DNA from: Streptomyces ambofaciens ATCC 23877
GTDB taxonomy: Bacteria > Actinomycetota > Actinomycetes > Streptomycetales > Streptomycetaceae
DNA length: 64,000 nt
Assembly: GCF_001267885.1 (NCBI RefSeq)
Contig: NZ_CP012382.1
Location: forward strand, 1,661,001-1,725,000
Reading direction: 5' to 3'
Shown: one piece after another, positions 1-64,000 of the stretch
How positions within the stretch are numbered: position 1 is the stretch's first letter
How the letters are laid out: every line of letters begins with the position of its first letter
Made by a program: the position numbers and the translations under genes
Notes under the pieces: generated by a model
The model's database searches: none
The model's input: only the letters and a program-made list of their open reading frames with translations
What the model was told of the DNA's origin: nothing

Positions 1-687
1 GGGCAGCGACCAGCCGCGCGGCCCGGCGGCCGGGTCGCGTCCGGCGAACCAGCCGGTGCCGTCGGCCGCGGCGCCCGGTCCGAGCGCCCCGCCGACGACG
101 ATGACGACGTTCGGGTCGCGCCAGGTGTGGTCGGCGGCCTTCTCGGAGGTGACGACGGTGACCTGTTCGCGTGTGGTGCCGAGTTCCTCGCAGATGACGA
201 AGGTGCGGTGGATGCCCTCCATCAGCAGGCCGAGTTCGGCCGGCCCGGCGCCCGGGGAGGTGAGAACCGCGACCTTGGTGTGCGCTCGACACACGTTCAC
301 CGCGCGTCGCAGGGTGCGGGGGTGGGCGACGACCACATGGGCGTCGTCCCACGGCATGCCGGCGCGGGCGAAGGCGGTGGCCACGGAGGAGACCGCGGGG
401 ACGACCTCGACCTCGAGGCCGAACTCGGGAGCGCGCAGGGTGCGTACGACGCCGAAGAAGCCCGGGTCGCCGTCGGCGAGGACGACCGCCGTCCCCCGGT
501 GGGCGGCGATGCGGCGGGCGGCGAGGGCGGCGCTGCCGAGGCGGATGCGTTCGGCGGCGGGCGGTACCTCGGGAAGTGTCAGGTGGTGGGAGGCACCGGC
601 CACCAGGGTGGCGGCTCCCAGTGCGGAGCGTGCCGCGGCGGTCAGCGGCGAGCCGTCCCAGCCGATCACCGTGACCCGGTCGGCCAT
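1..687 (-). CDS. cobL: Precorrin-6Y C5,15-methyltransferase, N-terminal CbiE part (partial)
   Basis: Reading back from an ATG at 685-687, an open frame runs off the window edge after 229 codons. It begins MADRVTVIGWDGSPLT, contains a DGDPGFFGVVRTL segment and an AVSSVATAFARAGMPWDDA segment, and reaches a VVIVVGG strand. These are hallmarks of the CbiE tetrapyrrole methylase fold, which methylates C5 of precorrin-6Y using S-adenosylmethionine in cobalamin synthesis. In actinobacteria CbiE is usually fused to a CbiT domain that also decarboxylates and methylates C15. That half would lie outside this window, so the fusion is inferred. No cobalamin riboswitch is visible in the 118 bp upstream. 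Confidence 0.85.
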   Translation of the reverse strand, partial: MADRVTVIGWDGSPLTAAARSALGAATLVAGASHHLTLPEVPPAAERIRLGSAALAARRIAAHRGTAVVLADGDPGFFGVVRTLRAPEFGLEVEVVPAVSSVATAFARAGMPWDDAHVVVAHPRTLRRAVNVCRAHTKVAVLTSPGAGPAELGLLMEGIHRTFVICEELGTTREQVTVVTSEKAADHTWRDPNVVIVVGGALGPGAAADGTGWFAGRDPAAGPRGWSLP

Positions 688-805
688 CGTCGTCAGTCTC
701 CAGGTTTCGCAGGTCGTGTCGCGGAGCCGTTCGGGGGCGCGCCCCGTGAGGGTACCCGGTGCGGCCTCGGGACGGGGTCGTGCCGGGCTGTCGGGTTCCC
801 GTGGA

Positions 806-1444
806 TCAGTTCCAGTCGGTGAAGGTGGTGAAACCGTCCTCGTCCGTCAGTTGCCCGGCCGTGCCCTCGATGTCCTCCGGCAGCAGACTCCACACGATGA
901 AATCGGTGCGTACGTCCGTCCAGACGTCCCCGTCGGTACGGACGCGGGCTATGCAGGCGTTGCGCAGCACGCCCTCGCTGATGCAGCCGATCTTCTGGGC
1001 GACCTGCTGGGAGGCGGTGTTGTCGGCCGCGGTGCGCAGCTCGACGCGTTCGAACTTCTGGTCGCCGAAGAGCCACTGGGTGGTGGCGAGCGCCGCCTCC
1101 GAGGCGTAGCCCTCCCCCCGGGCCCAGGGGGCGACGATGTACGACAGCTCGGTCGAGCGTACGTGCCAGTCGGTGTTGGTCAGCCGGACGGTGCCGACCA
1201 GGCGCTGGGTGAGGAACTCGGTGACGGCGAGGTCGAGTCCCCGTCCCGCCGCGCGTTCGGCGGGGACGTGCTCCTCGATCCAGGTGCGGGCGGTGTGCTC
1301 GGTGTAGGGCTGGGGCACGTGGGTCCAGGCGGCGACCTGCTCGTCGTTCATCATGGCGGCGAGGGCGGGGACGTCGTCCTCGTCGAGGGGGCGCAGCACC
1401 AACCGCTCCGTGCTGATGGAGATGTTGGGGAAGGTGCTCGTCAT
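806..1444 (-). CDS. GNAT family N-acetyltransferase (RimJ/RimL-like)
   Basis: A 212-residue protein with the layout of the RimJ-type GNAT fold. It has an N-terminal TERLVLRPLDEDDVPAL strand-helix, the acetyl-CoA pyrophosphate-binding stretch ARGEGYASEAALA, and the C-terminal NTASQQVAQKIGCISEGVLRN helix-strand in which a late residue shields CoA. Such enzymes acetylate protein N-termini or small amines. The substrate here cannot be told from sequence. It is a single gene on the same strand as cobL, separated from metQ by a strong hairpin. The ATG start gives the expected N-terminus directly before the first beta strand. Confidence 0.85.
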   Translation of the reverse strand: MTSTFPNISISTERLVLRPLDEDDVPALAAMMNDEQVAAWTHVPQPYTEHTARTWIEEHVPAERAAGRGLDLAVTEFLTQRLVGTVRLTNTDWHVRSTELSYIVAPWARGEGYASEAALATTQWLFGDQKFERVELRTAADNTASQQVAQKIGCISEGVLRNACIARVRTDGDVWTDVRTDFIVWSLLPEDIEGTAGQLTDEDGFTTFTDWN

Positions 1445-1517
1445 GCGCCGCTCCGTAACCTGTGAAACCGTCGGGGCCTACTCGAACTGCCCAGCATGCA
1501 GCATGTAAGCACTCAAC

Positions 1518-1560
1518 CACACCACGGGGTCCGCTCCGGTGGAGCGGACCCCGTGGTGTG
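1518..1560. terminator. Hairpin terminator of metNIQ
   Basis: A perfect 20-bp inverted repeat (1518-1537 with 1541-1560) encloses a 3-nt loop. It lies 12 nt past the metQ stop codon, so it ends the methionine-importer transcript. It also insulates the downstream GNAT gene on the same strand. Confidence 0.85.
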
Positions 1561-1571
1561 CGGCGGGAGGA

Positions 1572-2399
1572 TCAGAAGGTCGGGAGCACGGACCCGGCGT
1601 AGTTCTCCTCGATGAACTTCTTGACCTCGGGCGAGGTGAGGAGCTTCGCGAGCTTCTTCACGCGCGGGTCGTCCTCCTGGCCCTCCTTGACGACCAGGAG
1701 GTTGACGTTCGGGTTGTCCTCGGCGGACTCCAGGACGAGGGCGTCCTTCGCCGGCTTGAGGTCGGCCTCCAGGGCGTAGTTGCCGTTGATGACCGCCGCG
1801 TCGACGTCACCCAGGGAGCGCGGGGTCTGGGCCGCCTCCAACTCCTTGAACTTGAGGTTCTTCGGGTTCTTGGTGATGTCGGCGGGGGTGGCCGAGTTGC
1901 CCGCGCCCTCCTTGAGGGTGACCAGGCCCTCCGAGGCGAGCAGCTGCAGGGCGCGGGCCTCGGTGACGGTGTCGTTGGGAAGGGCGATCGTCGCGCCGTT
2001 CTTGAGGTCGCCGGCCTTGTCGGCCTTCTCGGAGTAGAGGCCGAGCGGCTCCAGGTGCACCGAGGCGAGGGACTTCAGGTGGGTGCCGTTCTTCTTGTTG
2101 AAGTCCGCGAGGTAGGGCTCGGTCTGGAAGTAGTTGGCGCCCACCGAGCCGTCCTCCGTCGCCGTGTTCGGCGTGACGTAGTCGGTGAACTCCTTGACCT
2201 CCAGGTCGAGGCCCTCCTTCTCCGCCAGGTTGTCCTTGACGTAGTTGAGGATCTCGGCGTGCGGGACGGGCGTCGCGGCGACGACCAGCGGGCCGGAGGT
2301 GTCGGAGGCGGAGTCCTTGTCCGAGCCGCAGGCGGAGAGGCCGAGGGTGAGGGCTCCGGCGGCGAGGACGGCGGTGGTGATCTTGGCAGTGTTACGCAC
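1572..2399 (-). CDS. metQ: D-methionine-binding lipoprotein MetQ
   Basis: Substrate-binding lipoprotein of the MetNIQ ABC importer, of the NlpA/MetQ family. The GTG at 2399 is chosen because GGAAAGG lies about 8 nt upstream and the resulting N-terminus is a proper lipoprotein signal: basic RNTAK, a hydrophobic core and the lipobox LSAC with Cys24 as the lipidated residue. The mature part shows the family segments VVAATPVPHAEIL, FTDYVTPNTATEDGSVGANYFQTEP and INGNYALEADL. At 275 residues it has normal length. It is the last gene of metN-metI-metQ, which fits capture of methionine outside the membrane for MetI. Confidence 0.93.
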   Translation of the reverse strand: MRNTAKITTAVLAAGALTLGLSACGSDKDSASDTSGPLVVAATPVPHAEILNYVKDNLAEKEGLDLEVKEFTDYVTPNTATEDGSVGANYFQTEPYLADFNKKNGTHLKSLASVHLEPLGLYSEKADKAGDLKNGATIALPNDTVTEARALQLLASEGLVTLKEGAGNSATPADITKNPKNLKFKELEAAQTPRSLGDVDAAVINGNYALEADLKPAKDALVLESAEDNPNVNLLVVKEGQEDDPRVKKLAKLLTSPEVKKFIEENYAGSVLPTF

Positions 2400-2481
2400 G
2401 AAAAGTGCCTTTCCTGAGGTGGTGCGACCCGTCACGGGTGGAACGGGGGAACTGGGGGTGCGGCGGGGGTGGGCGGTCGGC

Positions 2482-3219
2482 TCACGCCGCCTTGCTCACG
2501 TCGGCCGCAGCGGGCTCCTTCGCCTTGAGCAGCCGGAGCCGGGGCCCGGCGCCCCCGCGTCCGCCGCGGCGGTGCAGGGCGCGGGCCGCGGCGTCGCCGG
2601 CGAACTGGATGAGCGAGATGACCACGGCGAGCAGCGCGACGGTGATCCACATCAGGCCGGTCTCGAAGCGCTGGTAGCCGTAGCGGACGGCGAGGTCTCC
2701 GAGACCGCCGCCGCCGACGGTGCCGGCCATGGCGGAGTAGCCGATCAGGGCGATGATCGTGGTCGTCGTGCTCGCGATCAGCGACGGGAGCGCCTCGGGG
2801 ACCAGGACCTTGCGGACGACGGTCCAGGTGTTGCCGCCCATGGCCTGGACGGCCTCGACCAGACCGCCGTCGACCTCGCGGACGGCCGTCTCGACCAGCC
2901 GCGCGAAGAAGGGGATGCCGCCGATGGCGAGCGGCACGATCGCGGCCTCGCTGCCGATGGTCGTGCCCGTGATCCAGCGGGTGAAGTTCATCAGGGCGAC
3001 CATGAGGATGATGAACGGCAGCGAGCGGCCGATGTTCACGATCTGGCCGATGACCTTGTTCACCACGGTGTTCTGCAGCAGGCCGCCCTTGTCGGTCAGC
3101 ACCAGCAGGATGCCCAGCGGGAGTCCGCCGACGACGGCGATCAGGGTCGACCAGCCGACCATGACCAGGGTCTCCTGACAGGCCTGCTCCAGCAGGGGCT
3201 GCATCTCGGACCAGGTCAC
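2482..3219 (-). CDS. metI: Methionine ABC transporter permease MetI
   Basis: Membrane permease of the MetNIQ importer, 245 residues. The GTG start at 3219 overlaps the metN stop codon as GTGA, so the two are translationally coupled. About five transmembrane helices are visible, together with the EAA-type loop that contacts the ATPase (MGGNTWTVVRKVLVPEALPSL, near residue 140). The C-terminus extends about 30 residues past the last helix and is basic and Ala-rich, somewhat longer than the enterobacterial protein. Homodimer formation and pairing with MetN follow from the family. Confidence 0.93.
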   Translation of the reverse strand: MTWSEMQPLLEQACQETLVMVGWSTLIAVVGGLPLGILLVLTDKGGLLQNTVVNKVIGQIVNIGRSLPFIILMVALMNFTRWITGTTIGSEAAIVPLAIGGIPFFARLVETAVREVDGGLVEAVQAMGGNTWTVVRKVLVPEALPSLIASTTTTIIALIGYSAMAGTVGGGGLGDLAVRYGYQRFETGLMWITVALLAVVISLIQFAGDAAARALHRRGGRGGAGPRLRLLKAKEPAAADVSKAA

Positions 3220-4298
3220 TTGGCACCTTCCTTCACCAGCAGCGGCTGGTCCTCGTTCACCGTGTCGCCGTTGACCGGGTCGCCGTTGTCCGGGTCGCCG
3301 TTCACCACGTCGATCTGGAGTCCCTGTTCGCGCAGGAAGCCGACGGGCACCACGTTGTCCTCGTAGCGGCCGGGCAGTTCGATGCGCATCCGGCCGACCT
3401 GGAGGCCGCCGACGGTGTCGATGGCGGCGCCGAGGATCGATATGTCGATGTTGTAGGTGCGGGAGAGCTGGGAGATGACGGGCTGGGTGGCGGCCTCGCC
3501 GTGGAAGGTGACGTCCAGGACGGTGCGGTCGTCCGCGGATGCCTCGCCGCCCACCGGGAAGAGCGCGGCGGCCAGTTCGGAGCCCGGGGTGGCGAGCAGG
3601 TCGCCGACGGTGCCGGACTCCACGATCCGGCCCCGGTCCATGAGGGCGGCCGAGTCGCAGACGCGCTTGACGACGTCCATCTCGTGCGTGATGAGCAGGA
3701 CGGTCAGGCCGAGCTGCCGGTTCAGGTCGCGCAGCAGCTGGAGGATGGAGCGGGTGGTCTCGGGGTCGAGGGCGCTGGTCGCCTCGTCCGAGAGCAGGAC
3801 CTTGGGGTCGCCGGCCAGCGCGCGGGCGATGCCGACGCGCTGCTTCTGGCCGCCGGAGAGCTGGGCCGGGTAGGCCTTGGCCTTGTCGGCGAGACCGACG
3901 AGGTCGAGCAGCTCCAGCGCCTTGCGGGAACGTTCCTGCCCGGACTTGCCGAGGATCTCCAGCGGCAGTTCGACGTTGTCCTGCACGGTCCGTGTCGAGA
4001 GCAGGTTGAAGTGCTGGAAGACCATGCCGATCCGGCTGCGGGCCTCCCGCAGCTCCCTGCCCGCGCGGGGGCCGCGGCCGGCGAGCGCGGTGAGGTCCTG
4101 GCCCGCGACGGTGACCGTGCCGGCGGTGGGGCGCTCCAGGAGGTTGACGCAGCGGATGAGCGAGGACTTGCCGGCGCCGGACTGACCGATGACGCCGAAC
4201 ACCTCTCCCTCGCGGACGTGCAGGTCGACGCCGTCGAGGGCGGTGACCTCGCGGCCGCGGGAGCGGTAGACCTTCGTGAGGCCCGATGTGGTGATCAC
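3216..4298 (-). CDS. metN: Methionine ABC transporter ATPase MetN
   Basis: ATP-binding subunit of the methionine importer. It carries Walker A (GQSGAGKSSL), the Q-loop region VFQHFNLL, the signature LSGGQKQR, Walker B with VLLSDEATSALD and the H-loop ITHEMD. The roughly 100-residue C-terminal extension with VISQLSRTYNIDISILG and VGFLREQGLQ is the NIL/ACT-like domain, which in E. coli MetN binds methionine and inhibits transport. The GTG at 4298 giving MITTSGLTKVY is preferred. A GTG 15 nt earlier is possible. The short C-terminal tail contains a repeated DNGDPVNGD-like motif. The leader upstream carries a Cys/Met-rich peptide. Confidence 0.92.
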   Translation of the reverse strand: MITTSGLTKVYRSRGREVTALDGVDLHVREGEVFGVIGQSGAGKSSLIRCVNLLERPTAGTVTVAGQDLTALAGRGPRAGRELREARSRIGMVFQHFNLLSTRTVQDNVELPLEILGKSGQERSRKALELLDLVGLADKAKAYPAQLSGGQKQRVGIARALAGDPKVLLSDEATSALDPETTRSILQLLRDLNRQLGLTVLLITHEMDVVKRVCDSAALMDRGRIVESGTVGDLLATPGSELAAALFPVGGEASADDRTVLDVTFHGEAATQPVISQLSRTYNIDISILGAAIDTVGGLQVGRMRIELPGRYEDNVVPVGFLREQGLQIDVVNGDPDNGDPVNGDTVNEDQPLLVKEGAK

Positions 4299-4497
4299 GT
4301 GGGTTTCCGTCACTGTCGAGTGCGCGGCGCGGGGGTGTGCCGGGCACGGGGCGTTGTTCTTCGGGGTTCTGGGGGTCCTTCGGAACGCGGCACGGTTCTC
4401 GCGGTGGCGATGCACGGTGGTGGAACCGGGGAGAAACGTGTGCGCGGGGCGTGGCTCAGCCGCGGACGCGGGGCGCGGTGGCGGCCGTGAGCGGGCG

Positions 4498-4515
4498 CTC
4501 GCTTCGGGGCGCGAG
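4498..4515. promoter_or_regulatory. Hairpin in the metN leader, downstream of the leader peptide
   Basis: Read on the minus strand, CTCGC and GCGAG (5 bp) enclose an 8-nt loop. The hairpin starts about 20 nt after the stop codon of the Cys/Met leader peptide and lies about 200 nt before metN. Larger alternative pairings with nearby GAGC/GCTC blocks are possible. It is a candidate attenuation element only, since no U-tract follows. Confidence 0.3.
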
Positions 4516-4537
4516 GCTCAGGTGGTGCAGGGGCCCT

Positions 4538-4624
4538 CTAGGAGGCGCACATTCGACACATACAACGAGCACCGGGCGTCATCGTCGCCTCGGTCGCAGG
4601 GGTGCGGTCGCTCGTCGTGCTCAT
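4538..4624 (-). CDS. Cys/Met-rich leader peptide upstream of metN
   Basis: A short reading frame of 28 codons on the metN strand ends in ARCMCRMCAS-stop: three Cys and two Met within six codons. The codons of this tail (GCT CGT TGT ATG TGT CGA ATG TGC) are unusually AT-rich at third positions for this genome, as expected if the RNA itself is constrained. A -10-like TTTACT lies 6 nt before the ATG, so translation may be leaderless. Alternatively an internal ATG at 4582, with GAGG 5 nt upstream, gives a 14-residue peptide MTPGARCMCRMCAS. Cys-rich leader peptides that sense cysteine by attenuation are known in actinobacteria. Its role here is inferred. Confidence 0.6.
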   Translation of the reverse strand: MSTTSDRTPATEATMTPGARCMCRMCAS

Positions 4625-4627
4625 GCG

Positions 4628-4636
4628 ATCAGTAAA
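4628..4636 (-). promoter_or_regulatory. Candidate -10 of the metN transcript
   Basis: Minus-strand TTTACT sits six nucleotides before the leader-peptide ATG, which would make that ATG the +1 position. No convincing -35 hexamer is present at 17-18 bp, so the promoter call is tentative. Confidence 0.35.
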
Positions 4637-4660
4637 GCAGACGTACGGTCCTGACCGGGA

Positions 4661-4689
4661 CACCGCTGTCCGGATGCTGGACAGCGGTG
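4661..4689. terminator. Hairpin terminator of the HAD phosphatase gene
   Basis: An 11-bp perfect stem (4661-4671 with 4679-4689) with a 7-nt loop lies 29 nt past the stop of the minus-strand HAD gene. It lies just upstream of the metN leader, so it separates the two transcripts. Confidence 0.7.
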
Positions 4690-4717
4690 GACGGTGGCCG
4701 GACGCGCCGGGCGCGGG

Positions 4718-5368
4718 TCAGTTCCGCACGGAGATGTCGATCCCTCCGCCGGTGACCAGTACCGACAGGGCCGACAGGTCGGGGACCACCAGGTCGGCGT
4801 CGAGCTCGTCGGCCCGGTGGGTTGTGGCCAACGCCACGGTGGTCATGCCGGCGGCGCGGCCGGCCTGGAGCCCGGCGGGGGCGTCCTCGAAGACGACGCA
4901 GGCGGCCGGGTCCACGCCGAGGGCGCGGGCGCCGAGCAGGTAGGGCTCGGGGTCGGGCTTGCCGCGGGTGATGTCGTCGGCGGCGACCAGTGTCTTGGGG
5001 AGGATGCCGACGGCGCCGAGCCGGGCCTCGGCGAGCCGCCGGGTGGCCGAGGTGACGACGGCCCAGCGGTCGGCGGGCAGCGCGGCGAGGAACTCCCAGG
5101 TGCCCGGCAGCAGGTGCACGCCGCCGTCCGGCACGTCGTCGACCTCCAGCTGCTCGATCCGCGCGACGGCCGCGGGCACCACGTGGGCGGGCAGCAGGTC
5201 GGCGGCTATCTCCGCGGCCGGCCGCCCGTGCAGCTCGACCCGCCCGAACTCCTCCGCCGTGATCCCGTACTCACCGGCCCACCGCTTCCAGCAGCGGCGC
5301 ACGGATGCGAGGGAGGAGACGAGGGTGCCGTCGTTGTCGAACAGGAGGGCTTGTGCGTGGATGTGCAT
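4718..5368 (-). CDS. HAD superfamily hydrolase, subfamily IA (beta-phosphoglucomutase-like)
   Basis: Haloacid-dehalogenase-type phosphatase of 216 residues. Motif I is LFDNDGTLVSS near residue 9; the first Asp would form the phospho-aspartate. Note FDNDG rather than the common FDMDG. Motif II is VVTSA, motif III is the Lys of GKPDPEPYLLGA, and motif IV is CVVFEDAPAGLQAG, typical of the PgmB/GPH subgroup that acts on sugar phosphates. A four-helix cap lies between motifs I and II. The ATG at 5368 places motif I at the usual distance from the N-terminus. The substrate is unknown; it is a monocistronic housekeeping-type phosphatase. Confidence 0.85.
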   Translation of the reverse strand: MHIHAQALLFDNDGTLVSSLASVRRCWKRWAGEYGITAEEFGRVELHGRPAAEIAADLLPAHVVPAAVARIEQLEVDDVPDGGVHLLPGTWEFLAALPADRWAVVTSATRRLAEARLGAVGILPKTLVAADDITRGKPDPEPYLLGARALGVDPAACVVFEDAPAGLQAGRAAGMTTVALATTHRADELDADLVVPDLSALSVLVTGGGIDISVRN

Positions 5369-5470
5369 GCCTTCGACCCTACGGCGACTCCGCGTGACGC
5401 CGTCGCTCCGCCCGGCGCCGGGACGGGGCCGGGCGCGGCGAGGCTTTTGGGGCGTAATAGGGTCGCTGCC

Positions 5471-5830
5471 ATGCTTGACGTCCTGACGCTGGTGACCGGC
5501 GTCGCCGCGCTGCTGCTCGCCGCCTGGTGCGGCTGGGCCGCCTACCGTGACCAGCCGACGAAGGACTGGCACTTCATCGGCATGGCCGTGGTCACCCTGC
5601 TGGCGCTGATCCAGCTGGTGGTCGGGATCGTGCTGCTGGCGCGGGGCGAGGAGCCGGAACAGGGCACGACGATCTTCGTGGCGTATCTGCTGGGCGCCTT
5701 CGCCTGCGTACCGGCGGCGGGATTCATGTCGCTGGCCGAACGCACCCGCTGGGGCTCGGTGACGGTCGCCGCGGGCGGGGTCGTCCTCGCCGTCCTCCAG
5801 GTGCGGCTGTACGACATCTGGGGAGGCTGA
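5471..5830 (+). CDS. Small four-helix membrane protein
   Basis: A 119-residue hydrophobic protein with about four membrane segments: LVTGVAALLLAAWCGWAAY, WHFIGMAVVTLLALIQLVVGIVLLA (as a longer helix), IFVAYLLGAFACVPAAGF and VTVAAGGVVLAVLQVRLY. It ends in DIWGG. The next gene starts one nucleotide after its stop codon, so the two are probably translated together and may form one complex. The layout resembles uncharacterised actinobacterial integral membrane proteins. No catalytic motif is visible and I do not recognise a function. Confidence 0.8.
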   Translation: MLDVLTLVTGVAALLLAAWCGWAAYRDQPTKDWHFIGMAVVTLLALIQLVVGIVLLARGEEPEQGTTIFVAYLLGAFACVPAAGFMSLAERTRWGSVTVAAGGVVLAVLQVRLYDIWGG

Positions 5831-5831
5831 G

Positions 5832-6248
5832 ATGGCGGCGACGGAGCGGCGGCAGGACGGGAAGCGGCTGATCGGCGGGCCCGGCATCCTGCTGGTGTGG
5901 CTGTACGGGGTGATGGTCGTCGGCGCCGTGTCGCGGTCCGCGTACCAGATCGCGACCGAGTTCGACCGGGCCCCGCTCCCCTACACGCTGTCGGCGATCG
6001 CGGGTGTCGTCTACGGGTTCATCACGTACACCCTGGTGCGCGGCGGCGAGACGGCCCGTCGGGCGGCGCTGGTGTGCTGCGCCGCCGAACTCGTGGGTGT
6101 GGTCGCGGTGGGCACCTGGACGCTGGTGGAGCCGTCCGCCTTCCCCGACGCGACGGTGTGGTCGGACTTCGGGATGGGGTACCTCTTCATCCCGGTGCTC
6201 CTGCCGCTGTCGGCGCTGTTCTGGCTGCGCCGGGCCCGCACCGCCTAG
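5832..6248 (+). CDS. Small membrane protein, partner of the preceding gene
   Basis: A 138-residue protein with a basic N-terminus (ATERRQDGKRL) followed by four predicted membrane segments: LLVWLYGVMVVGAVSRSAY, TLSAIAGVVYGFITYTLV, ALVCCAAELVGVVAVGTWTLV and LFIPVLLPLSALFWL. It ends in a basic tail. Coupling to the gene before it (one-nucleotide spacing) suggests a two-subunit membrane unit, a pattern found repeatedly in Streptomyces. No motif gives a function. It is convergent with the GNAT gene that follows. Confidence 0.8.
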   Translation: MAATERRQDGKRLIGGPGILLVWLYGVMVVGAVSRSAYQIATEFDRAPLPYTLSAIAGVVYGFITYTLVRGGETARRAALVCCAAELVGVVAVGTWTLVEPSAFPDATVWSDFGMGYLFIPVLLPLSALFWLRRARTA

Positions 6249-6297
6249 CGACCGGGCCCGCGCCGACCGGCGACCGGGCCCGGCGAGGATCGGCGCC

Positions 6298-6792
6298 TCA
6301 GGCCGTCGTCACGTACGCCCCGGCCGGCTTCTCCAGGACGATCATGGGGACGCCGTCCGCGCCCTGGGCGGTCCCGACCGTCTCGTAGCCGACCCGCCGG
6401 TACAGCCGCAGGTTGCTCTCGCTGCGCCCGGTGTGCAGGCGGAAGCGCTTGGCGCCCCGCTCCCCGGCGAGTGCCGACTCGGCGGCCCGCAGCAGCCGGG
6501 CACCGATGCCGTGCCCCTGCAGCCGCGGGTGGACGCACAACTTGCCGATGGACGCCGCCCCGTCCTCGGTCACCCTGCCGCGCACGGAGCCGACGACCTC
6601 GTCGCCGAGGCGCGCCACGTACACGCAGTCGGCGGCGACCTCCTCGCGCACGGAGTCGAGGGTCTGGACGAGCGGGTCGATGCGGTAGTTGCCGTGCAGT
6701 GCCGCCTCGCCCTGGAAGCAGAGGTACTGCAGCCGGAAGATCTGCTCGGCATCCTGCTCGGTCGCCGCCGAGATGGTCACGCTCATGCCCAT
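6298..6792 (-). CDS. GNAT family N-acetyltransferase
   Basis: A 164-residue GNAT protein. The acetyl-CoA binding motif A is recognisable as IGKLCVHPRLQGHGIGARLLRAAE, with the Q/RxxGxG/A signature QGHGIG, followed by motif B LYRRVGYETVG. The ATG at 6792 is preferred because GGGAGG stands 9 nt upstream. An upstream GTG at 6813 would extend it by seven residues. The substrate is unknown. It is convergent with the small membrane-protein pair. Confidence 0.85.
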   Translation of the reverse strand: MGMSVTISAATEQDAEQIFRLQYLCFQGEAALHGNYRIDPLVQTLDSVREEVAADCVYVARLGDEVVGSVRGRVTEDGAASIGKLCVHPRLQGHGIGARLLRAAESALAGERGAKRFRLHTGRSESNLRLYRRVGYETVGTAQGADGVPMIVLEKPAGAYVTTA

Positions 6793-6849
6793 GTGCGCAT
6801 GCCTCCCGCTCACCTGATCAGTTGTGGTCCCCCACTCCTATCCCCGTCC

Positions 6850-7344
6850 TCAGCGAGCCGCAACCTCCGGCGTCAGCAGTCGCCGCAGACATCCCAGACA
6901 TCGGGAACGTTCCGGGCCAAGGCTGCCCTGTGAGATACCCAACTCCCCCGCGATCTCCCGGTATGTGAGGTCCCTGGGCGACAACAGGGCCTCCAGCAGC
7001 CGGGGGCAGCGGCCGGGCAGCCGGCGCACGGCCTCGCGCAGGGCTCGGCGCCGTGCCGCGGTGAGCGCGAGCTGCTCGGGCCCGGGCTCGGCGGCGTCGG
7101 CGGGTTCGGCCGCGTACGGGCGCTCGGCGCGGCTCGTGCGGCGGGGGCGGCGGGCCTCGCTGCGGACGGCGCCCCGCACCCAGCGGTAGGGGTCGGGGGG
7201 CGGTCCGTCGGCCTCCAGGCGTTCCAGGAGGCGCAGCCACACCGCCTGTTCGAGGTCGCCGGGTTCGGCGCCGGACCCGTACGCCTCGGCCGAGGCCTCG
7301 GCGGTGAGCAGGGGACGCAGGGCGGCGACCAGGTCGGATGTCAT
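6850..7344 (-). CDS. Sigma-factor-like helix-turn-helix protein
   Basis: A 164-residue protein whose C-terminal half resembles sigma-70 region 4: ALREAVRRLPGRCPRLLEALLSPRDLTYREIAGELGISQGSLGPERSRCLGCLRRLL, in which YREIAGELGISQGSLGPERSRCL is the DNA-contacting helix-turn-helix. The N-terminal half is only a vague match to region 2 (LEQAVWLRLLERLEADGPPPDPYRWVR), as in the SigL/SigM-like ECF factors of Streptomyces. No anti-sigma gene is adjacent. Two closely spaced Cys (RCLGCL) near the C-terminus are unusual. It could be a true ECF sigma factor or a diverged regulator. Confidence 0.7.
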   Translation of the reverse strand: MTSDLVAALRPLLTAEASAEAYGSGAEPGDLEQAVWLRLLERLEADGPPPDPYRWVRGAVRSEARRPRRTSRAERPYAAEPADAAEPGPEQLALTAARRRALREAVRRLPGRCPRLLEALLSPRDLTYREIAGELGISQGSLGPERSRCLGCLRRLLTPEVAAR

Positions 7345-7418
7345 ATGCAGGTCGACGCGGCCGCCCGGGCGGCGGGTTGCCCGGGCGGCCGAAGCTCACC
7401 CCAACCGGGGGCTCGCGC

Positions 7419-8594
7419 TCAGCGGTTGACGAAGTCCTCGCGGGCCAGGACGCCCGTGTCCGGGTGGTCGGTGAAGACACCGTCGATGCCGGTCGCGAAG
7501 TAGGTCCGGAACGCGGCGAAGACGTCGCCGTAACCGTCGGGGTCGCCGCCCTTGCGGAAGTCCGCGGGCAGGAAGGGGTTCTCGTTGCGCATCGTGTACG
7601 GGTGCAGGATCAGGCCCGCCCGGTGCGCGTCGCGCACGAGCGTGGTCGGCTCGGTGAGCCGCCCGGCGGAGTCCTTCGGGATGATCAGGTCCAGGGTCGG
7701 CCCGATGCCCTGCGCGTAACCGGCGATCTCCTTCAGCCCCTCGGGCGTGACGAGGTCGGCCGTCGTACGCGGGTCGCCGGTCCGCACGAAGTCCCAGGGC
7801 CGGCTGTTCGCGCCGGACAGCAGGACGGCGAGCGGATTGCCGACGAGCCTGTTCATCCGCTGGATGCTGGTGGGCTCGAAGGACTGGATGATGACCGGCG
7901 AGTTCTTCTTGTCCTTGCCGTACTTGCGCAGCAGCCGGGCGAGGCGCTCCTCGGTGCCCAGGCCCAGGTCGCGGAAGTAGGTGGGGTGCTTGAGCTCGGG
8001 GTAGATCCACACCTGCTTGCCGCGCCTGCGGGTCTGCTCGTTCTGCCAGCGCAGCACCTCCTCGAAGGTGGGGATCTCCCAGCGGCCGTCGTAGAGGGTG
8101 TTGTGCGGGCGGTTGGCCGGGATGCGTTCGGTCGCGCGGAGCGTCTTGAGCTCGGCGAGCGTGAAGTCCTCGGTGAACCAGCCGGTGGTGGAGACGCCGT
8201 CGAGCAGCTTGGTGCGCTTGCGGTCGGCGAACTCGGGGTGGTCGGCGACGTCCGTGGTGCCGCCGATCTCCGGCTCGTGCCGGCAGACGAGGTGACCGTC
8301 CCTGGTCGGGACCAGGTCGCCGGCCTCGACGATGTCGGCGCCCATGTCGAGGGCCAGGTCGTAGGCGCCGAAGGTGTGCTCGGGGCGGTGGCCGCTGGCG
8401 CCGCGATGACCGATGACCGTCGGCACGGGCAGGCTCTTCACGCCGCCGCCGTGTCCGCCGCCGTGCCGGGCGTCGGCGGCTCTCGCCGTGCCGGACAGGC
8501 CGAGTACGGCTCCGCCCGCGCCGAGCACCGCCGCTCCGAGGAGCGCCCGCCGTCCGGTGCCGCCCGCCTGCTCGTCCGACTCCTGCGTTTCCAT
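7419..8594 (-). CDS. Secreted glycerophosphodiester phosphodiesterase (Tat substrate)
   Basis: Hydrolyses glycerophosphodiesters to glycerol-3-phosphate and an alcohol, releasing phosphate from phospholipid head groups or teichoic-acid-type polymers. The 391-residue protein starts at an ATG with AGGAGG 6-7 nt upstream and has a twin-arginine signal (GTGRRALLG then a hydrophobic stretch ending ARAADA). The GDPD core shows IGHRGASGHRPEHT with His63, the metal-binding pair near VEAGD (Glu90, Asp93) and His106 in VCRHEP, as in GlpQ-type secreted enzymes. In Streptomyces such genes often belong to the Pho regulon, but I see no clear PHO box here. Confidence 0.9.
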   Translation of the reverse strand: METQESDEQAGGTGRRALLGAAVLGAGGAVLGLSGTARAADARHGGGHGGGVKSLPVPTVIGHRGASGHRPEHTFGAYDLALDMGADIVEAGDLVPTRDGHLVCRHEPEIGGTTDVADHPEFADRKRTKLLDGVSTTGWFTEDFTLAELKTLRATERIPANRPHNTLYDGRWEIPTFEEVLRWQNEQTRRRGKQVWIYPELKHPTYFRDLGLGTEERLARLLRKYGKDKKNSPVIIQSFEPTSIQRMNRLVGNPLAVLLSGANSRPWDFVRTGDPRTTADLVTPEGLKEIAGYAQGIGPTLDLIIPKDSAGRLTEPTTLVRDAHRAGLILHPYTMRNENPFLPADFRKGGDPDGYGDVFAAFRTYFATGIDGVFTDHPDTGVLAREDFVNR

Positions 8595-9193
8595 GGGGCC
8601 CTCCTGCCGTCGACCGTCAGTGCGGGCCGATCGTAGGGGCGCGTACATGACCAGTGGGAGACCGCGGCCGGAACACGCGGATGCGTGGGGATGTCGTATG
8701 GGCGTGCCGGGGCCGGTGGGGCGGGATGTCTGACGTTTCGTCGGCTTCGAGGTGGCGTGGCGGGGTACGCGGTGGGTGGCCGCGGCCGTCAGGCGGTACC
8801 GGACGGACCCCGTGGCCGGAGAAGGGGTCGGCGGCGGGGCTTCGGCGGCGCGCCTCGCACGGTCCGCGCGTCGCGTGTGTTTCGATCCGGGCCGTGTCCG
8901 GACCCCCGGGCCGGCGACGCCGGTCCCTGCGGACCGGGACGGTGACGGCGACGGCCATGACGACACGGAGCGGTGAGGAAGATGAGGACCGGCGCGGGAT
9001 TCCCTGCCCGTGGACGCGACCTGCCTCACACCCCCGTGACCGCGGCACGCCCGCCCGAAGCCGTCGCACCGCAGGTGAACGCACGTCAGCACCGCGCTGG
9101 ACCCGCATGACCCGACGTGCGCGACCCCCTCGGCCGCGAGTAATGTCCTCACCTGCACAGACTCATACCGCATCCCCGACACCGGAGGACCCG
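8595..9193. other. Roughly 600-bp divergent gap without a recognisable gene
   Basis: Lies between the divergent GDPD and acyltransferase genes. Open frames exist on both strands but their composition is Arg/Pro-rich and shows no domain. A -10-like TACGAT on the minus strand (around 8631) may serve the GDPD gene. The GC content dips and the run GACGGTGACGGCGACGG near 8940 is low-complexity. I see no RNA gene or long inverted repeat. Confidence 0.5.
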
Positions 9194-9865
9194 TTGTCCC
9201 GCTTCGCGCTCATCAAGGCAGTGCTCGGACCGATCATGCGCCTGATGTTCCGCCCACGGGTGGAGGGCGTGGAGAACATCCCGGGCGACGGTCCGGTGAT
9301 CCTGGCCGGCAACCACCTCACCTTCATCGACTCGATGATCCTTCCCCTCGTCTGCGACCGGCAGGTCTTCTTCATCGGCAAGGACGAGTACGTCACCGGA
9401 AAGGGCGTCAAGGGCCGGTTGATGGCCTGGTTCTTCACCGGCGTCGGCATGATCCCGGTGGACCGCGACGGTGGCCGGGGCGGGGTCGCGGCGCTGATGA
9501 CCGGGCGCCGGGTGCTGGACGAGGGACGGGTCTTCGGCATCTACCCGGAGGGCACGCGCTCCCCCGACGGCCGCCTCTACCGCGGTCGCACCGGCATCGC
9601 CCGCCTCACCCTGATGACCGGCGCCCCCGTGGTGCCGTTCGCCATGATCGGCACCGACAAGCTCCAGCCGGGCGGCGCGGGCCTGCCCCGGCCGGGCAGG
9701 GTCACGGTCCGCTTCGGCGAGGCGATGGAGTTCTCCCGCTACGAGGGGATGGACCGCGACCGCTACGTCCTGCGGGCCGTCACCGACTCCGTGATGACCG
9801 AGGTCATGCGGCTGTCCGGCCAGGAGTACGTGGACATGTACGCGAGCAAGGCCAAGGCGGCGTAG
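9194..9865 (+). CDS. 1-acyl-sn-glycerol-3-phosphate acyltransferase (PlsC family)
   Basis: Transfers an acyl group from acyl-CoA or acyl-ACP to lysophosphatidic acid at the membrane, the second acylation in phospholipid synthesis. The 223-residue protein has the HX4D catalytic motif (NHLTFID, His41 and Asp46) and the substrate-binding motif YPEGTRSPDGRLYRG. The TTG at 9194 is chosen because GGAGG stands 6 nt before it and gives MSRFALIKAVLGPIMRLMF, the expected amphipathic N-terminus. An ATG 51 nt earlier lacks a ribosome site. A terminator hairpin follows. Confidence 0.88.
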   Translation: MSRFALIKAVLGPIMRLMFRPRVEGVENIPGDGPVILAGNHLTFIDSMILPLVCDRQVFFIGKDEYVTGKGVKGRLMAWFFTGVGMIPVDRDGGRGGVAALMTGRRVLDEGRVFGIYPEGTRSPDGRLYRGRTGIARLTLMTGAPVVPFAMIGTDKLQPGGAGLPRPGRVTVRFGEAMEFSRYEGMDRDRYVLRAVTDSVMTEVMRLSGQEYVDMYASKAKAA

Positions 9866-9907
9866 CCCGCACGCAGGGAACGCGTGCGCAGGCACGGCAG
9901 ACGGTAG

Positions 9908-9940
9908 ACGGCGGGTCGCTCGGGGAGCGACCCGCCGTTT
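9908..9940. terminator. Hairpin terminator after the acyltransferase gene
   Basis: A perfect 13-bp stem (9908-9920 with 9926-9938) with a 5-nt loop is followed by TTT. It lies between convergent genes and may act on both. Confidence 0.8.
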
Positions 9941-9984
9941 CGCGTGCGGCGGCCGTCGGACGCCCCCGCCTCTTCCCCGTCGGC

Positions 9985-11517
9985 CTACGGGTGTTCCACC
10001 CCGTCCTCCAGGCGCTGGCCCCGCAGCAGGAACCAGGCCGACGCCGCGGCGGCCAGGAGGACGGCCGCGCCCACGCCCGTCGCGAGGTTCAGGCCGTCGA
10101 CGAAGGCCTGGCGGGCGGCGTTCAGCAGGGCGTCCGCCGAGGATGCGGGGAGTTGGCCCGCGATCTCCACCGCGCCGCCCAGCGACTCGTGGGCCGCCGC
10201 CGGCGTACCCGCCGGGCCGGAGAAGTCGCGGTAGACGCCGGTCACGATCGAGCCGAGCACCGCGATACCGAGGGCGGCGCCGAGTTCGTAGGCCGTCTCG
10301 GAGACCGCGGAGGCGGAGCCCGCCTGTTCCCTGGGCACGCTGGACAGGATCACGTCGGCGGTGACGGTGAACGAGAACCCCGCGCCGACGCCGACGACGA
10401 GCAGGGCCGCGCCCAGCAGGGGGTAGCCGGTGCTCTGGCCGACGAAGGTCAGCGCGGCGAGCGCGAGACCGACGGCGGCGAGGCCGCCGGAGACCACGGC
10501 ACGGACCGAGAAGCGCCGGGCCGCCCGGCCGGCCAGCAGGCCCGCCGCCACCGCGCCGACGGCGGCGGGCAGCTCGGCCAGCCCCGCCTCCAACGGCCGC
10601 CTGCCCTGGACGAGTTGCAGGTACTGGGAGAGGAAGAACACCGCGCCGGACAGCCCGAGGATGGTCAGCAGGTCGGCCAGCACCGCGCCGCTGAAGCCTC
10701 GGCTGCGGAACAGCCGCATGTCGAGCAGCGGGATCGGCATGGTCAGCTGGCGGCGCACGAAGCCGTGGAGCGCAGCGGCGCCCAGCAGGCCCGCGGCGAG
10801 CGTGGCCCAGGCGAACCCGTGTGCGGCGGCCTCCTTCACGGCGTACACGACACCGACCATGCCGACCAGGGAGAGGACGACGCTGAGCAGGTCCCAGGGG
10901 CCCGGGTTCGGGTTGCGGGACTCGGGGAGCAGTTTGACGCCGACGACGACCAGGACGGCCATCACGGGCAGGTTGATCAGGAAGACCGAGCCCCACCAGA
11001 AGTGCTCCAGCAGGAACCCGCCGACGACCGGGCCGACCGCCGCGCCGGCCGAGGCGGCGGCGCCCCAGACGCCGACGGCGAGACTGCGTTCGCGCGGATC
11101 GTGGAAGAGGTTGCGGATCAGCGCGAGGGTGGCGGGCATCAGGGTGGCGCCCGCGACGCCGAGCAGGGCCCGGGCGACGATCATGAGCTCGGGCGTGGAC
11201 GCGTAGGCGTTGAGCACCGACACCGCGCCGAACGCCGTGGCGCCGATGAGCAGGATGCGCTTGCGTCCGATGCGGTCACCGAGGCTGCCCATGGAGACGA
11301 GCAGGCCGGCGATGACGAACGAGTAGACGTCACCGATCCAGAGCAACTGCGTGCTGGAGGGCGCCAGGTCCTCGCTGATGTAGGGGGTCGCGAGACCGAG
11401 CACGGTCGCGTCGACGGCCACCAGCAGTACGGCCAGCACGAGGACGCCCAGCGCGAGCCAGCGGCCGGGGCGCTTCACCGCCTCGGTGGTCTGCGCCGAC
11501 TGCAGGGTGCGGGTCAT
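9985..11517 (-). CDS. pqrB: MFS drug efflux transporter, DHA2 family (PqrB-like)
   Basis: A 510-residue 14-helix H+-antiporter. The family landmarks are the motif A loop LVSMGSLGDRIGRKR between helices 2 and 3, and motif C in helix 5 (GVWGAAASAGAAVGPVVGGFLLEHFWW). It sits directly downstream of a TetR regulator on the same strand, with only a 3-nt gap. This matches the S. coelicolor pqrAB operon, which confers paraquat resistance. The symbol is assigned by this arrangement and similarity from memory. Related pumps export quaternary ammonium compounds and antibiotics, so substrate range cannot be read from sequence. Confidence 0.82.
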   Translation of the reverse strand: MTRTLQSAQTTEAVKRPGRWLALGVLVLAVLLVAVDATVLGLATPYISEDLAPSSTQLLWIGDVYSFVIAGLLVSMGSLGDRIGRKRILLIGATAFGAVSVLNAYASTPELMIVARALLGVAGATLMPATLALIRNLFHDPRERSLAVGVWGAAASAGAAVGPVVGGFLLEHFWWGSVFLINLPVMAVLVVVGVKLLPESRNPNPGPWDLLSVVLSLVGMVGVVYAVKEAAAHGFAWATLAAGLLGAAALHGFVRRQLTMPIPLLDMRLFRSRGFSGAVLADLLTILGLSGAVFFLSQYLQLVQGRRPLEAGLAELPAAVGAVAAGLLAGRAARRFSVRAVVSGGLAAVGLALAALTFVGQSTGYPLLGAALLVVGVGAGFSFTVTADVILSSVPREQAGSASAVSETAYELGAALGIAVLGSIVTGVYRDFSGPAGTPAAAHESLGGAVEIAGQLPASSADALLNAARQAFVDGLNLATGVGAAVLLAAAASAWFLLRGQRLEDGVEHP

Positions 11518-11520
11518 GGT

Positions 11521-12066
11521 TCACTCTCTCCGAAGTGCGCCGCCGAGCAGCAGCTCGACGATCATGTGGGTGAAGTCGTTGCGGGCCACGCGGCCCTCGG
11601 CCACGGCCCAGGCGCCGGCCCCGAGCAGCCCGTAGAGGGCCTCGGTGAGCCAGGCCGGGGACAGGTCGATGCGGAACTCGCCGTCCTCCTGGCCGCGGCG
11701 GAAGACCGCGGCCATCCGGGCGTCGATGTGGGCCCAGCCCTCGTTCTGCTCCTCGCCCTCGAACAGCTGGTTCTCGGTGTAGAGGAAGCCCAGCAGGCCG
11801 GCGGCGGGCTCGATCTCGCGCACGAGCCGGCGCACCGCGTCGGCCGCCGGGCCCTCGTCGAGGCGGGCGGCATCCAGGGCGGCCTCGCACTCGGCGATGC
11901 CGAGCGACTCCAGTGCGCGGACGAGGGCGTCGCGCCCCGCGAAGTGCCGGTGCAGCGTGGCCCGGCTGAGGCCGGCGGCCCTCGCGACCTCGTCCATGGT
12001 CGCGGTGGACCTGCGGGTCAGCAGGGCCGCGGCGCTGCGCAGTACCTGTTCTCGGTCAACGGCCAT
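11521..12066 (-). CDS. pqrA: TetR family repressor of the adjacent efflux gene (PqrA-like)
   Basis: A 181-residue TetR-type regulator. Its N-terminal helix-turn-helix is TMDEVARAAGLSRATLHRHFAGRDALVRAL and its C-terminal ligand domain resembles TetR_C families. The ATG at 12066 (MAVDREQVL) is chosen because an in-frame GTG/ATG farther upstream at 12093 would place the start inside the palindromic operator at 12086-12103. The gene is followed after 3 nt by the MFS pump, the usual layout for a repressor that controls its own operon and is released by pump substrates. Confidence 0.82.
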   Translation of the reverse strand: MAVDREQVLRSAAALLTRRSTATMDEVARAAGLSRATLHRHFAGRDALVRALESLGIAECEAALDAARLDEGPAADAVRRLVREIEPAAGLLGFLYTENQLFEGEEQNEGWAHIDARMAAVFRRGQEDGEFRIDLSPAWLTEALYGLLGAGAWAVAEGRVARNDFTHMIVELLLGGALRRE

Positions 12067-12085
12067 GAGACGACGATAGCCCACA

Positions 12086-12103
12086 TGAGACATTTTTGTC
12101 TCA
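12086..12103. promoter_or_regulatory. TetR-type operator upstream of pqrAB
   Basis: The perfect palindrome TGAGACATTTTTGTCTCA (7-bp arms, 4-nt centre) lies 20 bp before the repressor start and stands out from the surrounding GC-rich sequence. A repressor bound here would block its own operon. Confidence 0.8.
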
Positions 12104-12148
12104 CCCTGGACATGCGTGACTCATATCTCATGGCGTGCGGGGTGCGGC

Positions 12149-13120
12149 TCAGTGCCAGGGGAGCTGTCCGCGCCGCTCCCAGTAGGCCTTCGGCTCCTCG
12201 ACCAGCGCGCCGAGTCGCGCCACCTGGTCGTCGTCCAGGTCGACCACGGCGGCGTGCAGATTGGAGCCGAGCTGGTTCACGGTCGCGGCTCCGGAGAGGA
12301 CGACCCCGGTCCAGGGCTGCCGGAGGACCCGCGCGAGGGCGACCGCGTCGCAGCCCAGGGTGGTCTCCTCCGCCACGGCCTTCAGCACGTCGGGCGCGTG
12401 GGGGTCCGCGAGGCGGCCGTTGGCCATGCCCTCCTTGACGATCACGGTCAGCCCCGCCTCGTGGGCCTCGGCCAGCGCGGGCCCGGCGGAGGTCTCCAGC
12501 ACGTTGTACGTGGACTGCACGGTACGGAAGAGGGGTTCGCCGTCGACGGTCACGGCGAGCGCGGCCCGGATGGCGTCGGCCTGGGCGGGACCGCTGGTGG
12601 AGAAGCCCACGGTGACGCCGCGCGCGGCGGCCTCGGCCAGCTTCGCGTGCAGGTCCTTGTCGGTCAGCGCCGGGCTGTCGGGGGTCAGCGAGTGGATCTG
12701 GTAGAGGTCGAGCCGGTCGCCGAGCAGGGCGTCGGTCTCGGCGCTCTGGCGCTCGTACGTCGCGACGCCGTGGTCCTTGACCTCGTGCCGTTCGGCCTCG
12801 GCCGACCAGTCGGCGGTGTACGTGTAACCCCATTTGCTGCCGACGACCACGTCGTCGATGTCGGGACGGTCCCGGAGCCAGGCGGCCAGGAACTCCTCCG
12901 AGCGCCCGTAGGAGCGCGCCGCGTCGAAGTAGCGGACGCCCTGCGCGTAGGCCGCGTCGAGAAGGTCGTGGGTCCGCTCGCGCATCGCCTCGACGCTGCG
13001 GTCGGCCGGCAGGTCCCGGTCGCGTCCGAGGTTGATGTAACCGGGGCGGCCGACGGCGGCGAGGCCCAGCCCGATGTGGAAGGTGGGGGTCGTCGCGGCG
13101 GCGAGGCGGGCGAAGGGCAT
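12149..13120 (-). CDS. Aldo/keto reductase
   Basis: NADP-dependent oxidoreductase of the AKR superfamily with a TIM-barrel fold, 323 residues. The catalytic tetrad is Asp66 (RYFDAARSYG), Tyr71, Lys96 (VVGSKWGY) and His143 (LYQIHSL). The cofactor loop is near the C-terminus (GAATVNQLGSNLHA). It resembles L-fucose/D-arabinose dehydrogenase-type AKRs rather than the drug-modifying ones. It is alone between pqrA and argH and runs on the same strand as both; co-transcription with argH is possible because only 74 bp separate them. Substrate unknown. Confidence 0.85.
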   Translation of the reverse strand: MPFARLAAATTPTFHIGLGLAAVGRPGYINLGRDRDLPADRSVEAMRERTHDLLDAAYAQGVRYFDAARSYGRSEEFLAAWLRDRPDIDDVVVGSKWGYTYTADWSAEAERHEVKDHGVATYERQSAETDALLGDRLDLYQIHSLTPDSPALTDKDLHAKLAEAAARGVTVGFSTSGPAQADAIRAALAVTVDGEPLFRTVQSTYNVLETSAGPALAEAHEAGLTVIVKEGMANGRLADPHAPDVLKAVAEETTLGCDAVALARVLRQPWTGVVLSGAATVNQLGSNLHAAVVDLDDDQVARLGALVEEPKAYWERRGQLPWH

Positions 13121-13194
13121 CGCGGGCTCCGTTCGGTCGGCTGCTGGCAGCTGATGACCAACGTAACCGCGATGCCCTGGGGGCACACGGGCGA

Positions 13195-14634
<1,440 letters not shown>

Positions 14635-14652
14635 TCACCGTACGAACGCTGC

Positions 14653-14690
14653 TTTGCATGAGTATGCAGAGCTCTGCATGATTCGTCAAT
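14653..14690. promoter_or_regulatory. argH: ARG boxes (ArgR operator) upstream of argH
   Basis: Two overlapping imperfect palindromes, TTGCATGAGTATGCAG and CTCTGCATGATTCGTC, resemble the actinobacterial ARG box (TGCAT-type half sites). They lie 31-68 bp before the argH start, in the position for arginine-dependent repression by the ArgR encoded further along this window. Confidence 0.8.
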
Positions 14691-14741
14691 CTCGCAGGCG
14701 GGCGGGACGGGCCCGACTCCCGCGGCGCATACTCCTTGGAC

Positions 14742-15329
14742 ATGGGAAAGACTTACGCGGGTATAGACGGCAGACTCCGCTCCTTCATCGAGGCGCAGCC
14801 CGTCTTCTTCACCGCCACCGCCCCCCTGTCGGGCGACGGCACGGTCAACCTCTCCCCCAAGGGCCTCACCGGCAGCTTCGCGGTGCTCGACGAACTCACC
14901 GTGGCCTACCTCGACTTCGCCGGCTCCAATGCCGAGACCATCGCCCACCTGCGCGAGAACGGGCGGATCACCCTGATGTGGTGCGCCTTCCAGGGCCCGC
15001 CGAACATCGTCCGCGTGCACGGCCGCGGCGAGCCGGTCTTCCGCGACGACCCCCGCTTCCCGGAGCTGCTCAGCCGTTTCCCGGACATCGACACCTCCGC
15101 GCACGGGCTGCGCGCCATCATCGTCGTGACCGCCGAACTCGTCCGCGACACCTGCGGATACGCCGTCCCCTTCATGGCCTACGAGGCGGACCGCGACCTG
15201 CACGGCAAGCGGTTCGCCCGGGAGGACGACACCTCGCTCAGCGACTACTTCACCAAGAAGGAGCACGTGGCGACCAGCCTGGACGGCCTTCCCGGGCTGC
15301 CGTTGCCGCTGCCCCCGTCTACCGTCTGA
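14742..15329 (+). CDS. Pyridoxamine 5'-phosphate oxidase-like FMN/F420-binding protein
   Basis: A 195-residue split-barrel protein of the PNPOx-like superfamily. It shows FFTATAPLSGDGTVNLSPKG near residue 20-40, TVAYLDFAGSNAETIAHLRENGRITLMWCAFQG and NIVRVHGRGEPVF, typical of the FMN-binding PPOX group that reduces flavin- or F420-linked substrates. The start is taken at the ATG 6 nt inside an open TTG frame. No Shine-Dalgarno is present and CATACT lies 8 nt upstream, so the message may be leaderless. It is divergent from argH and shares its regulatory region. Substrate unknown. Confidence 0.8.
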   Translation: MGKTYAGIDGRLRSFIEAQPVFFTATAPLSGDGTVNLSPKGLTGSFAVLDELTVAYLDFAGSNAETIAHLRENGRITLMWCAFQGPPNIVRVHGRGEPVFRDDPRFPELLSRFPDIDTSAHGLRAIIVVTAELVRDTCGYAVPFMAYEADRDLHGKRFAREDDTSLSDYFTKKEHVATSLDGLPGLPLPLPPSTV

Positions 15330-15332
15330 GCC

Positions 15333-16043
15333 ATGCGCCCCGGTGTCCTCACCGCCCTCCTGTCCGCCTCGCTGCTCGTGCTCGGTGCCGCGCCCTCCGG
15401 CGGTCCCGCGTCCCGGCCGCTCCCGGCCCGGATGGCGGACACCGGCGGCGGCACCCAGCTGATCACCGCGGTCGCGCCGGGCACCGGGTCGACCGAGGGC
15501 CGGGTCACCTGGTGGGACCGCAGGGGCGGCGGCCGCTGGGTGAAGGCCGGTTCCGCCCCCGCCCGCTTCGGGGCCAACGGACTGGCCGACGGGGCGACGC
15601 GCCAGCAGGGCACGAGCACCACCCCGACCGGGCTGTACGACCTGCCGTACGCCTTCGGCATCCGGACGGCGCCGCGCGGGACGGCGTACCGGTACCGCGC
15701 GGTGCGCCCGGACTCCTGGTGGTGCCAGGACAACGACTCGCGCGCCTACAACCGCTGGACCGAACCGCGCCCCGCCGACTGCCGCGCCGCCGAGGCCGAG
15801 CACCTGATCACCTACTCGGCGCAGTACGCGCACGCCCTGGTCGTCGGCTTCAACTACCAGCGCCCGGTGCGCGGACGCGGTGCGGGCATCTTCCTGCACG
15901 TGAACGGGGCCGGGGCGACCGCCGGCTGCGTGTCGGTGCCCGCGGAGGCGATGCGGCGGATCCTGCGGTGGGCCGACCCGGCGGCCGCGCCGCACATCGC
16001 GATCGGGACCTCGGGCGGGGCGACGGCGATCACGCGCTACTGA
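15333..16043 (+). CDS. Secreted L,D-transpeptidase (YkuD domain)
   Basis: A 236-residue exported protein with a Sec-type signal (hydrophobic stretch at residues 4-22, ending near PSGGPA). The C-terminal half carries the catalytic motif GIFLHVNGAGATAGCVSVP with His189 and nucleophile Cys199, the HX(n)GC pattern of L,D-transpeptidases that make 3-3 peptidoglycan crosslinks or attach proteins to the wall. The gene starts 3 nt after the stop of the previous one. It stands immediately before a surface electron-transfer cluster. Only one YkuD domain and no peptidoglycan-binding domain is visible. Confidence 0.83.
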   Translation: MRPGVLTALLSASLLVLGAAPSGGPASRPLPARMADTGGGTQLITAVAPGTGSTEGRVTWWDRRGGGRWVKAGSAPARFGANGLADGATRQQGTSTTPTGLYDLPYAFGIRTAPRGTAYRYRAVRPDSWWCQDNDSRAYNRWTEPRPADCRAAEAEHLITYSAQYAHALVVGFNYQRPVRGRGAGIFLHVNGAGATAGCVSVPAEAMRRILRWADPAAAPHIAIGTSGGATAITRY

Positions 16044-16134
16044 GTGGTGACAGGAGTACCGCGACGGCCTGAACGCTCGGGTGGCGCGGCGCGTATCTGT
16101 GGGCCAAGGGCCACGTCCCACGGAGGAACCAACC

Positions 16135-17517
16135 GTGACCACCACGCTCGCCGGCGGCCGTGCCGCCCGCCGACAGACGATGCGGCGCATCCGCCCGCGC
16201 CGCTCCCCCGCCGTCCCCCTGCTGCTCGCCGTGTGGGCGGGCGCGGCGGGCGTGTTGTGGCTGTGGTGGCGCAACACGCCCGCCATCTCCGACGACACCG
16301 GCAGGATCATGAACGCCGGCCGGATCACCGGACTGCTCGCCGGATACCTGATGGCCCTGGTGGTGCTCCAGATGGCCCGCGTGCCGGCCCTGGAGCGGCG
16401 GGTGGGATCCGACCGGGTCGCCCGCTGGCACGCCATGACCGGCCGCTACACCCTCTGCCTGATCCTCGCCCACGTCTTCCTGATCATGTGGGGTTACGCC
16501 GCCCAGGCCGGCAAGGGCCTCGGCGACATCGTCCAGCAGACGATCGACTCCGTGAACCAGCTCCCGGACCTGGGCAAGGCCGCCATCGGCACCGGTCTGC
16601 TGGTGCTCATCGGACTGCTCTCCGCCGCCCCGGTACGCCGCCGGATCCCGTACGAGGCCTGGTACCACGTGCACCTGCTCACCTACGTCGCCGTGTTCCT
16701 GGTCTTCTGGCACCAGCTGACCACCGGCAACGACTTCGCCGTCGAGCCGGTCGCGAAGACCGTCTGGTACGCGCTGTACGGGTCGGTGACCGCGCTCGTG
16801 CTCTGGTACCGCTTCCTGACCCCCCTGCGGCTCAACCTGCGGCACCGGATGCGGGTCGAGGCGGTCATCGAGGAGACGCCCGGCATCGTGTCGGTGCTGA
16901 TCGGCGGGCGCCGGCTGCACCGGATGGGCGCGGAGGCCGGCCAGTTCTTCCGCTGGCGGTTCCGGGCGCCGGGGATGCGGTTCAGCTCGCACCCGTACTC
17001 GCTGTCGGCGGCTCCGCGTCCGGACATGCTGCGGATCACGGTGAAGGCGATCGGCGACCACAGCGCCCGGCTGCGGGAACTGGAGCCCGGCACCCGGGTG
17101 TGGGCGGAGGGCCCGTACGGCGCCCTGACCGCCCAGCGCCGCAGCCGCGGCAAGGTGCTGCTGGTGGCGGGCGGGGTGGGGATCACGCCGATGCGGGCCC
17201 TGTTCGAGACGCTGCCCGGCGCGTCCGGTGACATCACCCTGCTCTACCGGGCCAACAGCACCCAGGACCTGGCCCTGTGGGACGAGCTCGCCGGGATCGC
17301 CGACGAGCGCGGGGCCCGGCTGATGTACGCGGTCAACAGCCCGGACGGAGAGCGTCCGGACATCTCGGCGGAGACCCTCAGCCGCAAGATCCCGGACGTC
17401 GACCGCCACGACGTCTTCCTGTGCGGGCCGCCCGGCTTCGCCCAGTCGGTGTACGAGGCGCTGCGCGGCGCGGGTGTCCCCGCCCGCCGTATCCACCACG
17501 AGTCGTTCGAGATGTGA
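16135..17517 (+). CDS. Ferric-reductase-like transmembrane flavocytochrome
   Basis: A 460-residue membrane oxidoreductase of the FRE/NOX family that passes electrons from cytosolic NAD(P)H through FAD and two hemes across the membrane. Start is the GTG at 16135, with GGAGG 8 nt upstream. Six helices occupy residues 25-230; the heme ligands are among His99, His113, His178, His180 and His193. The C-terminal half has the FAD motif HPYSLS, the nicotinamide loop GGVGITPM and the end motif LCGPPGF. It is followed by an FMN-binding protein and apbE, which suggests electron delivery to covalent flavins outside the cell. No iron transporter is adjacent. Confidence 0.86.
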   Translation: MTTTLAGGRAARRQTMRRIRPRRSPAVPLLLAVWAGAAGVLWLWWRNTPAISDDTGRIMNAGRITGLLAGYLMALVVLQMARVPALERRVGSDRVARWHAMTGRYTLCLILAHVFLIMWGYAAQAGKGLGDIVQQTIDSVNQLPDLGKAAIGTGLLVLIGLLSAAPVRRRIPYEAWYHVHLLTYVAVFLVFWHQLTTGNDFAVEPVAKTVWYALYGSVTALVLWYRFLTPLRLNLRHRMRVEAVIEETPGIVSVLIGGRRLHRMGAEAGQFFRWRFRAPGMRFSSHPYSLSAAPRPDMLRITVKAIGDHSARLRELEPGTRVWAEGPYGALTAQRRSRGKVLLVAGGVGITPMRALFETLPGASGDITLLYRANSTQDLALWDELAGIADERGARLMYAVNSPDGERPDISAETLSRKIPDVDRHDVFLCGPPGFAQSVYEALRGAGVPARRIHHESFEM

Positions 17518-17544
17518 GCGACGGACATCAGGAGTCCAGGACAG

Positions 17545-18327
17545 ATGAGGAAAAGCCACCCCGTTCGGCGCGCCGTGCTCGCCGGCGCCGCGACCGTGTC
17601 CGGGATCGTGCTGCTGCTGTCGCTGAAACCGGCGTCCGACCCGGGCGCCGCCTCGGCGGCGGGCGGTGCCCCGCCGGTGGCCGCGCAGTCCCCGCAGGGC
17701 GGCCGGGGCGCGGGGTCCGGCACGGTCACGGGTGACGTGGCCCGCACCGAGTACGGGCCCGTGCAGGTCCGGCTCACGGTGGCCGACGGGCGCATCACCG
17801 GCGCGGAGGCCGTGCAGGCGCCCAAGGGCGGACGCAGCGACCAGGTCACCGCCGACGCCGTACCCCAGCTCAACCGTGCCGCCGTCGCCGCAGGCAACGC
17901 GGACATCGACGCCGTCTCCGGCGCCACCTACACCAGCGCCGGATACAAGCAGTCCCTCCAGTCCGCGCTGGACAAGGCGGCCGCGGGGTCCGCCGGGCAG
18001 GGCTCCGGCGGACAGGCCTCCGATGGGCAGGACTCCGACGGTGCGGCCCAGGGAACCCTGACCCTCACCGGCTCCGTCGCGCAGACCCAGTACGGGCCCG
18101 TGCAGGTCCGGGTCACCGTCAGCGGTGGGCGCATCACCGGCGCGGAGGCCCTCCAGGCGCCCGAGGGCGGACGCAGCGACCAGGTCACCGCCGACGCCGT
18201 ACCCCAACTCAACCGAGCCGCAGTCGCCGCCGGAAACGCGGACATCGACGCCGTCTCCGGCGCCACCTACACCAGCGCCGGATACAAGCAGTCCCTCCAG
18301 TCCGCGCTGGACCGGGCCGGTGGCTGA
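17545..18327 (+). CDS. Exported protein with two FMN-binding domains
   Basis: A 260-residue protein: basic start (RKSHPVRR) and hydrophobic segment to about residue 26 (signal or anchor), a Gly/Ala linker, then two FMN_bind domains at about residues 60-143 and 172-256. Each contains DAVSGATYTSAGY, the S/TGAT motif whose threonine (Thr128 and Thr241) is joined to FMN by a phosphoester bond made by ApbE. The linker between them is Gly/Gln/Ser-rich and unstructured. The gene lies between a transmembrane reductase and apbE, so it should be a surface-exposed two-flavin electron carrier. The domains are almost identical in DNA sequence. Confidence 0.88.
   Translation: MRKSHPVRRAVLAGAATVSGIVLLLSLKPASDPGAASAAGGAPPVAAQSPQGGRGAGSGTVTGDVARTEYGPVQVRLTVADGRITGAEAVQAPKGGRSDQVTADAVPQLNRAAVAAGNADIDAVSGATYTSAGYKQSLQSALDKAAAGSAGQGSGGQASDGQDSDGAAQGTLTLTGSVAQTQYGPVQVRVTVSGGRITGAEALQAPEGGRSDQVTADAVPQLNRAAVAAGNADIDAVSGATYTSAGYKQSLQSALDRAGG
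17752..17973 (+). repeat. FMN_bind repeat, copy 1
   Basis: About 222 nt that recur 339 nt downstream (113 codons) with few differences. The last 60 or so bases, covering GACGCCGTCTCCGGCGCC to the end, are identical. It encodes the first FMN-binding domain. Confidence 0.85.
18091..18312 (+). repeat. FMN_bind repeat, copy 2
   Basis: Second copy of the 222-nt unit in the same frame. Differences from copy 1 are concentrated in the first third; the end is identical, pointing to recent duplication or gene conversion. Confidence 0.85.
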
Positions 18328-19120
18328 CACCGTGACCGGGCCCACTCAGGCTCCCGCCGCGGTGCGTCACGTGGAGGAGACGATGGGGACCGTCTTCTCC
18401 TTCGACGTCCGCGGCGGGGAACCCGCGGCGGTCCGCGCGGCGCTGGACGAGGCGGTCGCGGGGCTGCACCGGGTGGACGAGGTGTTCAGCACCTACCGGG
18501 CCGACAGCCAGATCTCGCGGCTGGCCCGCGGTGAGCTGACCGTCGACGCGTGCGCCCCCGAGGTCGCCGAGGTGCTGGGGCTGGCCTCGGAGGCGGAGCG
18601 GGTGAGCGGAGGCTGGTTCAGCACGTCGTACCGGGGCCGTCTCGACCCCACCGGGATCGTCAAGGGCTGGGCGGTGGAGCGAGCCGCGCGGCGGGTCGCT
18701 GCGGCCGGGGCGAGGGGCGTCAGCGTCAACGGCGGCGGGGACGTGCAGGTGCTCGGGACGCCGGGAGCGGCGCGGCCGTGGCGCGTCGGGGTGTCGGACC
18801 CCCTGCGCCCGGGTGGGCTGGCGGCCGTCGTCTCCGCCGCGGCAGCGGCCGAGCTGGCCGTCGCGACGTCCGGTTCGGCGGAGCGGGGCGCGCACATCGT
18901 CGATCCGCGCACGGGGCGCTCCGCGATGACCGACCTGGTGGCGGTGACGGTGGTCGCGCCCCGGCTGACCTGGGCGGACTGCTGGGCGACGGCGGCGTTC
19001 GCGATGGGGTCGCGGGAGGGACTGCGGTGGCTGGAGTCCCTCGACGGGGTCGAGGCGCTGCTGGTGACGTCGGGGGACGAGGTGCGGTGCACGGGAGGTC
19101 TGGCGAGATGGCTCGGCTGA
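18320..19120 (+). CDS. apbE: FAD:protein FMN transferase ApbE
   Basis: Uses FAD and Mg2+ to attach FMN to threonine in the S/TGAT motif of target proteins. The 266-residue protein starts at a GTG overlapping the end of the FMN-binding gene by 8 nt. Landmarks are ETMGTVFSFDV, the YRADSQISRLARGE segment, LDPTGIVKGWAVERAARRVA and NGGGDVQVLG, and the C-terminal ATSGSAERGAHIVDPRTGRSA with TWADCWATAAFAMG. No signal peptide or lipobox is visible, unlike many exported ApbE proteins, so it may act before export of its partner. Its substrate is almost surely the adjoining protein. Confidence 0.9.
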   Translation: MADTVTGPTQAPAAVRHVEETMGTVFSFDVRGGEPAAVRAALDEAVAGLHRVDEVFSTYRADSQISRLARGELTVDACAPEVAEVLGLASEAERVSGGWFSTSYRGRLDPTGIVKGWAVERAARRVAAAGARGVSVNGGGDVQVLGTPGAARPWRVGVSDPLRPGGLAAVVSAAAAAELAVATSGSAERGAHIVDPRTGRSAMTDLVAVTVVAPRLTWADCWATAAFAMGSREGLRWLESLDGVEALLVTSGDEVRCTGGLARWLG

Positions 19121-19449
19121 GGCCGCGGGGCGCCCCCGGCGAGGCCCTTGGACGAAGGGCACGGGCCCGTACCCACGGGTGACTCCGACGCGGGCCCAGG
19201 GGACCTGAGCGCGGACCTTCTGGCTTGGGTGACTCCGGCGCGGGCTCGCCGGTCACTCCGGCGCGGGCCTCGGGGGCCCCGGGTGAGACCCACGGGAGAG
19301 CGGTTCGGGGTGCGTCTCCGAGGGGCGACCGCAACGCCTCAGGGGCGCGGGGAACTGCGCGACCAGCCACGCACCACCCGCACCCTGCATCCGACAGCCA
19401 CCCCCGCCGCGTCGGGCGCCGGCGCCACCCACCCGCCGCGGCGCAGCCC
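19121..19449. other. Convergent gap between apbE and argR
   Basis: About 330 bp without a convincing gene. It contains direct GC-rich repeats of the form GTGACTCCG(G/A)CGCGGG near 19180-19265 and one copy of an interspersed repeat at 19341-19362. Several short stems could terminate either gene, but no single dominant hairpin is visible. Confidence 0.5.
19341..19362 (+). repeat. Interspersed repeat (AGGGGCGCGGGGAACTGC family), copy 1
   Basis: One of three places in this window holding the same 22-nt sequence beginning AGGGGCGCGGGGAACTGC. This sequence is very common between Streptomyces genes. Confidence 0.7.
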
Positions 19450-19989
19450 TCAGTGCCCGTTCTGAGCCAGCCGCAGCAAGTGGTCCGCGAGCGCCTGCCC
19501 ACCCGTCGGCTCCCGGCTGATGAGCATCAGCGTGTCGTCGCCCGCGATCGTGCCCAGGATGTCGTGGAGTTCCGCCTGGTCGATCGCGGAGGCCAGGAAC
19601 TGGGCCGCCCCCGGAGGGGTCCGCAGGACCACGAGGTTCGCCGACGCCTCCGCGGAGATCAGCAGCTCCGCGGAGAGCCGCCGCATCCGCTCCTCCTTCG
19701 CCGACTCCCCGAGCGGCGCCCGCGGGGTGCGGAAGCCGCCCTCGCTGGGCACCGCGTAGATGAGGTCGCCGTCGGTGTTGCGGATCTTCACCGCGTTCAG
19801 CTCGTCCAGGTCCCGGGAGAGCGTCGCCTGCGTGACGGTCAGCCCGTCGTCGGCGAGCAGTTTGGCGAGCTGGCTCTGCGAGCGCACCGCCTGCCGGTTG
19901 AGGATGTCCACGATCCGGCGGTGACGCGCGGTGCGGGTCTGCGGTACGGCAGCCCCACCGGTCTGCTCGTGCTCCTGCGCCTGGCTCAT
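19450..19989 (-). CDS. argR: Arginine repressor ArgR
   Basis: Arginine-responsive hexameric repressor that binds ARG boxes in front of arg genes. The 179-residue protein has the N-terminal winged helix ([49 protein letters not shown]) and the C-terminal arginine-binding and oligomerisation domain with [19 protein letters not shown]. The ATG at 19989 lies 7 nt after the argD stop, so argR is the last gene of argC-J-B-D-R, as is usual in Streptomyces. Likely targets in this window are the boxes before argH and argC. Confidence 0.95.
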
Positions 19990-19996
19990 CGTCGTC

Positions 19997-21205
19997 TCAT
20001 TCTCCGGATCGTCCGTCCCCGTGGGCCGCCCGGGCGGCCTGGTCAAGGATGCCGGGCAGTGCCCCGAGGAACGCGTCCACCACGTCGTCGCCGACGTTCA
20101 GCGGCGGCATCAGCCGTACGACATCGGGCGCGGGCGCGTTCACCAGGATTCCGGCGTCCTGAGCCGCCTGCTGCACCTGGGCTGCGAGCGGCTCGGTGAG
20201 CACGATACCCAGGAGGAGTCCGGCGCCCCGGAGGTGGCCGATCAAGGGGTGGCCCAGCGCCTCCACGCCGCCGCGGATCTTCTCGCTCTGCCGCTTGACG
20301 TTGTCCAGCAGGCCCTCGTCCGCGATGGTGTCGAGCACGGCGAGTCCGGCGGCGCAGGCCACCGGGTTGCCGCCGAAGGTGGTGCCGTGCTGGCCGGGCC
20401 TCAGGAGGTCGGCGGCCCGGCCGAAGGCGACCGTCGCGCCCAGCGGCAGTCCGCCGCCGAGGCCCTTCGCGAGGGTGACGACGTCCGGCAGCACACCCTC
20501 GTGGGCCTGGTACTCGAACCAGTGCCCGGTCCGGCCGACACCGGTCTGCACCTCGTCCAGGACGAGCAGCGCACCGGTGGCGGCGGTGATGGCCCTGGCC
20601 GCCTTCAGGTAGCCGGGGGGCGGGACGACGACGCCGTTCTCGCCCTGGATCGGCTCGATGACGACGAGGGCGGTCTCCTCGGTGACCGCGGCCGCGAGCG
20701 CCTGCGCGTCGCCGTACGGCACGTGCGTGACGTCACCGGGCAACGGCAGGAAGGGCTCCTGCTTGCCGGGCTGGCCGGTCAGCGCCAGGGCGCCCATGGT
20801 GCGGCCGTGGAAACCGCCCTGCGTGGCGACCATGTGCGGCCGGCCGGTGAGCCGGCCGATCTTGAAGGCGCCCTCGTTGGCCTCGGCGCCGGAGTTGCAG
20901 AAGTACACCTTGCCGTCGCGGCCGAAGCGCTGGAGCAGCCGTTCGGCGAGCAGGACGGGCGGCTCGGCGATGAAGAGGTTGGAGACGTGGCCGAGGGAGG
21001 CGATCTGCCGTCCGACCGCCTCGACCACGGCGGGGTGGGCGTGGCCCAGCGCGTTGACCGCGATGCCGCCGACGAAGTCCAGGTACTCCTTGCCGTCGGC
21101 GTCCCAGAGCCGGGTGCCCTCGCCGCGGACCAGGGGCAGGCGCGGCGTGCCGTAGTTGTTCATGAGCGCGCCCCGCCACCGCTCGGTCAGCTCTTCGTTG
21201 CTCAC
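19997..21205 (-). CDS. argD: Acetylornithine aminotransferase
   Basis: PLP enzyme that transaminates N-acetylglutamate semialdehyde to N-acetylornithine. The 402-residue protein is a class-III aminotransferase: the PLP phosphate site includes [12 protein letters not shown], the cofactor Asp is in [13 protein letters not shown], and the Schiff-base lysine is Lys247 in [16 protein letters not shown]. The GTG start at 21205 overlaps the argB stop as GTGA, implying coupled translation. In some bacteria ArgD also serves lysine synthesis as succinyl-DAP aminotransferase; that cannot be decided here. Confidence 0.96.
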
Positions 21206-22106
21206 GGCTCCCCCTGTTCGTCCGGCACGACCATCGTGCCGATGCCCTCGTCGGTGAAGATCTCCAGCAGGATCGAGTGCTGGACCCGGCCGTCGATGAC
21301 GCGGGCGGTGGTCACGCCGTTGCGTACGGCGTGCAGGCAGCCCTCCATCTTCGGCACCATGCCCGAGGACAGGTCCGGCAGCAGCTTCTCCAGCTGGGAG
21401 GCGGTGAGGCGGCTGATCACCTCGTCGGAGTTCGGCCAGTCCTCGTAGAGGCCCTCGACGTCGGTGAGGACCATGAGAGTCTCGGCGCCGAGCGCCGCAG
21501 CGAGTGCCGCAGCCGCCGTATCAGCATTGACGTTGTAGACATGTCCGTCGTCCTGGGAGCGGGCGATCGAGGAGACGACCGGGATCCGGCCGTCGGCGAG
21601 CAGCGCCTCGATGGCACCGGTGTCGAGTTCGGTGATCTCGCCGACCCGGCCGATGTCGACGGGCTCACCGTCGATCTCGGGCCGGTGCTTGGTGGCGGTG
21701 AGGGTGTGCGCGTCCTCGCCGGTGAGGCCGACGGCGAGCGGCCCGTGCTGGTTGAGCAGGCCGACCAGTTCGCGCTGCACCTGTCCGGCCAGCACCATCC
21801 GTACGACGTCCATGGCGTCCTCGGTGGTGACGCGCAGGCCGGCCTTGAACTCGCTGACGATGCCGTGCCGGTCGAGGGCGGCGCTGATCTGCGGGCCGCC
21901 GCCGTGCACGACGACGGGCTTGAGGCCGGCGTGGCGCAGGAAGACCACGTCCTGGGCGAAGGCGGCCTTCAGGTCCTCGTCCACCATGGCGTTGCCGCCG
22001 AACTTGATGACGACCGTCTTCCCGTGATGCCGGGTCAGCCAGGGCAGCGCCTCGATGAGGATCTGGGCCTTGGGGAGCGCGGTGTGCTTCCGCGTGGGTC
22101 CGTTGC

Positions 22107-22110
<4 letters not shown>
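21202..22110 (-). CDS. argB: Acetylglutamate kinase
   Basis: Phosphorylates N-acetylglutamate, usually the arginine-inhibited step of the pathway. The 302-residue amino acid kinase shows [11 protein letters not shown] (ATP-binding lysine), [11 protein letters not shown], the [13 protein letters not shown] loop, and [35 protein letters not shown], the Asn-containing substrate motif. An N-terminal helix of about 20 residues ([23 protein letters not shown]) is present; this helix characterises the arginine-sensitive hexameric type. The ATG overlaps the argJ stop as ATGA. Confidence 0.96.
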
Positions 22111-24926
<2,816 letters not shown>

Positions 24927-24930
<4 letters not shown>

Positions 24931-25382
24931 CCGACGACGCACCGACCACCGCACCCGTCGCGGACTCCCGGGCACTCGCCCTGGCCCACTACGCCGCCCG
25001 CGGCGTGCTGGAGCACGTCCTGGCCCGGCACGACATCACGTTCCAGCAGCATGTCACCCTCCGCGCGGCCGTCACCGCGGCCGCTCCGCAGACGCCGCAG
25101 GACCTCGCCGGCCAGGTCCGCGAGAGTCTCAAGGCCGACCCGGCGGGCATCCGCGCCACCGTCGACGAGCTGCTGGCCGCGCGACTTCTCGTCGCGGACG
25201 GCTCGCACCTGCGCCCCACGGACTCCGGGCGCGGACTGCTCGCGGCCGTGGGCGCGGAGGTCGCCCCCGTCTCCGCCCGCATCTGGGGCGGGATCCCGGC
25301 CGAGGACCTGGCGGCCGCGGGCCGCGTTCTCGCCCTGGTCGCCGAGCGCGCCGACGCGGAACTGGCGGGGCTGACCGCCTGA
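24927..25382 (+). CDS. Second MarR-like winged-helix protein
   Basis: A 151-residue protein translationally coupled to the MarR gene. It has an N-terminal helix (ALALAHYAARGVLEHVLARHDITFQQHVTLRAAV), then a diverged winged-helix: PQDLAGQVRESLKADPAGIRATVDELLAARLLVADGSHLRPTDSGRGLLAAV. This matches a MarR layout, with the wing reduced. A heterodimer with its partner, or competition for the same palindrome, is possible. It has no enzyme motif. The start ATG follows GGGGGAGAG. Confidence 0.72.
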
Positions 25383-25413
25383 CGGCCGCGCCGGCGTTCG
25401 CCGGGTTCGAGAG

Positions 25414-25451
25414 CCTGGGACGACCGCGTGTGCCGGTGAGGCCGTCCCAGG
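25414..25451. terminator. Hairpin between convergent MarR-like and GH51 genes
   Basis: CCTGGGACG (25414-25422) pairs with CGTCCCAGG (25443-25451). An inner ACCG/CGGT pair shortens the loop. It lies between two convergent stop codons and can serve both. Confidence 0.6.
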
Positions 25452-25464
25452 TCCGCACGGACGG

Positions 25465-27939
25465 CTACCGCTGCCTGATCCGCAGGAACGTCACCGAGTT
25501 CGCCGGGAAGGTGTAGGTGAACTTCCCCGCCACTCCCGAGAAGGTCGACGTCACCGGGGTCACCGGCGTGTCCGTCTCGGTGTTGACCGCGTCCTGGTCG
25601 GCGGCCAGCGTGGTGACCCGGGCCCTGGAGGCGACCTTCGCGCCGCCGAGGTCGACGGCGGTGCGGGCCGCGGCGTCCTGGGCGTTGACGACCTTGACGA
25701 TCAGCTCGCCCGTCCGCTCGTCCTCGGTGACGATCTGACGGAACGGCTCGGCCGGCTTGTCGTCGGTGAAGCTGCCCCACTCCTGGCCGTCGAGGTACAG
25801 GGTCACCTGGCGGCCCCGCACCTTGATGTCGATGTCGTAGGCGCGGCCCGTCTCGATCGAGCCGGCCTTCGACAGGAGCGTCGACCTGCCGCCGTCAGAG
25901 GCCTGTTCGACCGCGGACCGGGTGTTGTTCCAGCCGCCCAGGTTCCACCAGTAGTAGTTGCCGGTGTCCTTGACTCCGAAGGCGACGAGGAAGCCCTCCT
26001 TGCCGGACTTCTTGGTCGCCCTGACGTGCAGGTCGTAGTCCTTCCAGGCCGGGTCGCCGGCCGTCACGAGAGTGTTCTCGGCGGCGGTGTCCGTCTGGAC
26101 GTACTCGCCGTCCCGCACGCTCCAGCTGCCCGCGCCCGTGGGGGTCCACTGCGACGCGTCACCGGAGAAGTCGTCGGACAGGAGCGTCCGGCCGTCCGCC
26201 GACACCACCTTCACGTCGTCGTACGCCGCGCCGGTCGCCCAGGTCGACAGGCCGACGGCGCCGGTGATGGGGCCGCTGACGGCCGGTGTGCCGGTCGCCT
26301 CCGAGGGGACGACGCGGTCGCCGGTGTTGTTCATGAAGAGCTTCTGGACCTCGTAGTTGGCCGAGTTCCAGGAGGCGTGGTTGTTGAACCAGATCATGTC
26401 CGGGCTCCACTGCACGTAGTCCTCGTTGGCCAGCAGCGGGGCGTAGGAGGCGAGCTTGACGATGTCGGCGTTGCGCTCCAGGCCGGTCATGAAGGCGGCC
26501 TCGGACAGGGCGTTCTTCCAGGCGTTGCCCTGGGAGGCGTACTCGCCGAGGAAGACCTTCGGGCCGTTCCTGTCGTAGGCGTCGTAGCGGTCGTTGTTCT
26601 GCAGGAACCACTGCGGGCTGTTGTAGTAGTGCTCGTCGACCAGGTCGACGCCGGCCTCGCGGTTCAGCTGCCAGGCGGTGTCGAAGGTGGCGCCGGAGTC
26701 GTCCGGGCCGGAGTTGGAGACGACCGTGATGTCCGGGTACCGCGCCTCGATCGCGGCGCGGAACTCCTTGAAGCGGGCCATGAACTCCCGGGGCAGGTTC
26801 TCCTCGTTGCCGACGCCGATGTGGGTGAGACCGAAGGGCCGCGGATGGCCCATCTCGGCACGCTTGGCGCCCCACTCGCCGGTACGGGGGCCGTTGGCGA
26901 ACTCGATGAGGTCCAGGGTGTCCTGGATGTGCCGCTTCAGGAGTGCGTCGTCGTCGGTGGCCTTGTTCTGGCCGCACCCGGTGACCAGGGCGGGGACCAC
27001 GGGCAGCGGCATGGCGCCGATGTCCTCGGCGAAGCGGAAGTACTCGTAGTAGCCGAGGCCGTAGCTCTGGTTGTAGCCCCAGAAGTTGGCGTTGGTGGCG
27101 CGCTCCTCGACCGGCCCGATGGTGTCCTTCCACTGGTAGCTGCGCGCGCGCTGCCAGCCGCTCTCCTCGCTGTAGTCCTCCATCGAGCCGGTGTTGACCA
27201 GGCAGCCGCCGGGGAAGCGCAGGAAGCCGGGGCGCAGGGCCTCGATCTTCTCCGCGAGGTCCTTGCGCAGACCGCCCGGCTGCCCCTTGTAGGTGTCGCG
27301 GGGGAAGAGGGAGACCATGTCGAGTGCGGCGGGGGCGGTGGTGGCGACGGCGAGCCGGCCGCGGTTGCTGGTGCGGCTCGCGGTGAAGGTGGCGGTGTAC
27401 TTGCGCCACTCCCCCTCGGCGGCCACCCGGCGCACCTGCGCGAGGGTGCCGGTGGCGTCCCGCAGGGCGACGGTGAGCGTGGTGCCGCTCTCGGCGCGGG
27501 CCCACACCGAGAAGTCGTACCTCTTGCCCTTCTCCACCCGGATGCCGGTGTTGTAGCCCGCGTTGGCGACGGACGAACCCGCGCCGAGGGAGAGGTAGTT
27601 GCGGTTGCGCTCGTTGAGGCGGCCGGCGTCGTCCACCACGTCGGCCGTGCCGTCGACCGCCCAGGAGGTGAGCGGCGTGTAGGAGGCGTTGTCGGCGGTG
27701 GAGTACTCGAAGGACCGGTTCTGCACGAGTTCGGCGTACAGACCGCCGTCGGCGGCCCGGTTGATGTCCTCGTAGAAGACGCCGTACATCGTGTCGTCGA
27801 TCGCGGCGCCCTCGGCGGACGGGTCGACGGTGATCGCGTAGTCGGTGACGGCCTCCGCGTGGGCCGGCGACGGCAGCAGGGCCGAGGCCGCCAGGAGGGC
27901 GGTGACGCTGAGACCGAGTCTCCAGCGGGTGCGTGACAT
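25465..27939 (-). CDS. Secreted alpha-L-arabinofuranosidase, GH51
   Basis: Removes arabinofuranosyl side chains from arabinoxylan or arabinan outside the cell. The 824-residue protein has a Sec signal ending PSPAHAEA, an N-terminal carbohydrate-binding beta region with a CBM4/9-like segment (NRSFEYS to about residue 190), the GH51 TIM barrel with acid/base Glu379 in VGNEENLP and nucleophile Glu466 in VFLGEYAS, then a C-terminal beta domain. That domain is interrupted by a concanavalin-like module (SDDFSGDASQWTP to YLDGQEWGSF). It is longer than intracellular GH51 enzymes (about 500) and resembles large fungal-type ones. The ATG follows GCGGAGT. Confidence 0.9.
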   Translation of the reverse strand: MSRTRWRLGLSVTALLAASALLPSPAHAEAVTDYAITVDPSAEGAAIDDTMYGVFYEDINRAADGGLYAELVQNRSFEYSTADNASYTPLTSWAVDGTADVVDDAGRLNERNRNYLSLGAGSSVANAGYNTGIRVEKGKRYDFSVWARAESGTTLTVALRDATGTLAQVRRVAAEGEWRKYTATFTASRTSNRGRLAVATTAPAALDMVSLFPRDTYKGQPGGLRKDLAEKIEALRPGFLRFPGGCLVNTGSMEDYSEESGWQRARSYQWKDTIGPVEERATNANFWGYNQSYGLGYYEYFRFAEDIGAMPLPVVPALVTGCGQNKATDDDALLKRHIQDTLDLIEFANGPRTGEWGAKRAEMGHPRPFGLTHIGVGNEENLPREFMARFKEFRAAIEARYPDITVVSNSGPDDSGATFDTAWQLNREAGVDLVDEHYYNSPQWFLQNNDRYDAYDRNGPKVFLGEYASQGNAWKNALSEAAFMTGLERNADIVKLASYAPLLANEDYVQWSPDMIWFNNHASWNSANYEVQKLFMNNTGDRVVPSEATGTPAVSGPITGAVGLSTWATGAAYDDVKVVSADGRTLLSDDFSGDASQWTPTGAGSWSVRDGEYVQTDTAAENTLVTAGDPAWKDYDLHVRATKKSGKEGFLVAFGVKDTGNYYWWNLGGWNNTRSAVEQASDGGRSTLLSKAGSIETGRAYDIDIKVRGRQVTLYLDGQEWGSFTDDKPAEPFRQIVTEDERTGELIVKVVNAQDAAARTAVDLGGAKVASRARVTTLAADQDAVNTETDTPVTPVTSTFSGVAGKFTYTFPANSVTFLRIRQR

Positions 27940-27964
27940 GGATACTCCGCGGCTCTCACTAGGT

Positions 27965-28001
27965 CGTTCGAAATATCGGACATTGGTCAGCACTTCGAAC
28001 G
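27965..28001. promoter_or_regulatory. Inverted repeat upstream of the GH51 gene
   Basis: CGTTCGAA (27965-27972) and TTCGAACG (27994-28001) form 8-bp arms with a 21-nt spacer, 26 bp before the start. Each arm holds a TTCGAA palindrome. It looks like an operator for a sugar-responsive repressor, most likely LacI-type by analogy with other Streptomyces glycosidase genes. Confidence 0.5.
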
Positions 28002-28078
28002 GCAAGATAGGGAGGGGGTGGAGGCGCGTCAATGGGTCGCGCGGCAACCAGGGGGCGGGAGACGGAAAGCGGGTGGAA

Positions 28079-28531
28079 ATGGGCGAGTTGTGGCCGGTAC
28101 CGGATGTGCTGGCGTATCTCGCGGGCCGGTGGCGCACCGAGCGGTCGGTGCGCGACCTGGCGAGCGGCGCCGAGGGCCGCTTCGAGGGGGTCACGGAGTT
28201 CGGCGCGCTGGCCGGCGGCGGGCTGCTGAGCCACGAGTCCGGCGCCTTCACCTGGCAGGGCGTGACCCGCCCCGCCGAGCGGACCCTGCGCTACGAGCCG
28301 GGGGCCGCTCCGGGCACCGCCGACGTGCGCTTCGCGGACGGCCGGCCCTTTCACGGGCTGGACCTGACCACGGGGCACCACGTGACCGACCACCCCTGCT
28401 CCGCCGACCTCTACCGGGGCGAGTTCACCGTCCGGGACCGGGACCGTTGGCGGACCGTGTGGCGGGTGGGCGGCCCCGCCAAGGACCTGCTGCTGACGAC
28501 CGATCTCCTCCGCGAGAAGCCGAGTTGCTAA
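28079..28531 (+). CDS. DUF6314 family protein
   Basis: A 150-residue cytosolic protein. It runs from PDVLAYLAGRWRTERSVRDL through FEGVTEFG, LLSHESGAFTWQGV, PAERTLRYEP, VRFADGRPFHGLDL and HPCSADLYRGEF to WRTVWRVGGPAKDLLLTTDLLR. This is the lipocalin-like beta-barrel pattern of DUF6314, whose function is unknown. The ATG at 28079 is chosen; a GTG two codons earlier is equally possible. Its last codon overlaps the convergent gene by 4 nt at the sequence CTAA. Confidence 0.72.
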   Translation: MGELWPVPDVLAYLAGRWRTERSVRDLASGAEGRFEGVTEFGALAGGGLLSHESGAFTWQGVTRPAERTLRYEPGAAPGTADVRFADGRPFHGLDLTTGHHVTDHPCSADLYRGEFTVRDRDRWRTVWRVGGPAKDLLLTTDLLREKPSC

Positions 28532-29124
28532 ATTCCGGAGGCCCTGGAGGAGGTCCCGCCTTCGAAGCGGAGGTGCCAGCGGCCCGCACGGCCCGTGACG
28601 GTGGTCGTGGAGAGGGGCCGGACGTCCAGGTTCCAGTACGTCGCGGGCGGCGCCCTGAGCACGTACACCAGCGCGGCCCGGATCACGGACGGTTCGGCCA
28701 CCGCGACGATGCGGTCGCCGTCCTCGCCGGGACGTGTGTCGAGCCAGCCGCCGACCCGGGTGACGAACGCGACGAGCGATTCCCCGCCGTGCGGGGCCGA
28801 GCGCGGGTCGGCGAGCCAGGCGTCGACGGCCCCCGGCTCACGCGCCATGGCCTCGCCCACCGTCATCCCGCGCCAGCGGCCCATGTCGCACTCGCGCAGG
28901 GCGACCTGCACCAGCGGGGCACACCCCAGGGCGTCCCCGGTGGCACGGCTGCGCGGCGTGGGCGAGCAGTAGCGCAGCTCGGCCGCCGCGAGCGGCAGCA
29001 GGTCACGCGCGGCGCGCAGCGCCTCGTCCCAGCCGGCCTGGTCCAGGGGCCGGTCGTCGTCGAAACGCTCCGCGAGCAGCGGTGAGCCGCGCGCGGCCGC
29101 GACGAACGTGACCCGAAGCGCCAT
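28528..29124 (-). CDS. Histidine-phosphatase-fold protein lacking catalytic histidines
   Basis: A 198-residue protein with the order of motifs of the phosphoglycerate-mutase-like superfamily. RVTFVAAARGSPL stands where LVRHGET is expected, CSPTPRSRATGDALG matches the SSPLxRAxQTA segment, ALRECDMGRWRGMT keeps the conserved Glu, and VAVAEPSVIRAAL takes the place of VSHGGVIRALL. Thus the first motif reads A-A-R-G and the second histidine is Glu. Phosphatase activity through a phosphohistidine is therefore unlikely. It may bind a ligand or be a regulatory pseudoenzyme. The flanking gene order gives no direct clue. Confidence 0.72.
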   Translation of the reverse strand: MALRVTFVAAARGSPLLAERFDDDRPLDQAGWDEALRAARDLLPLAAAELRYCSPTPRSRATGDALGCAPLVQVALRECDMGRWRGMTVGEAMAREPGAVDAWLADPRSAPHGGESLVAFVTRVGGWLDTRPGEDGDRIVAVAEPSVIRAALVYVLRAPPATYWNLDVRPLSTTTVTGRAGRWHLRFEGGTSSRASGI

Positions 29125-29217
29125 GCGGTGATGGTGCTGCGCACAGGTGCGCAGGTCAAGAGGTGTTACCTGCGGTCGTCGTGGAGAACGCCCCCGCCGA
29201 TCCCTCGTCCCAGCCCG

Positions 29218-30654
29218 TCAGCCCCACACCTCGGTGCAGGCCGTGCGCAGCCGCCGTACCCCTTCCGCGATCTCACCGGTGCCCGCGACCGCCGCGAAGC
29301 TCAGCCGGAGATGGGCGGCGGGGGGCTCGGCGCTGAAGTACGGACGGCCCGGGGTGATGGCGACGCCCGCGCGCAGGGCCGCCGAGGTGAGCGCGGCCTC
29401 GTCCGTGCCCTCGGGCAGGCGTGGCCACAGGTGATAGCCGCCGGAGGGGATGTGGGGCAGGGACACCTCGGGCAGGTGCAGCCGCAGCGCGGACGTCATC
29501 GCCTCCCGGCGGGCCCGCAGCTCCGCCGACACGGCGCGCAGATGGCGTGGCCAGGCGGGCGAGCCGACGAGTTCCAGCGCCGCTTCCTGGAGCGGACGGG
29601 GCACGAAGAAGGTGTCGACGATCTGGATGGCCCGCAGCCGCTCCAGCACCGGCCCGCGCGCGACCAGGGCGCTCACCCGGAAACTGGGCGAGGTCGCCTT
29701 CGTCAGCGAGCAGACGTGGACCACGACACCGTCCGGGTCGTCGGCGGCGAGCGGGGCGGGGAGCGGGCCCGCGTCCTCGTGCACCAGCCGCCGCACGAAG
29801 TCGTCCTCGACGACGAAGGCACCGGCCTCGCGGGCGATGCGCAGCACCTCGCCGCGCCGCCCGGGGGCGAGCACGGCACCGGTCGGGTTCTGGAACAGGG
29901 GCTGGCAGACGAAGACGCGAGCGCCGGTCGCCCGGAAGGCGTCGGCGAGCAGGGCCGGCCGCACACCGTCCGCGTCCACCGGGACCGGCACCGGACGCAG
30001 GCCGGCCGCCCGCGCGATGGCCAGCATGCCGGGGTAGGTCGGTGACTCGACGAGGACGGGGGCGCCCGGCGGGGCGAGCGCGCGCAGGGCGGTGGTCAGC
30101 GCGGACTGGCCGCCCGCCGTGACCAGCACCTCCGCCGCCGTGATGGCCCCGCCGACGCTGCGCGCGAACCACTCCCTCAGCTCCGGCAGTCCCTCCATGG
30201 GCGGCCGGCCCCACGCCCCGGGACGCCGTCCGGCCCGCGACAGGGCCGCCGCCATCGCCCGCTCCGGCTGGAGCGAGGGGTGCAGGTAACCGCCGTTGAA
30301 CTCCACCACGCCGGGCGGTGGGGCGGCCAGCGAGACCAGCACCCCGGAGGCGTCCACCGAGCGCGGCACGAGGTCGGCGGAGCCCTCGGCGCTGAGCGTC
30401 ACCTCCTGCCAGGAGGTGTCCCCGGCGGGCGCGGCCGAGGGGCGCGGCCGGGCCCGGAAGGCGCCGGCGCCGGGACGGGTGACCACCAGCCCCTCGGCGG
30501 CCAGCTGCGCCAGGGCGCGGGAGACGGTCACCGGGCTCACCCGGAACCGGTCGACCAGGACCCGGCTGGACGGGAGCTTTCCGCCGGGTGAGTAGCGGTC
30601 GAGTTCTCGCCGCAGCTTGTTCGCCAGGTCAGAGACGCTGCTACGCTCTTGCAT
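29218..30654 (-). CDS. MocR-type GntR/aminotransferase regulator
   Basis: A 478-residue regulator. The N-terminal GntR winged helix (VSDLANKLRRELDRYSPGGKLPSSRVLVDRFRVSPVTVSRALAQLAAEGLVVTRPGAGAF) is fused to an aminotransferase-I domain. That domain keeps the PLP residues: FQNPTG, VVEDDFVRRLVHED and lysine in CSLTKATSPSFRVSAL. MocR proteins such as PdxR or GabR sense vitamin B6 or amino acids via PLP. The ATG at 30654 shares three bases of a CATG with the ATG of the divergent EamA gene, so both promoters must overlap. Its likely target is that transporter. Confidence 0.88.
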   Translation of the reverse strand: MQERSSVSDLANKLRRELDRYSPGGKLPSSRVLVDRFRVSPVTVSRALAQLAAEGLVVTRPGAGAFRARPRPSAAPAGDTSWQEVTLSAEGSADLVPRSVDASGVLVSLAAPPPGVVEFNGGYLHPSLQPERAMAAALSRAGRRPGAWGRPPMEGLPELREWFARSVGGAITAAEVLVTAGGQSALTTALRALAPPGAPVLVESPTYPGMLAIARAAGLRPVPVPVDADGVRPALLADAFRATGARVFVCQPLFQNPTGAVLAPGRRGEVLRIAREAGAFVVEDDFVRRLVHEDAGPLPAPLAADDPDGVVVHVCSLTKATSPSFRVSALVARGPVLERLRAIQIVDTFFVPRPLQEAALELVGSPAWPRHLRAVSAELRARREAMTSALRLHLPEVSLPHIPSGGYHLWPRLPEGTDEAALTSAALRAGVAITPGRPYFSAEPPAAHLRLSFAAVAGTGEIAEGVRRLRTACTEVWG

Positions 30655-30679
30655 GAGAGCACAGAGTAGCGCTACCGCA
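30640..30679. promoter_or_regulatory. Overlapping divergent promoters and candidate operator
   Basis: GCTCT-N6-AGAGC (5-bp arms) is centred on the shared start codons. For the plus strand, TACGCT at 30642-30647 lies 5 nt before the ATG at 30653. For the minus strand, TACTCT lies about 8 nt before its ATG. Both messages therefore look leaderless. Confidence 0.5.
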
Positions 30680-31615
30680 CCGCCTCGGATAGCAGTCACC
30701 GATCCGGGCCCGGCGGTCGGCGGCAGGTCCCTCGGCACACTCCAGGCCGCCCTCGGGGTGGTGGCCTTCTCCCTCACCTTCCCCGCCACCGCCTGGGGCC
30801 TGGAGGGCTTCGGCCCGTGGTCGCTGATCTCCGTGCGCAGCATCCTCGCCGCGGTGATCGCCGGTGGCTGCCTGCTGGCGGTGGGGCTCCCCCCACGCGA
30901 GCGAGGCCGAGCGTGGGGGAGGGTGCCGCTGCCCGAGCGGCGGCACTGGTTCGGGCTCGCGGTGGTCGGCGCCGGGGTCGTCCTGGGCTTCCCCCTGCTG
31001 ACCACGCTCGCCCTGCGGACCTCGACCACCGCACACGCGGCCGTCGTGGTCGGCCTGCTTCCGCTGACCACCGCCCTGCTGTCCGCCCTGCGCGTCGGCA
31101 GCCGCCCCTCGCGCGGCTTCTGGATCGCCGCGCTGGCCGGCGCGGCGGCGGTGGTCGCCTTCACCGTGCAGCAGAGCGGGGGCGCCCTCACGGCGGCGGA
31201 CGCCTACCTGTTCGCGGCGCTGCTGGTGTGCGCGGCCGGCTACACGGAGGGCGGCCGGCTGGCCCGGGTGATGCCGGGGTGGCAGGTCATCGGCTGGGCG
31301 CTGGTGCTGTGCCTGCCGCTGACCGTGCCCATGGCCGCCGTGGCCCTGTCGTTCGAGCCGGTGCACCTGACCGCGCACAGCGTGAGCGGGCTGCTGTGGG
31401 TGGCGGTCGGCTCGCAGTTCCTCGGCCTGGTCGTCTGGTACCGGGGCATGGCGGCCATCGGCATTCCGAAGGCCAGCCAGTTGCAACTGGCCCAGCCGCT
31501 GCTCACACTGGTGTGGTCGGTACTTCTCCTGGGCGAGCACCTGACGGTGGCCGCTCCACTGACGGCCGCGGCGGTCCTGGTGTGCATCGCGGTCACCCAG
31601 CGGGCCCGGGGTTGA
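30653..31615 (+). CDS. EamA family (DMT superfamily) transporter
   Basis: A 320-residue ten-helix membrane protein of two EamA repeats. Typical features are FPATAWGLEGFGPWSLISVR at the first repeat and YRGMAAIGIPKASQLQLAQPLLTLVWSVLLLGEHLT at the end of the second. Members export amino acids, metabolites or toxins. It is divergent from a MocR regulator, the usual neighbour. Unusually, a Streptomyces palindromic repeat (30887-30921) lies within the coding region in the cytosolic loop between helices 2 and 3, adding LPPRERGRAWGRVPLP. The ATG at 30653 is chosen and is probably leaderless. Confidence 0.85.
   Translation: MRAQSSATAPPRIAVTDPGPAVGGRSLGTLQAALGVVAFSLTFPATAWGLEGFGPWSLISVRSILAAVIAGGCLLAVGLPPRERGRAWGRVPLPERRHWFGLAVVGAGVVLGFPLLTTLALRTSTTAHAAVVVGLLPLTTALLSALRVGSRPSRGFWIAALAGAAAVVAFTVQQSGGALTAADAYLFAALLVCAAGYTEGGRLARVMPGWQVIGWALVLCLPLTVPMAAVALSFEPVHLTAHSVSGLLWVAVGSQFLGLVVWYRGMAAIGIPKASQLQLAQPLLTLVWSVLLLGEHLTVAAPLTAAAVLVCIAVTQRARG
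30887..30921. repeat. Palindromic interspersed repeat within the EamA gene
   Basis: CTCCCCCCACGC (30887-30898) pairs with GCGTGGGGGAG (30911-30921) around the loop GAGCGAGGCCGA. This hairpin is a very common intergenic element in Streptomyces. Here it is in frame in a coding sequence. Confidence 0.7.
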
Positions 31616-31643
31616 GCGGCACACAGGTGAGGAGGCCTCACGG

Positions 31644-31838
31644 ATGCACGCAACCAAGGGCGACCAGCTGATCCAGCACGGCAGGGTGGTGGGTGAGCAC
31701 GACAAGGTCGCCGAGATCGTCGAAGTCATGGGCGCGCAAGGCGCTCCCCCGTACCGGGTCCGGTTCGAGGACGGTCACGAGGCCGTGTGCTCGCCCGGCC
31801 CCGACTCCGAGATCCGGCACCGGGAGATCCGGCTCTAG
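31644..31838 (+). CDS. DUF1918 small protein
   Basis: A 64-residue protein that is almost entirely the DUF1918 domain: ATKGDQLIQHGRVVGEHDKVAEIVEV, then PPYRVRFEDGHEAVCSPGPDSEI. This is a small SH3-like beta barrel found in many actinobacteria with no assigned function. The ATG lies 29 nt after the EamA stop, with GTGAGGAGG 8-10 nt upstream, so it probably shares the transcript. Its stop overlaps the convergent gene at the tetranucleotide CTAG. Confidence 0.85.
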   Translation: MHATKGDQLIQHGRVVGEHDKVAEIVEVMGAQGAPPYRVRFEDGHEAVCSPGPDSEIRHREIRL

Positions 31839-33151
31839 GACCGGTCGGCCGGTCCTACCGGGCGGCGCGCCTGCCGGCGTGCGATGCCGGCCGGTGTTCC
31901 GTAGTGGTCGGCGCTCACCCGCGCCATCGCCCCGATCCGGTCCTCGGCCACCTCCTTCGCGGAGAAGAAGACGTGCCCGCGCACCTCGGGATGCTGCCGC
32001 GCCAGCGTGAGGTGCCGGGACAGTTCGGCCGGGTCCTGCCAGGCGGCCGGCTGCGCCGGGTCACCGGCCTTGTACAGCGCCTCGCCGATGTACAGCTGGG
32101 TGCGGCTGCCCTTGGCCACCTCCGCCCACCAGGGGATGAGCTTCGCGTAGTCGGCGGCCTCCAGGTCCACGTTCCAGTACAGCTGGGGCACGATGTAGTC
32201 GATCCAGCCCTCGCGCACCCACGTCCGGGTGTCGGCGTACAGGTCGTCGTACGTCTGCACGCCCGCCCTGGTGTCGGAGCCCTTCGCGTCGGTGGCCGCG
32301 TTGCGCCAGACCCCGAACGGGCTGACCCCGAAGCGGGCGGCCGGCCGGATCTTCTTGACGCGGGCGGCCGTCTCGCGCACCAGCAGGTCGATGTTCTCCC
32401 GGCGCCAGGCGGCCTTGGTGGCGAAGTCACCGCCGTAGGTGCTGTAGGTGCCGCCGTCGGCGAAGCTCTGGCCCGCCACCGGATAAGGGTAGAAGTAGTC
32501 GTCGAAGTGGACGCCGTCCACGGCGTACTTCTCCACCGCGTCCATCATCGCGTCCTGGACGAAGGCCCGGACCTCGGGCAGCCCCGGGTTGTAGTAGAGC
32601 TTCCCGCCGTAGGGCACCACCCAGCCGGGGTTCTTCCGCGCGGGGTGGGAGGGCACCAGGTGGGCGGGGTTGTCGTGGGTGGCGACGCGGTACGGGTTGA
32701 ACCAGGCGTGCAGCTCCAGGCCGCGGGCGTGGGCCTCCTCGACGGCCGTGCCCAGCGGGTCCCAGCCCGGGTCGCGGCCCTGGCTGCCGGACAGGTACTC
32801 CGACCACGGCTCGTGGGCCGACGGCCACAGCGCGTCGGCCGTGGGACGCACCTGGAAGATCACCGTGTTGAGGCCCCGGCGGACCGCCGCGTCGAGCAGT
32901 CCGACCAGTTCGGCGCGCTGCTCGCCCGCGCGCAGTCCCGCGCGGGTGGGCCAGTCGCGGTTGGTGACCGTGGCCAGCCACATCCCCCGCATCCCGGTGA
33001 CGGCGCGGCCCGCGGGCGGTCCCGCGGCGGGCACCGGCGACGTCGGCGGGGTGGGTGCGACCGGTGCGTCCGGCGCCGCCGACGCACGGGGCGCCATGGT
33101 GAACGCCGACAACGCCGCCACCGCGAACGCGCGACGCGAGACACGGCCCAT
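31835..33151 (-). CDS. Exported glycoside-hydrolase-like protein, GHL10 (DUF187) family
   Basis: A 438-residue protein with a Tat-like signal (GRVSRRAFAVAALSAFTMAPRASA) and a Pro-rich linker. The barrel begins at VTGMRGMWLATVTNRDWPT and shows GLNTVIFQVRPTADALWPS, WFNPYRVA, the conserved YAVDGVHFDDYFYPYP (candidate acidic residues) and GWIDYIVPQLYWN. The family includes YddW/DigH, which cleaves denuded peptidoglycan glycan strands, so a wall-related function is likely. It lacks any membrane anchor or wall-binding module and has typical family length. Confidence 0.85.
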   Translation of the reverse strand: MGRVSRRAFAVAALSAFTMAPRASAAPDAPVAPTPPTSPVPAAGPPAGRAVTGMRGMWLATVTNRDWPTRAGLRAGEQRAELVGLLDAAVRRGLNTVIFQVRPTADALWPSAHEPWSEYLSGSQGRDPGWDPLGTAVEEAHARGLELHAWFNPYRVATHDNPAHLVPSHPARKNPGWVVPYGGKLYYNPGLPEVRAFVQDAMMDAVEKYAVDGVHFDDYFYPYPVAGQSFADGGTYSTYGGDFATKAAWRRENIDLLVRETAARVKKIRPAARFGVSPFGVWRNAATDAKGSDTRAGVQTYDDLYADTRTWVREGWIDYIVPQLYWNVDLEAADYAKLIPWWAEVAKGSRTQLYIGEALYKAGDPAQPAAWQDPAELSRHLTLARQHPEVRGHVFFSAKEVAEDRIGAMARVSADHYGTPAGIARRQARRPVGPADRS

Positions 33152-33327
33152 GGGGAACCTCCTGAACGCTGTGGATCCGTACGGTCACGGATCGTGCACG
33201 GGTCCTCAGCATGCATGACCCGGGAGACGGATCCGTGACCATTCGGGGGTAACGTGCTCGATCGGAGCAGGCACCGGGGACCCCGGCATGTCTGCTGCCA
33301 AGCCGTGGAGTCAGCGAAAGGGACGAT

Positions 33328-34200
33328 GTGACCGGCATCTCGGGAGATATCGCACGCGTCGGCGTGGTGGGCTGCGGTCAGATGGGAGCGGGCATCGCCG
33401 AGGTGTGCGCCCGCTCCGGACTGGACGTGATGGTCGCCGAGACCACCGGCGAGGCGCTGGAGATCGGCCGGACCCGGTTGTACAACTCGCTCACCAAGGC
33501 CGCCGAGCGCGGCAAGATCACCGAGGAGGAGCGGGACGCCACGCAGGCGCGCCTGAGCTTCACCACCGACCTCGGCGAGTTCGCCGACCGTGATCTGGTG
33601 ATCGAGGCCGTCGTCGAGAACGAGCAGGTCAAGACCGAGATCTTCCAGGTCCTGGACCAGGTGGTGACCCGGCCGGACGCGATCCTGGCCTCCAACACCT
33701 CCTCGATCCCGCTGGTGAAGCTGGCGGTCGCCACCTCGCGGCCCGACCACGTCATCGGCATCCACTTCTTCAACCCGGCCCCGGTGCAGCAGCTCGTCGA
33801 GCTGATCCCGGCGCTCACCACCTCGGAGGGCACGCTCAGCCGGGCGCAGCTCTTCACGGAGAAGGTGCTCGGCAAGCACGCGATCCGCGCCCAGGACCGC
33901 TCGGGCTTCGTGGTCAACGCGCTGCTGATCCCGTACCTGCTCTCCGCGATCCGGATGTTCGAGTCGGGCATCGCCAGCCGCGAGGACATCGACAACGGCA
34001 TGGAGATGGGCTGCGCCCACCCGATGGGCCCGCTGAAGCTGTCGGACCTGATCGGCCTGGACACGGTCGCCTCGGTCGCCTACTCGATGTACGAGGAGTA
34101 CAAGGAGCCGCTGTACGCCGCTCCCCCGCTGCTCCAGCGCATGGTCGACGCGGGCCGCCTCGGCCGCAAGAGCGGCTCGGGCTTCTACTCCTACGGCTGA
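33328..34200 (+). CDS. 3-hydroxybutyryl-CoA dehydrogenase
   Basis: NAD(P)-dependent oxidoreductase of the 3-hydroxyacyl-CoA dehydrogenase family, 290 residues, interconverting acetoacetyl-CoA and 3-hydroxybutyryl-CoA. The Rossmann motif is GVVGCGQMGAGIAEVCARSG, the catalytic His146 lies in IGIHFFNPAPVQQLVELI, and the C-terminal domain contains CAHPMGPLKLSDLIGLDTV and GRLGRKSGSGFYSYG. GTG start at 33328 follows AAAGGGA. In Streptomyces such enzymes supply butyryl-CoA for polyketides, or serve fatty-acid turnover. It is monocistronic, with a terminator hairpin after it. Confidence 0.9.
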   Translation: MTGISGDIARVGVVGCGQMGAGIAEVCARSGLDVMVAETTGEALEIGRTRLYNSLTKAAERGKITEEERDATQARLSFTTDLGEFADRDLVIEAVVENEQVKTEIFQVLDQVVTRPDAILASNTSSIPLVKLAVATSRPDHVIGIHFFNPAPVQQLVELIPALTTSEGTLSRAQLFTEKVLGKHAIRAQDRSGFVVNALLIPYLLSAIRMFESGIASREDIDNGMEMGCAHPMGPLKLSDLIGLDTVASVAYSMYEEYKEPLYAAPPLLQRMVDAGRLGRKSGSGFYSYG

Positions 34201-34222
34201 CACGGAGAGTGACGCGGCGCGG

Positions 34223-34248
34223 GCCCGGCACCTGGTGGGGTGCCGGGC
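34223..34248. terminator. Terminator of the hydroxybutyryl-CoA dehydrogenase gene
   Basis: A 10-bp GC-rich stem (GCCCGGCACC with GGTGCCGGGC) and a 6-nt loop, 22 nt after the stop codon. Confidence 0.7.
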
Positions 34249-34257
34249 TCGCGGCGT

Positions 34258-34272
34258 TCACACGGCGTGTGC
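34258..34272. promoter_or_regulatory. Inverted repeat TCACAC-N3-GTGTGC
   Basis: TCACACGGCGTGTGC lies 112 bp before the small coiled-coil protein gene. A near-identical perfect repeat stands upstream of the NsdA-like regulator at 36719-36733, so both may bind the same protein. Confidence 0.4.
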
Positions 34273-34383
34273 GCTTCGGGCCCGCATATGCCGTTCGCAC
34301 ACTCTCCCCAGGCGTCCACCTGGCGGGTTGACTCACCATGCACATGCAAGGGACGTGAGACGACTACGGAAAGGAGCGGTTTC

Positions 34384-34641
34384 GTGACCGCCGATCCCGA
34401 GCATTCCGTCGCCCAGGGAGAACTCGCTGAGTTACGACGCCGGCTGGACGTGGCCTACGCCCGCGTCGAGGGCGGGCTGGCTCTGCTCTCTCACCGCACC
34501 GAGGAGACCACCAAGGAGCTGGACGAGCTGAACACGCGGCTGACCGCCCTGGAGCACGCGCGCTGGCCGCTTCCCTCGGTCGCGGTCGTCACCGCCGTGG
34601 GCGCCCTGGTGGTGGCGGTCTGGCAGGCCCTCGGGCGCTGA
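34384..34641 (+). CDS. Small coiled-coil protein with C-terminal membrane anchor
   Basis: An 85-residue protein. Residues 10-58 form a heptad-rich helix (GELAELRRRLDVAYARVEGGLALLSHRTEETTKELDELNTRLTALE), and residues 62-81 form one transmembrane segment (PSVAVVTAVGALVVAVWQAL) ending in Gly-Arg. The GTG at 34384 has GGAG 8-9 nt upstream. It looks like a membrane-tethered scaffold or adaptor. Similar proteins in phage are holin-associated, but no phage genes are near. No homologue of known function is recognised. Confidence 0.75.
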   Translation: MTADPEHSVAQGELAELRRRLDVAYARVEGGLALLSHRTEETTKELDELNTRLTALEHARWPLPSVAVVTAVGALVVAVWQALGR

Positions 34642-34652
34642 GCCCCCGGACC

Positions 34653-35216
34653 TCAGGCCGTGCCGTCCGGGCCGGGCGGGCCGTCCTGCCCGAGCCTGAG
34701 GTGGTGCAGCAGGAGTAACGCGGCCGCCATGTTCGCGGCCGGGACCTCCCCCCGGGCGACCAGGTCGGGAACGAGCTTGAGAGGGACCCACTCCCGGCGG
34801 TCCGACTCGAAGTCGTCCACGGGGTGTCCGACGTACGTGCCCTCCTCGGACCAGTAGATGTGGTGCCGGGCGTCGGTGAGCCCGTTGGACGGCTCCACGC
34901 TCATGAGGTGGCGCAGCGGTCCCGGCCGCCAGCCGGTCTCCTCCTCCAGCTCCCTGGCCGCCGCGACCGCGACGTCCTCGCCGTCCTCGACGACGCCGGC
35001 CGCGAGTTCCCAGCCCCAGCTGTCGGTGATGAAGCGGTGCCGCCACAGCAGGAGCACCTCGCCCGCGGCGTTGACGACCGTGGCCACGGCCACCGGGCGC
35101 ATACGTATGAGGAAGTGGTCGAGATGCCGGCCGTCCGGGAGCGCGACATCAGCGAGATTGACGCTGAACCAGCGATTTGCGTACACGTTTTGTTCGCTCT
35201 GTTTCGTCCACTGCAC
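34653..35216 (-). CDS. Nudix hydrolase
   Basis: A 187-residue pyrophosphohydrolase. The Nudix box is complete: GVVEDGEDVAVAAARELEEETGW, with the REXXEE metal-binding glutamates. The surrounding fold (WFSVNLADVALPDGRHLDHFLIRM, then VNAAGEVLLLWRHRFITDSWGWELAAG) is most like ADP-ribose pyrophosphatases and related ADPRase-type enzymes. The GTG at 35216 gives VQWTKQSEQNVYANRWFSV and follows AAGGAAAGG at about 11 nt. It is convergent with the coiled-coil gene and follows the NsdA-like regulator on the same strand, 114 nt downstream. Confidence 0.85.
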   Translation of the reverse strand: MQWTKQSEQNVYANRWFSVNLADVALPDGRHLDHFLIRMRPVAVATVVNAAGEVLLLWRHRFITDSWGWELAAGVVEDGEDVAVAAARELEEETGWRPGPLRHLMSVEPSNGLTDARHHIYWSEEGTYVGHPVDDFESDRREWVPLKLVPDLVARGEVPAANMAAALLLLHHLRLGQDGPPGPDGTA

Positions 35217-35330
35217 GGTTCTGCCACCTTTCCTTGAGTAGGTGGCAATATCGCAGCAGGAACGGCTCGGCAGCAGGCGCACGGTGGCCGCTCGGGGCGC
35301 AGGGGTGGCGCAGGGCCCCGGGCGAGGACG

Positions 35331-36671
35331 TCAGAGCGGTACGCGCAGGGCTCCGTCGATGAGTTCGGCAGCCTCGGCCGTGCCCGCGCCGCCGCTGCGC
35401 ACCAGGTGCTCGCGTACCGCGCGGAGTCTGTCGCGCAGGCGCTGGGACTCCATGCCCCGGGCCTGTTCGGCCATCTGCACCGCGGTGGCCACCGCCTTGT
35501 CGGCGTTGCCCCGGCGCAGTTCGATGGTGCTGAGCATGGCGAGCCGGTGCACCCGGCCCCGGTCGTGCGCCGGGTTGTCGACGGCCGCCGCGGCGTGCTC
35601 GCCGGCCGCCGCCAGTTCCCCGAGGCTCAACAGCGCCTCGGCCACCTGGACGTTGACCAGGCCGGGCTGGACATAGCCGGTCTCGTCGGGTTCGTACCCG
35701 CGCCGGATGCGCTCGGCGGCCTGCTCGGCCCGCCGGATGCAGGACAGGGCGCTCGTGCCGTCGCCGAGATGGGCGTACGCCTTGGCCTGCATCGCGTAGA
35801 GGTCGGAGGCGAGAGCGGGGGTGATGTGCCGTCCGGCGGCGCGCAGGGCGGCCTCGGCGAAGGCTACGGCCTGGCGGTACTCCCGCAGGAACAGCGCCTG
35901 GTTGACCAGCAGCGCGATGACGTAGGCACCCAGGCCCCGGTCCCCGCTGGCCTTGGCGAGCCGCAGGGCCTGGTGGAAGTAGCGCTGGGCCAGGCCGTGC
36001 GCGTCGGAGTCGTACGCGCAGATGCCGGCGACCGCGACCAGGCCGCCGGTGGCCCGGTGGAGCTGGCGGCCGGTGGCGTCGGTGTAGCCGCCGCGCAGCA
36101 GGGGGGCGGCCTCGGAGTTGAGGAAGCCGACGATGCGGGCGCGGGTCGCTATGCCGCCGGCCTTGCGGTAGAGCTGCTCGTAGTGGGCGCGCGCGCAGCG
36201 CAGCATCTCCAGGTCGGCCGCGGTGACCCGGTGCCGGCCGCCGCGGGAGACGTCCACGTCCTCGGGCGGGTTCTCCCACTCCCACACGGGCATCACGGCC
36301 GGGGTGCCGGTGAGCGCGGGGGCGCCGAGGATGTGCGGGCGCCGCTGCTGGTCGGAGCGCCACAGGGCGGTCGCGCGCTCCACGAACCCGGAGAGGGAGC
36401 CGGTGTGCGGGGCGGCCGGTTCACCGGGCACGCCGAGGCCGATGTCGTCCAGGGTGACGGGGCGGTGCAGCCGGGACGCGAGGACCTCGCAGATCAGGTC
36501 GGGCACCTGACCGCGCGGACGCTGGCCCTTCAACCACCGGGCGACGGCGGTGTGTTCGTATCTCAGCGCGAGCCCGCGTGCCCGCCCCGCCTGGTTGACG
36601 TGCGCGGCCAGACCCGCGTGCGAGATCCCGGCCTCGTCCAGGATCGCGTCGAGCAGGGTGTTGGGCTGCAT
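35331..36671 (-). CDS. NsdA-like TPR transcriptional regulator
   Basis: A 446-residue protein. The N-terminus (TLLDAILDEAGISHAGLAAHVNQAGRARGLALRYEHTAVARWLKGQRPRGQVPDLICEVLASRL) is an XRE-like helix-turn-helix, and from about residue 170 tetratricopeptide-type helices follow (YFHQALRLAKASGDRGLGAYVIALLVNQAL, KAYAHLGDGTSALSCIRRAEQAAERI, ALLSLGELAAAGEHAAAAV). This matches the Streptomyces NsdA family, whose founding member negatively affects sporulation and antibiotic production. The ATG at 36671 has GGGGGG upstream. A perfect TCACAC-GGG-GTGTGA repeat is 48 bp upstream. Confidence 0.8.
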   Translation of the reverse strand: MQPNTLLDAILDEAGISHAGLAAHVNQAGRARGLALRYEHTAVARWLKGQRPRGQVPDLICEVLASRLHRPVTLDDIGLGVPGEPAAPHTGSLSGFVERATALWRSDQQRRPHILGAPALTGTPAVMPVWEWENPPEDVDVSRGGRHRVTAADLEMLRCARAHYEQLYRKAGGIATRARIVGFLNSEAAPLLRGGYTDATGRQLHRATGGLVAVAGICAYDSDAHGLAQRYFHQALRLAKASGDRGLGAYVIALLVNQALFLREYRQAVAFAEAALRAAGRHITPALASDLYAMQAKAYAHLGDGTSALSCIRRAEQAAERIRRGYEPDETGYVQPGLVNVQVAEALLSLGELAAAGEHAAAAVDNPAHDRGRVHRLAMLSTIELRRGNADKAVATAVQMAEQARGMESQRLRDRLRAVREHLVRSGGAGTAEAAELIDGALRVPL

Positions 36672-36968
36672 GGGATGCCCCCCGGTGATTCGGTGCCGAC
36701 AGCGTAGTGCGTCGGTCCTCACACGGGGTGTGAACGGAGTACGCGCATCCGTACGGTGTGCGCGCTGTCGCGGAGAGTTCGGGGCCGGTTGACTGAGCTG
36801 CCTCGAAAGAGGCCGGCCGGGCCGCCGGCTCCCCCTCGTACAGTGCGGCGGCCCGTTCTCAAGCCGTCCGTCCCGCTGCCTGCCCGACACTCCGTGGCGG
36901 GGCGGACGGCTCCGCCGGCCGCGTGGAGGTTTGCGGTGCGTTGTCGGCAGCAGGTCCGCTGTGGCCGG
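36672..36968. other. Divergent-side gap upstream of the NsdA-like gene
   Basis: About 300 bp before the repeat that ends pheST. It contains the inverted repeat at 36719-36733 and a further GTACGGTGTGCGCGC near 36751. The rest is GC-rich with no gene or strong structure recognised. Confidence 0.4.
36719..36733. promoter_or_regulatory. Perfect inverted repeat TCACAC-GGG-GTGTGA
   Basis: A 15-bp palindrome 48 bp upstream of the NsdA-like regulator, in the right place for autoregulation. Its near-copy at 34258-34272 suggests a shared regulator. Confidence 0.5.
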
Positions 36969-37015
36969 TCGCGCAGTTCCCCGCGCCCCTTGAAGGGGCG
37001 CGGGGAACTGCGCGA
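36969..37015. terminator. Interspersed-repeat hairpin terminator of pheST (copies 2 and 2')
   Basis: Two inverted copies of the AGGGGCGCGGGGAACTGC repeat form a perfect 23-bp stem (36969-36991 with 36993-37015). Flanking GTGG/CCAC bases extend it. It lies 60 nt past the pheT stop. Confidence 0.8.
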
Positions 37016-37076
37016 GCGACCACGGCGTATCCGCGGTCGCCGGACCGGCAGAAGCCCCCGCCTTCGGGCGCACCGC

Positions 37077-39590
37077 CTAGCTGCGCAGCACCGCTCCGAC
37101 GCGCTCGCCCGCGAGGGCGACCGCCGCGTCCCGCGCGGCCGACGCCTCGTCGACCGTCAGCGTCCGGTCCCCCGCACGGAAGCGCAGCGCGTACGCGAGG
37201 GACTTGCGCCCCTCGCCGAGCTGCTCCGCGTTGTCGTAGACGTCGAACAGCCGGATCGACTCCAGCAGTTCACCGGCGCCCTCGCGCAGTGCGGCCTCGA
37301 CGTCGGCCGCCGGGACGAACGCGTCGACGACCAGGGCGACGTCCTGGGTGGCGACCGGGAAGGTGGAGATGCCCGGCGCCTGCGGGGTGTCGTCGCCGGC
37401 CCGCGCCACCGCGTCGAGGTCGAGCTCCATCGCGCAGCTGCGCGCGGGCAGGCCGAGCGCCTTCAGCACCCGAGGGTGCAGCTCGCCGGCGTGCCCGACG
37501 ACCCGCTCCTCGCCGTCCACCGTGATGGTCAGCTCGGCGCAGCGTCCCGGGTGCCAGGGACCGTACTGGCCCTTGCGCGTGCCCAGTTCGGTGCCGGCCT
37601 CACGGGCGACGGTCCGGGCGGCCTCGACCGCGTCGGCCCAGTCGGCCGGGCGGCCCTTGCCCCACCAGCCGGCCTGCTCGCGGGCGCCGGCCAGGACGAC
37701 GGCGACGTGCCGCGGCTGGTCGGGCAGCGCGGCGTCGAGCGCGGCGAGGTCGTCGGCGTCGGGGCGCCGGTCCACGGGCAGGTTCGCGGCGATGCGCCGC
37801 TCGTCGCGCGGGTGGAAGACCAGGCCGGTCTCGAACAGCGCGAGGTCGTGCGAGCCCCGGCCGTCGTTGCGGCGCAGCGCGCCGAGCAGGCCCGGCAGCA
37901 GCGTGGTCCGCAGCGCGGGCTCCTCGTCGCTGAGCGGGTTGACCAGCTTGACGACGCGGCGGGCCGGGTCGTCGGCGTCCAGCCCGAGCTGGTCGAAGAC
38001 GCGCTCGCTGAGGAAGGGGTAGTTCGGCGCCTCGACGTAGCCGGCGCCGGCCAGGGCCCGTCCGACCCGGCGGTGCAGCCGCTGCCGGGAGGTCAGGCCG
38101 CGGCCCGCCGAGGGCCTCGGCAGCGTGGCGGGCAGGTTCTCGTAGCCCTCCAGGCGGATGACCTCTTCGGCCAGGTCGTTGGGGTCGGCGAGGTCCGGCC
38201 GCCAGGACGGGACGGTGACGATCAGCTCGTCCTGCCCGTACACGTCGCAGCCGACCTCCTGGAGGCGGCGCACGACGGTCTCGCGGCCGTAGGTCACCCC
38301 CGCGACCTTGTCCGGGTGGTCGGCCGGGACGCTGATGGTGTGCGGCACCGGCGGAGCGCTGAGCTCCGTGACGCCGGACTCGGCGGTGCCGCCCGCGAGC
38401 AGCACCAGGAGGTCGACGGTGCGCTGCGCGGCGGCGGCGGCGGCCTGCGGGTCGACGCCGCGCTCGAAGCGGCGGGAGGCCTCGGAGGACAGCTTGTGCC
38501 GGCGGGCGGTGCGCGCGACGGTCACCTGGTCGAAGTGGGCGGCCTCGATCACCACGTCGCTCGTGGCGTTCCCGGCGTCGCCGTGGTCGGCGATCTCCGT
38601 GTCGGCGCCGCCCATGACACCGGCGAGGCCGATCGGGCCGCGGTCGTCGGTGATGACCAGGTCCTCGGCGTGCAGCTTCCGCTCGACGCCGTCGAGGGTG
38701 ACGATCTTCTCGCCCTCCTCGGCGCGGCGCACGCCGATGGTGCCCTGGACCAGCGAGCGGTCGTAGGCGTGCAGGGGCTGGCCGAGCTCCATCATCACGT
38801 AGTTCGTGACGTCGACGGCGAGCGAGATCGGGCGCATGCCGACCTTCTGCAGGCGCCGCTGGAGCCAGATCGGGGAGCGTGCCTCGGGGCTGAGCCCGGT
38901 GACCGTGCGGGCGGTGAAGCGGTCGCAGCCGGTCGGGTCGGCGATCTTCACCGGGTAGCCGTAGGCGTTCGGGGCGGGCACGTCCAGCAGGGCCGGGTCG
39001 CGCAGCGGCAGGCCGTAGGCGATGGCGGTCTCGCGGGCGACGCCGCGGATGGACAGGCAGTCACCGCGGTTGGCGGTGACGGCGATGTCCAGGACCTCGT
39101 CGACCAGCTCGAGCAGCTCGATGGCGTCCTTGCCGACCTCGGTCTCGGGCGGCAGCACGATGATGCCGTGCGAGCCGTCGTCGCCCATGCCCAGCTCGTC
39201 GCCGGAGCAGATCATGCCGTGGGAGGTCTTGCCGTACGTCTTGCGGGCGCTGATCGAGAAGCCGCCCGGCAGGGTGGCGCCGGGGAGGACCACGACGACC
39301 TTGTCGCCGACGGCGAAGTTGCGGGCGCCGCAGACGATCTCCTGGGGCTCACCGGTGCCGTTGGCCTGGCCGACGTCGACGGTGCAGAAGCGGATCGGCT
39401 TCTTGAAGCCCTCCAGCTCCTCGATGGTGAGGACCTGGCCGACGACGAGGGGGCCCTTGAGGTCGGCGCCGAGGTGCTCGACGGTCTCGACCTCCAGGCC
39501 GGCCGAAATCAGCTTGGCCTGCACGTCGCGGCCGGTCTGCGTGGCCGGCAGGTCGACGTACTCCCGCAGCCAAGAAAGCGGGACCCGCAT
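37077..39590 (-). CDS. pheT: Phenylalanyl-tRNA synthetase beta subunit
   Basis: Large subunit of the alpha2-beta2 enzyme that charges tRNA-Phe, 837 residues. Domains in order: N-terminal [15 protein letters not shown], a tRNA-binding OB fold with [25 protein letters not shown], the B3/4 editing region ([23 protein letters not shown] then [13 protein letters not shown]), B5 ([25 protein letters not shown]), the catalytic-like core and a C-terminal FDX-ACB domain ([39 protein letters not shown]). The start ATG shares one base with the pheS stop (TGATG). Normal length. Confidence 0.97.
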
Positions 39591-40711
39591 CAGATCTCCA
39601 TCCCGAACGGCCGGGTGAACCGGACGTCACCCTCGACCATGTCTCGCATGTCCTCGACGTTGTGGCGGAACATCAGCATCCGCTCGATGCCGAACCCGAA
39701 GGCGAAGCCGCTGTACTTCTCCGGGTCGACGCCGCAGGCGGTGAGCACCCGCGGGTTGACCATGCCGCAGCCGCCGAGCTCGATCCAGCCCTCGCTGGAG
39801 CAGGTGCGGCAGGGCCGGTCGGGGTTGCCGACGGACGCGCCCTTGCAGACGTAGCAGAGCATGTCCATCTCGGCGGACGGCTCGGTGAAGGGGAAGAAGT
39901 TCGGCCGCAGCCGGGTCTTCATCTCCGCGCCGAACAGCGACTGGACCATGTGGTCCAGGGTGCCCTTGAGGTCCGCCATGGTCAGGCCCTCGTCGATGGC
40001 GAGCAGCTCGACCTGGTGGAAGACGGGGGTGTGCGTGGCGTCCAGCTCGTCGGTGCGGTACACCCGGCCGGGGCAGATCACGTAGACCGGCAGCTCACGG
40101 TCGAGCGCGGAGCGGATCTGCACGGGTGAGGTGTGGGTGCGCAGCACGACCCCGGACTCGGAGCCGCCGTCGGGGCCCTGGACGAAGAAGGTGTCGGCCT
40201 CGCCGCGGGCCGGGTGGTCCGGGCCGATGTTGAGGGCGTCGAAGTTGAACCACTCGGCCTCGGCCTCGGGGCCCTCGGCGACCTCGTAGCCCATGGCCAC
40301 GAAGACGTCCTCGATGCGCTCGGAGAGCGTGGTGAGCGGGTGCCGGGCGCCGGCCGGCACCCGGTCGTAGGGCAGCGTGACGTCCACGGCCTCCTCGACC
40401 AGGACGCGCGCGTCGCGCTCGGCCTCCAGCTCCTCCTGGCGGGCGGCGAGCGCCTTGTTCACGGCGCCGCGGGCCATGCCGACGCGCTTGCCGGCCTCGG
40501 CCTTGGCCTGCGGCGGCAGGGCGCCGATCTCGCGGTTGGCCAGCGCCAGCGGGGAGGTGCCGCCGGTGTGGGCGACCTTCGCCTCCTGGAGCGCGTCGAG
40601 GGAGCCCGCTGCGGCGAAGGCGGCGAGCGCCTCGTCCCGCATGCGCTCGATCTCTTCCGGTTTCAACGCCTCGACCTCGACAGGGTCGTACGACTTATTC
40701 GGTGCCGACAT
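39590..40711 (-). CDS. pheS: Phenylalanyl-tRNA synthetase alpha subunit
   Basis: Catalytic subunit, 373 residues: N-terminal coiled coil ([28 protein letters not shown] and a helix around [27 protein letters not shown]), then the class II core with motif 1, motif 2 ([23 protein letters not shown]) and motif 3 ([14 protein letters not shown]). A zinc-like Cys cluster CYVCKG...CRTCSSEGW is present. The start ATG at 40711 follows GGAAGAG. No T-box or Phe-rich leader peptide is visible in the 136 bp upstream. Translationally coupled to pheT. Confidence 0.97.
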
Positions 40712-40847
40712 CTCTTCCCGTGCTTCCGATTGGCTGGCTGGGACGCCCCGTCTACGGTCCGAGACGATGGTCTGCGGAGCTGGACGCAAAGGTGCCAAAG
40801 ACCGAGTCTAACGGGGCTGTGGAACGCGACCGCGCCCGTGGGGCCGC

Positions 40848-41987
40848 TCAGGCCAGGTAGGCCGGGGCCGCCACGGGCAACGTAAATCGGAACTCGGCGC
40901 CGCCGCCGGGGGCGCGGCCGACCGTGATGGTGCCGCCGTGGGCCTCGACGATGCCCTTGACGATGTACAGCCCGAGGCCGGTGCCACCGCGCTTGCTGCC
41001 CCGCCAGAAGCGGGTGAAGACGCGGTTCATGGACTCCTCCGGGATGCCGGCCCCTTCGTCGCTCACCGTGACCGACGTGCCGGTGTCCTCCCCTTCGCGG
41101 GGGGACGCCGTGGGCGTGACGTCAATGGTGACGGTTCCCTCGCCGTGCCGCACGGCATTTTCGAGCAGGTTGCCCAGCACCTGGTCGACCTTGTCGGGGT
41201 CGGCCCACAGGTCGGGCAGCGGCTGGGCGATGCGGAGCAGGAAGCGGTCGGCCTCCTGGCCGGCGGCGACGTACGCCTGGATGTGGCGGCCGACGGCGGC
41301 ACCGATGTCCACGGGCTGGCGGCGGACCTCCAGCCGGCCCGAGTCGATGCGGGAGATGTCCAGCAGTTCGGCGATGAGCCGGGTGACGCGGTCGGCGTCG
41401 GCGTCCACGGTCTCCAGCATCAGCCGCTTCTGGTCGTCGGTGAACCGCTCCCACTTGGCCAGCAGGGTGGCCGTGAAGCCCTTGACGGAGGTGAGCGGCG
41501 AGCGCAGTTCGTGGGCGACGGTGGCGATCAGCTCGGCGTGGCTGCGCTCGGTGCGGCGGCGGGCCTCGGTGTCGCGCAGGGTGACGACGACGCGGTGGAC
41601 GGGGCCGGTGGGTTCGGTGCGCACATAGCGGGCGGAGACGAGGACTTCCCGGCCGCCGGGCAGCAGGAGGTTGCGTTCGGGCTGGCGGACGCGGATGGCG
41701 AGGCCGCCGTAGGGGTCGGTCAGCTGCCACCAGCGCCGGCCCTCCAGGTCCTCCAGCGGGAGGGCCTTCTCCAGCGGCTGTCCGAGGGCATCGGCCACGG
41801 GCACCGCGGTGATGCGCGCGGCGGCGGCGTTGAAGCAGACGACGCGTCCCCGCTCGTCGGCGACGACGAGACCGTCGGGCAGCTCGTCGGGGTCGATGCC
41901 GAGGTCGGCGAGATCGCCGGGCCGGCGGGGCGCGGGCGGACGCGGCGCCTGGCGTGCTCCCGGTGCGCTGCTCGTGCCGACGCTCAT
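40848..41987 (-). CDS. Soluble PAS-domain sensor histidine kinase (orphan)
   Basis: A 379-residue kinase without membrane helices. A PAS domain spans about residues 34-140 (LPDGLVVADERGRVVCFNAAAARITAVP). The H box VAHELRSPLTSVKGF carries the phosphoacceptor His159. N box DQVLGNLLENAVRHG, G1 DEGAGIP and G2 GGTGLGLYIVKGIVEAHGG are intact, so it should be active. No response regulator lies in this window, so it is an orphan. It is set between pheS and a SpoU methyltransferase in an operon-like array on the same strand. A cytosolic redox or ligand signal is a guess. Confidence 0.9.
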   Translation of the reverse strand: MSVGTSSAPGARQAPRPPAPRRPGDLADLGIDPDELPDGLVVADERGRVVCFNAAAARITAVPVADALGQPLEKALPLEDLEGRRWWQLTDPYGGLAIRVRQPERNLLLPGGREVLVSARYVRTEPTGPVHRVVVTLRDTEARRRTERSHAELIATVAHELRSPLTSVKGFTATLLAKWERFTDDQKRLMLETVDADADRVTRLIAELLDISRIDSGRLEVRRQPVDIGAAVGRHIQAYVAAGQEADRFLLRIAQPLPDLWADPDKVDQVLGNLLENAVRHGEGTVTIDVTPTASPREGEDTGTSVTVSDEGAGIPEESMNRVFTRFWRGSKRGGTGLGLYIVKGIVEAHGGTITVGRAPGGGAEFRFTLPVAAPAYLA

Positions 41988-42037
41988 CCCCGTACCCCAC
42001 CTCTCAACCGCTCAGGGGCCTTGAGCTGGTCACCCTA

Positions 42038-42886
<849 letters not shown>

Positions 42887-42933
42887 TCTTCTCACCTTTA
42901 CAAGTAGATCGACGCCGGCTGCGGCGCCCCCTC

Positions 42934-42955
42934 AGGGGCGCGGGGAACTGCGCGA
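42934..42955 (+). repeat. Interspersed repeat (AGGGGCGCGGGGAACTGC family), copy 3
   Basis: The same 22-nt sequence as at 19341 and 36994. It lies in the gap between rplT and the methyltransferase gene. Confidence 0.7.
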
Positions 42956-43008
42956 CCAGCCCCAACGAACCGGCACCCGAAGCACGACAACGGCAGACGG
43001 CAACAACA

Positions 43009-43038
43009 GGACCCGCAGGCGTCACAACCTGCGGGTCC
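43009..43038. terminator. Terminator of infC-rpmI-rplT
   Basis: An 11-bp stem GGACCCGCAGG/CCTGCGGGTCC with an 8-nt loop, 30 nt past the rplT stop, followed on the minus strand by TGTTGTTG. Confidence 0.8.
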
Positions 43039-43067
43039 AGTCACGTCGGCTCAGAGCCAGCGCAGCG

Positions 43068-43451
43068 TCACGCGGCCTTCGGCGCGTTGACGTCGCTCGG
43101 CAGCGCCTTCTGGGCGACCTCGACGAGCGCGGCGAACGCGGCGGCGTCGTTGACGGCCAGGTCGGCCAGAATCTTGCGGTCCACCTCGATGTTGGCGGCC
43201 TTCAGACCCTGGATGAAGCGGTTGTACGTGATGCCGTTGGCGCGGGCAGCGGCGTTGATGCGCTGGATCCACAGCTGGCGGAAGTCACCCTTGCGCTTCT
43301 TGCGGTCGTTGTAGTTGTAGACCAGCGAGTGGGTGACCTGCTCCTTGGCCTTGCGGTACAGGCGCGAACGCTGACCGCGGTAGCCGGAGGCCTGCTCGAG
43401 GATCGCCCGGCGCTTCTTGTGGGCGTTGACTGCCCGCTTGACGCGTGCCAC
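43068..43451 (-). CDS. rplT: 50S ribosomal protein L20
   Basis: Essential early-assembly protein of the large subunit, 127 residues. The N-terminus [26 protein letters not shown] and the middle block [60 protein letters not shown] are near-canonical. The basic N-terminal extension threads rRNA and the globular C-terminal part can also bind its own mRNA in some bacteria. Last gene of infC-rpmI-rplT, with a terminator after it. Confidence 0.98.
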
Positions 43452-43551
43452 TTGTTAACTCCTTGTAGCGGGGCCGCGGTGGTACTCACGCGGCCCGGTA
43501 TCGATTGGGTCCCGGTCCTGGCGTACGGCGCTCAGTGGTGGCGCCGTGACG

Positions 43552-43746
43552 TCACTTGCCGAGAAGCTTCTTGATCTTCGCGGCGTCGCCCGGGGCCATC
43601 TCGGCGTTGCCGGTGAGGCGACGCGTCACGCGGGACGACTTGTGCTCGAGCAGGTGGCGCTTGCCGGCGCGCTCACGCAGCACCTTGCCGGAGCCGGTGA
43701 TCTTGAAGCGCTTGCTGGCACCGCTGTGCGACTTGTTCTTCGGCAT
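43552..43746 (-). CDS. rpmI: 50S ribosomal protein L35
   Basis: A 64-residue basic ribosomal protein: [48 protein letters not shown], the classic L35 pattern. It sits 100 nt before rplT and 111 nt after infC on the same strand, the universal infC-rpmI-rplT order. Spacing of about 100 nt on each side leaves room for leader structures. Confidence 0.97.
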
Positions 43747-43857
43747 AGCGCCGTTCTCTCCTCGTCGGTGGCGCTCCGGTGCCCGGTCGTGAAACCGGGC
43801 ACGGTGGAGCGTCGCTTGTATCGGTTACGTCCTGGGGACCTGGAGAGTCCCCCGGAG

Positions 43858-44511
43858 TCACGCCTCGGCGGGAGCCTCGGCCGGAGCCTCGGCGTCCACG
43901 TCGTCGGTCTCCGCGACGTTCTGCGACTTGCCGGGGTTGGCCTTCGCGTCCGCCTTGCGGGCTTCCTGCGCCTGGCGAGCCTCGGCCATCGCCTCGGTCT
44001 TCTTCTTGTGCGGACCGAGGACCATGATCATGTTTCGGCCGTCCTGCTTCGGGTTCGACTCCACGAACCCGAGGTCGGCCACGTCCTCCGCGAGACGCTG
44101 CAGCAGTCGGTAGCCGAGCTCCGGCCGGGACTGCTCGCGACCACGGAACATGATCGTGATCTTGACCTTGTCGCCCTGCTTGAGGAACCGAACGACGTGA
44201 CCCTTCTTGGTGTCATAGTCGTGCGGGTCGATCTTCGGCCGGAGCTTCATCTCCTTGATGACCGTGTGCGCCTGGTTCTTGCGCGCCTCACGGGCCTTCA
44301 TGGCCGACTCGTACTTGAACTTCCCGTAGTCCATGAGCTTGCACACGGGCGGACGGGCGTTCGCCGCGACCTCGACGAGATCGAGGTCGTACTCCTGCGC
44401 AAGCTCCAGGGCCTTGGCAAGCGGGACAATCCCGACCTGCTCGCCGCTGGGACCGACAAGTCGCACCTCGGGAACGCGAATCCGGTCGTTGATGCGGGGC
44501 TCGGCGCTGAT
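43858..44511 (-). CDS. infC: Translation initiation factor IF-3
   Basis: Binds the 30S subunit, keeps subunits apart and checks start codons. The N-domain begins [29 protein letters not shown], followed by the linker helix [21 protein letters not shown] and C-domain [25 protein letters not shown]. An acidic Ala/Glu-rich tail of about 40 residues ([18 protein letters not shown]) follows, usual in Streptomyces. No ATG, GTG or TTG fits the N-terminus. GAGGAGG stands 4 nt before an ATC at 44511, so AUC is the probable start. Rare start codons at infC are used for autoregulation in other bacteria. Confidence 0.93.
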
Positions 44512-44810
44512 GGATCCTCCTCGGTAGCACCACGCGACGGTCTGGCGGACAGCCGCGTAACGTCTGTGTTCGATAGACCTAACCGCGCCGGCGCAACAAA
44601 AATGCCCCGGACGATCACAGGCGGGGCTCCTTGGACTACTACCGGAGCACCGCCGCGATGGCCGCGGGGCGCGATCTCGGGCTGGTCGCCGCCGTGGGAC
44701 GGGACCGCCTGACCGGTGACCCGCCGTCCTGAGGACGGCCAGGTGGGAGTTCGGAGCCTCCACTTGTGGGCCGGATTCGCTGCCGTGGGCGTGCGTTTCC
44801 GACCGGTCGT
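44512..44810 (-). promoter_or_regulatory. infC: Long structured leader of infC
   Basis: About 300 untranslated nucleotides between the probable promoter and the ATC start. It includes a perfect 7-bp hairpin at 44723-44739 (GCCGTCC/GGACGGC) and possible GGTCT/AGACC pairing close to the ribosome site. It is a candidate r-protein or IF3 autogenous control leader. Confidence 0.5.
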
Positions 44811-44816
44811 TACACA

Positions 44817-44846
44817 AGGTTAGCAGCTCGGCAGGGGAAGGGCTAA
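44817..44846 (-). promoter_or_regulatory. Probable promoter of infC-rpmI-rplT
   Basis: On the minus strand, TTAGCC (44841-44846) and TAACCT (44817-44822) are separated by 18 bp, a good vegetative-promoter spacing. Transcription would begin near 44810. Confidence 0.55.
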
Positions 44847-44893
44847 CCGAGACCGGGTGGGGCCGGGTCCCCCGCTGCGCCTATCGTGGGCGC

Positions 44894-45250
44894 ATGAGTG
44901 AGACCCCTCCTGAGACGCCCGACTTCGACGCCATGACCCGCGACATCGCCGAGGTCCCCGCGGTCGAGGTGATCGTGACGGTCGCCGTCAACCTGATGAG
45001 CGCCGCCGCCGTGAAGCTGGGGCTGACCGAGGAGGGCGACGCGCACAAGGACCTGGACGAGGCCCGCAAGCTGGTGCACGCGCTGGCCGGTCTGCTCGAC
45101 GCGTCGGCGACGGAGATCAGCTCGTTCCACGCGGCACCGCTGCGCGACGGGCTGAAGTCGCTCCAGCTGGCCTTCCGCGAGGCCTCGCTCGTCCCCGATG
45201 AGCCGGGCCAGGGCCCGGGCGAGAAGTACACCGGCCGGGTCTACGGCTGA
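44894..45250 (+). CDS. DUF1844 family protein
   Basis: A 118-residue cytosolic protein. The DUF1844 domain covers most of it: TRDIAEVPAVEVIVTVAVNLMSAAAVKLGLTEEGDAHKDLDEARKLVHALAGLLDASATEISSFHAAPLRDGLKSLQLAFREAS. It is predicted to be all-helical. The family is widespread and lies near infC in many actinobacteria, but its function is unknown. Divergent from infC with only about 50 bp between the two promoter regions. A strong terminator hairpin follows. Confidence 0.87.
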   Translation: MSETPPETPDFDAMTRDIAEVPAVEVIVTVAVNLMSAAAVKLGLTEEGDAHKDLDEARKLVHALAGLLDASATEISSFHAAPLRDGLKSLQLAFREASLVPDEPGQGPGEKYTGRVYG

Positions 45251-45326
45251 GTCGCCTCCGTACTGTCCGGCCGGTCCACGGCTGAGACGCCCCACACCGT
45301 CCGGCCGGGTCTAGGGGTGAGCCGTC

Positions 45327-45365
45327 CCCGCAGGTACCCGGACGGGTACCTGCGGGTCAGTTTTT
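45327..45365. terminator. Strong bidirectional terminator
   Basis: A perfect 14-bp stem (45327-45340 with 45343-45356), then TCAGTTTTT on the plus strand. It separates the convergent DUF1844 and SseB-like genes. Confidence 0.9.
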
Positions 45366-45411
45366 CCCCGCACGTGTCCGGCGCTGTCCTGCCGGGTCCG
45401 GGGTCGAGCCG

Positions 45412-46140
45412 TCACCGCACGTACAGGGGCTCGCCCGGCGGCGTCGCCCCGGCCGGCAGCAGGGCCAGGTCGAGGCCGCGCACCAGGCGGGCCCTCAGTG
45501 TCTCGTCGGCGGCCAGGCGCTCGGCGACGGCCCGGGCGGCCGTGGCGGGGTCGGCTCCGGGGTCGAGGAGCAGCGCCAGCGTGCCGTCGGCCCGTCCCGG
45601 CCCGAGGTGGGCCCGGAGTACGGCGGGCTCGGCGGCCACGGCGGTGCGTACCGCCTCGGTGACGGCCGGGTCGGCCAGCGGGTCGGTCGTCGTACGCCCC
45701 TCGGCCAGCGCCAGCAGCACCGCGCCGGTCAGTTCGAACGGAACCGGTCCGGCCAGGTCCAGGACCACCGTGTCCGCCTTCTCGTGCGCGGCGGCCTGCA
45801 GCGCCTGGTGCACGGGGACGGCGACGGGGCGGGCACCGGGGTCCCAGCGGGCCAGCGACTCGGTGGAAGTGAAGGCGGGCAGGGCGGTGCGGCCGCCGGC
45901 CTTCAGGGTCGGGACCGCCATGTCGCTGGTCTTCTCGCGGCGCAGCCCGCGCTCGTCCTCCTCCACCTCGCCGAGGACGGCCACGACGGGGACGAGCAGC
46001 CGGGCGCCCTTGAGGGCCTCCAGTACGGGAGCCAGGGCGGTGCGGTCCTCGGCCCAGGCGGCGAGGGCCGCGCTCAGCCGGGGGTCGGCCGAGCCGTCGT
46101 CGTCGGAGTAGCCGGAGTCGGGAATGTTCTTGTTCGCCAC
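45412..46140 (-). CDS. SseB-like protein
   Basis: A 242-residue protein. The N-terminal half shows the SseB_N pattern: DPRLSAALAAWAEDRTALAPVLEALKGARLLVPVVAVLGEVEEDERGLRREKTSDMAVPTLKAGGRTALPAFTSTESLARWDPGARPVAVPVHQALQAAAHEKADTVVLDLAGPVPFELTG. The C-terminal half is Ala-rich with a LRARLVRGLDLALLPAG segment. Name-giving SseB (E. coli) affects serine sensitivity; the actinobacterial role is unknown. The GTG at 46140 gives MANKNIPDSGY. Cytosolic, no signal peptide. Convergent with DUF1844. Confidence 0.8.
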   Translation of the reverse strand: MANKNIPDSGYSDDDGSADPRLSAALAAWAEDRTALAPVLEALKGARLLVPVVAVLGEVEEDERGLRREKTSDMAVPTLKAGGRTALPAFTSTESLARWDPGARPVAVPVHQALQAAAHEKADTVVLDLAGPVPFELTGAVLLALAEGRTTTDPLADPAVTEAVRTAVAAEPAVLRAHLGPGRADGTLALLLDPGADPATAARAVAERLAADETLRARLVRGLDLALLPAGATPPGEPLYVR

Positions 46141-46319
46141 AGCCCCGACCCTAATCGAGGGCCCGGACGGCTCGGCGGGGCCCACCGCGCAGGCGTCCGG
46201 ACACGTCGGCACGGGACGCGGTGGCGCGGTGGCGCGGTGGCATCGAGGAGGCGCGTCGCGGCTTCGGCGGCCGGAGGGCGGGCCGTGGCGCCGACGATCA
46301 TGGTTGGTAGCCTCGCCGG

Positions 46320-46766
46320 ATGACAGCGACCTTTGACGACGCCGTCCGCGCTCGGCTGCGAGCTCCGCACATCTGGTACGTCGGCACCGTGTTCGCCGAC
46401 GGAGCACCGCAGGTCAGTCCCATGTGGGTGGACCTGGAGGGAGAGAACGAGCTGACGTTCAACACCTCGGTGGGCCGAGTGAAGGAGGAGAACCTGCGCC
46501 GCGACCCCCGGGTCTACCTCTCGCACGCGGACGCCGCCGATCCCTTCGACCGTGTGCAGATCAGCGGGGTGGTGTCCCGCTTCGTCGAGGGCCCGGAGGC
46601 GCACGAGCGGATGGACCGGCTGGCCCGCAAGTACCTGGGCAGCGAGCGCTTCGAGTGGATCATGCCCGGGGAGCAGCGGATCGCGGTCGTCGTGCGTCCG
46701 GTGAAGGTGCGGCACATCGTCGGGGTGGAGCGTTTCCGTCCCGGCGGCCCGGTCCCCGCTCCCTGA
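46320..46766 (+). CDS. PPOX-class F420/FMN-dependent oxidoreductase-like protein
   Basis: A 148-residue split-barrel flavin- or F420-binding protein. Recognisable elements are IWYVGTVFADGAPQVSPMWVDLEG near residue 17-40, FNTSVGRVKEENLRRDPRVYLSHADAADPFDRVQISGVVSRFVEG and the C-terminal MPGEQRIAVVVRPVKVRHIVG. It resembles the actinobacterial F420-dependent PPOX group. It is the first of two plus-strand genes and is followed by a serine hydrolase. The substrate is unknown. Confidence 0.83.
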   Translation: MTATFDDAVRARLRAPHIWYVGTVFADGAPQVSPMWVDLEGENELTFNTSVGRVKEENLRRDPRVYLSHADAADPFDRVQISGVVSRFVEGPEAHERMDRLARKYLGSERFEWIMPGEQRIAVVVRPVKVRHIVGVERFRPGGPVPAP

Positions 46767-46933
46767 GTACGCGTCCGGTCGGGCTCCTCACGGTCCTCTC
46801 AGGGACCTTTGACCAGGACCTCACGCCGGTCCCACACTCCGCACAGCCTGTACTGGCAGGGCAGGGACACACCCGCCCGGCGGCGGGCGGCGTGACCTCT
46901 TCGCCCCCGGCACCCGTGGACGAGGAGGCATCG

Positions 46934-47752
46934 GTGGTGGAGACGACCGAACCGGTCGGACCGGTTGAACCGGTCGAGGACCGTGACGCGCTGCTGGCCT
47001 CGGCCATGGCGTCGGTGCCCGTGGCGGACGGCGCCGAGGTGTCGGTGGCGGTGTTCGACACGGCCTCGGGCGAGAGCGCCTCGCACGGCACGGACCTCTA
47101 CGACACGGCGAGCATCGTCAAGGTCGACATCCTGGCGGTGCTGCTGCTCCAGGCGCAGGACGCGGGGCGTGCGCTCACCGCCGCGGAGAAGGCGTACGCC
47201 GTCGCGATGATCGAGAGTAGCGACAACGACTCGGCGTCGGCGCTGTGGCGGGCGATCGGGGCGGCGGACGGGCTCGACGCCGGGAACGAGCGCTTCGGAC
47301 TGACGCGGACCCGGGGCGGCGACGGCCCCCTGTGGGGGCTGACGCAGACCACGGCCGCCGACCAGGTGGCGCTGTTGCGGCAGGTGTTCGTGGCGGACGG
47401 CTCGGAGCTGAGCGAGGCCTCACGGGCGTACGTGCGCGGGCTGATGGGGCGGATCGCCGACGGTCAGCGGTGGGGTGTGTCGGCCGCGGCGGACGACACC
47501 GGCGATTCGGCGTGGGCGCTGAAGAACGGCTGGCTGCGGCGCAGCACCACCGGGCTGTGGGTGGCCGACAGCATCGGGCGGGTCACGGCGGGCGGACGCG
47601 ACCGTCTGGTGGCGGTCGTGTCGCGCGGCAGTGCGACCCGGGCGGAGGGGATCGCGCTCACCGAGGCGGCGGCGCGGGCGGCGGTGGCCGTCTTCTCCGG
47701 GGCCGTCCCGTCCGGGGAGGACGGCGCGGCCTCGGGTCAGAAGTCGTCGTAG
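46934..47752 (+). CDS. Class-A beta-lactamase-like serine hydrolase, apparently cytosolic
   Basis: A 272-residue protein with penicillin-binding fold motifs: S60-I-V-K63 (DTASIVKVDIL, the SxxK), S96-D97-N98 (IESSDNDSA), and KNG in WALKNGWLRR replacing KTG. The general-base Glu of class A beta-lactamases (ExxLN) is not visible. No signal peptide can be found with any start; the best ribosome site (GAGGAGG) stands before two adjacent GTG codons at 46934 and 46937. Thus it may act on cytosolic peptides or amides rather than extracellular beta-lactams. Convergent with the subtilisin gene, 15 nt before its stop. Confidence 0.8.
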   Translation: MVETTEPVGPVEPVEDRDALLASAMASVPVADGAEVSVAVFDTASGESASHGTDLYDTASIVKVDILAVLLLQAQDAGRALTAAEKAYAVAMIESSDNDSASALWRAIGAADGLDAGNERFGLTRTRGGDGPLWGLTQTTAADQVALLRQVFVADGSELSEASRAYVRGLMGRIADGQRWGVSAAADDTGDSAWALKNGWLRRSTTGLWVADSIGRVTAGGRDRLVAVVSRGSATRAEGIALTEAAARAAVAVFSGAVPSGEDGAASGQKSS

Positions 47753-48972
47753 CGTTCGCGGCGGCCCCGCCACAGGACGACGGCCGCGACGATCATGACG
47801 CCGCCCGCGCCGCCCGCGAGGGGCGCCGCCCAGGCGGCGGTGCCCTCGTCGGAGCCGGCGGCGTCGGGTCCGGAGCCGAAGTACTCGTCACCGTACGCGG
47901 CCGATTTGAGGCCCCGGGGCTCCAGACGTCCGGCCGCCTCGATGGCCGCGGCGGGATCGACGAAGCCGTAGCCGCGGGAGTCGTCGCGGCCCTCGGTGGG
48001 GGCGTTGCGGGCCGTGTCCTCCAGGAGGGACTTGACCTGGGCCGGGGTGAGGTCGGGGTGGGCCGACTTCACCAGGGCGGCGGCCCCGGAGACGAAGGCG
48101 GAGGCGGCGCTGGTGCCCCAGCCCTCGTAGTAGCGGTGGTCCGGGTCGGCGATGATCACGTCGACGCCGGGGGCGCTGACCGTGGCGTACCAGCGGCGGG
48201 TGGAGAAGGAGGCGCGGGTGCCGTAACGGTCGACGGCGGTCGCGGCGATCACGCCCGGATAGGCGGCCGGGTAGGAGATGTGGTCGCCCTTCTCTCCTCC
48301 GTTGCCGGCCGAGGCGACGACGACCACGCCCTTCCGCAGGGCGTACTGGATGGCCTCGTCCTCGGCGGGTTCGGGGTGGGCTGAGGCGGAGTCGTCGCCC
48401 AGGGAGAGGTTGATGATGTCGGCGCCGTGGTCGGTGGCCCAGCGGATGCCGTCGGCGAGGGCGTTGCCGCGGGTCTTGCGGGCCTTGGCGCGGGACGGGT
48501 CGCCGTCCTCCAGGATGACGCGCAGGGGCAGGATCTTCGCCTCCGGGGCGACGCCCATGGCGCCCTCCGCGTTGCCGGCGCCGTGTCCGTGGCCGGCGAT
48601 GATCCCGGCCATGGCGGTACCGTGCCGAGCCCAGGCGCGCTCCCCCTCGCTCGCGCCGAAGCCGACCAGGTCCTTGCCGTCGAGGACGTTGCCCGCCAGG
48701 TCGGGGTGGTCGGCCTCGACGCCGGTGTCCAGGACGGCGACGGTGACGCCCGCGCCCTTGGTGGTGCGCCACGCCTCGTCGGTGTGCAGGGCGTCCAGGG
48801 CCCACTGCTGGGCGCGGATGCCGTCGGCGTGCGCGGCGGGCGCCGGGACGAGGACCAGGGCGGCGGCGAGGAGGAGCCCCAGGGCGCCCGTCCTGCGGGC
48901 GCCGGTGTGCGGCACGGGGGCGGCGGGCCTCACGGCGGTCTCGGCGGCGCCGGCGGTGTGGGCGGTCTTCAC
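47737..48972 (-). CDS. Membrane-anchored subtilisin-like protease (mycosin-like)
   Basis: A 411-residue S8 peptidase: signal sequence at residues 26-50 (TGALGLLLAAALVLVPAPAAHAD), catalytic triad Asp82 (VLDTGVE), His117 (RHGTAMAG) and Ser288 (GTSAASAF), and oxyanion Asn223 (ASAGNGG). A single C-terminal membrane helix (WAAPLAGGAGGVMIVAAVVLW) ends in RGRRERYDDF. This is the design of MycP, the mycosin of type VII secretion, though no ESX genes are here. Its last gene overlap shows GTGA coupling to the upstream Pro-rich membrane protein. An Asp/Ser-rich insertion lies near residues 155-165. Confidence 0.88.
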   Translation of the reverse strand: MKTAHTAGAAETAVRPAAPVPHTGARRTGALGLLLAAALVLVPAPAAHADGIRAQQWALDALHTDEAWRTTKGAGVTVAVLDTGVEADHPDLAGNVLDGKDLVGFGASEGERAWARHGTAMAGIIAGHGHGAGNAEGAMGVAPEAKILPLRVILEDGDPSRAKARKTRGNALADGIRWATDHGADIINLSLGDDSASAHPEPAEDEAIQYALRKGVVVVASAGNGGEKGDHISYPAAYPGVIAATAVDRYGTRASFSTRRWYATVSAPGVDVIIADPDHRYYEGWGTSAASAFVSGAAALVKSAHPDLTPAQVKSLLEDTARNAPTEGRDDSRGYGFVDPAAAIEAAGRLEPRGLKSAAYGDEYFGSGPDAAGSDEGTAAWAAPLAGGAGGVMIVAAVVLWRGRRERYDDF

Positions 48973-51101
48973 GACGGACGCTCCGTGGCCTGGCCGACGT
49001 TCTTGCGCAGGGCACGTTCGACGCGGTCGGCGAGGCCCTGCGCCTCGTGGCCGAGGCCGGCCTGGGCGGGGGCCGAGCCCGCGCCGGACTCCATGGCCTC
49101 CTCGGCGGGCTGGGGCTCGTCGACGCCGCGGCCGTCCGCCCAGCCGGAGACGGCGTAGACGACGACGGGGCCGTCGGTGAGGACGGAGACGGTCCACGAG
49201 GCCCGCTGCCGCGCACCGAAGCCGGCGGCGACGGTGTCCTCGGCGGCGTACGGCAGCGGCATGAGGTCCTCCCGGCGGCCCAGGCCCTCCTTCTCGAACC
49301 GGCCCGCCAGCGAGGTCATGGCGGCGGCGTCGGCCTTGGTGAAGAGCATGCCGACGGTGGTGACGTAGCTCTGGGTGGCGTCGGTGTAGGTGGCGCGCAG
49401 CAGGCGCCGGCAGCCGACGGGGTCGAGGAGCTTGGCCAGCAGCGGGTCGAAGGCGCCCTCGCAGCCGCTGTCCGGCGCGACGGCGACCCGCGTCCACGTG
49501 CGGTCGGCGCCGCCGGGTCCGGCGCCCTGTCCGCGCACGGTGGGCGGGAACAGCTGGTCGACCGGCACGCTGTGCCACAGGTCTCCCGCCTCGGTGAACG
49601 CGCTGCGCGCACCGTCGTCACCCGAGTCCCCGGTGAGCCAGCTGCCGGTGACGGCCCCCGTGACCAGCCCCAGGCCCAGCACGAGGCAGACGGCCGCGGC
49701 GACGGCCTGCGCCCGCCCGCGCTCACCGAACGGACGCGGCCGGGCGTGCTCGTCGTACCCCTCGGGCTCCGCGAACGACACCCGCGGCCGCCCTTCGCCG
49801 GGCGCCGTCGGAGCGCTCCAGGACCGCGCGGGGTCGGGTGCGGCGGCCGTGCCGGCCGGGCCGGACGCGGGGTGCGGCGCTGACGCCGGTTCCGGTTCCG
49901 GCGGGACGGGGCGAAGGCGCCGGGTCGTCTCCGACGGGGCCTCCGGGGGCGCGGTGGGGCGCGGGGGCGACGTGGTGGCGCCCCGTGGGGGCCCCGCGGG
50001 TGTGCCGGGGCCGGAGGACGACGAGGCCACCGGGCCGCGGGACGACGCCTGCGACGGGCCACCGTTCCACGAGGCGTCAGCGGGGCCACGGGAGGCGGGT
50101 GCGCCGGCGGCGGGCGCACCAGGGCCACCGGAAAGGGGTGCGCCGGGGCCACGGGAGACGGATGCACCGGAGGCAGGCGCATCGGGGCCACCGGAGACGC
50201 GTGCGCCGGGGCCACGGGTGACGGATGCGCCGGGGCCACGGGTGACGGATGCGCCGGGGGCGGGCGCGTCGGGGCCACCGAAGACGGGCGCACCGGAGGC
50301 AGGCGCGTCGGGGCCGCCGAAGACGGGCGCACGGGAGGCGGGCGCTTCGGGGCCACCGAAGACGGGCGCATCGGGGCGGCCGGAGGCAGGTGCGCCGGAG
50401 GCAGGTGCGTCGGGGCGACGTGGTGGAGGTGGCGCGGGGCGGTGCGTCCGCCGGGCCCCGCCGTCCCCCGGGGCACCACGGCCGACGGTCGGCGGGGTGT
50501 CGGGGAAACGCGCGGAGGCGCTGGGAGGCGGAGGCGCGGGCTCGGTGGCCCGGGAGTCGGCGGGCCGCAAGTGCGGGTAACGGGGGCGGGCGCCGGAGTC
50601 CGAGGCCTCGCGGCCACCGCCCCTACGCGGCTCGGGCGAGCAGGTGTCCCGGCCGTCGCCCCGGCTCCCGGAACCGTCCACCGGGTCCTGCTCCCGGGCC
50701 GTACGCGGGCCGGGAAAACCCTCGTCGCCCGCTGCCGGCGACCCGTCCGCGCCCGGGCGGGAGTCGGCGGGCCGGGCGTTCGAGTCGCGTGCCTCCGTGT
50801 GCCGTGAGGCGGGGTAGGACGGTGCGACCGGTGTGCGTCGGTCCGTGCCGGCCGGGTCCCCACCGGGCGCCGCCGGCGGCTGGGCCGACTGGGGCGGGTC
50901 GACGGGGCGCGGCGGCGTACCGGGACGGGCCTGCGGGGCCGGCGGCGTACCGGGACGGGGCGGGGCAGCCGGGTGAGGTGGGATTCCGGGACGGGGGGAG
51001 CCGCCGGGGCTCGGCGGGGTCTCCGGGCGGGGCGGCGTCTCCTGGCGGGGCGGGTGCCCCGAGTGTGGGGGGAGGGAGGCGCGGCGCGCTTCCGTGCTCA
51101 T
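48969..51101 (-). CDS. Large Pro-rich membrane protein coupled to the protease
   Basis: A 710-residue protein. About 470 N-terminal residues are low-complexity Pro/Gly/Ser/Arg, with internal repeats such as GPDAPASGAPVFG and GPGASVTR. One membrane helix (QAVAAAVCLVLGLGLVTGAV) follows and then a 190-residue extracytoplasmic domain: DSGCEGAFDPLLAKLLDPVGCRRLLRATYTDATQSYVTTVGMLFTKADAAAM, with two Cys that may pair. The start ATG at 51101 is preceded by GGGGGGTGC. It overlaps the protease gene by 4 nt, so the two proteins probably act together, perhaps as substrate or anchor. No known function. Confidence 0.75.
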   Translation of the reverse strand: MSTEARRASLPPHSGHPPRQETPPRPETPPSPGGSPRPGIPPHPAAPPRPGTPPAPQARPGTPPRPVDPPQSAQPPAAPGGDPAGTDRRTPVAPSYPASRHTEARDSNARPADSRPGADGSPAAGDEGFPGPRTAREQDPVDGSGSRGDGRDTCSPEPRRGGGREASDSGARPRYPHLRPADSRATEPAPPPPSASARFPDTPPTVGRGAPGDGGARRTHRPAPPPPRRPDAPASGAPASGRPDAPVFGGPEAPASRAPVFGGPDAPASGAPVFGGPDAPAPGASVTRGPGASVTRGPGARVSGGPDAPASGASVSRGPGAPLSGGPGAPAAGAPASRGPADASWNGGPSQASSRGPVASSSSGPGTPAGPPRGATTSPPRPTAPPEAPSETTRRLRPVPPEPEPASAPHPASGPAGTAAAPDPARSWSAPTAPGEGRPRVSFAEPEGYDEHARPRPFGERGRAQAVAAAVCLVLGLGLVTGAVTGSWLTGDSGDDGARSAFTEAGDLWHSVPVDQLFPPTVRGQGAGPGGADRTWTRVAVAPDSGCEGAFDPLLAKLLDPVGCRRLLRATYTDATQSYVTTVGMLFTKADAAAMTSLAGRFEKEGLGRREDLMPLPYAAEDTVAAGFGARQRASWTVSVLTDGPVVVYAVSGWADGRGVDEPQPAEEAMESGAGSAPAQAGLGHEAQGLADRVERALRKNVGQATERPS
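50090..50420. repeat. Tandem repeats inside the Pro-rich gene
   Basis: Imperfect repeats with a 39-nt period (13 codons, GGPDAPASGAPVF) and an adjoining 24-nt period (8 codons, GPGASVTR). They are in frame and likely to vary in copy number between strains. Confidence 0.75.
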
Positions 51102-51387
51102 GCACCCCCCGTTTCCTCGGGCCCGGGCCGTTTCTCCGACGCGGGCCGGTGATGTGGTCTCCTGCCCCGGCCCGGCGCGGAGCGCTCCGTCCCGGGCACG
51201 CATACCCGCACGGGAGGACCGCCATCCCGGCGCGGACTCCGGAGCCCTGCCTCGGGGGCCGTGCCGCCGTGCGTGCGCGTCACTCTACGGCGTGACCCCG
51301 CCCGGCGGGGAACCAGTCCGCGCCCTCGTGGCATTGGCCCGGAACGTCCCCCTACCCTGCGGTAATCCTGTCTGGCAGGCTGCGTCC

Positions 51388-52590
51388 ATGACTGCGCGCG
51401 CCGCCGACCGGGCCCGTTACGACCGGGCCACCGCCCATCTGGACGCCCCCGTGGCGATCGTGGACCTGGAGGCCTTCGACGCGAACGCGGACGACCTGGT
51501 CCGTCGGGCCGGAGGCAAGCCGATCCGGGTCGCCAGCAAGTCCGTGCGCTGCCGGGCCCTGCTCGAACGGGTCCTGGGCAGGGACGGTTTCGCGGGGGTC
51601 ATGTCGTTCACCCTGGCCGAGTCCCTGTGGCTCGCACGCTCCGGTTTCGAGGACGTGCTGCTCGCCTACCCGTCGGCGGACCGCGCCCGGTACGCCGAAC
51701 TGACCGCCGATCCCAAGCTCGCCTCCGCCGTGTCCGTGATGATCGACGACCCGGCGCAGCTGGACCTCATCGACGCGGCGCGCGACGGCGGCCGGGAAGT
51801 CGTCCGGGTGTGCCTGGAGTTGGACACCTCGCTGAGGCTGCTCGGCGGACGCGTGCGGGTCGGCGCACGGCGCTCTCCGCTGCACTCCCCCGCCCAGGTC
51901 GCCGACCTGGCCCGCGCGGTGGCCCGCCGGCCGGGGTTCGAGGTCGTCGGCATCATGGCGTACGAGGGGCATGTCGCCGGGGTCGGGGACGCGGTGGCGG
52001 GGCGGCCGCTGCGGTCGCGGGCGGTGCGGCTGATGCAGGGGGCCGCCCGCCGTGAACTCGCCGAGCGGCGTGCCGCGGTCGTCCGGGCGGTCCGGGCGGT
52101 GGTACCCGGTCTGGAGTTCGTCAACGGCGGCGGCACGGGCAGCGTGCAGCACACCGCCGCGGAGGACGCGGTCACGGAGATCGCCGCCGGCTCCGGGCTG
52201 TACGTGCCGCGGCTGTTCGACAACTACACGTCGTTCCGGGGGCGCCCGGCGGCGCTGTTCGCCCAGCCCGTCGTCCGGCGTCCGGGGGTCGGCGTGGTGG
52301 CCGTGCTCGGCGGCGGCTATCCGGCCTCCGGCGCGCCCGGCGCCGACCGGCTGCCGGAGCCGTACCTCCCCGAAGGGCTGCGCTACGACTCCCAGGAGGG
52401 GGCCGGCGAGGTGCAGACGCCGCTGCTCGGCACGCCCGCCGACGACCTCCTCATCGGCGACAAGGTGTGGTTCCGGCACGCCAAGGCCGGTGAGCTGTGC
52501 GAGCGGTTCGACGCGCTGCACCTGGTCGAGGGGGACGCGGTGACGGCGACGGTGCCGACGTACCGGGGCGAGGGGCACACCTACCTGTAG
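51388..52590 (+). CDS. PLP fold-type III enzyme (D-threonine aldolase / amino-acid deaminase-like)
   Basis: A 400-residue alanine-racemase-fold protein. The Schiff-base lysine is in IRVASKSVRCRALL (about Lys50), followed by the TIM-barrel strands GVMSFTLAESLWLARSG, CLELDTSLR, VVGIMAYEGHVAGVGD, GGGTGSVQHTAAEDAVTEIAAGSGLYVP, and a C-terminal beta domain with metal-site like GDKVWFRHAKAGEL and RFDALHL. It resembles D-threonine aldolase and D-serine dehydratase-type enzymes, annotated in actinobacteria as amino-acid deaminase/aldolase. ATG at 51388. Substrate not determined. Confidence 0.84.
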   Translation: MTARAADRARYDRATAHLDAPVAIVDLEAFDANADDLVRRAGGKPIRVASKSVRCRALLERVLGRDGFAGVMSFTLAESLWLARSGFEDVLLAYPSADRARYAELTADPKLASAVSVMIDDPAQLDLIDAARDGGREVVRVCLELDTSLRLLGGRVRVGARRSPLHSPAQVADLARAVARRPGFEVVGIMAYEGHVAGVGDAVAGRPLRSRAVRLMQGAARRELAERRAAVVRAVRAVVPGLEFVNGGGTGSVQHTAAEDAVTEIAAGSGLYVPRLFDNYTSFRGRPAALFAQPVVRRPGVGVVAVLGGGYPASGAPGADRLPEPYLPEGLRYDSQEGAGEVQTPLLGTPADDLLIGDKVWFRHAKAGELCERFDALHLVEGDAVTATVPTYRGEGHTYL

Positions 52591-52600
52591 GCGCGCCGGG

Positions 52601-53587
52601 TCAGTTCGACGGGCCGATTCCGCTGCCCACGCCGCCGCCCGTGTCCGCGTCGCCGACGGGCCGGATGCCCTTGGTGATCCGCTCCATGTCGTCCAGGGGC
52701 GGACCGTCCTCGCCGGCGTCGAAGACGTAGCGGACGAGGATCGGGGACTCGGTGCCGACGGTGGAGGGGAACACCATCGACTGCACGTAGCCGCCGGGGC
52801 CCTCGGCCGTCGTGACCCGCCAGCGCACGTAGTACCCGGCGCGTCCGGCGACGGCGACCGGCCCGGACGCCACCTCCTCGTGGGACTCGATGCCGCCGAA
52901 GGGCTTGTTGCCGACCAGGTCGCGGTCGTAGGCGTCGTCGGCCGCGTCCTCGATGTCCTGCTCGGCGAGGGTCTTCGGGGAGGACTCGGCGTTCGCCGTG
53001 ACGGTGCGCGAGACGACGAGTCCGTGCCGGCACACACCGCCGTCGGCGGGACAGTCGTAGGTGCCGTCCGTGGTCATCATGACGTCGTCCTCGGTGACGT
53101 GCTTCGGCGGGACCCAGCCGTCCGGCAGCGGGAAGGTAATGCCGTTGAGCTGGTCCTCGACCACGGTCGGGGCGTCGGTGGGGGTCGGCGAAGGGGTCGG
53201 CGTCGCGCTCACCGGCGACGGGCCGGTGGGAGCGGCGGAGGACGGCGAGGTCGGTGTCCGCGGGCCGCCGTCCTCCTCGCCGAGGAAGAACACGCCGCCG
53301 GCGATCGCCGCGACCAGCACGGCCCCGGCGGCGGTGAGGGCGACGGCCTTGCCGCGCACGGTGCCGTCCGCGGGCCGGCGCTGCTCCGGGTGGCCGCCCG
53401 TGAACAGGGGCACGGTCGACGACGGCCCGGGCGCCCCGGGTCGTACCTGCTGCTGGGCCGGGGGTGCCCCGTACCCGGCGGGCTCGGGCGCCCGGCGGTG
53501 CTCCGTCCAGGCCGTTCCGTCCCACCACCGTTCCTGGTGCGGGGCCGACGGATCGGAGTACCAGCCGGGCGGCGGCGTCATGCTCAT
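52601..53587 (-). CDS. DUF2510 membrane protein
   Basis: A 328-residue protein. The N-terminal DUF2510 module (TPPPGWYSDPSAPHQERWWDGTAWTEHRR) is a short WW-like repeat common in actinobacterial surface proteins. It is followed by a Pro/Gln linker, one membrane helix (AVALTAAGAVLVAAIAGGVFFL), a Thr/Pro/Ser-rich stalk and an extracytoplasmic domain of about 180 residues (NGITFPLPDGWVPPKH...YDCPADGGVCRHGLVVSRT), with Cys pair CPADGGVC. Stand-alone, convergent with the PLP gene with 10 nt between stops. Function unknown. Confidence 0.82.
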   Translation of the reverse strand: MSMTPPPGWYSDPSAPHQERWWDGTAWTEHRRAPEPAGYGAPPAQQQVRPGAPGPSSTVPLFTGGHPEQRRPADGTVRGKAVALTAAGAVLVAAIAGGVFFLGEEDGGPRTPTSPSSAAPTGPSPVSATPTPSPTPTDAPTVVEDQLNGITFPLPDGWVPPKHVTEDDVMMTTDGTYDCPADGGVCRHGLVVSRTVTANAESSPKTLAEQDIEDAADDAYDRDLVGNKPFGGIESHEEVASGPVAVAGRAGYYVRWRVTTAEGPGGYVQSMVFPSTVGTESPILVRYVFDAGEDGPPLDDMERITKGIRPVGDADTGGGVGSGIGPSN

Positions 53588-53618
53588 CCCGGCACTGTAG
53601 GGCGCCGCTCGCGGTGAT

Positions 53619-54401
53619 CTACAGCGGTGTGACGTACGCCCCGGAGATCCCGCCGTCGACCAGGAAGTCGCTGGCGTTCACGAAGGAGGAGTCGTCGCTG
53701 GCCAGGAAGGCGACGGCGGCGGCGATCTCCTCGGCCTCGGCGAAACGCCCGAGCGGAATGTGGACGAGGCGGCGCGCGGCCCGCTCCGGGTCCTTGGCGA
53801 ACAGTTCCTGGAGGAGCGGGGTGTTGACCGGCCCGGGGCAGAGGGCGTTGACGCGGATGCCCTCCCGCGCGAACTGCACGCCCAGTTCGCGGGACATGGC
53901 GAGGACACCGCCCTTGGAGGCCGTGTACGAGATCTGCGAGGTGGCCGCGCCCATCCGGGCCACGAAGGACGCCGTGTTGATGATGGACCCGCGGCCCTGA
54001 CGCCGCATGTAGGGGATGGCGGCCTTGCAGCACAGGTAGACGGAGGTCAGGTTGACCTCCTGGACGCGCTTCCACGCCTCCAGGCCGGTCTCCAGGATGG
54101 AGTCGTCGTCCGGCGGCGAGATACCGGCGTTGTTGAACGCGACGTCGACGCTCCCGTAGGTGTCGTACGCCGTCTCGAACAGCGCCTCGACCTGCCCCGG
54201 GTCGGTGACGTCGACCTTGACGAAGGTGCCGCCGATCTCGTCGGCCGCCGCCTTGCCCCGGGTCTCGTCCACGTCGCCGCAGACGACGTGCGCGCCCTCG
54301 GAGGCGAGCCGGCGGACGGTGGCGAGGCCGATGCCGCTGCCGGCCCCGGTGACGACGGCGGTACGGCCGACGAGCCTGCGGCAGACGATGTCTTCGCTCA
54401 C
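53619..54401 (-). CDS. SDR family oxidoreductase
   Basis: A 260-residue classical short-chain dehydrogenase. The NAD(P)-binding TGAGSGIG, the NNAG motif (VAFNNAGI), Ser (INTASFVAR), Tyr-X3-Lys (YTASKGGV) and the C-terminal PGPVNTPL and DGGISG are all present. Asp of CGDVDE suggests NAD preference. It lies 50 nt after the aldehyde dehydrogenase and ends the glnA4 gene cluster, so its natural substrate is probably an alcohol or ketone from that amine-degradation pathway. Confidence 0.88.
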   Translation of the reverse strand: MSEDIVCRRLVGRTAVVTGAGSGIGLATVRRLASEGAHVVCGDVDETRGKAAADEIGGTFVKVDVTDPGQVEALFETAYDTYGSVDVAFNNAGISPPDDDSILETGLEAWKRVQEVNLTSVYLCCKAAIPYMRRQGRGSIINTASFVARMGAATSQISYTASKGGVLAMSRELGVQFAREGIRVNALCPGPVNTPLLQELFAKDPERAARRLVHIPLGRFAEAEEIAAAVAFLASDDSSFVNASDFLVDGGISGAYVTPL

Positions 54402-54450
54402 TGTGCGGGTCCTCCGTGCTCGACGGGACGTTACGGGACGCTGTGGGGCG

Positions 54451-55842
54451 TCACGGGGCGGTGCTGATGAAGACGTTCTTGGTCTCGGTGAAGGCGGTCA
54501 GCGCGTCCGGGCCGAGTTCGCGGCCGAGACCGGACTGCTTGAACCCGCCGAACGGCGTCCAGTAGCGGACGCTGGAGTGGGAGTTGACGGACAGGTTCCC
54601 GGCCCGCACCGCCTGGGAGACGCGCAGGGCGCGGCCGACGTCCCGGGTCCAGACCGAGCCGGACAGACCGTAGTCGGTGGCGTTGGCCAGGTGGACGGCG
54701 TCGGCCTCGTCCTCGAAGGGCAGGACGACGGCGACGGGCCCGAAGACCTCCTCGACCGCCACCCGCGCGTGCGCGTCGACACCGGTCAGAACGGTGGGCG
54801 GGAACCAGAAGCCGGGGCCGCCCGCGGGGGCCTTGCCCCGGATGCCGTCGGCGTCCTCGGGGACGTAGGAGCGGACGCGGTCCAGCTGGGCACGGGAGAT
54901 GAGCGGGCCCATGTCGGTGCGTTCGTCGGCCGGGTCGCCGACGAGGACGGACTCGATCGCGGGGGCGAGGAGGCCGAGGAAGCGGTCGTACACCGCGCGC
55001 TGGACCAGGATGCGGGTGCGGGCGCAGCAGTCCTGGCCGGAGTTGTCGAGGAAGGACATGGGCGTGGCGGTGGCGGCGGCCTCGAGGTCGGCGTCGGCGA
55101 AGACGATGTTGGGGCTCTTGCCGCCGAGTTCCAGGGTGACGGGCTTGAGGAGTGCCGCGCCCTTGGCCGCCACCTGCCGGCCCACGGCCGTCGACCCGGT
55201 GAAGACGATCTTGGCGACGCCCGGGTGGGTGACGAGCGCGTCGCCCGCGACGGCCCCGTGTCCGGGCAGCACCTGGAGGAGGCCTTCGGGGAGTCCGGCC
55301 ACAAGGGCCAGTTCGGCCAGGCGCAGCGCGGTCAGCGGGGTCGTCTCGGCGGGCTTGAGGAGGACCGCGTTGCCCGCCGCCAGTGCGGGCGCGGTGCCCC
55401 AGGCCGCGATCGGCATGGGGAAGTTCCAGGGCGCGATGACGCCGACGACGCCGAGCGGTTCGAGGAGTGTGACGTCCAGGCCGCCGGCGACCGGGATCTG
55501 CCGTCCGGTGAGCCGTTCCACTCCCCCGGCGGCGTAGTCGAGCAGGTCGCGGACGTTCCCGGCCTCCCAGCGGGCGTTGCCGATGGTGTGTCCGGCCTCG
55601 CGGACCTCCAGGCGGGCCAGCTCCTCCAGGTGGTCGTCGACGGTGGCGGCGAACCGGCGCAGGAGCCGGGCCCGGTCCCCGGGGGCCAGGGCGGCCCAGG
55701 CCGTCTGCGCCCGTGCGGCCCGTGCGACGGCGGCGTCGACGTCGGCGGCGGAGGCCGCGGGGACGGTGGCGACGACCTCCTCGGTGGCGGGGTTCAGTAC
55801 CCGCAGGTCGGGTGCCGCTGTTCCGGGTGCCTGGTGGGACAA
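54451..55842 (-). CDS. Aldehyde dehydrogenase of the gamma-glutamyl pathway
   Basis: A 463-residue NAD(P)-dependent aldehyde dehydrogenase: NFPMPIAAWGTAPALAAGNAVLLKPAETTP (cofactor), FTGSTAVGRQVA, TLELGGKSPNIVF with the general-base Glu, the catalytic Cys in GQDCCARTR, and EVFGPV. The TTG at 55842 is chosen because GAGG stands 5 nt upstream; no ATG or GTG fits. It starts 8 nt past glnA4. By analogy with PuuC, it oxidises the gamma-glutamyl-linked aldehyde formed after glutamylation of the amine. It is a good fit for ethanolamine or polyamine use. Confidence 0.87.
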   Translation of the reverse strand: MSHQAPGTAAPDLRVLNPATEEVVATVPAASAADVDAAVARAARAQTAWAALAPGDRARLLRRFAATVDDHLEELARLEVREAGHTIGNARWEAGNVRDLLDYAAGGVERLTGRQIPVAGGLDVTLLEPLGVVGVIAPWNFPMPIAAWGTAPALAAGNAVLLKPAETTPLTALRLAELALVAGLPEGLLQVLPGHGAVAGDALVTHPGVAKIVFTGSTAVGRQVAAKGAALLKPVTLELGGKSPNIVFADADLEAAATATPMSFLDNSGQDCCARTRILVQRAVYDRFLGLLAPAIESVLVGDPADERTDMGPLISRAQLDRVRSYVPEDADGIRGKAPAGGPGFWFPPTVLTGVDAHARVAVEEVFGPVAVVLPFEDEADAVHLANATDYGLSGSVWTRDVGRALRVSQAVRAGNLSVNSHSSVRYWTPFGGFKQSGLGRELGPDALTAFTETKNVFISTAP

Positions 55843-55849
55843 GGGGACC

Positions 55850-57214
55850 TCACATGCGTTCGAAGGAGCGGCGCAGCTCCCAGTCCGTGACCGCGGCGTC
55901 GTAGGCGTCGAGTTCGACCCGCGCCATGTTGCGGTAGTGGGCGACGACCTCGTCCCCGAAGGCGGCCTCGGCGAGGGCGCTGTTCTCCCAGAGCTCGGCG
56001 GCCTCGCGCAGGGTGGTCGGGACGTGCGCGTAGTCCGCGGCGTAGGCGTTGCCCGGGCACGGCTCGGGCAGCTCCAGCCGCTGCTCGACACCGTGCAGCC
56101 CCGCCGCCACCATGCCCGCGACCGCGAGGTACGGGTTCACGTCGCCGCCGGGCAGCCGGTTCTCGAACCGCAGGGAACGGCCGTGGCCGACGACGCGCAG
56201 GGCGCAGGTGCGGTTGTCGCGTCCCCAGGCGACGGCGGTCGGGGCGAAGGAGCCCGGCTGGAACCGCTTGTAGGAGTTGATGTGGGGGGCGTAGAGGAGG
56301 GAGAACTCGCGCAGCGCCACCAACTGTCCGGCGAGGAAGTGCCGCATGGTCTCGGACATGCCGCCCTCCTCCTCGCCGGCCATGGCGCTGTTGCCGTCGG
56401 CGTCGGCGAGGGAGAGGTGGATGTGGCAGGAGTTGCCCTCACGCTCGTTGTACTTGGCCATGAAGGTGAGGGACATGCCCTCCTGGGCGGCGATCTCCTT
56501 GGCGCCGGTCTTGTAGACCGCGTGCTGGTCGCAGGTGACCAGGGCCTCGTCGTAGCGGAAGACGATCTCGTGCTGGCCGGGATTGCACTCGCCCTTGGCG
56601 GACTCGACGGTGAGGCCGGCACCGGCCATCTCGTTGCGGATGCGGCGCAGCAGGGGCTCGACGCGGCCGGTGCCGAGGACCGAGTAGTCGATGTTGTACT
56701 GGTTGGCCGGGGTCAGGCCGCGGTAGTTGGCGTCCCAGGCCTGTTCGTAGGTGTCCCGGAAGACGATGAACTCCAGCTCCGTGCCGACCCGCGCGCTCAG
56801 GCCGTGTCCGGCGAGGCGCTCGAGCTGGCGGCGCAGGATCTGGCGGGGCGCGGCGAGCACCGGTGAGCCGTCCTCCCAGGCGAGGTCGGCGACGACCATC
56901 GCGGTGCCCTCGTTCCAGGGCAGGCGGCGCAGGGTCCGCACGTCGGGGTGGAGGGCGAAGTCGCCGTAGCCGCGGTCCCAGGAGGACATCGCGTAGCCGT
57001 CGACGGTGTTCATGTCGGCGTCGACGGCGAGGAGGTAGTTGCAGCCCTCCGTGCCGTGCCGGAGGACCTCGTCCAGGAAGAAGCGCGCGGCGAACCGCTT
57101 GCCCTGGAGGCGTCCCTGCATGTCGGGGAAGGCCAGGACGACGGTGTCGATCTCACCGCCGGCGACGAGGGCGTGCAGTTCCTCGACCCCGAGAGGGGGT
57201 GTGCGGTCTGGCAC
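55850..57214 (-). CDS. glnA4: Gamma-glutamylamide synthetase, GlnA4 type
   Basis: A 454-residue protein of the glutamine synthetase superfamily that ligates glutamate to an amine with ATP. Landmarks are VGTELEFIVFRDTYEQAWDANYRG, YSVLGTGRVEPLLRRIRNEMAGAG, SAKGECNPGQHEI, KYNEREGNSCHIHLSL, and GGDVNPYLAVAGMV. It lacks the adenylylation tyrosine loop of true GlnA. The GTG at 57214 follows AGGAGG by 8 nt. In S. coelicolor, GlnA4 makes gamma-glutamylethanolamide for ethanolamine use. The adjacent ALDH, SDR and FadR regulator match that cluster. Substrate assigned by homology. Confidence 0.87.
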   Translation of the reverse strand: MPDRTPPLGVEELHALVAGGEIDTVVLAFPDMQGRLQGKRFAARFFLDEVLRHGTEGCNYLLAVDADMNTVDGYAMSSWDRGYGDFALHPDVRTLRRLPWNEGTAMVVADLAWEDGSPVLAAPRQILRRQLERLAGHGLSARVGTELEFIVFRDTYEQAWDANYRGLTPANQYNIDYSVLGTGRVEPLLRRIRNEMAGAGLTVESAKGECNPGQHEIVFRYDEALVTCDQHAVYKTGAKEIAAQEGMSLTFMAKYNEREGNSCHIHLSLADADGNSAMAGEEEGGMSETMRHFLAGQLVALREFSLLYAPHINSYKRFQPGSFAPTAVAWGRDNRTCALRVVGHGRSLRFENRLPGGDVNPYLAVAGMVAAGLHGVEQRLELPEPCPGNAYAADYAHVPTTLREAAELWENSALAEAAFGDEVVAHYRNMARVELDAYDAAVTDWELRRSFERM

Positions 57215-57288
57215 GGGGAGAGCCTCCTTGTGGCCGGGAGCCATAAGGTATTGCGGGTGACCATTGCTTGGGAAGGGGGCGCGGCCGC

Positions 57289-58023
57289 ATGCCGGAGGAA
57301 ACCGGCGGGAGCGTGACGGACCGGCTCGCGCCGGTCCTGCGGACGGTACGGGCCGGCAACGGCTTCGAGGAGGCGCTGGAGCAGATCCTCCAGGTCGTGC
57401 GGCTGGGTCTGGTGTCCGGGGGCGAGCGGCTGCCGGCCGAGCGGGAGCTGGCGGAGCGGCTGGGGATCAGCCGGGTCACGCTCCGCGAGGTGCTGCGGGT
57501 GCTCCAGGACCAGGGGCTGGTGGAGGCCCGGCGCGGCCGGTACGGCGGAACGTTCGTGCTGCCGCGGGCGGATTCCGGCGGTGAGGACGAACTGCGGCGC
57601 CGGGTCGCCGGGGTCGACATCGAGGACGTGCTGCGCTTCCGGGAGGTGCTGGAGGTGGGCGCGGCCGGGCTGTGCGCGGCGCACGGGCTGACGGACGCGC
57701 GGGCGGCGCGGCTGCGCGAGGCGCTGGCCGGCACGCGGGACGCGCCGCTGGCCTCCTACCGGCGGCTGGACACGAGGCTGCACCTCACCCTCGCCGAGCT
57801 GTGCGGCTCACCGACCCTGGCCGCGCAGTACGCCGCCGTCCGGGCCGGCCTGAACGACCTGCTGGACTGCATCCCGCTGCTGGTGCGCAACCTGGAGCAC
57901 TCGCAGCGGCAGCACACCGCGCTCGTGGCGGCGGTGCTCGACGGCGACGCCGACGGAGCGCGGGAGATCGCGCGGGAGCACTGCGCGGGGACGGCCGCGC
58001 TGCTGCGCGGGTTCCTGGCCTAG
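57289..58023 (+). CDS. FadR-subfamily GntR regulator of the glnA4 cluster
   Basis: A 244-residue GntR protein. The N-terminal winged helix (EALEQILQVVRLGLVSGGERLPAERELAERLGISRVTLREVLRVLQDQGLVEARRGRYGGTFV) is followed by the all-helical FCD domain ([44 protein letters not shown]), whose residues Asp/His bind a metal and ligand. It stands divergently from glnA4. The S. coelicolor counterpart is a repressor of polyamine or ethanolamine use genes (EpuRI). The 75-bp shared region holds GGT-N10-ACC near 57247, a weak candidate operator. Confidence 0.83.
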   Translation: MPEETGGSVTDRLAPVLRTVRAGNGFEEALEQILQVVRLGLVSGGERLPAERELAERLGISRVTLREVLRVLQDQGLVEARRGRYGGTFVLPRADSGGEDELRRRVAGVDIEDVLRFREVLEVGAAGLCAAHGLTDARAARLREALAGTRDAPLASYRRLDTRLHLTLAELCGSPTLAAQYAAVRAGLNDLLDCIPLLVRNLEHSQRQHTALVAAVLDGDADGAREIAREHCAGTAALLRGFLA

Positions 58024-58095
58024 GGCGCGTACGCGTCTTGCCGCGGCGACGGCGCCCGGCAAAGGTATGAGGACGAGCCATTACCGGGAGGTCGG

Positions 58096-58788
58096 ATGGC
58101 GGGCATGCCGCTGATCGGCGTCAGTACGTACCTGGAGACCGGGGCGCGCTGGGGCGTGTGGGAGCTGGAGGCGGCGCTGCTTCCGGCCGGGTATCCGCGG
58201 CTCGTGCAGCGGGCGGGCGGGCTGGCCGTGATGCTCCCGCCGGACGCGCCGGAGCACGCCTCCGCCACCGTCGCCCGACTGGACGGCCTGGTGATCGCGG
58301 GCGGCCCGGACGTGGAGCCGGCCCGCTACGGTGCCGAGCGCGACCCGCGCACCGGACCGCCGGCCCGGGCCCGCGACACCTGGGAACTGGCGCTCATCGA
58401 GGCGGCCCTGAGCACGGGGGTGCCCCTGCTGGGCGTCTGCCGGGGCATGCAGCTGCTGAACGTCGCCCTGGGCGGCACCCTGGTCCAGCACATCGACGGC
58501 CACGCCGAGGCGGTCGGGGTCTTCGGCGGCCACCCGGTCACGCCGGTGCCGGGGACGCTGTACGCCGGTGTCGTGCCCGAGGAGGTGTTCGTGCCGACGT
58601 ACCACCACCAGGCGGTGGACCGGCTCGGTACGGGGCTGGTCCCCTCCGCCCACGCCGCGGACGGCACCGTCGAGGCCCTCGAACTGCCGTCCGGCCGGGG
58701 CTGGGTCCTCGGCGTGCAGTGGCACCCGGAGATGGGCGAGGACGTGCGGGTGATGGCGGCACTGGTGAACGCGGCGGCATCGGACTGA
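58096..58788 (+). CDS. Class-I glutamine amidotransferase-like gamma-glutamyl hydrolase (peptidase C26, PuuD-like)
   Basis: A 230-residue hydrolase. The C26 core includes LPPDAPEHASATVARLDGLVIAGGPDVEPARYGAE, the nucleophile elbow GVCRGMQLLNVALGG with Cys, HHQAVDRLG and the His-Glu pair in GVQWHPEMGED. In E. coli, PuuD frees GABA from gamma-glutamyl-GABA. Here it would release glutamate at the end of the gamma-glutamylated amine pathway. Lies 72 nt after the GntR gene on the same strand, so likely co-transcribed with it. Confidence 0.87.
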   Translation: MAGMPLIGVSTYLETGARWGVWELEAALLPAGYPRLVQRAGGLAVMLPPDAPEHASATVARLDGLVIAGGPDVEPARYGAERDPRTGPPARARDTWELALIEAALSTGVPLLGVCRGMQLLNVALGGTLVQHIDGHAEAVGVFGGHPVTPVPGTLYAGVVPEEVFVPTYHHQAVDRLGTGLVPSAHAADGTVEALELPSGRGWVLGVQWHPEMGEDVRVMAALVNAAASD

Positions 58789-58807
58789 ACCGGCCCACCC
58801 CACCTGG

Positions 58808-59068
58808 CCCGTGCCGCACGAGCCGGACCCGGCACCCAGCCGACCGACCGGCACCGGCGCGGCACACCCGAGTGGAACCCGGCACCACCCACCCGTGCCC
58901 CACGAGCCGAACCCGGCACCCAGCCGGCCCACCGGCACCGGCGCCGCACACCCGAGCGAAACCCCGGCGACACACCCCGCCCACGACACCCACCCGTGCC
59001 CCACGAGCCGAACCCGGCACCCAGCCGGCCCACCGGCACCGGCGCGGCACACCCGAGCGGAACCCGGC
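58808..59068. repeat. Three direct copies of a 76-bp repeat
   Basis: Copies start at 58808, 58892 and 58993 and end near 58883, 58968 and 59068. Each runs from CCCGTGCCCCACGAGCCG to AGCGGAACCCGGC with few mismatches. The two spacers are 8 and 24 nt. It fills most of the gap between convergent genes. Confidence 0.8.
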
Positions 59069-59132
59069 GGTTCGGCCGCGTGGCGCCCACGGCGAGGTTC
59101 GGCGGTCAGGTCCCTCGACCGCGCCACACGGC

Positions 59133-60110
59133 CTACGCCCGCGTCAGTGAGAGCAGTTGCCGGGCCGGGCCGGTCGGGCGGTGGCCCGTGGGCCAGACCG
59201 CTCGCAGGTCGCGGGCCAGGGCGACGTCCGCCACGGGCACGCGCACCAGGCGCCGGGTCGTGAGTTCCTCGCCGACGGCGAGTTCGCTGAGGACCGAGGG
59301 GCCGGCCCCGCTCACCGCGGCCGCCTTGACGGCGGTGGTCGACGAGAGCTCGATCAGGGGGCGGGCCAGGCCGCCCAGCGCCGCGTCCAGGACCTGCCGG
59401 GTGCCGGAGCCCTGTTCCCGCAGGATCAGCGGGGTGGCGGCCAGTTCCGCCGCCTCGAGCGGGCGCCGGCGGCGGGCCCAGGGGTGACCCGGTGCCGTCA
59501 CGACGATCAGGCGGTCGTGGGCGATGACAGCCGAGTCGAGGCCCGCGGGGACGCTCACTCCCTCCACGAAGCCCAGGTCGGCCTCGCCGGACAGCAGGCG
59601 CTCCGCCACCGCCGCGGAGTTCCCGGCGAGCAGCGACACCGCGGTGTCCGGCAGCTGGGTGCGCAGGGCGACCAGCCAGCCCGGCAGCAGGTACTCGGCG
59701 ATCGTCATGCTCGCCGCCACCCGCAGCCGCGAGTCCCGCCGGTCCCGCAGCGCCTGCGCTCCCGCGTCGAACGCCTCGGCGGCCTCCACGATCCGGCGCG
59801 CCCAGTCCGTGACCAGCGCCCCGGCGTCGGTCAGCCGCGAACCGCGCGGCGAACGGTCCACCAGGGCGACCCCGAGCTGGCGTTCCATCGACCGGATGCG
59901 GCTGCTGGCGGCCGGCTGGGTGATGCCCAGCTCACGTGCCGCCCCGCCGAGACTGCCCAGCCGCGCCACCGCCAGCAGCAGCTCCATGGCGCCGAGATCC
60001 GGCACCCGGTGCGCCAGGGAGCCCGCCACGTGCCGCCCCCGGGGGTCCTGTCCGCCCTCCGCGCCGTCCGTGTCACCCGACCGCCTGGCGCTGCCCGTAC
60101 CGCTGCTCAT
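59133..60110 (-). CDS. LysR family transcriptional regulator
   Basis: A 325-residue LTTR (fewer if a later start is used). The helix-turn-helix is LLLAVARLGSLGGAARELGITQPAASSRIRSMERQLGVALVDRSPRGSRLTDAG, and the effector domain follows (LRVAASMTIAEYLLPGWLVALRTQLPDTAVSLLAGNSAAVAERLLSGEADLGFVEG). Unusually, about 35 residues precede the first helix; a GTG at 60029 would give the normal length. The 5' end overlaps an ATAA-N7-TTAT motif. It is divergent from a TDT transporter, the typical LTTR target. Ligand unknown. Confidence 0.85.
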   Translation of the reverse strand: MSSGTGSARRSGDTDGAEGGQDPRGRHVAGSLAHRVPDLGAMELLLAVARLGSLGGAARELGITQPAASSRIRSMERQLGVALVDRSPRGSRLTDAGALVTDWARRIVEAAEAFDAGAQALRDRRDSRLRVAASMTIAEYLLPGWLVALRTQLPDTAVSLLAGNSAAVAERLLSGEADLGFVEGVSVPAGLDSAVIAHDRLIVVTAPGHPWARRRRPLEAAELAATPLILREQGSGTRQVLDAALGGLARPLIELSSTTAVKAAAVSGAGPSVLSELAVGEELTTRRLVRVPVADVALARDLRAVWPTGHRPTGPARQLLSLTRA

Positions 60111-60124
60111 AACCCCAGCTTATG
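60108..60124. promoter_or_regulatory. LTTR binding motif between lysR and the TDT gene
   Basis: CATAA-N7-TTATG (60108-60112 and 60120-60124) is a T-N11-A-type LysR box in the 70-bp divergent region. If it is real, the later LysR start (60029) is more plausible. Confidence 0.5.
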
Positions 60125-60180
60125 CCCTCATAGAGGAAGGGTCCCTGGTCAGGACATTCGGCCGGCAGGACCGTGGACGC

Positions 60181-61359
60181 ATGGTCACCGCAGCCCGGTC
60201 CCGCTCCGTCCCCGCGGAGCAGCCCCTCTCCCCCGCCGCCCCCGCCCGGCGCGCCCTCGCCGTCCGTCATCTCGGGCCCAACTGGTACGCCTGCGTCATG
60301 GGGACCGCCGTCGTCGGTACCGCGGGAGCCGCGCTGCCCTGGCACGTGCCGGGGTGGCGCGCCGTCTGCACCGCGGTCTGGGCGCTGTCCTTCCTCCTGC
60401 TGGGGACGCTGCTGGTGGCCCGTTCCCTGCACTGGCGCCACCATCGCGACCAGGCCCGTGCCCATCTGCTCGACCCGGCGGCGGCGCCGTTCTACGGCTG
60501 TCTGTCGATGGCGCTCCTGGCCGTCGGCGGCGGGTCCGTCTCCCTGGGCCGGGACTGGATCGGCGCCTTCGCCGCGGTCGCCCTGTGCGCCGTGCTCTTC
60601 GCCGCCGGTACGGCCGTCGCGCTCGCGGCCGCGGTCGGGGTGCCGTACCTGATGGCCGTGCGCCACCGGATCGGGCCCGGGCAGGCAGGGCCGGTGTGGC
60701 TGCTGCCGCTCGTCGCGCCGATGGTCTCCGCGGCCGTCGGGCCGCTCCTGGTCCCGCACCTCCCGCCGGGACAGCCGCGCGAGACGCTGCTGCTCGCCTG
60801 CGTCACCCTGTTCGGGATGAGCCTGCTCGCGGCGCTGGTGACGCTGCCCGTGATCTTCGGCAGGCTACTCACCGGCGGTCCGCTGCCGCTCGCGCTGACT
60901 CCGACGCTGTTCCTGGTGCTGGGCCCGCTCGGGCAGTCCACGACCGCCGTGGGGCAGTTCGCGGAGGTGGCCCCCGGGGCCGGCCCGACCCCGTACGGCA
61001 CGGCGTTCGGGGTCTTCGCCGTCCTGTACGGCGTTCCCGTCATGGGCTTCGCGCTGTGGTGGCTGTGCCTCGCCGCCGCGCACGTCGTGCGGGCCCGGCG
61101 CGAGGGCATGGGGTTCTCGATGACGTGGTGGTCGTTCACCTTCCCGGTGGGCACCTGCGTCACCGGCTCGCAGTCGCTGGCCCGGCACACCGGACTGGCC
61201 GCCTACGACGCCCTCACCGTCGTCCTGTACGCGGTGCTCGTCGCCGCCTGGGCCGTCGCCGCCGTGCACACCGCGCGCGGCGTGGTCAGCGGCGCGCTGC
61301 TCGCAGGGCCGCGTCCAGCACCCGGGGGGCCTCGGCCAGTGACGGTCCGTACCACGTGA
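60181..61359 (+). CDS. TDT family (tellurite-resistance/dicarboxylate) transporter
   Basis: A 392-residue membrane protein of about ten helices: GPNWYACVMGTAVVGTAGAALPW at helix 1, MAVRHRIGPGQAGPVWLLPLVAPMVSAAVGPLL, FGMSLLAALVTLPVIFGRLL, and WWSFTFPVGTCVTGSQSLARHTG, which is the TDT/SLAC1 pattern. Members carry sulfite, dicarboxylates or anions. Start ATG at 60181 follows a weak site. It is divergent from a LysR regulator. Its last 74 nt overlap the convergent BtuF-like gene; both C-termini look genuine. Confidence 0.82.
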   Translation: MVTAARSRSVPAEQPLSPAAPARRALAVRHLGPNWYACVMGTAVVGTAGAALPWHVPGWRAVCTAVWALSFLLLGTLLVARSLHWRHHRDQARAHLLDPAAAPFYGCLSMALLAVGGGSVSLGRDWIGAFAAVALCAVLFAAGTAVALAAAVGVPYLMAVRHRIGPGQAGPVWLLPLVAPMVSAAVGPLLVPHLPPGQPRETLLLACVTLFGMSLLAALVTLPVIFGRLLTGGPLPLALTPTLFLVLGPLGQSTTAVGQFAEVAPGAGPTPYGTAFGVFAVLYGVPVMGFALWWLCLAAAHVVRARREGMGFSMTWWSFTFPVGTCVTGSQSLARHTGLAAYDALTVVLYAVLVAAWAVAAVHTARGVVSGALLAGPRPAPGGPRPVTVRTT

Positions 61360-62110
61360 GGCACCGCCCGTCGACGAGGGCGCAGGGCAGGCCGGGGAAG
61401 GCCTCGGGGCCGTCGTCGGCGGTGAAGCGGTACGGCTCGTCCGGCAGGACCACGACGTCCGGGCGGGCCGCCCGGAGCTCCTCGACCGCGATCTTCGGGT
61501 ACCGCTCGGCGTGAGGGCCGTACAGGTTGTCCACGCCGAGGCGGGCCAGCACGTCGCCGGCGAAGGTGTCCCGGCCGAGCACCATCCAGGGCCTACGCCA
61601 GACGGGCACGACGGCCGTACGGCGCCGCTCCGGGGCCAGGGACGGCGACGACGACGGGGCAGGGGCCCGGGCAGGGGACCTCGGGGCCGAGGCCGAGGAC
61701 GGCGACGGGGCTCGGGACGGCGACGAGGGAGCCGGGGCCGGTGGCGCCGCCGCCCAGGCCGCCTCCGCCTCGTCCAGCCACCGGGGCCTGGAGGCCGCGC
61801 CGCAGGCGGCCAGCACCCGGTCCAGTTCGGTGAAGGCCTGCGACACCGTCCGCACCTCCGTCACCAGCACCTCGACGCCCGCCGCGCGCAGGGCGTCCAG
61901 GTCGTCGGGGCGGTTCTCCTCCTCGTTGGCGATCACCAGATCGGGCGCGAGCGAGAGGATGCGGTCGGTCTTCGGGTTCTTGGTGCCGCCGACGCGGACG
62001 ACGTCGAGACCGGCCGGGTGCGTGCACCAGTCGGTGGCACCGGCCAGCACGCCCGGGAGCGTCACGGCGACGGCCTCGGTCAGCGACGGGACCAGGGAGA
62101 CCGCCCTCAC
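61286..62110 (-). CDS. BtuF-like cobalamin/metal-binding protein without signal peptide
   Basis: A 274-residue helical-backbone receptor. The N-terminal lobe begins RAVSLVPSLTEAVAVTLPGVLAGATDWCTHPAGLDVVRVGGTKNPKTDRILSLAPDLVIANEEENR, as in BtuF. The C-terminal lobe has GRDTFAGDVLARLGVDNLYG and RPDVVVLPDEPYRF. A roughly 45-residue Pro/Ser/Ala insertion (APAPSSPSRAPSPSSASAP...) separates the lobes. There is no signal sequence or lipobox, so it is probably cytosolic and may not be a transport receptor. It overlaps the XRE-cupin gene as GTGA. Confidence 0.8.
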   Translation of the reverse strand: MRAVSLVPSLTEAVAVTLPGVLAGATDWCTHPAGLDVVRVGGTKNPKTDRILSLAPDLVIANEEENRPDDLDALRAAGVEVLVTEVRTVSQAFTELDRVLAACGAASRPRWLDEAEAAWAAAPPAPAPSSPSRAPSPSSASAPRSPARAPAPSSSPSLAPERRRTAVVPVWRRPWMVLGRDTFAGDVLARLGVDNLYGPHAERYPKIAVEELRAARPDVVVLPDEPYRFTADDGPEAFPGLPCALVDGRCLTWYGPSLAEAPRVLDAALRAARR

Positions 62111-62676
62111 CGGCGGGGCCCTTCCCGGACCGCCTCGATGTGCTCGGCGACGGCGACGACGACCAGCCGGGTGTCGGGCACCGTCGCCCGCCACCGGTGC
62201 CGCACCCCGCCGGTGAGGTAGAGCGTGTCGCCCCGCCCCAGCCGATAGGCGCGGCCCTCCGCCTCGATCTCGACGGCGCCCTCGGTGACGAACATCAACT
62301 GGTCGTTGCGGTACTGCAGTTCACGCCCGGCGTCGTGATCGCCGGTGAACTCGGAGGCGTGCATCTGGTGGTGGCCGCGCACCAGGGAGCGCACGCGGGG
62401 CGCCAGCTCCGGATCGGGGTCCTCCGCCCGCACCACGTCCACACTGCACGCGGGGTCGGCGGCGGCGAGCAGCTCCACGGCGGTGGTGCGCAGCGCGTCG
62501 GCCACCTTCTCCAGGGAGCTCGGACTGGGCCGGGCCCGGTCGTTCTCGACCTGGCTGAGGAAGGGCACGGACAGGCCGCTGCGCTCGGACACGACGGCGA
62601 GGGTGAGCTCCAGGGCGCGGCGCCGACGCCGCACGGCCGCGCCCACCCGAAGGTGCTGATCTTTGTGGTCGCCCAT
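62107..62676 (-). CDS. XRE-cupin transcriptional regulator
   Basis: A 189-residue regulator: N-terminal HTH ([53 protein letters not shown]) and C-terminal cupin barrel (HASEFTGDHDAGRELQYRNDQLMFVTEGAVEIEAEGRAYRLGRGDTLYLTGGVRHRWRATVPDTRLVVVAV). Members sense small molecules (PuuR, SutR types). The ATG at 62676 is chosen over a GTG seven codons earlier. Overlap with the BtuF-like gene makes a two-gene unit. Ligand unknown. Confidence 0.85.
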   Translation of the reverse strand: MGDHKDQHLRVGAAVRRRRRALELTLAVVSERSGLSVPFLSQVENDRARPSPSSLEKVADALRTTAVELLAAADPACSVDVVRAEDPDPELAPRVRSLVRGHHQMHASEFTGDHDAGRELQYRNDQLMFVTEGAVEIEAEGRAYRLGRGDTLYLTGGVRHRWRATVPDTRLVVVAVAEHIEAVREGPRR

Positions 62677-63006
62677 CGCTCCGGCTCCCTCCTTCACCCG
62701 TCGTCGTGCCGCCGCGGTGCCCTGGACCGGGCGCCGTTCTCCTGTTGAGTTCTCTGCACCCTACGCATGTTCGGCAAACCGTTTCATGCGGCCGTCACAT
62801 CGATGTCACGGTGCGGTGGCCGCGACCTCACAGTTCTCGCCATCGCGCGCCCCGACCGTGGACGGGTGGCGGCACCTTACCGGTTCAAGGCGCGGGCGGC
62901 CCTCCGTGTTCCCGCCAGCCGCTCCGGCCCCGGTGCACGGAGGCCAGGGCAGGGGGTGGCGCTCCGTGGTTGTCCAAATCCTTACGGTGCCCCGCCCGGA
63001 CACGCC
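62677..63006. other. Gap upstream of the XRE-cupin gene
   Basis: About 330 bp without a recognisable gene. The part near 62755-62800 is relatively AT-rich (TTCGGCAAACCG and GAAACGG-like elements) and should hold the XRE-cupin promoter. Nothing else could be supported. Confidence 0.4.
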
Positions 63007-63060
63007 CCGAGGGGTGGGCCGGCGCGCCTCCTGACGGAGCGCGTCGGGCCCACCCCTCGG
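63007..63060. terminator. Terminator after the glycine betaine transporter gene
   Basis: A 14-bp perfect stem (63007-63020 with 63047-63060) with an inner loop that can form a smaller GCGC stem. It is 43 nt past the stop codon of the minus-strand gene. Confidence 0.8.
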
Positions 63061-63103
63061 AGTGGTCGGTACGGCGGTGCCGCACCGGTGTCGTGTCGTC
63101 GTG

Positions 63104-64000
63104 CTACTGCGGGGTCATCCGGTCGACCATCTCCGGGTGCTCCTTCAGCCAGGCGGCCACGGCTTCCTCCTCGTGGCCCTGCCCGCGGTCCTTGATCTCG
63201 GCCTCCAGGGTGCCGAGCTCGTCCTCACTCATGTGGAAACCCTTGATCCACTTGGTGAGCTGCGGGTACTGCTCGGGGAACTTCTTGCTGGAGATGGTGC
63301 GGATCGTGTTGCCCTCGCCGAAGGCCTTCTTGGGGTCCTTCAGCTTGGTCAGCTCGTAGTCGCTGTAGGCCCAGTGCGGGGACCACAGGGTGACCGCGAC
63401 CGGCTCCTTCTTGGCGTAGGCGCGCTTCAGCTCGGCCAGCATCGCCGGCGTGGAGCCGTCCACGATCTCGTACTCGTCCTCCAGGCCGTAGCCCGGCAGC
63501 ACCTCGTCCTTCGCGAGCTGCATCTCACCGGTGCCGGGCTCGATGCCGATGATCTTCCCGTCGAAGAGGTCGGCCTTGCCCTTGAGGTCCGCGAGGGACT
63601 TGACGTCCTTCACGTAGGAGGGGACGGCGATCTCCAGGGAGGTCGGCTCGTACCAGGTGCCGAGGTCGGTGAGGTTGTCCTTGTTCTTCTCCCAGTAGTT
63701 CTTCTGGGCGTGCGGCAGCCAGGCGTCGAAGTTGAGGTCGAGGTCGCCGGAGGCCAGGCCGGTGTAGACCGGGCCGACGTCCATCTGCTTCAGGTTCATC
63801 TTGTAGCCGCGACGCTCCAGGACGTTCTTCCACAGGTAGGTGACGGCGACGTCCTCCTCCCACGGGAACCAGGCCACGTCCAGGGTGCGCTTCGCCTCGG
63901 CCGGGGTGCCGCCGGCGCCACCCTCGACCGGGGCGAGCTTGTCGACGAGGCCCGGGTTGCTCTTCAGCCAGGTGCGGACGGCGTCCTGCTGCTTGCCCTT
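63104..64000 (-). CDS. Glycine betaine/proline betaine transporter, C-terminal substrate-binding part (partial)
   Basis: An open frame of 298 codons continuing past the window edge. From about 63900 to the stop it is a complete OpuAC domain: VAWFPWEEDVAVTYLWKNVLERRGYKM, MDVGPVYTGLASGDLDLNFDAWLPHAQKNYW, IGIEPGTGEMQL and VTLWSPHWAYSDYELTKL, with the aromatic residues of the betaine box. Before it stands KQQDAVRTWLKSNPGLVDKLAP, the end of a second OpuAC-like domain, and a Gly/Ala linker. So it has at least two tandem binding domains, perhaps fused to a permease farther upstream. Osmoprotectant uptake. Confidence 0.85.
   Translation of the reverse strand, partial: KGKQQDAVRTWLKSNPGLVDKLAPVEGGAGGTPAEAKRTLDVAWFPWEEDVAVTYLWKNVLERRGYKMNLKQMDVGPVYTGLASGDLDLNFDAWLPHAQKNYWEKNKDNLTDLGTWYEPTSLEIAVPSYVKDVKSLADLKGKADLFDGKIIGIEPGTGEMQLAKDEVLPGYGLEDEYEIVDGSTPAMLAELKRAYAKKEPVAVTLWSPHWAYSDYELTKLKDPKKAFGEGNTIRTISSKKFPEQYPQLTKWIKGFHMSEDELGTLEAEIKDRGQGHEEEAVAAWLKEHPEMVDRMTPQ

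Follow-up and report, generated by a model that had tools for sequence, protein, structure and literature searches.

A putative leaderless leader-peptide attenuator with a near-invariant CGA-AUG codon pair ahead of metNIQ in Streptomyces ambofaciens

A leader ORF ahead of metNIQ is already in print. In Streptomyces lividans TK24, metL (SLIV_29928) encodes MSTTSDRTPATEATTTPGARCMCRRMCAF followed by a stop codon, lies ahead of metNIQ and is leaderless by RNA-seq (PMC8079986). The relevant passages of that paper mention 'several methionines and threonines' and several hairpins without a typical Rho-independent terminator, and leave the mode of termination uncertain. No further paper on the metL leader was recognised in the literature searched, in which the fixed CGA-AUG codon pair and the folded RNA reported here seem not to have been described. 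The present locus belongs to a 64,000-nt stretch of Streptomyces ambofaciens ATCC 23877 DNA (the window), in which translation of 4624-4538 (minus strand) gives MSTTSDRTPATEATMTPGARCMCRMCAS and a stop, 239 nt 5' of the metN GTG (Table 1). An initial annotation, made from the sequence, had pointed to a short Cys/Met frame on the metN strand, upstream of metNIQ; the C-terminal residues that it named (Ala-Arg-Cys-Met-Cys-Arg-Met-Cys-Ala-Ser) are exact on translation, and the gene assignments bear out the position. The reading that we favour, with moderate confidence, is that metL acts as a leaderless leader-peptide attenuator through which metNIQ responds to Met and perhaps also to Cys.

Table 1. 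Features of the metL-metNIQ locus, in window coordinates
Feature	Position	Strand	Evidence or remark
NdgR-like palindrome GTCC-N7-GGAC	4668..4682	.	ahead of the metL promoter; 17-nt form TGTCC-N7-GGACA at 4667-4683
Extended -10 promoter TGC-TTTACT	4631..4639	-	6 nt 5' of the ATG
Leader ORF metL, 28 codons	4538..4624	-	leaderless start at 4624; translation, frame test, S. lividans RNA-seq in PMC8079986
P1 5' arm ACGACGAGC	4610..4618	-	nt 7-15 of the frame
P2a, short hairpin within the junction	4595..4606	-	88.9% of cells paired
P2b, hairpin ACCGaGGCG...CGCCCGGU	4571..4594	-	99.5% of cells paired in 27 sequences; 5/8 pairs never vary
P1 3' arm GCUCGUUGU (Ala-Arg-Cys codons)	4562..4570	-	nt 55-63 of the frame
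CGA-AUG codon pair, near-invariant, at the end of the frame	4550..4555	-	186/190 leaders; stop geometry 190/190
GAGGGCCC motif at the stop	4531..4538	-	GAGGGCC or GAGGGTCC in 176/190
Hairpin CTCGC-GCCCCGAA-GCGAG	4498..4515	-	core motif in 163/190
C-rich, G-poor untranslated leader between metL and metN, candidate Rho-loading region	4299..4537	-	239 nt, C/G 1.85; composition
metN, ATPase with NIL domain	3216..4298	-	best NCBIfam match TIGR02314, below equivalog cut-off
metI, permease	2482..3219	-	NF008049 over cut-off
metQ, NlpA-type lipoprotein	1572..2435	-	above the Pfam PF03180 cut-off, below those of the NCBIfam MetQ models

An extended -10 element (TGN with TTTACT, TTAACT or TTTAAT) was found 6-7 nt 5' of the ATG in 188/189 leaders. 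This placement, together with the published RNA-seq of S. lividans metL (PMC8079986), supports a leaderless message, as the initial annotation had suggested; along with the conservation of the frame, it points to a short ORF standing ahead of a regulated operon, as in leader-peptide attenuators. The other start that had been considered, an internal ATG with a GAGG site, is less likely: the stretch ATEA...PGA is present in 146/190 leaders and lacks Met in 77 of those.

The frame was examined in a set of 213 loci, 205 of them anchored on metN (seven of the remaining eight were weak own-genome peptide matches and not metN). Two of the anchored loci were too short, one (L074) failed and 202 gave a leader, 190 of these being distinct. 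The frame test was anchored on the conserved -10 rather than on an ORF, and the distance from the ATG to the CGNATG element was measured; it proved to be a multiple of three in 190/190 distinct regions, at ten different lengths (66-135 nt), when two short loci, L042 (no CGNATG) and L074 and L205 (no promoter match) were omitted. The first in-frame stop codon in these regions begins 15 nt (182 regions) or 12 nt (8 regions) from the start of the pair, while frame +1 is mostly shut by a TGA overlapping the ATG and the position of the stop in frame +2 is variable. Because many loci came from peptide similarity, the test was redone on MetN-found loci only, with L041, L042, L045, L047, L074 and L205 omitted: 52/52 were in frame at nine lengths, with the stop at +15 in 45 and at +12 in 7. 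The 190 leaders were chosen partly by leader similarity, and the MetN-led samples are the less biased check. On these comparative grounds the metL frame is confirmed as real, its ATG-to-pair distance lying beyond chance.

At least one Cys is present in the last ten codons of 190/190 leaders (mean 2.71) and at least one Met in 189/190 (mean 1.87), as in the codon clusters of attenuators, while the remainder of the peptide is 1.9% Cys and 3.2% Met. The conservation of Cys/Met codons that the initial annotation had proposed to check among relatives was borne out. Arg is almost as frequent as Cys in the same ten codons (mean 2.53), which counts against the attenuator reading. The pair itself, CGAATG within the last 40 nt, was seen in 186/190 leaders (49/52 of the MetN-led ones); three others have CGCATG and L042 has neither. 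The codon directly 5' of the pair is Cys in 159/186 (TGT 149, TGC 10) and non-Cys in 27/186, and the codon directly 3' is TGC in 98, TGT in 46, CGC in 41 and CAC in 1, that is, non-Cys in 42/186. The proposal that the Cys and Met codons act as the sensor thus stands as regards enrichment of both residues, but the fixed part is CGA-AUG and no single Cys codon is invariant. We rate as rather unlikely a scheme in which cysteine gives the chief signal, in the manner of mycobacterial poly-Cys leaders, and the Met codons are secondary. The Cys counts, the frequent Cys directly before CGA and one locus of another family (L220), which keeps RRCVPLPGGRCR with no Met past the start, would suit such a signal, whereas the Cys codons flanking the pair are replaced in the 27 and 42 leaders above with AUG kept, and Met import is the annotated function of the operon.

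In an ARAGORN run over the regions that hold the genome's 72 tRNA places, the Arg anticodons found were ACG, CCG, CCT and TCT, with no TCG among them, which leaves the ACG (inosine) tRNA as the one that must decode CGA. I-A pairing is slow. Inhibitory CGA-CGA pairs are described in yeast, not bacteria, in the material available from PMC6301793. We tentatively propose that CGA-AUG may serve as a decoding brake: with only the ACG (inosine) tRNA-Arg to read CGA, poor I-A pairing in the P site would leave decoding of the AUG that follows exceptionally reliant on charged Met-tRNA. A single Met codon could then be sensor enough, and the rare codon would be kept by selection as a sensitiser, with the folding of the ORF setting the timing of the ribosome. 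A rare CGA before AUG would offer a one-base testable prediction on wobble decoding tuning an amino acid sensor. A metabolite might instead be sensed by the nascent chain itself, as an arrest peptide with RMC or RMR at its end. R-M-[CR] is found near the end of 188/190 peptides, but a peptide sequence leaves the conservation of the CGA wobble base unexplained, the residues upstream vary, insertions occur just 5' of the motif and the last residues differ (AF, AC, DR, EL, GC), and we consider this reading improbable.

The RNA of the frame is itself folded: the P1 arms ACGACGAGC and GCUCGUUGU pair, with two hairpins between them, and in some other genera GAGC/GCUC of P1 is exchanged for GAAC/GUUC. 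Covariation was assessed on 33 diverse leaders drawn from 149 without insertions, of which 27 were aligned; six other-genus leaders were omitted because their stems differ. Pairing amounted to 93.7% of cells (91.5% shuffled), and double changes were seen in 6 pairs (shuffled 2.8) and 12 cells (shuffled 4.1). None of 500 shuffles reached the observed pairing or double-change values, in a type of test that can overstate covariation among related sequences; one of the five covariation measures, further pair types, was unexceptional (14 vs 12.2 shuffled, reached by 42/500). The consensus that RNAalifold itself derived from the 27-leader alignment held four P1 pairs only, with a small covariation term; the junction was recovered on two subsets, and no structure was returned for all 190 sequences, the alignment of which was very gappy. 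The longest helix between the start and the end of the frame was at least 9 bp in 129/190 leaders (codon-shuffled controls, mean 6.4). Folding of the window ORF by itself beats its shuffles by a modest margin (z -1.61), and covariation is therefore what carries the case for the helices. By eye alone, GCUCGUU might also pair with AAGCGAG, and a GGGC-GCCC pseudoknot might form.

This fold also bears on the codons GCT CGT TGT ... TGT CGA of metL, which the initial annotation had correctly singled out as unusually AT-rich and which are indeed unusual for the region: among the 29 window genes TGT accounts for 13/129 Cys codons, GCT for 31/1851 Ala codons and CGA for 38/1165 Arg codons. Because the Ala-Arg-Cys codons form the P1 arm that pairs with the start of the frame, base pairing accounts at least partly for their being AT-rich.

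A covarying fold inside a short frame could instead belong to a ligand-binding, riboswitch-like three-way junction in which the frame is incidental, a reading to which the covarying P1/P2 helices and the conserved wobble bases within the frame would lend themselves. The strict geometry of frame and stop speaks against this, and other genera change the in-frame fold, yet CGA-AUG and the stop persist. Rfam left the leader unmatched at gathering scores and, at E up to 1, gave one weak match on the opposite strand, so no Rfam riboswitch or leader family accounts for it; we regard the riboswitch reading as very unlikely. Elsewhere in the window, 44597-44811 (minus strand) matches Rfam RF02830 (Scr1601 Streptomyces RNA) at E 1.3e-40.

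The leader is widespread in the genus. A peptide query matched 197/199 own-genus genomes at E ≤ 1 (186 at E ≤ 0.01). Nineteen genomes, six of them besides the 13 that had been weak or negative, were re-examined with MetN; 13 have metN and six do not. Contig ends truncate three of these 13 loci, and a leader frame is present in the remaining ten. In a family-level sample, metN was located in 53/61 genomes at 55 places, 46 of which were read and 45 of which have the leader. The exception, L074, retains the 3' end of the frame only, without the promoter and the N-terminal half, and keeps ATGTGTCGAATGTGTGCCTGA. Across 197 genomes of the class, the leader-peptide search returned only own-genus matches at E ≤ 0.01 (16/197). 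The RNA model gave 32 genomes at E ≤ 0.1: half of these, 16 of the own genus, lie at E ≤ 2.3e-17, and the other 16, with E from 7e-4 to 0.09, are taken as chance. Model R1 scored E 1.2e-28 at the locus, with the next best place in the genome at E 2.0.

In another family of the same class (f17), metN was located in 31/61 genomes, and 33 loci were read over 450 nt 5' of metN. CGAATG occurs in 6/33 loci, and in five of these (L237, L238, L239, L247 and L260) an in-frame stop follows 9 to 15 nt later; L237 has the same -10 and the C-terminus MRCCRMCAF before its stop. Model R1, built without the loci of this family, detected L237 at E 5.9e-10 and L238 at E 3e-8 in 71 kb, while L239 and L247 were not convincing. 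Three further loci (L215, L243 and L250) have another Met/Cys-rich frame ahead of metN, ending ...MGGMPSMR and a stop, apparently a different solution. In others no leader frame could be recognised. That the ORF makes a functional small protein and is no cis-acting leader is extremely unlikely, good conservation of the peptide within the genus notwithstanding: the N-terminal half differs across genera, wobble positions are fixed and insertions are tolerated.

Downstream of metL, the hairpin that the initial annotation had put forward as the switched structure is exact and mostly conserved, its core lying within 90 nt of the metL stop in 163/190 relatives. Any switch role is at most putative: the core is absent from 27/190 relatives that keep the leader, and the hairpin probability in modelled transcripts is 0.69 free and 0.74 with a ribosome at the AUG. 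In some relatives CTCAC replaces the 5' arm CTCGC with the loop GCCCCGAA kept, which suggests that the loop sequence itself is recognised. The hairpin was rejected as a general element, with one genome place only at up to 2 mismatches. Also conserved is CACUCGACAGUGACGGAA ahead of the metN GTG (4299-4322), well 5' of the likely ribosome-binding site.

No intrinsic terminator-like site was found on the metN strand when a stem followed by a U-run was sought before the first gene, and the G+C-rich stem and U-run of a classical intrinsic-terminator attenuator are thus absent. The leader has the C-rich, G-poor composition of Rho-dependent attenuators, with 48% C and 26% G over 239 nt (means of 45% C and 28.5% G in relatives), and its C/G ratio of 1.85 is matched by just 0.2% of 6378 overlapping 220-nt stretches. 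Rho-dependent termination at the metL leader, for which composition is the evidence, is the weakest step of the proposed mechanism. In 61 modelled transcripts the probability of P1 was 0.76 free, 0.09 with a ribosome at the AUG and 0.79 with a ribosome at the stop; P1 would accordingly open with a ribosome at the AUG, but no conserved competing partner was established.

Attenuation might alternatively act on translation: the leader RNA would hide the ribosome-binding site of metN except while a ribosome stalls within metL. For mycobacterial poly-Cys leaderless ORFs, control of downstream translation is described in the part of the literature covered by PMC9031893, and the leader UGUCGA is complementary to UCGACA in the metN-proximal CACUCGACAGUGACGGAA, both being intact in 127/190. 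Against this, no covariation of the two was seen: CTCGACAG is kept in 7/10 TGCCGA leaders, and lineages with CCGAC near metN retain CGA. In equilibrium folding of the same 61 transcripts, the unpaired probability of the metN start region was flat, at 0.416 free, 0.413 stalled and 0.423 with a ribosome at the stop, and this value of about 0.42 in all three states speaks against masking of the ribosome-binding site. We judge translational attenuation unlikely. Long-range UGUCGA-UCGACA pairing as the cause of CGA invariance was ruled out on the missing covariation, and modelled masking of the metN start was discarded, ribosome position being without effect.

A further layer of control may act ahead of the promoter, where GTCC-N7-GGAC was present within 110 nt 5' of the ATG in 166/189 leaders, against a background of 13/1278 window stretches; the longer TGTCC-N7-GGACA was present in 101/189 relatives. 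In shape the palindrome corresponds to the 15-bp motif of NdgR in S. coelicolor, and leuB is a listed NdgR target, according to the portions of PMC4340878 consulted. The genome matches the pattern TGTCCRNNATNCGGACA exactly at two places, the metL site and a site just 5' of the leuB frame (L360, 1501-1517). We predict metNIQ to be an NdgR target, bound at the metL palindrome; this is offered as a prediction only, because a word search of PMC4340878 does not find metN named. A one-mismatch copy of TGTCCRNNATNCGGACA lies at L362 (1501-1517) between divergent frames that by eye are aminopeptidase-like in one case and carry a CPWA motif in the other, the latter frame giving no NCBIfam match, and six more one-mismatch places occur in the genome.

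Taken with the frame, the codon pair, the helices, the missing recognisable terminator and the C-rich leader, the leader-peptide attenuator remains the best account of the locus, and the initial annotation is partly supported, more firmly for Met than for Cys. A ribosome would start at the 5' AUG, unwind the P1/P2 junction within the frame and then meet the terminal Cys/Met cluster with CGA-AUG just ahead of the stop. With ample charged tRNA it would finish and depart, exposing the bare C-rich leader to an early transcription stop, probably through Rho. With charged Met-tRNA (and perhaps Cys-tRNA) scarce, it would wait at CGA-AUG, holding P1 open and shielding the leader, so that metNIQ would be transcribed. 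We infer the pause at CGA-AUG, its sensitivity to Met or Cys, the part of Rho and the direction of regulation. If so, methionine uptake in Streptomyces would be codon-read, with neither an Rfam riboswitch nor a recognisable intrinsic terminator in the leader, and the leader could be a tractable model for leaderless, terminator-less attenuation in high-GC bacteria.

Rho-dependent attenuation is known from tnaC of E. coli, which metL would resemble in that a ribosome near the end of the leader ORF decides access of Rho, and from which it differs in that the signal for tnaC is free tryptophan, sensed via the nascent chain. The S. lividans metL is the same leader ahead of metNIQ, leaderless and with hairpins but no typical Rho-independent terminator; its account, in the passages concerned, deals with Met and Thr content and does not mention the CGA-AUG pair, the in-ORF helices, the phylogenetic spread or the NdgR site (PMC8079986). 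Predicted actinobacterial cys leader peptides without terminators are alike in having regulatory codons near the stop and in the suggestion of Rho, but the relevant section of that study notes no RNA structure conserved ahead of methionine operons, unlike the metL helices (PMC1262725). Comparable too are the mycobacterial poly-Cys leaderless ORFs, as related in part in PMC9031893, in which sulfur amino acid codons of a short leaderless ORF set ribosome speed, as proposed for metL. Those Cys codons are contiguous, whereas in S. ambofaciens metL they are interleaved with Met and Arg (Cys-Cys is seen in some relatives), CGA-AUG is fixed and the operon is one for Met import.
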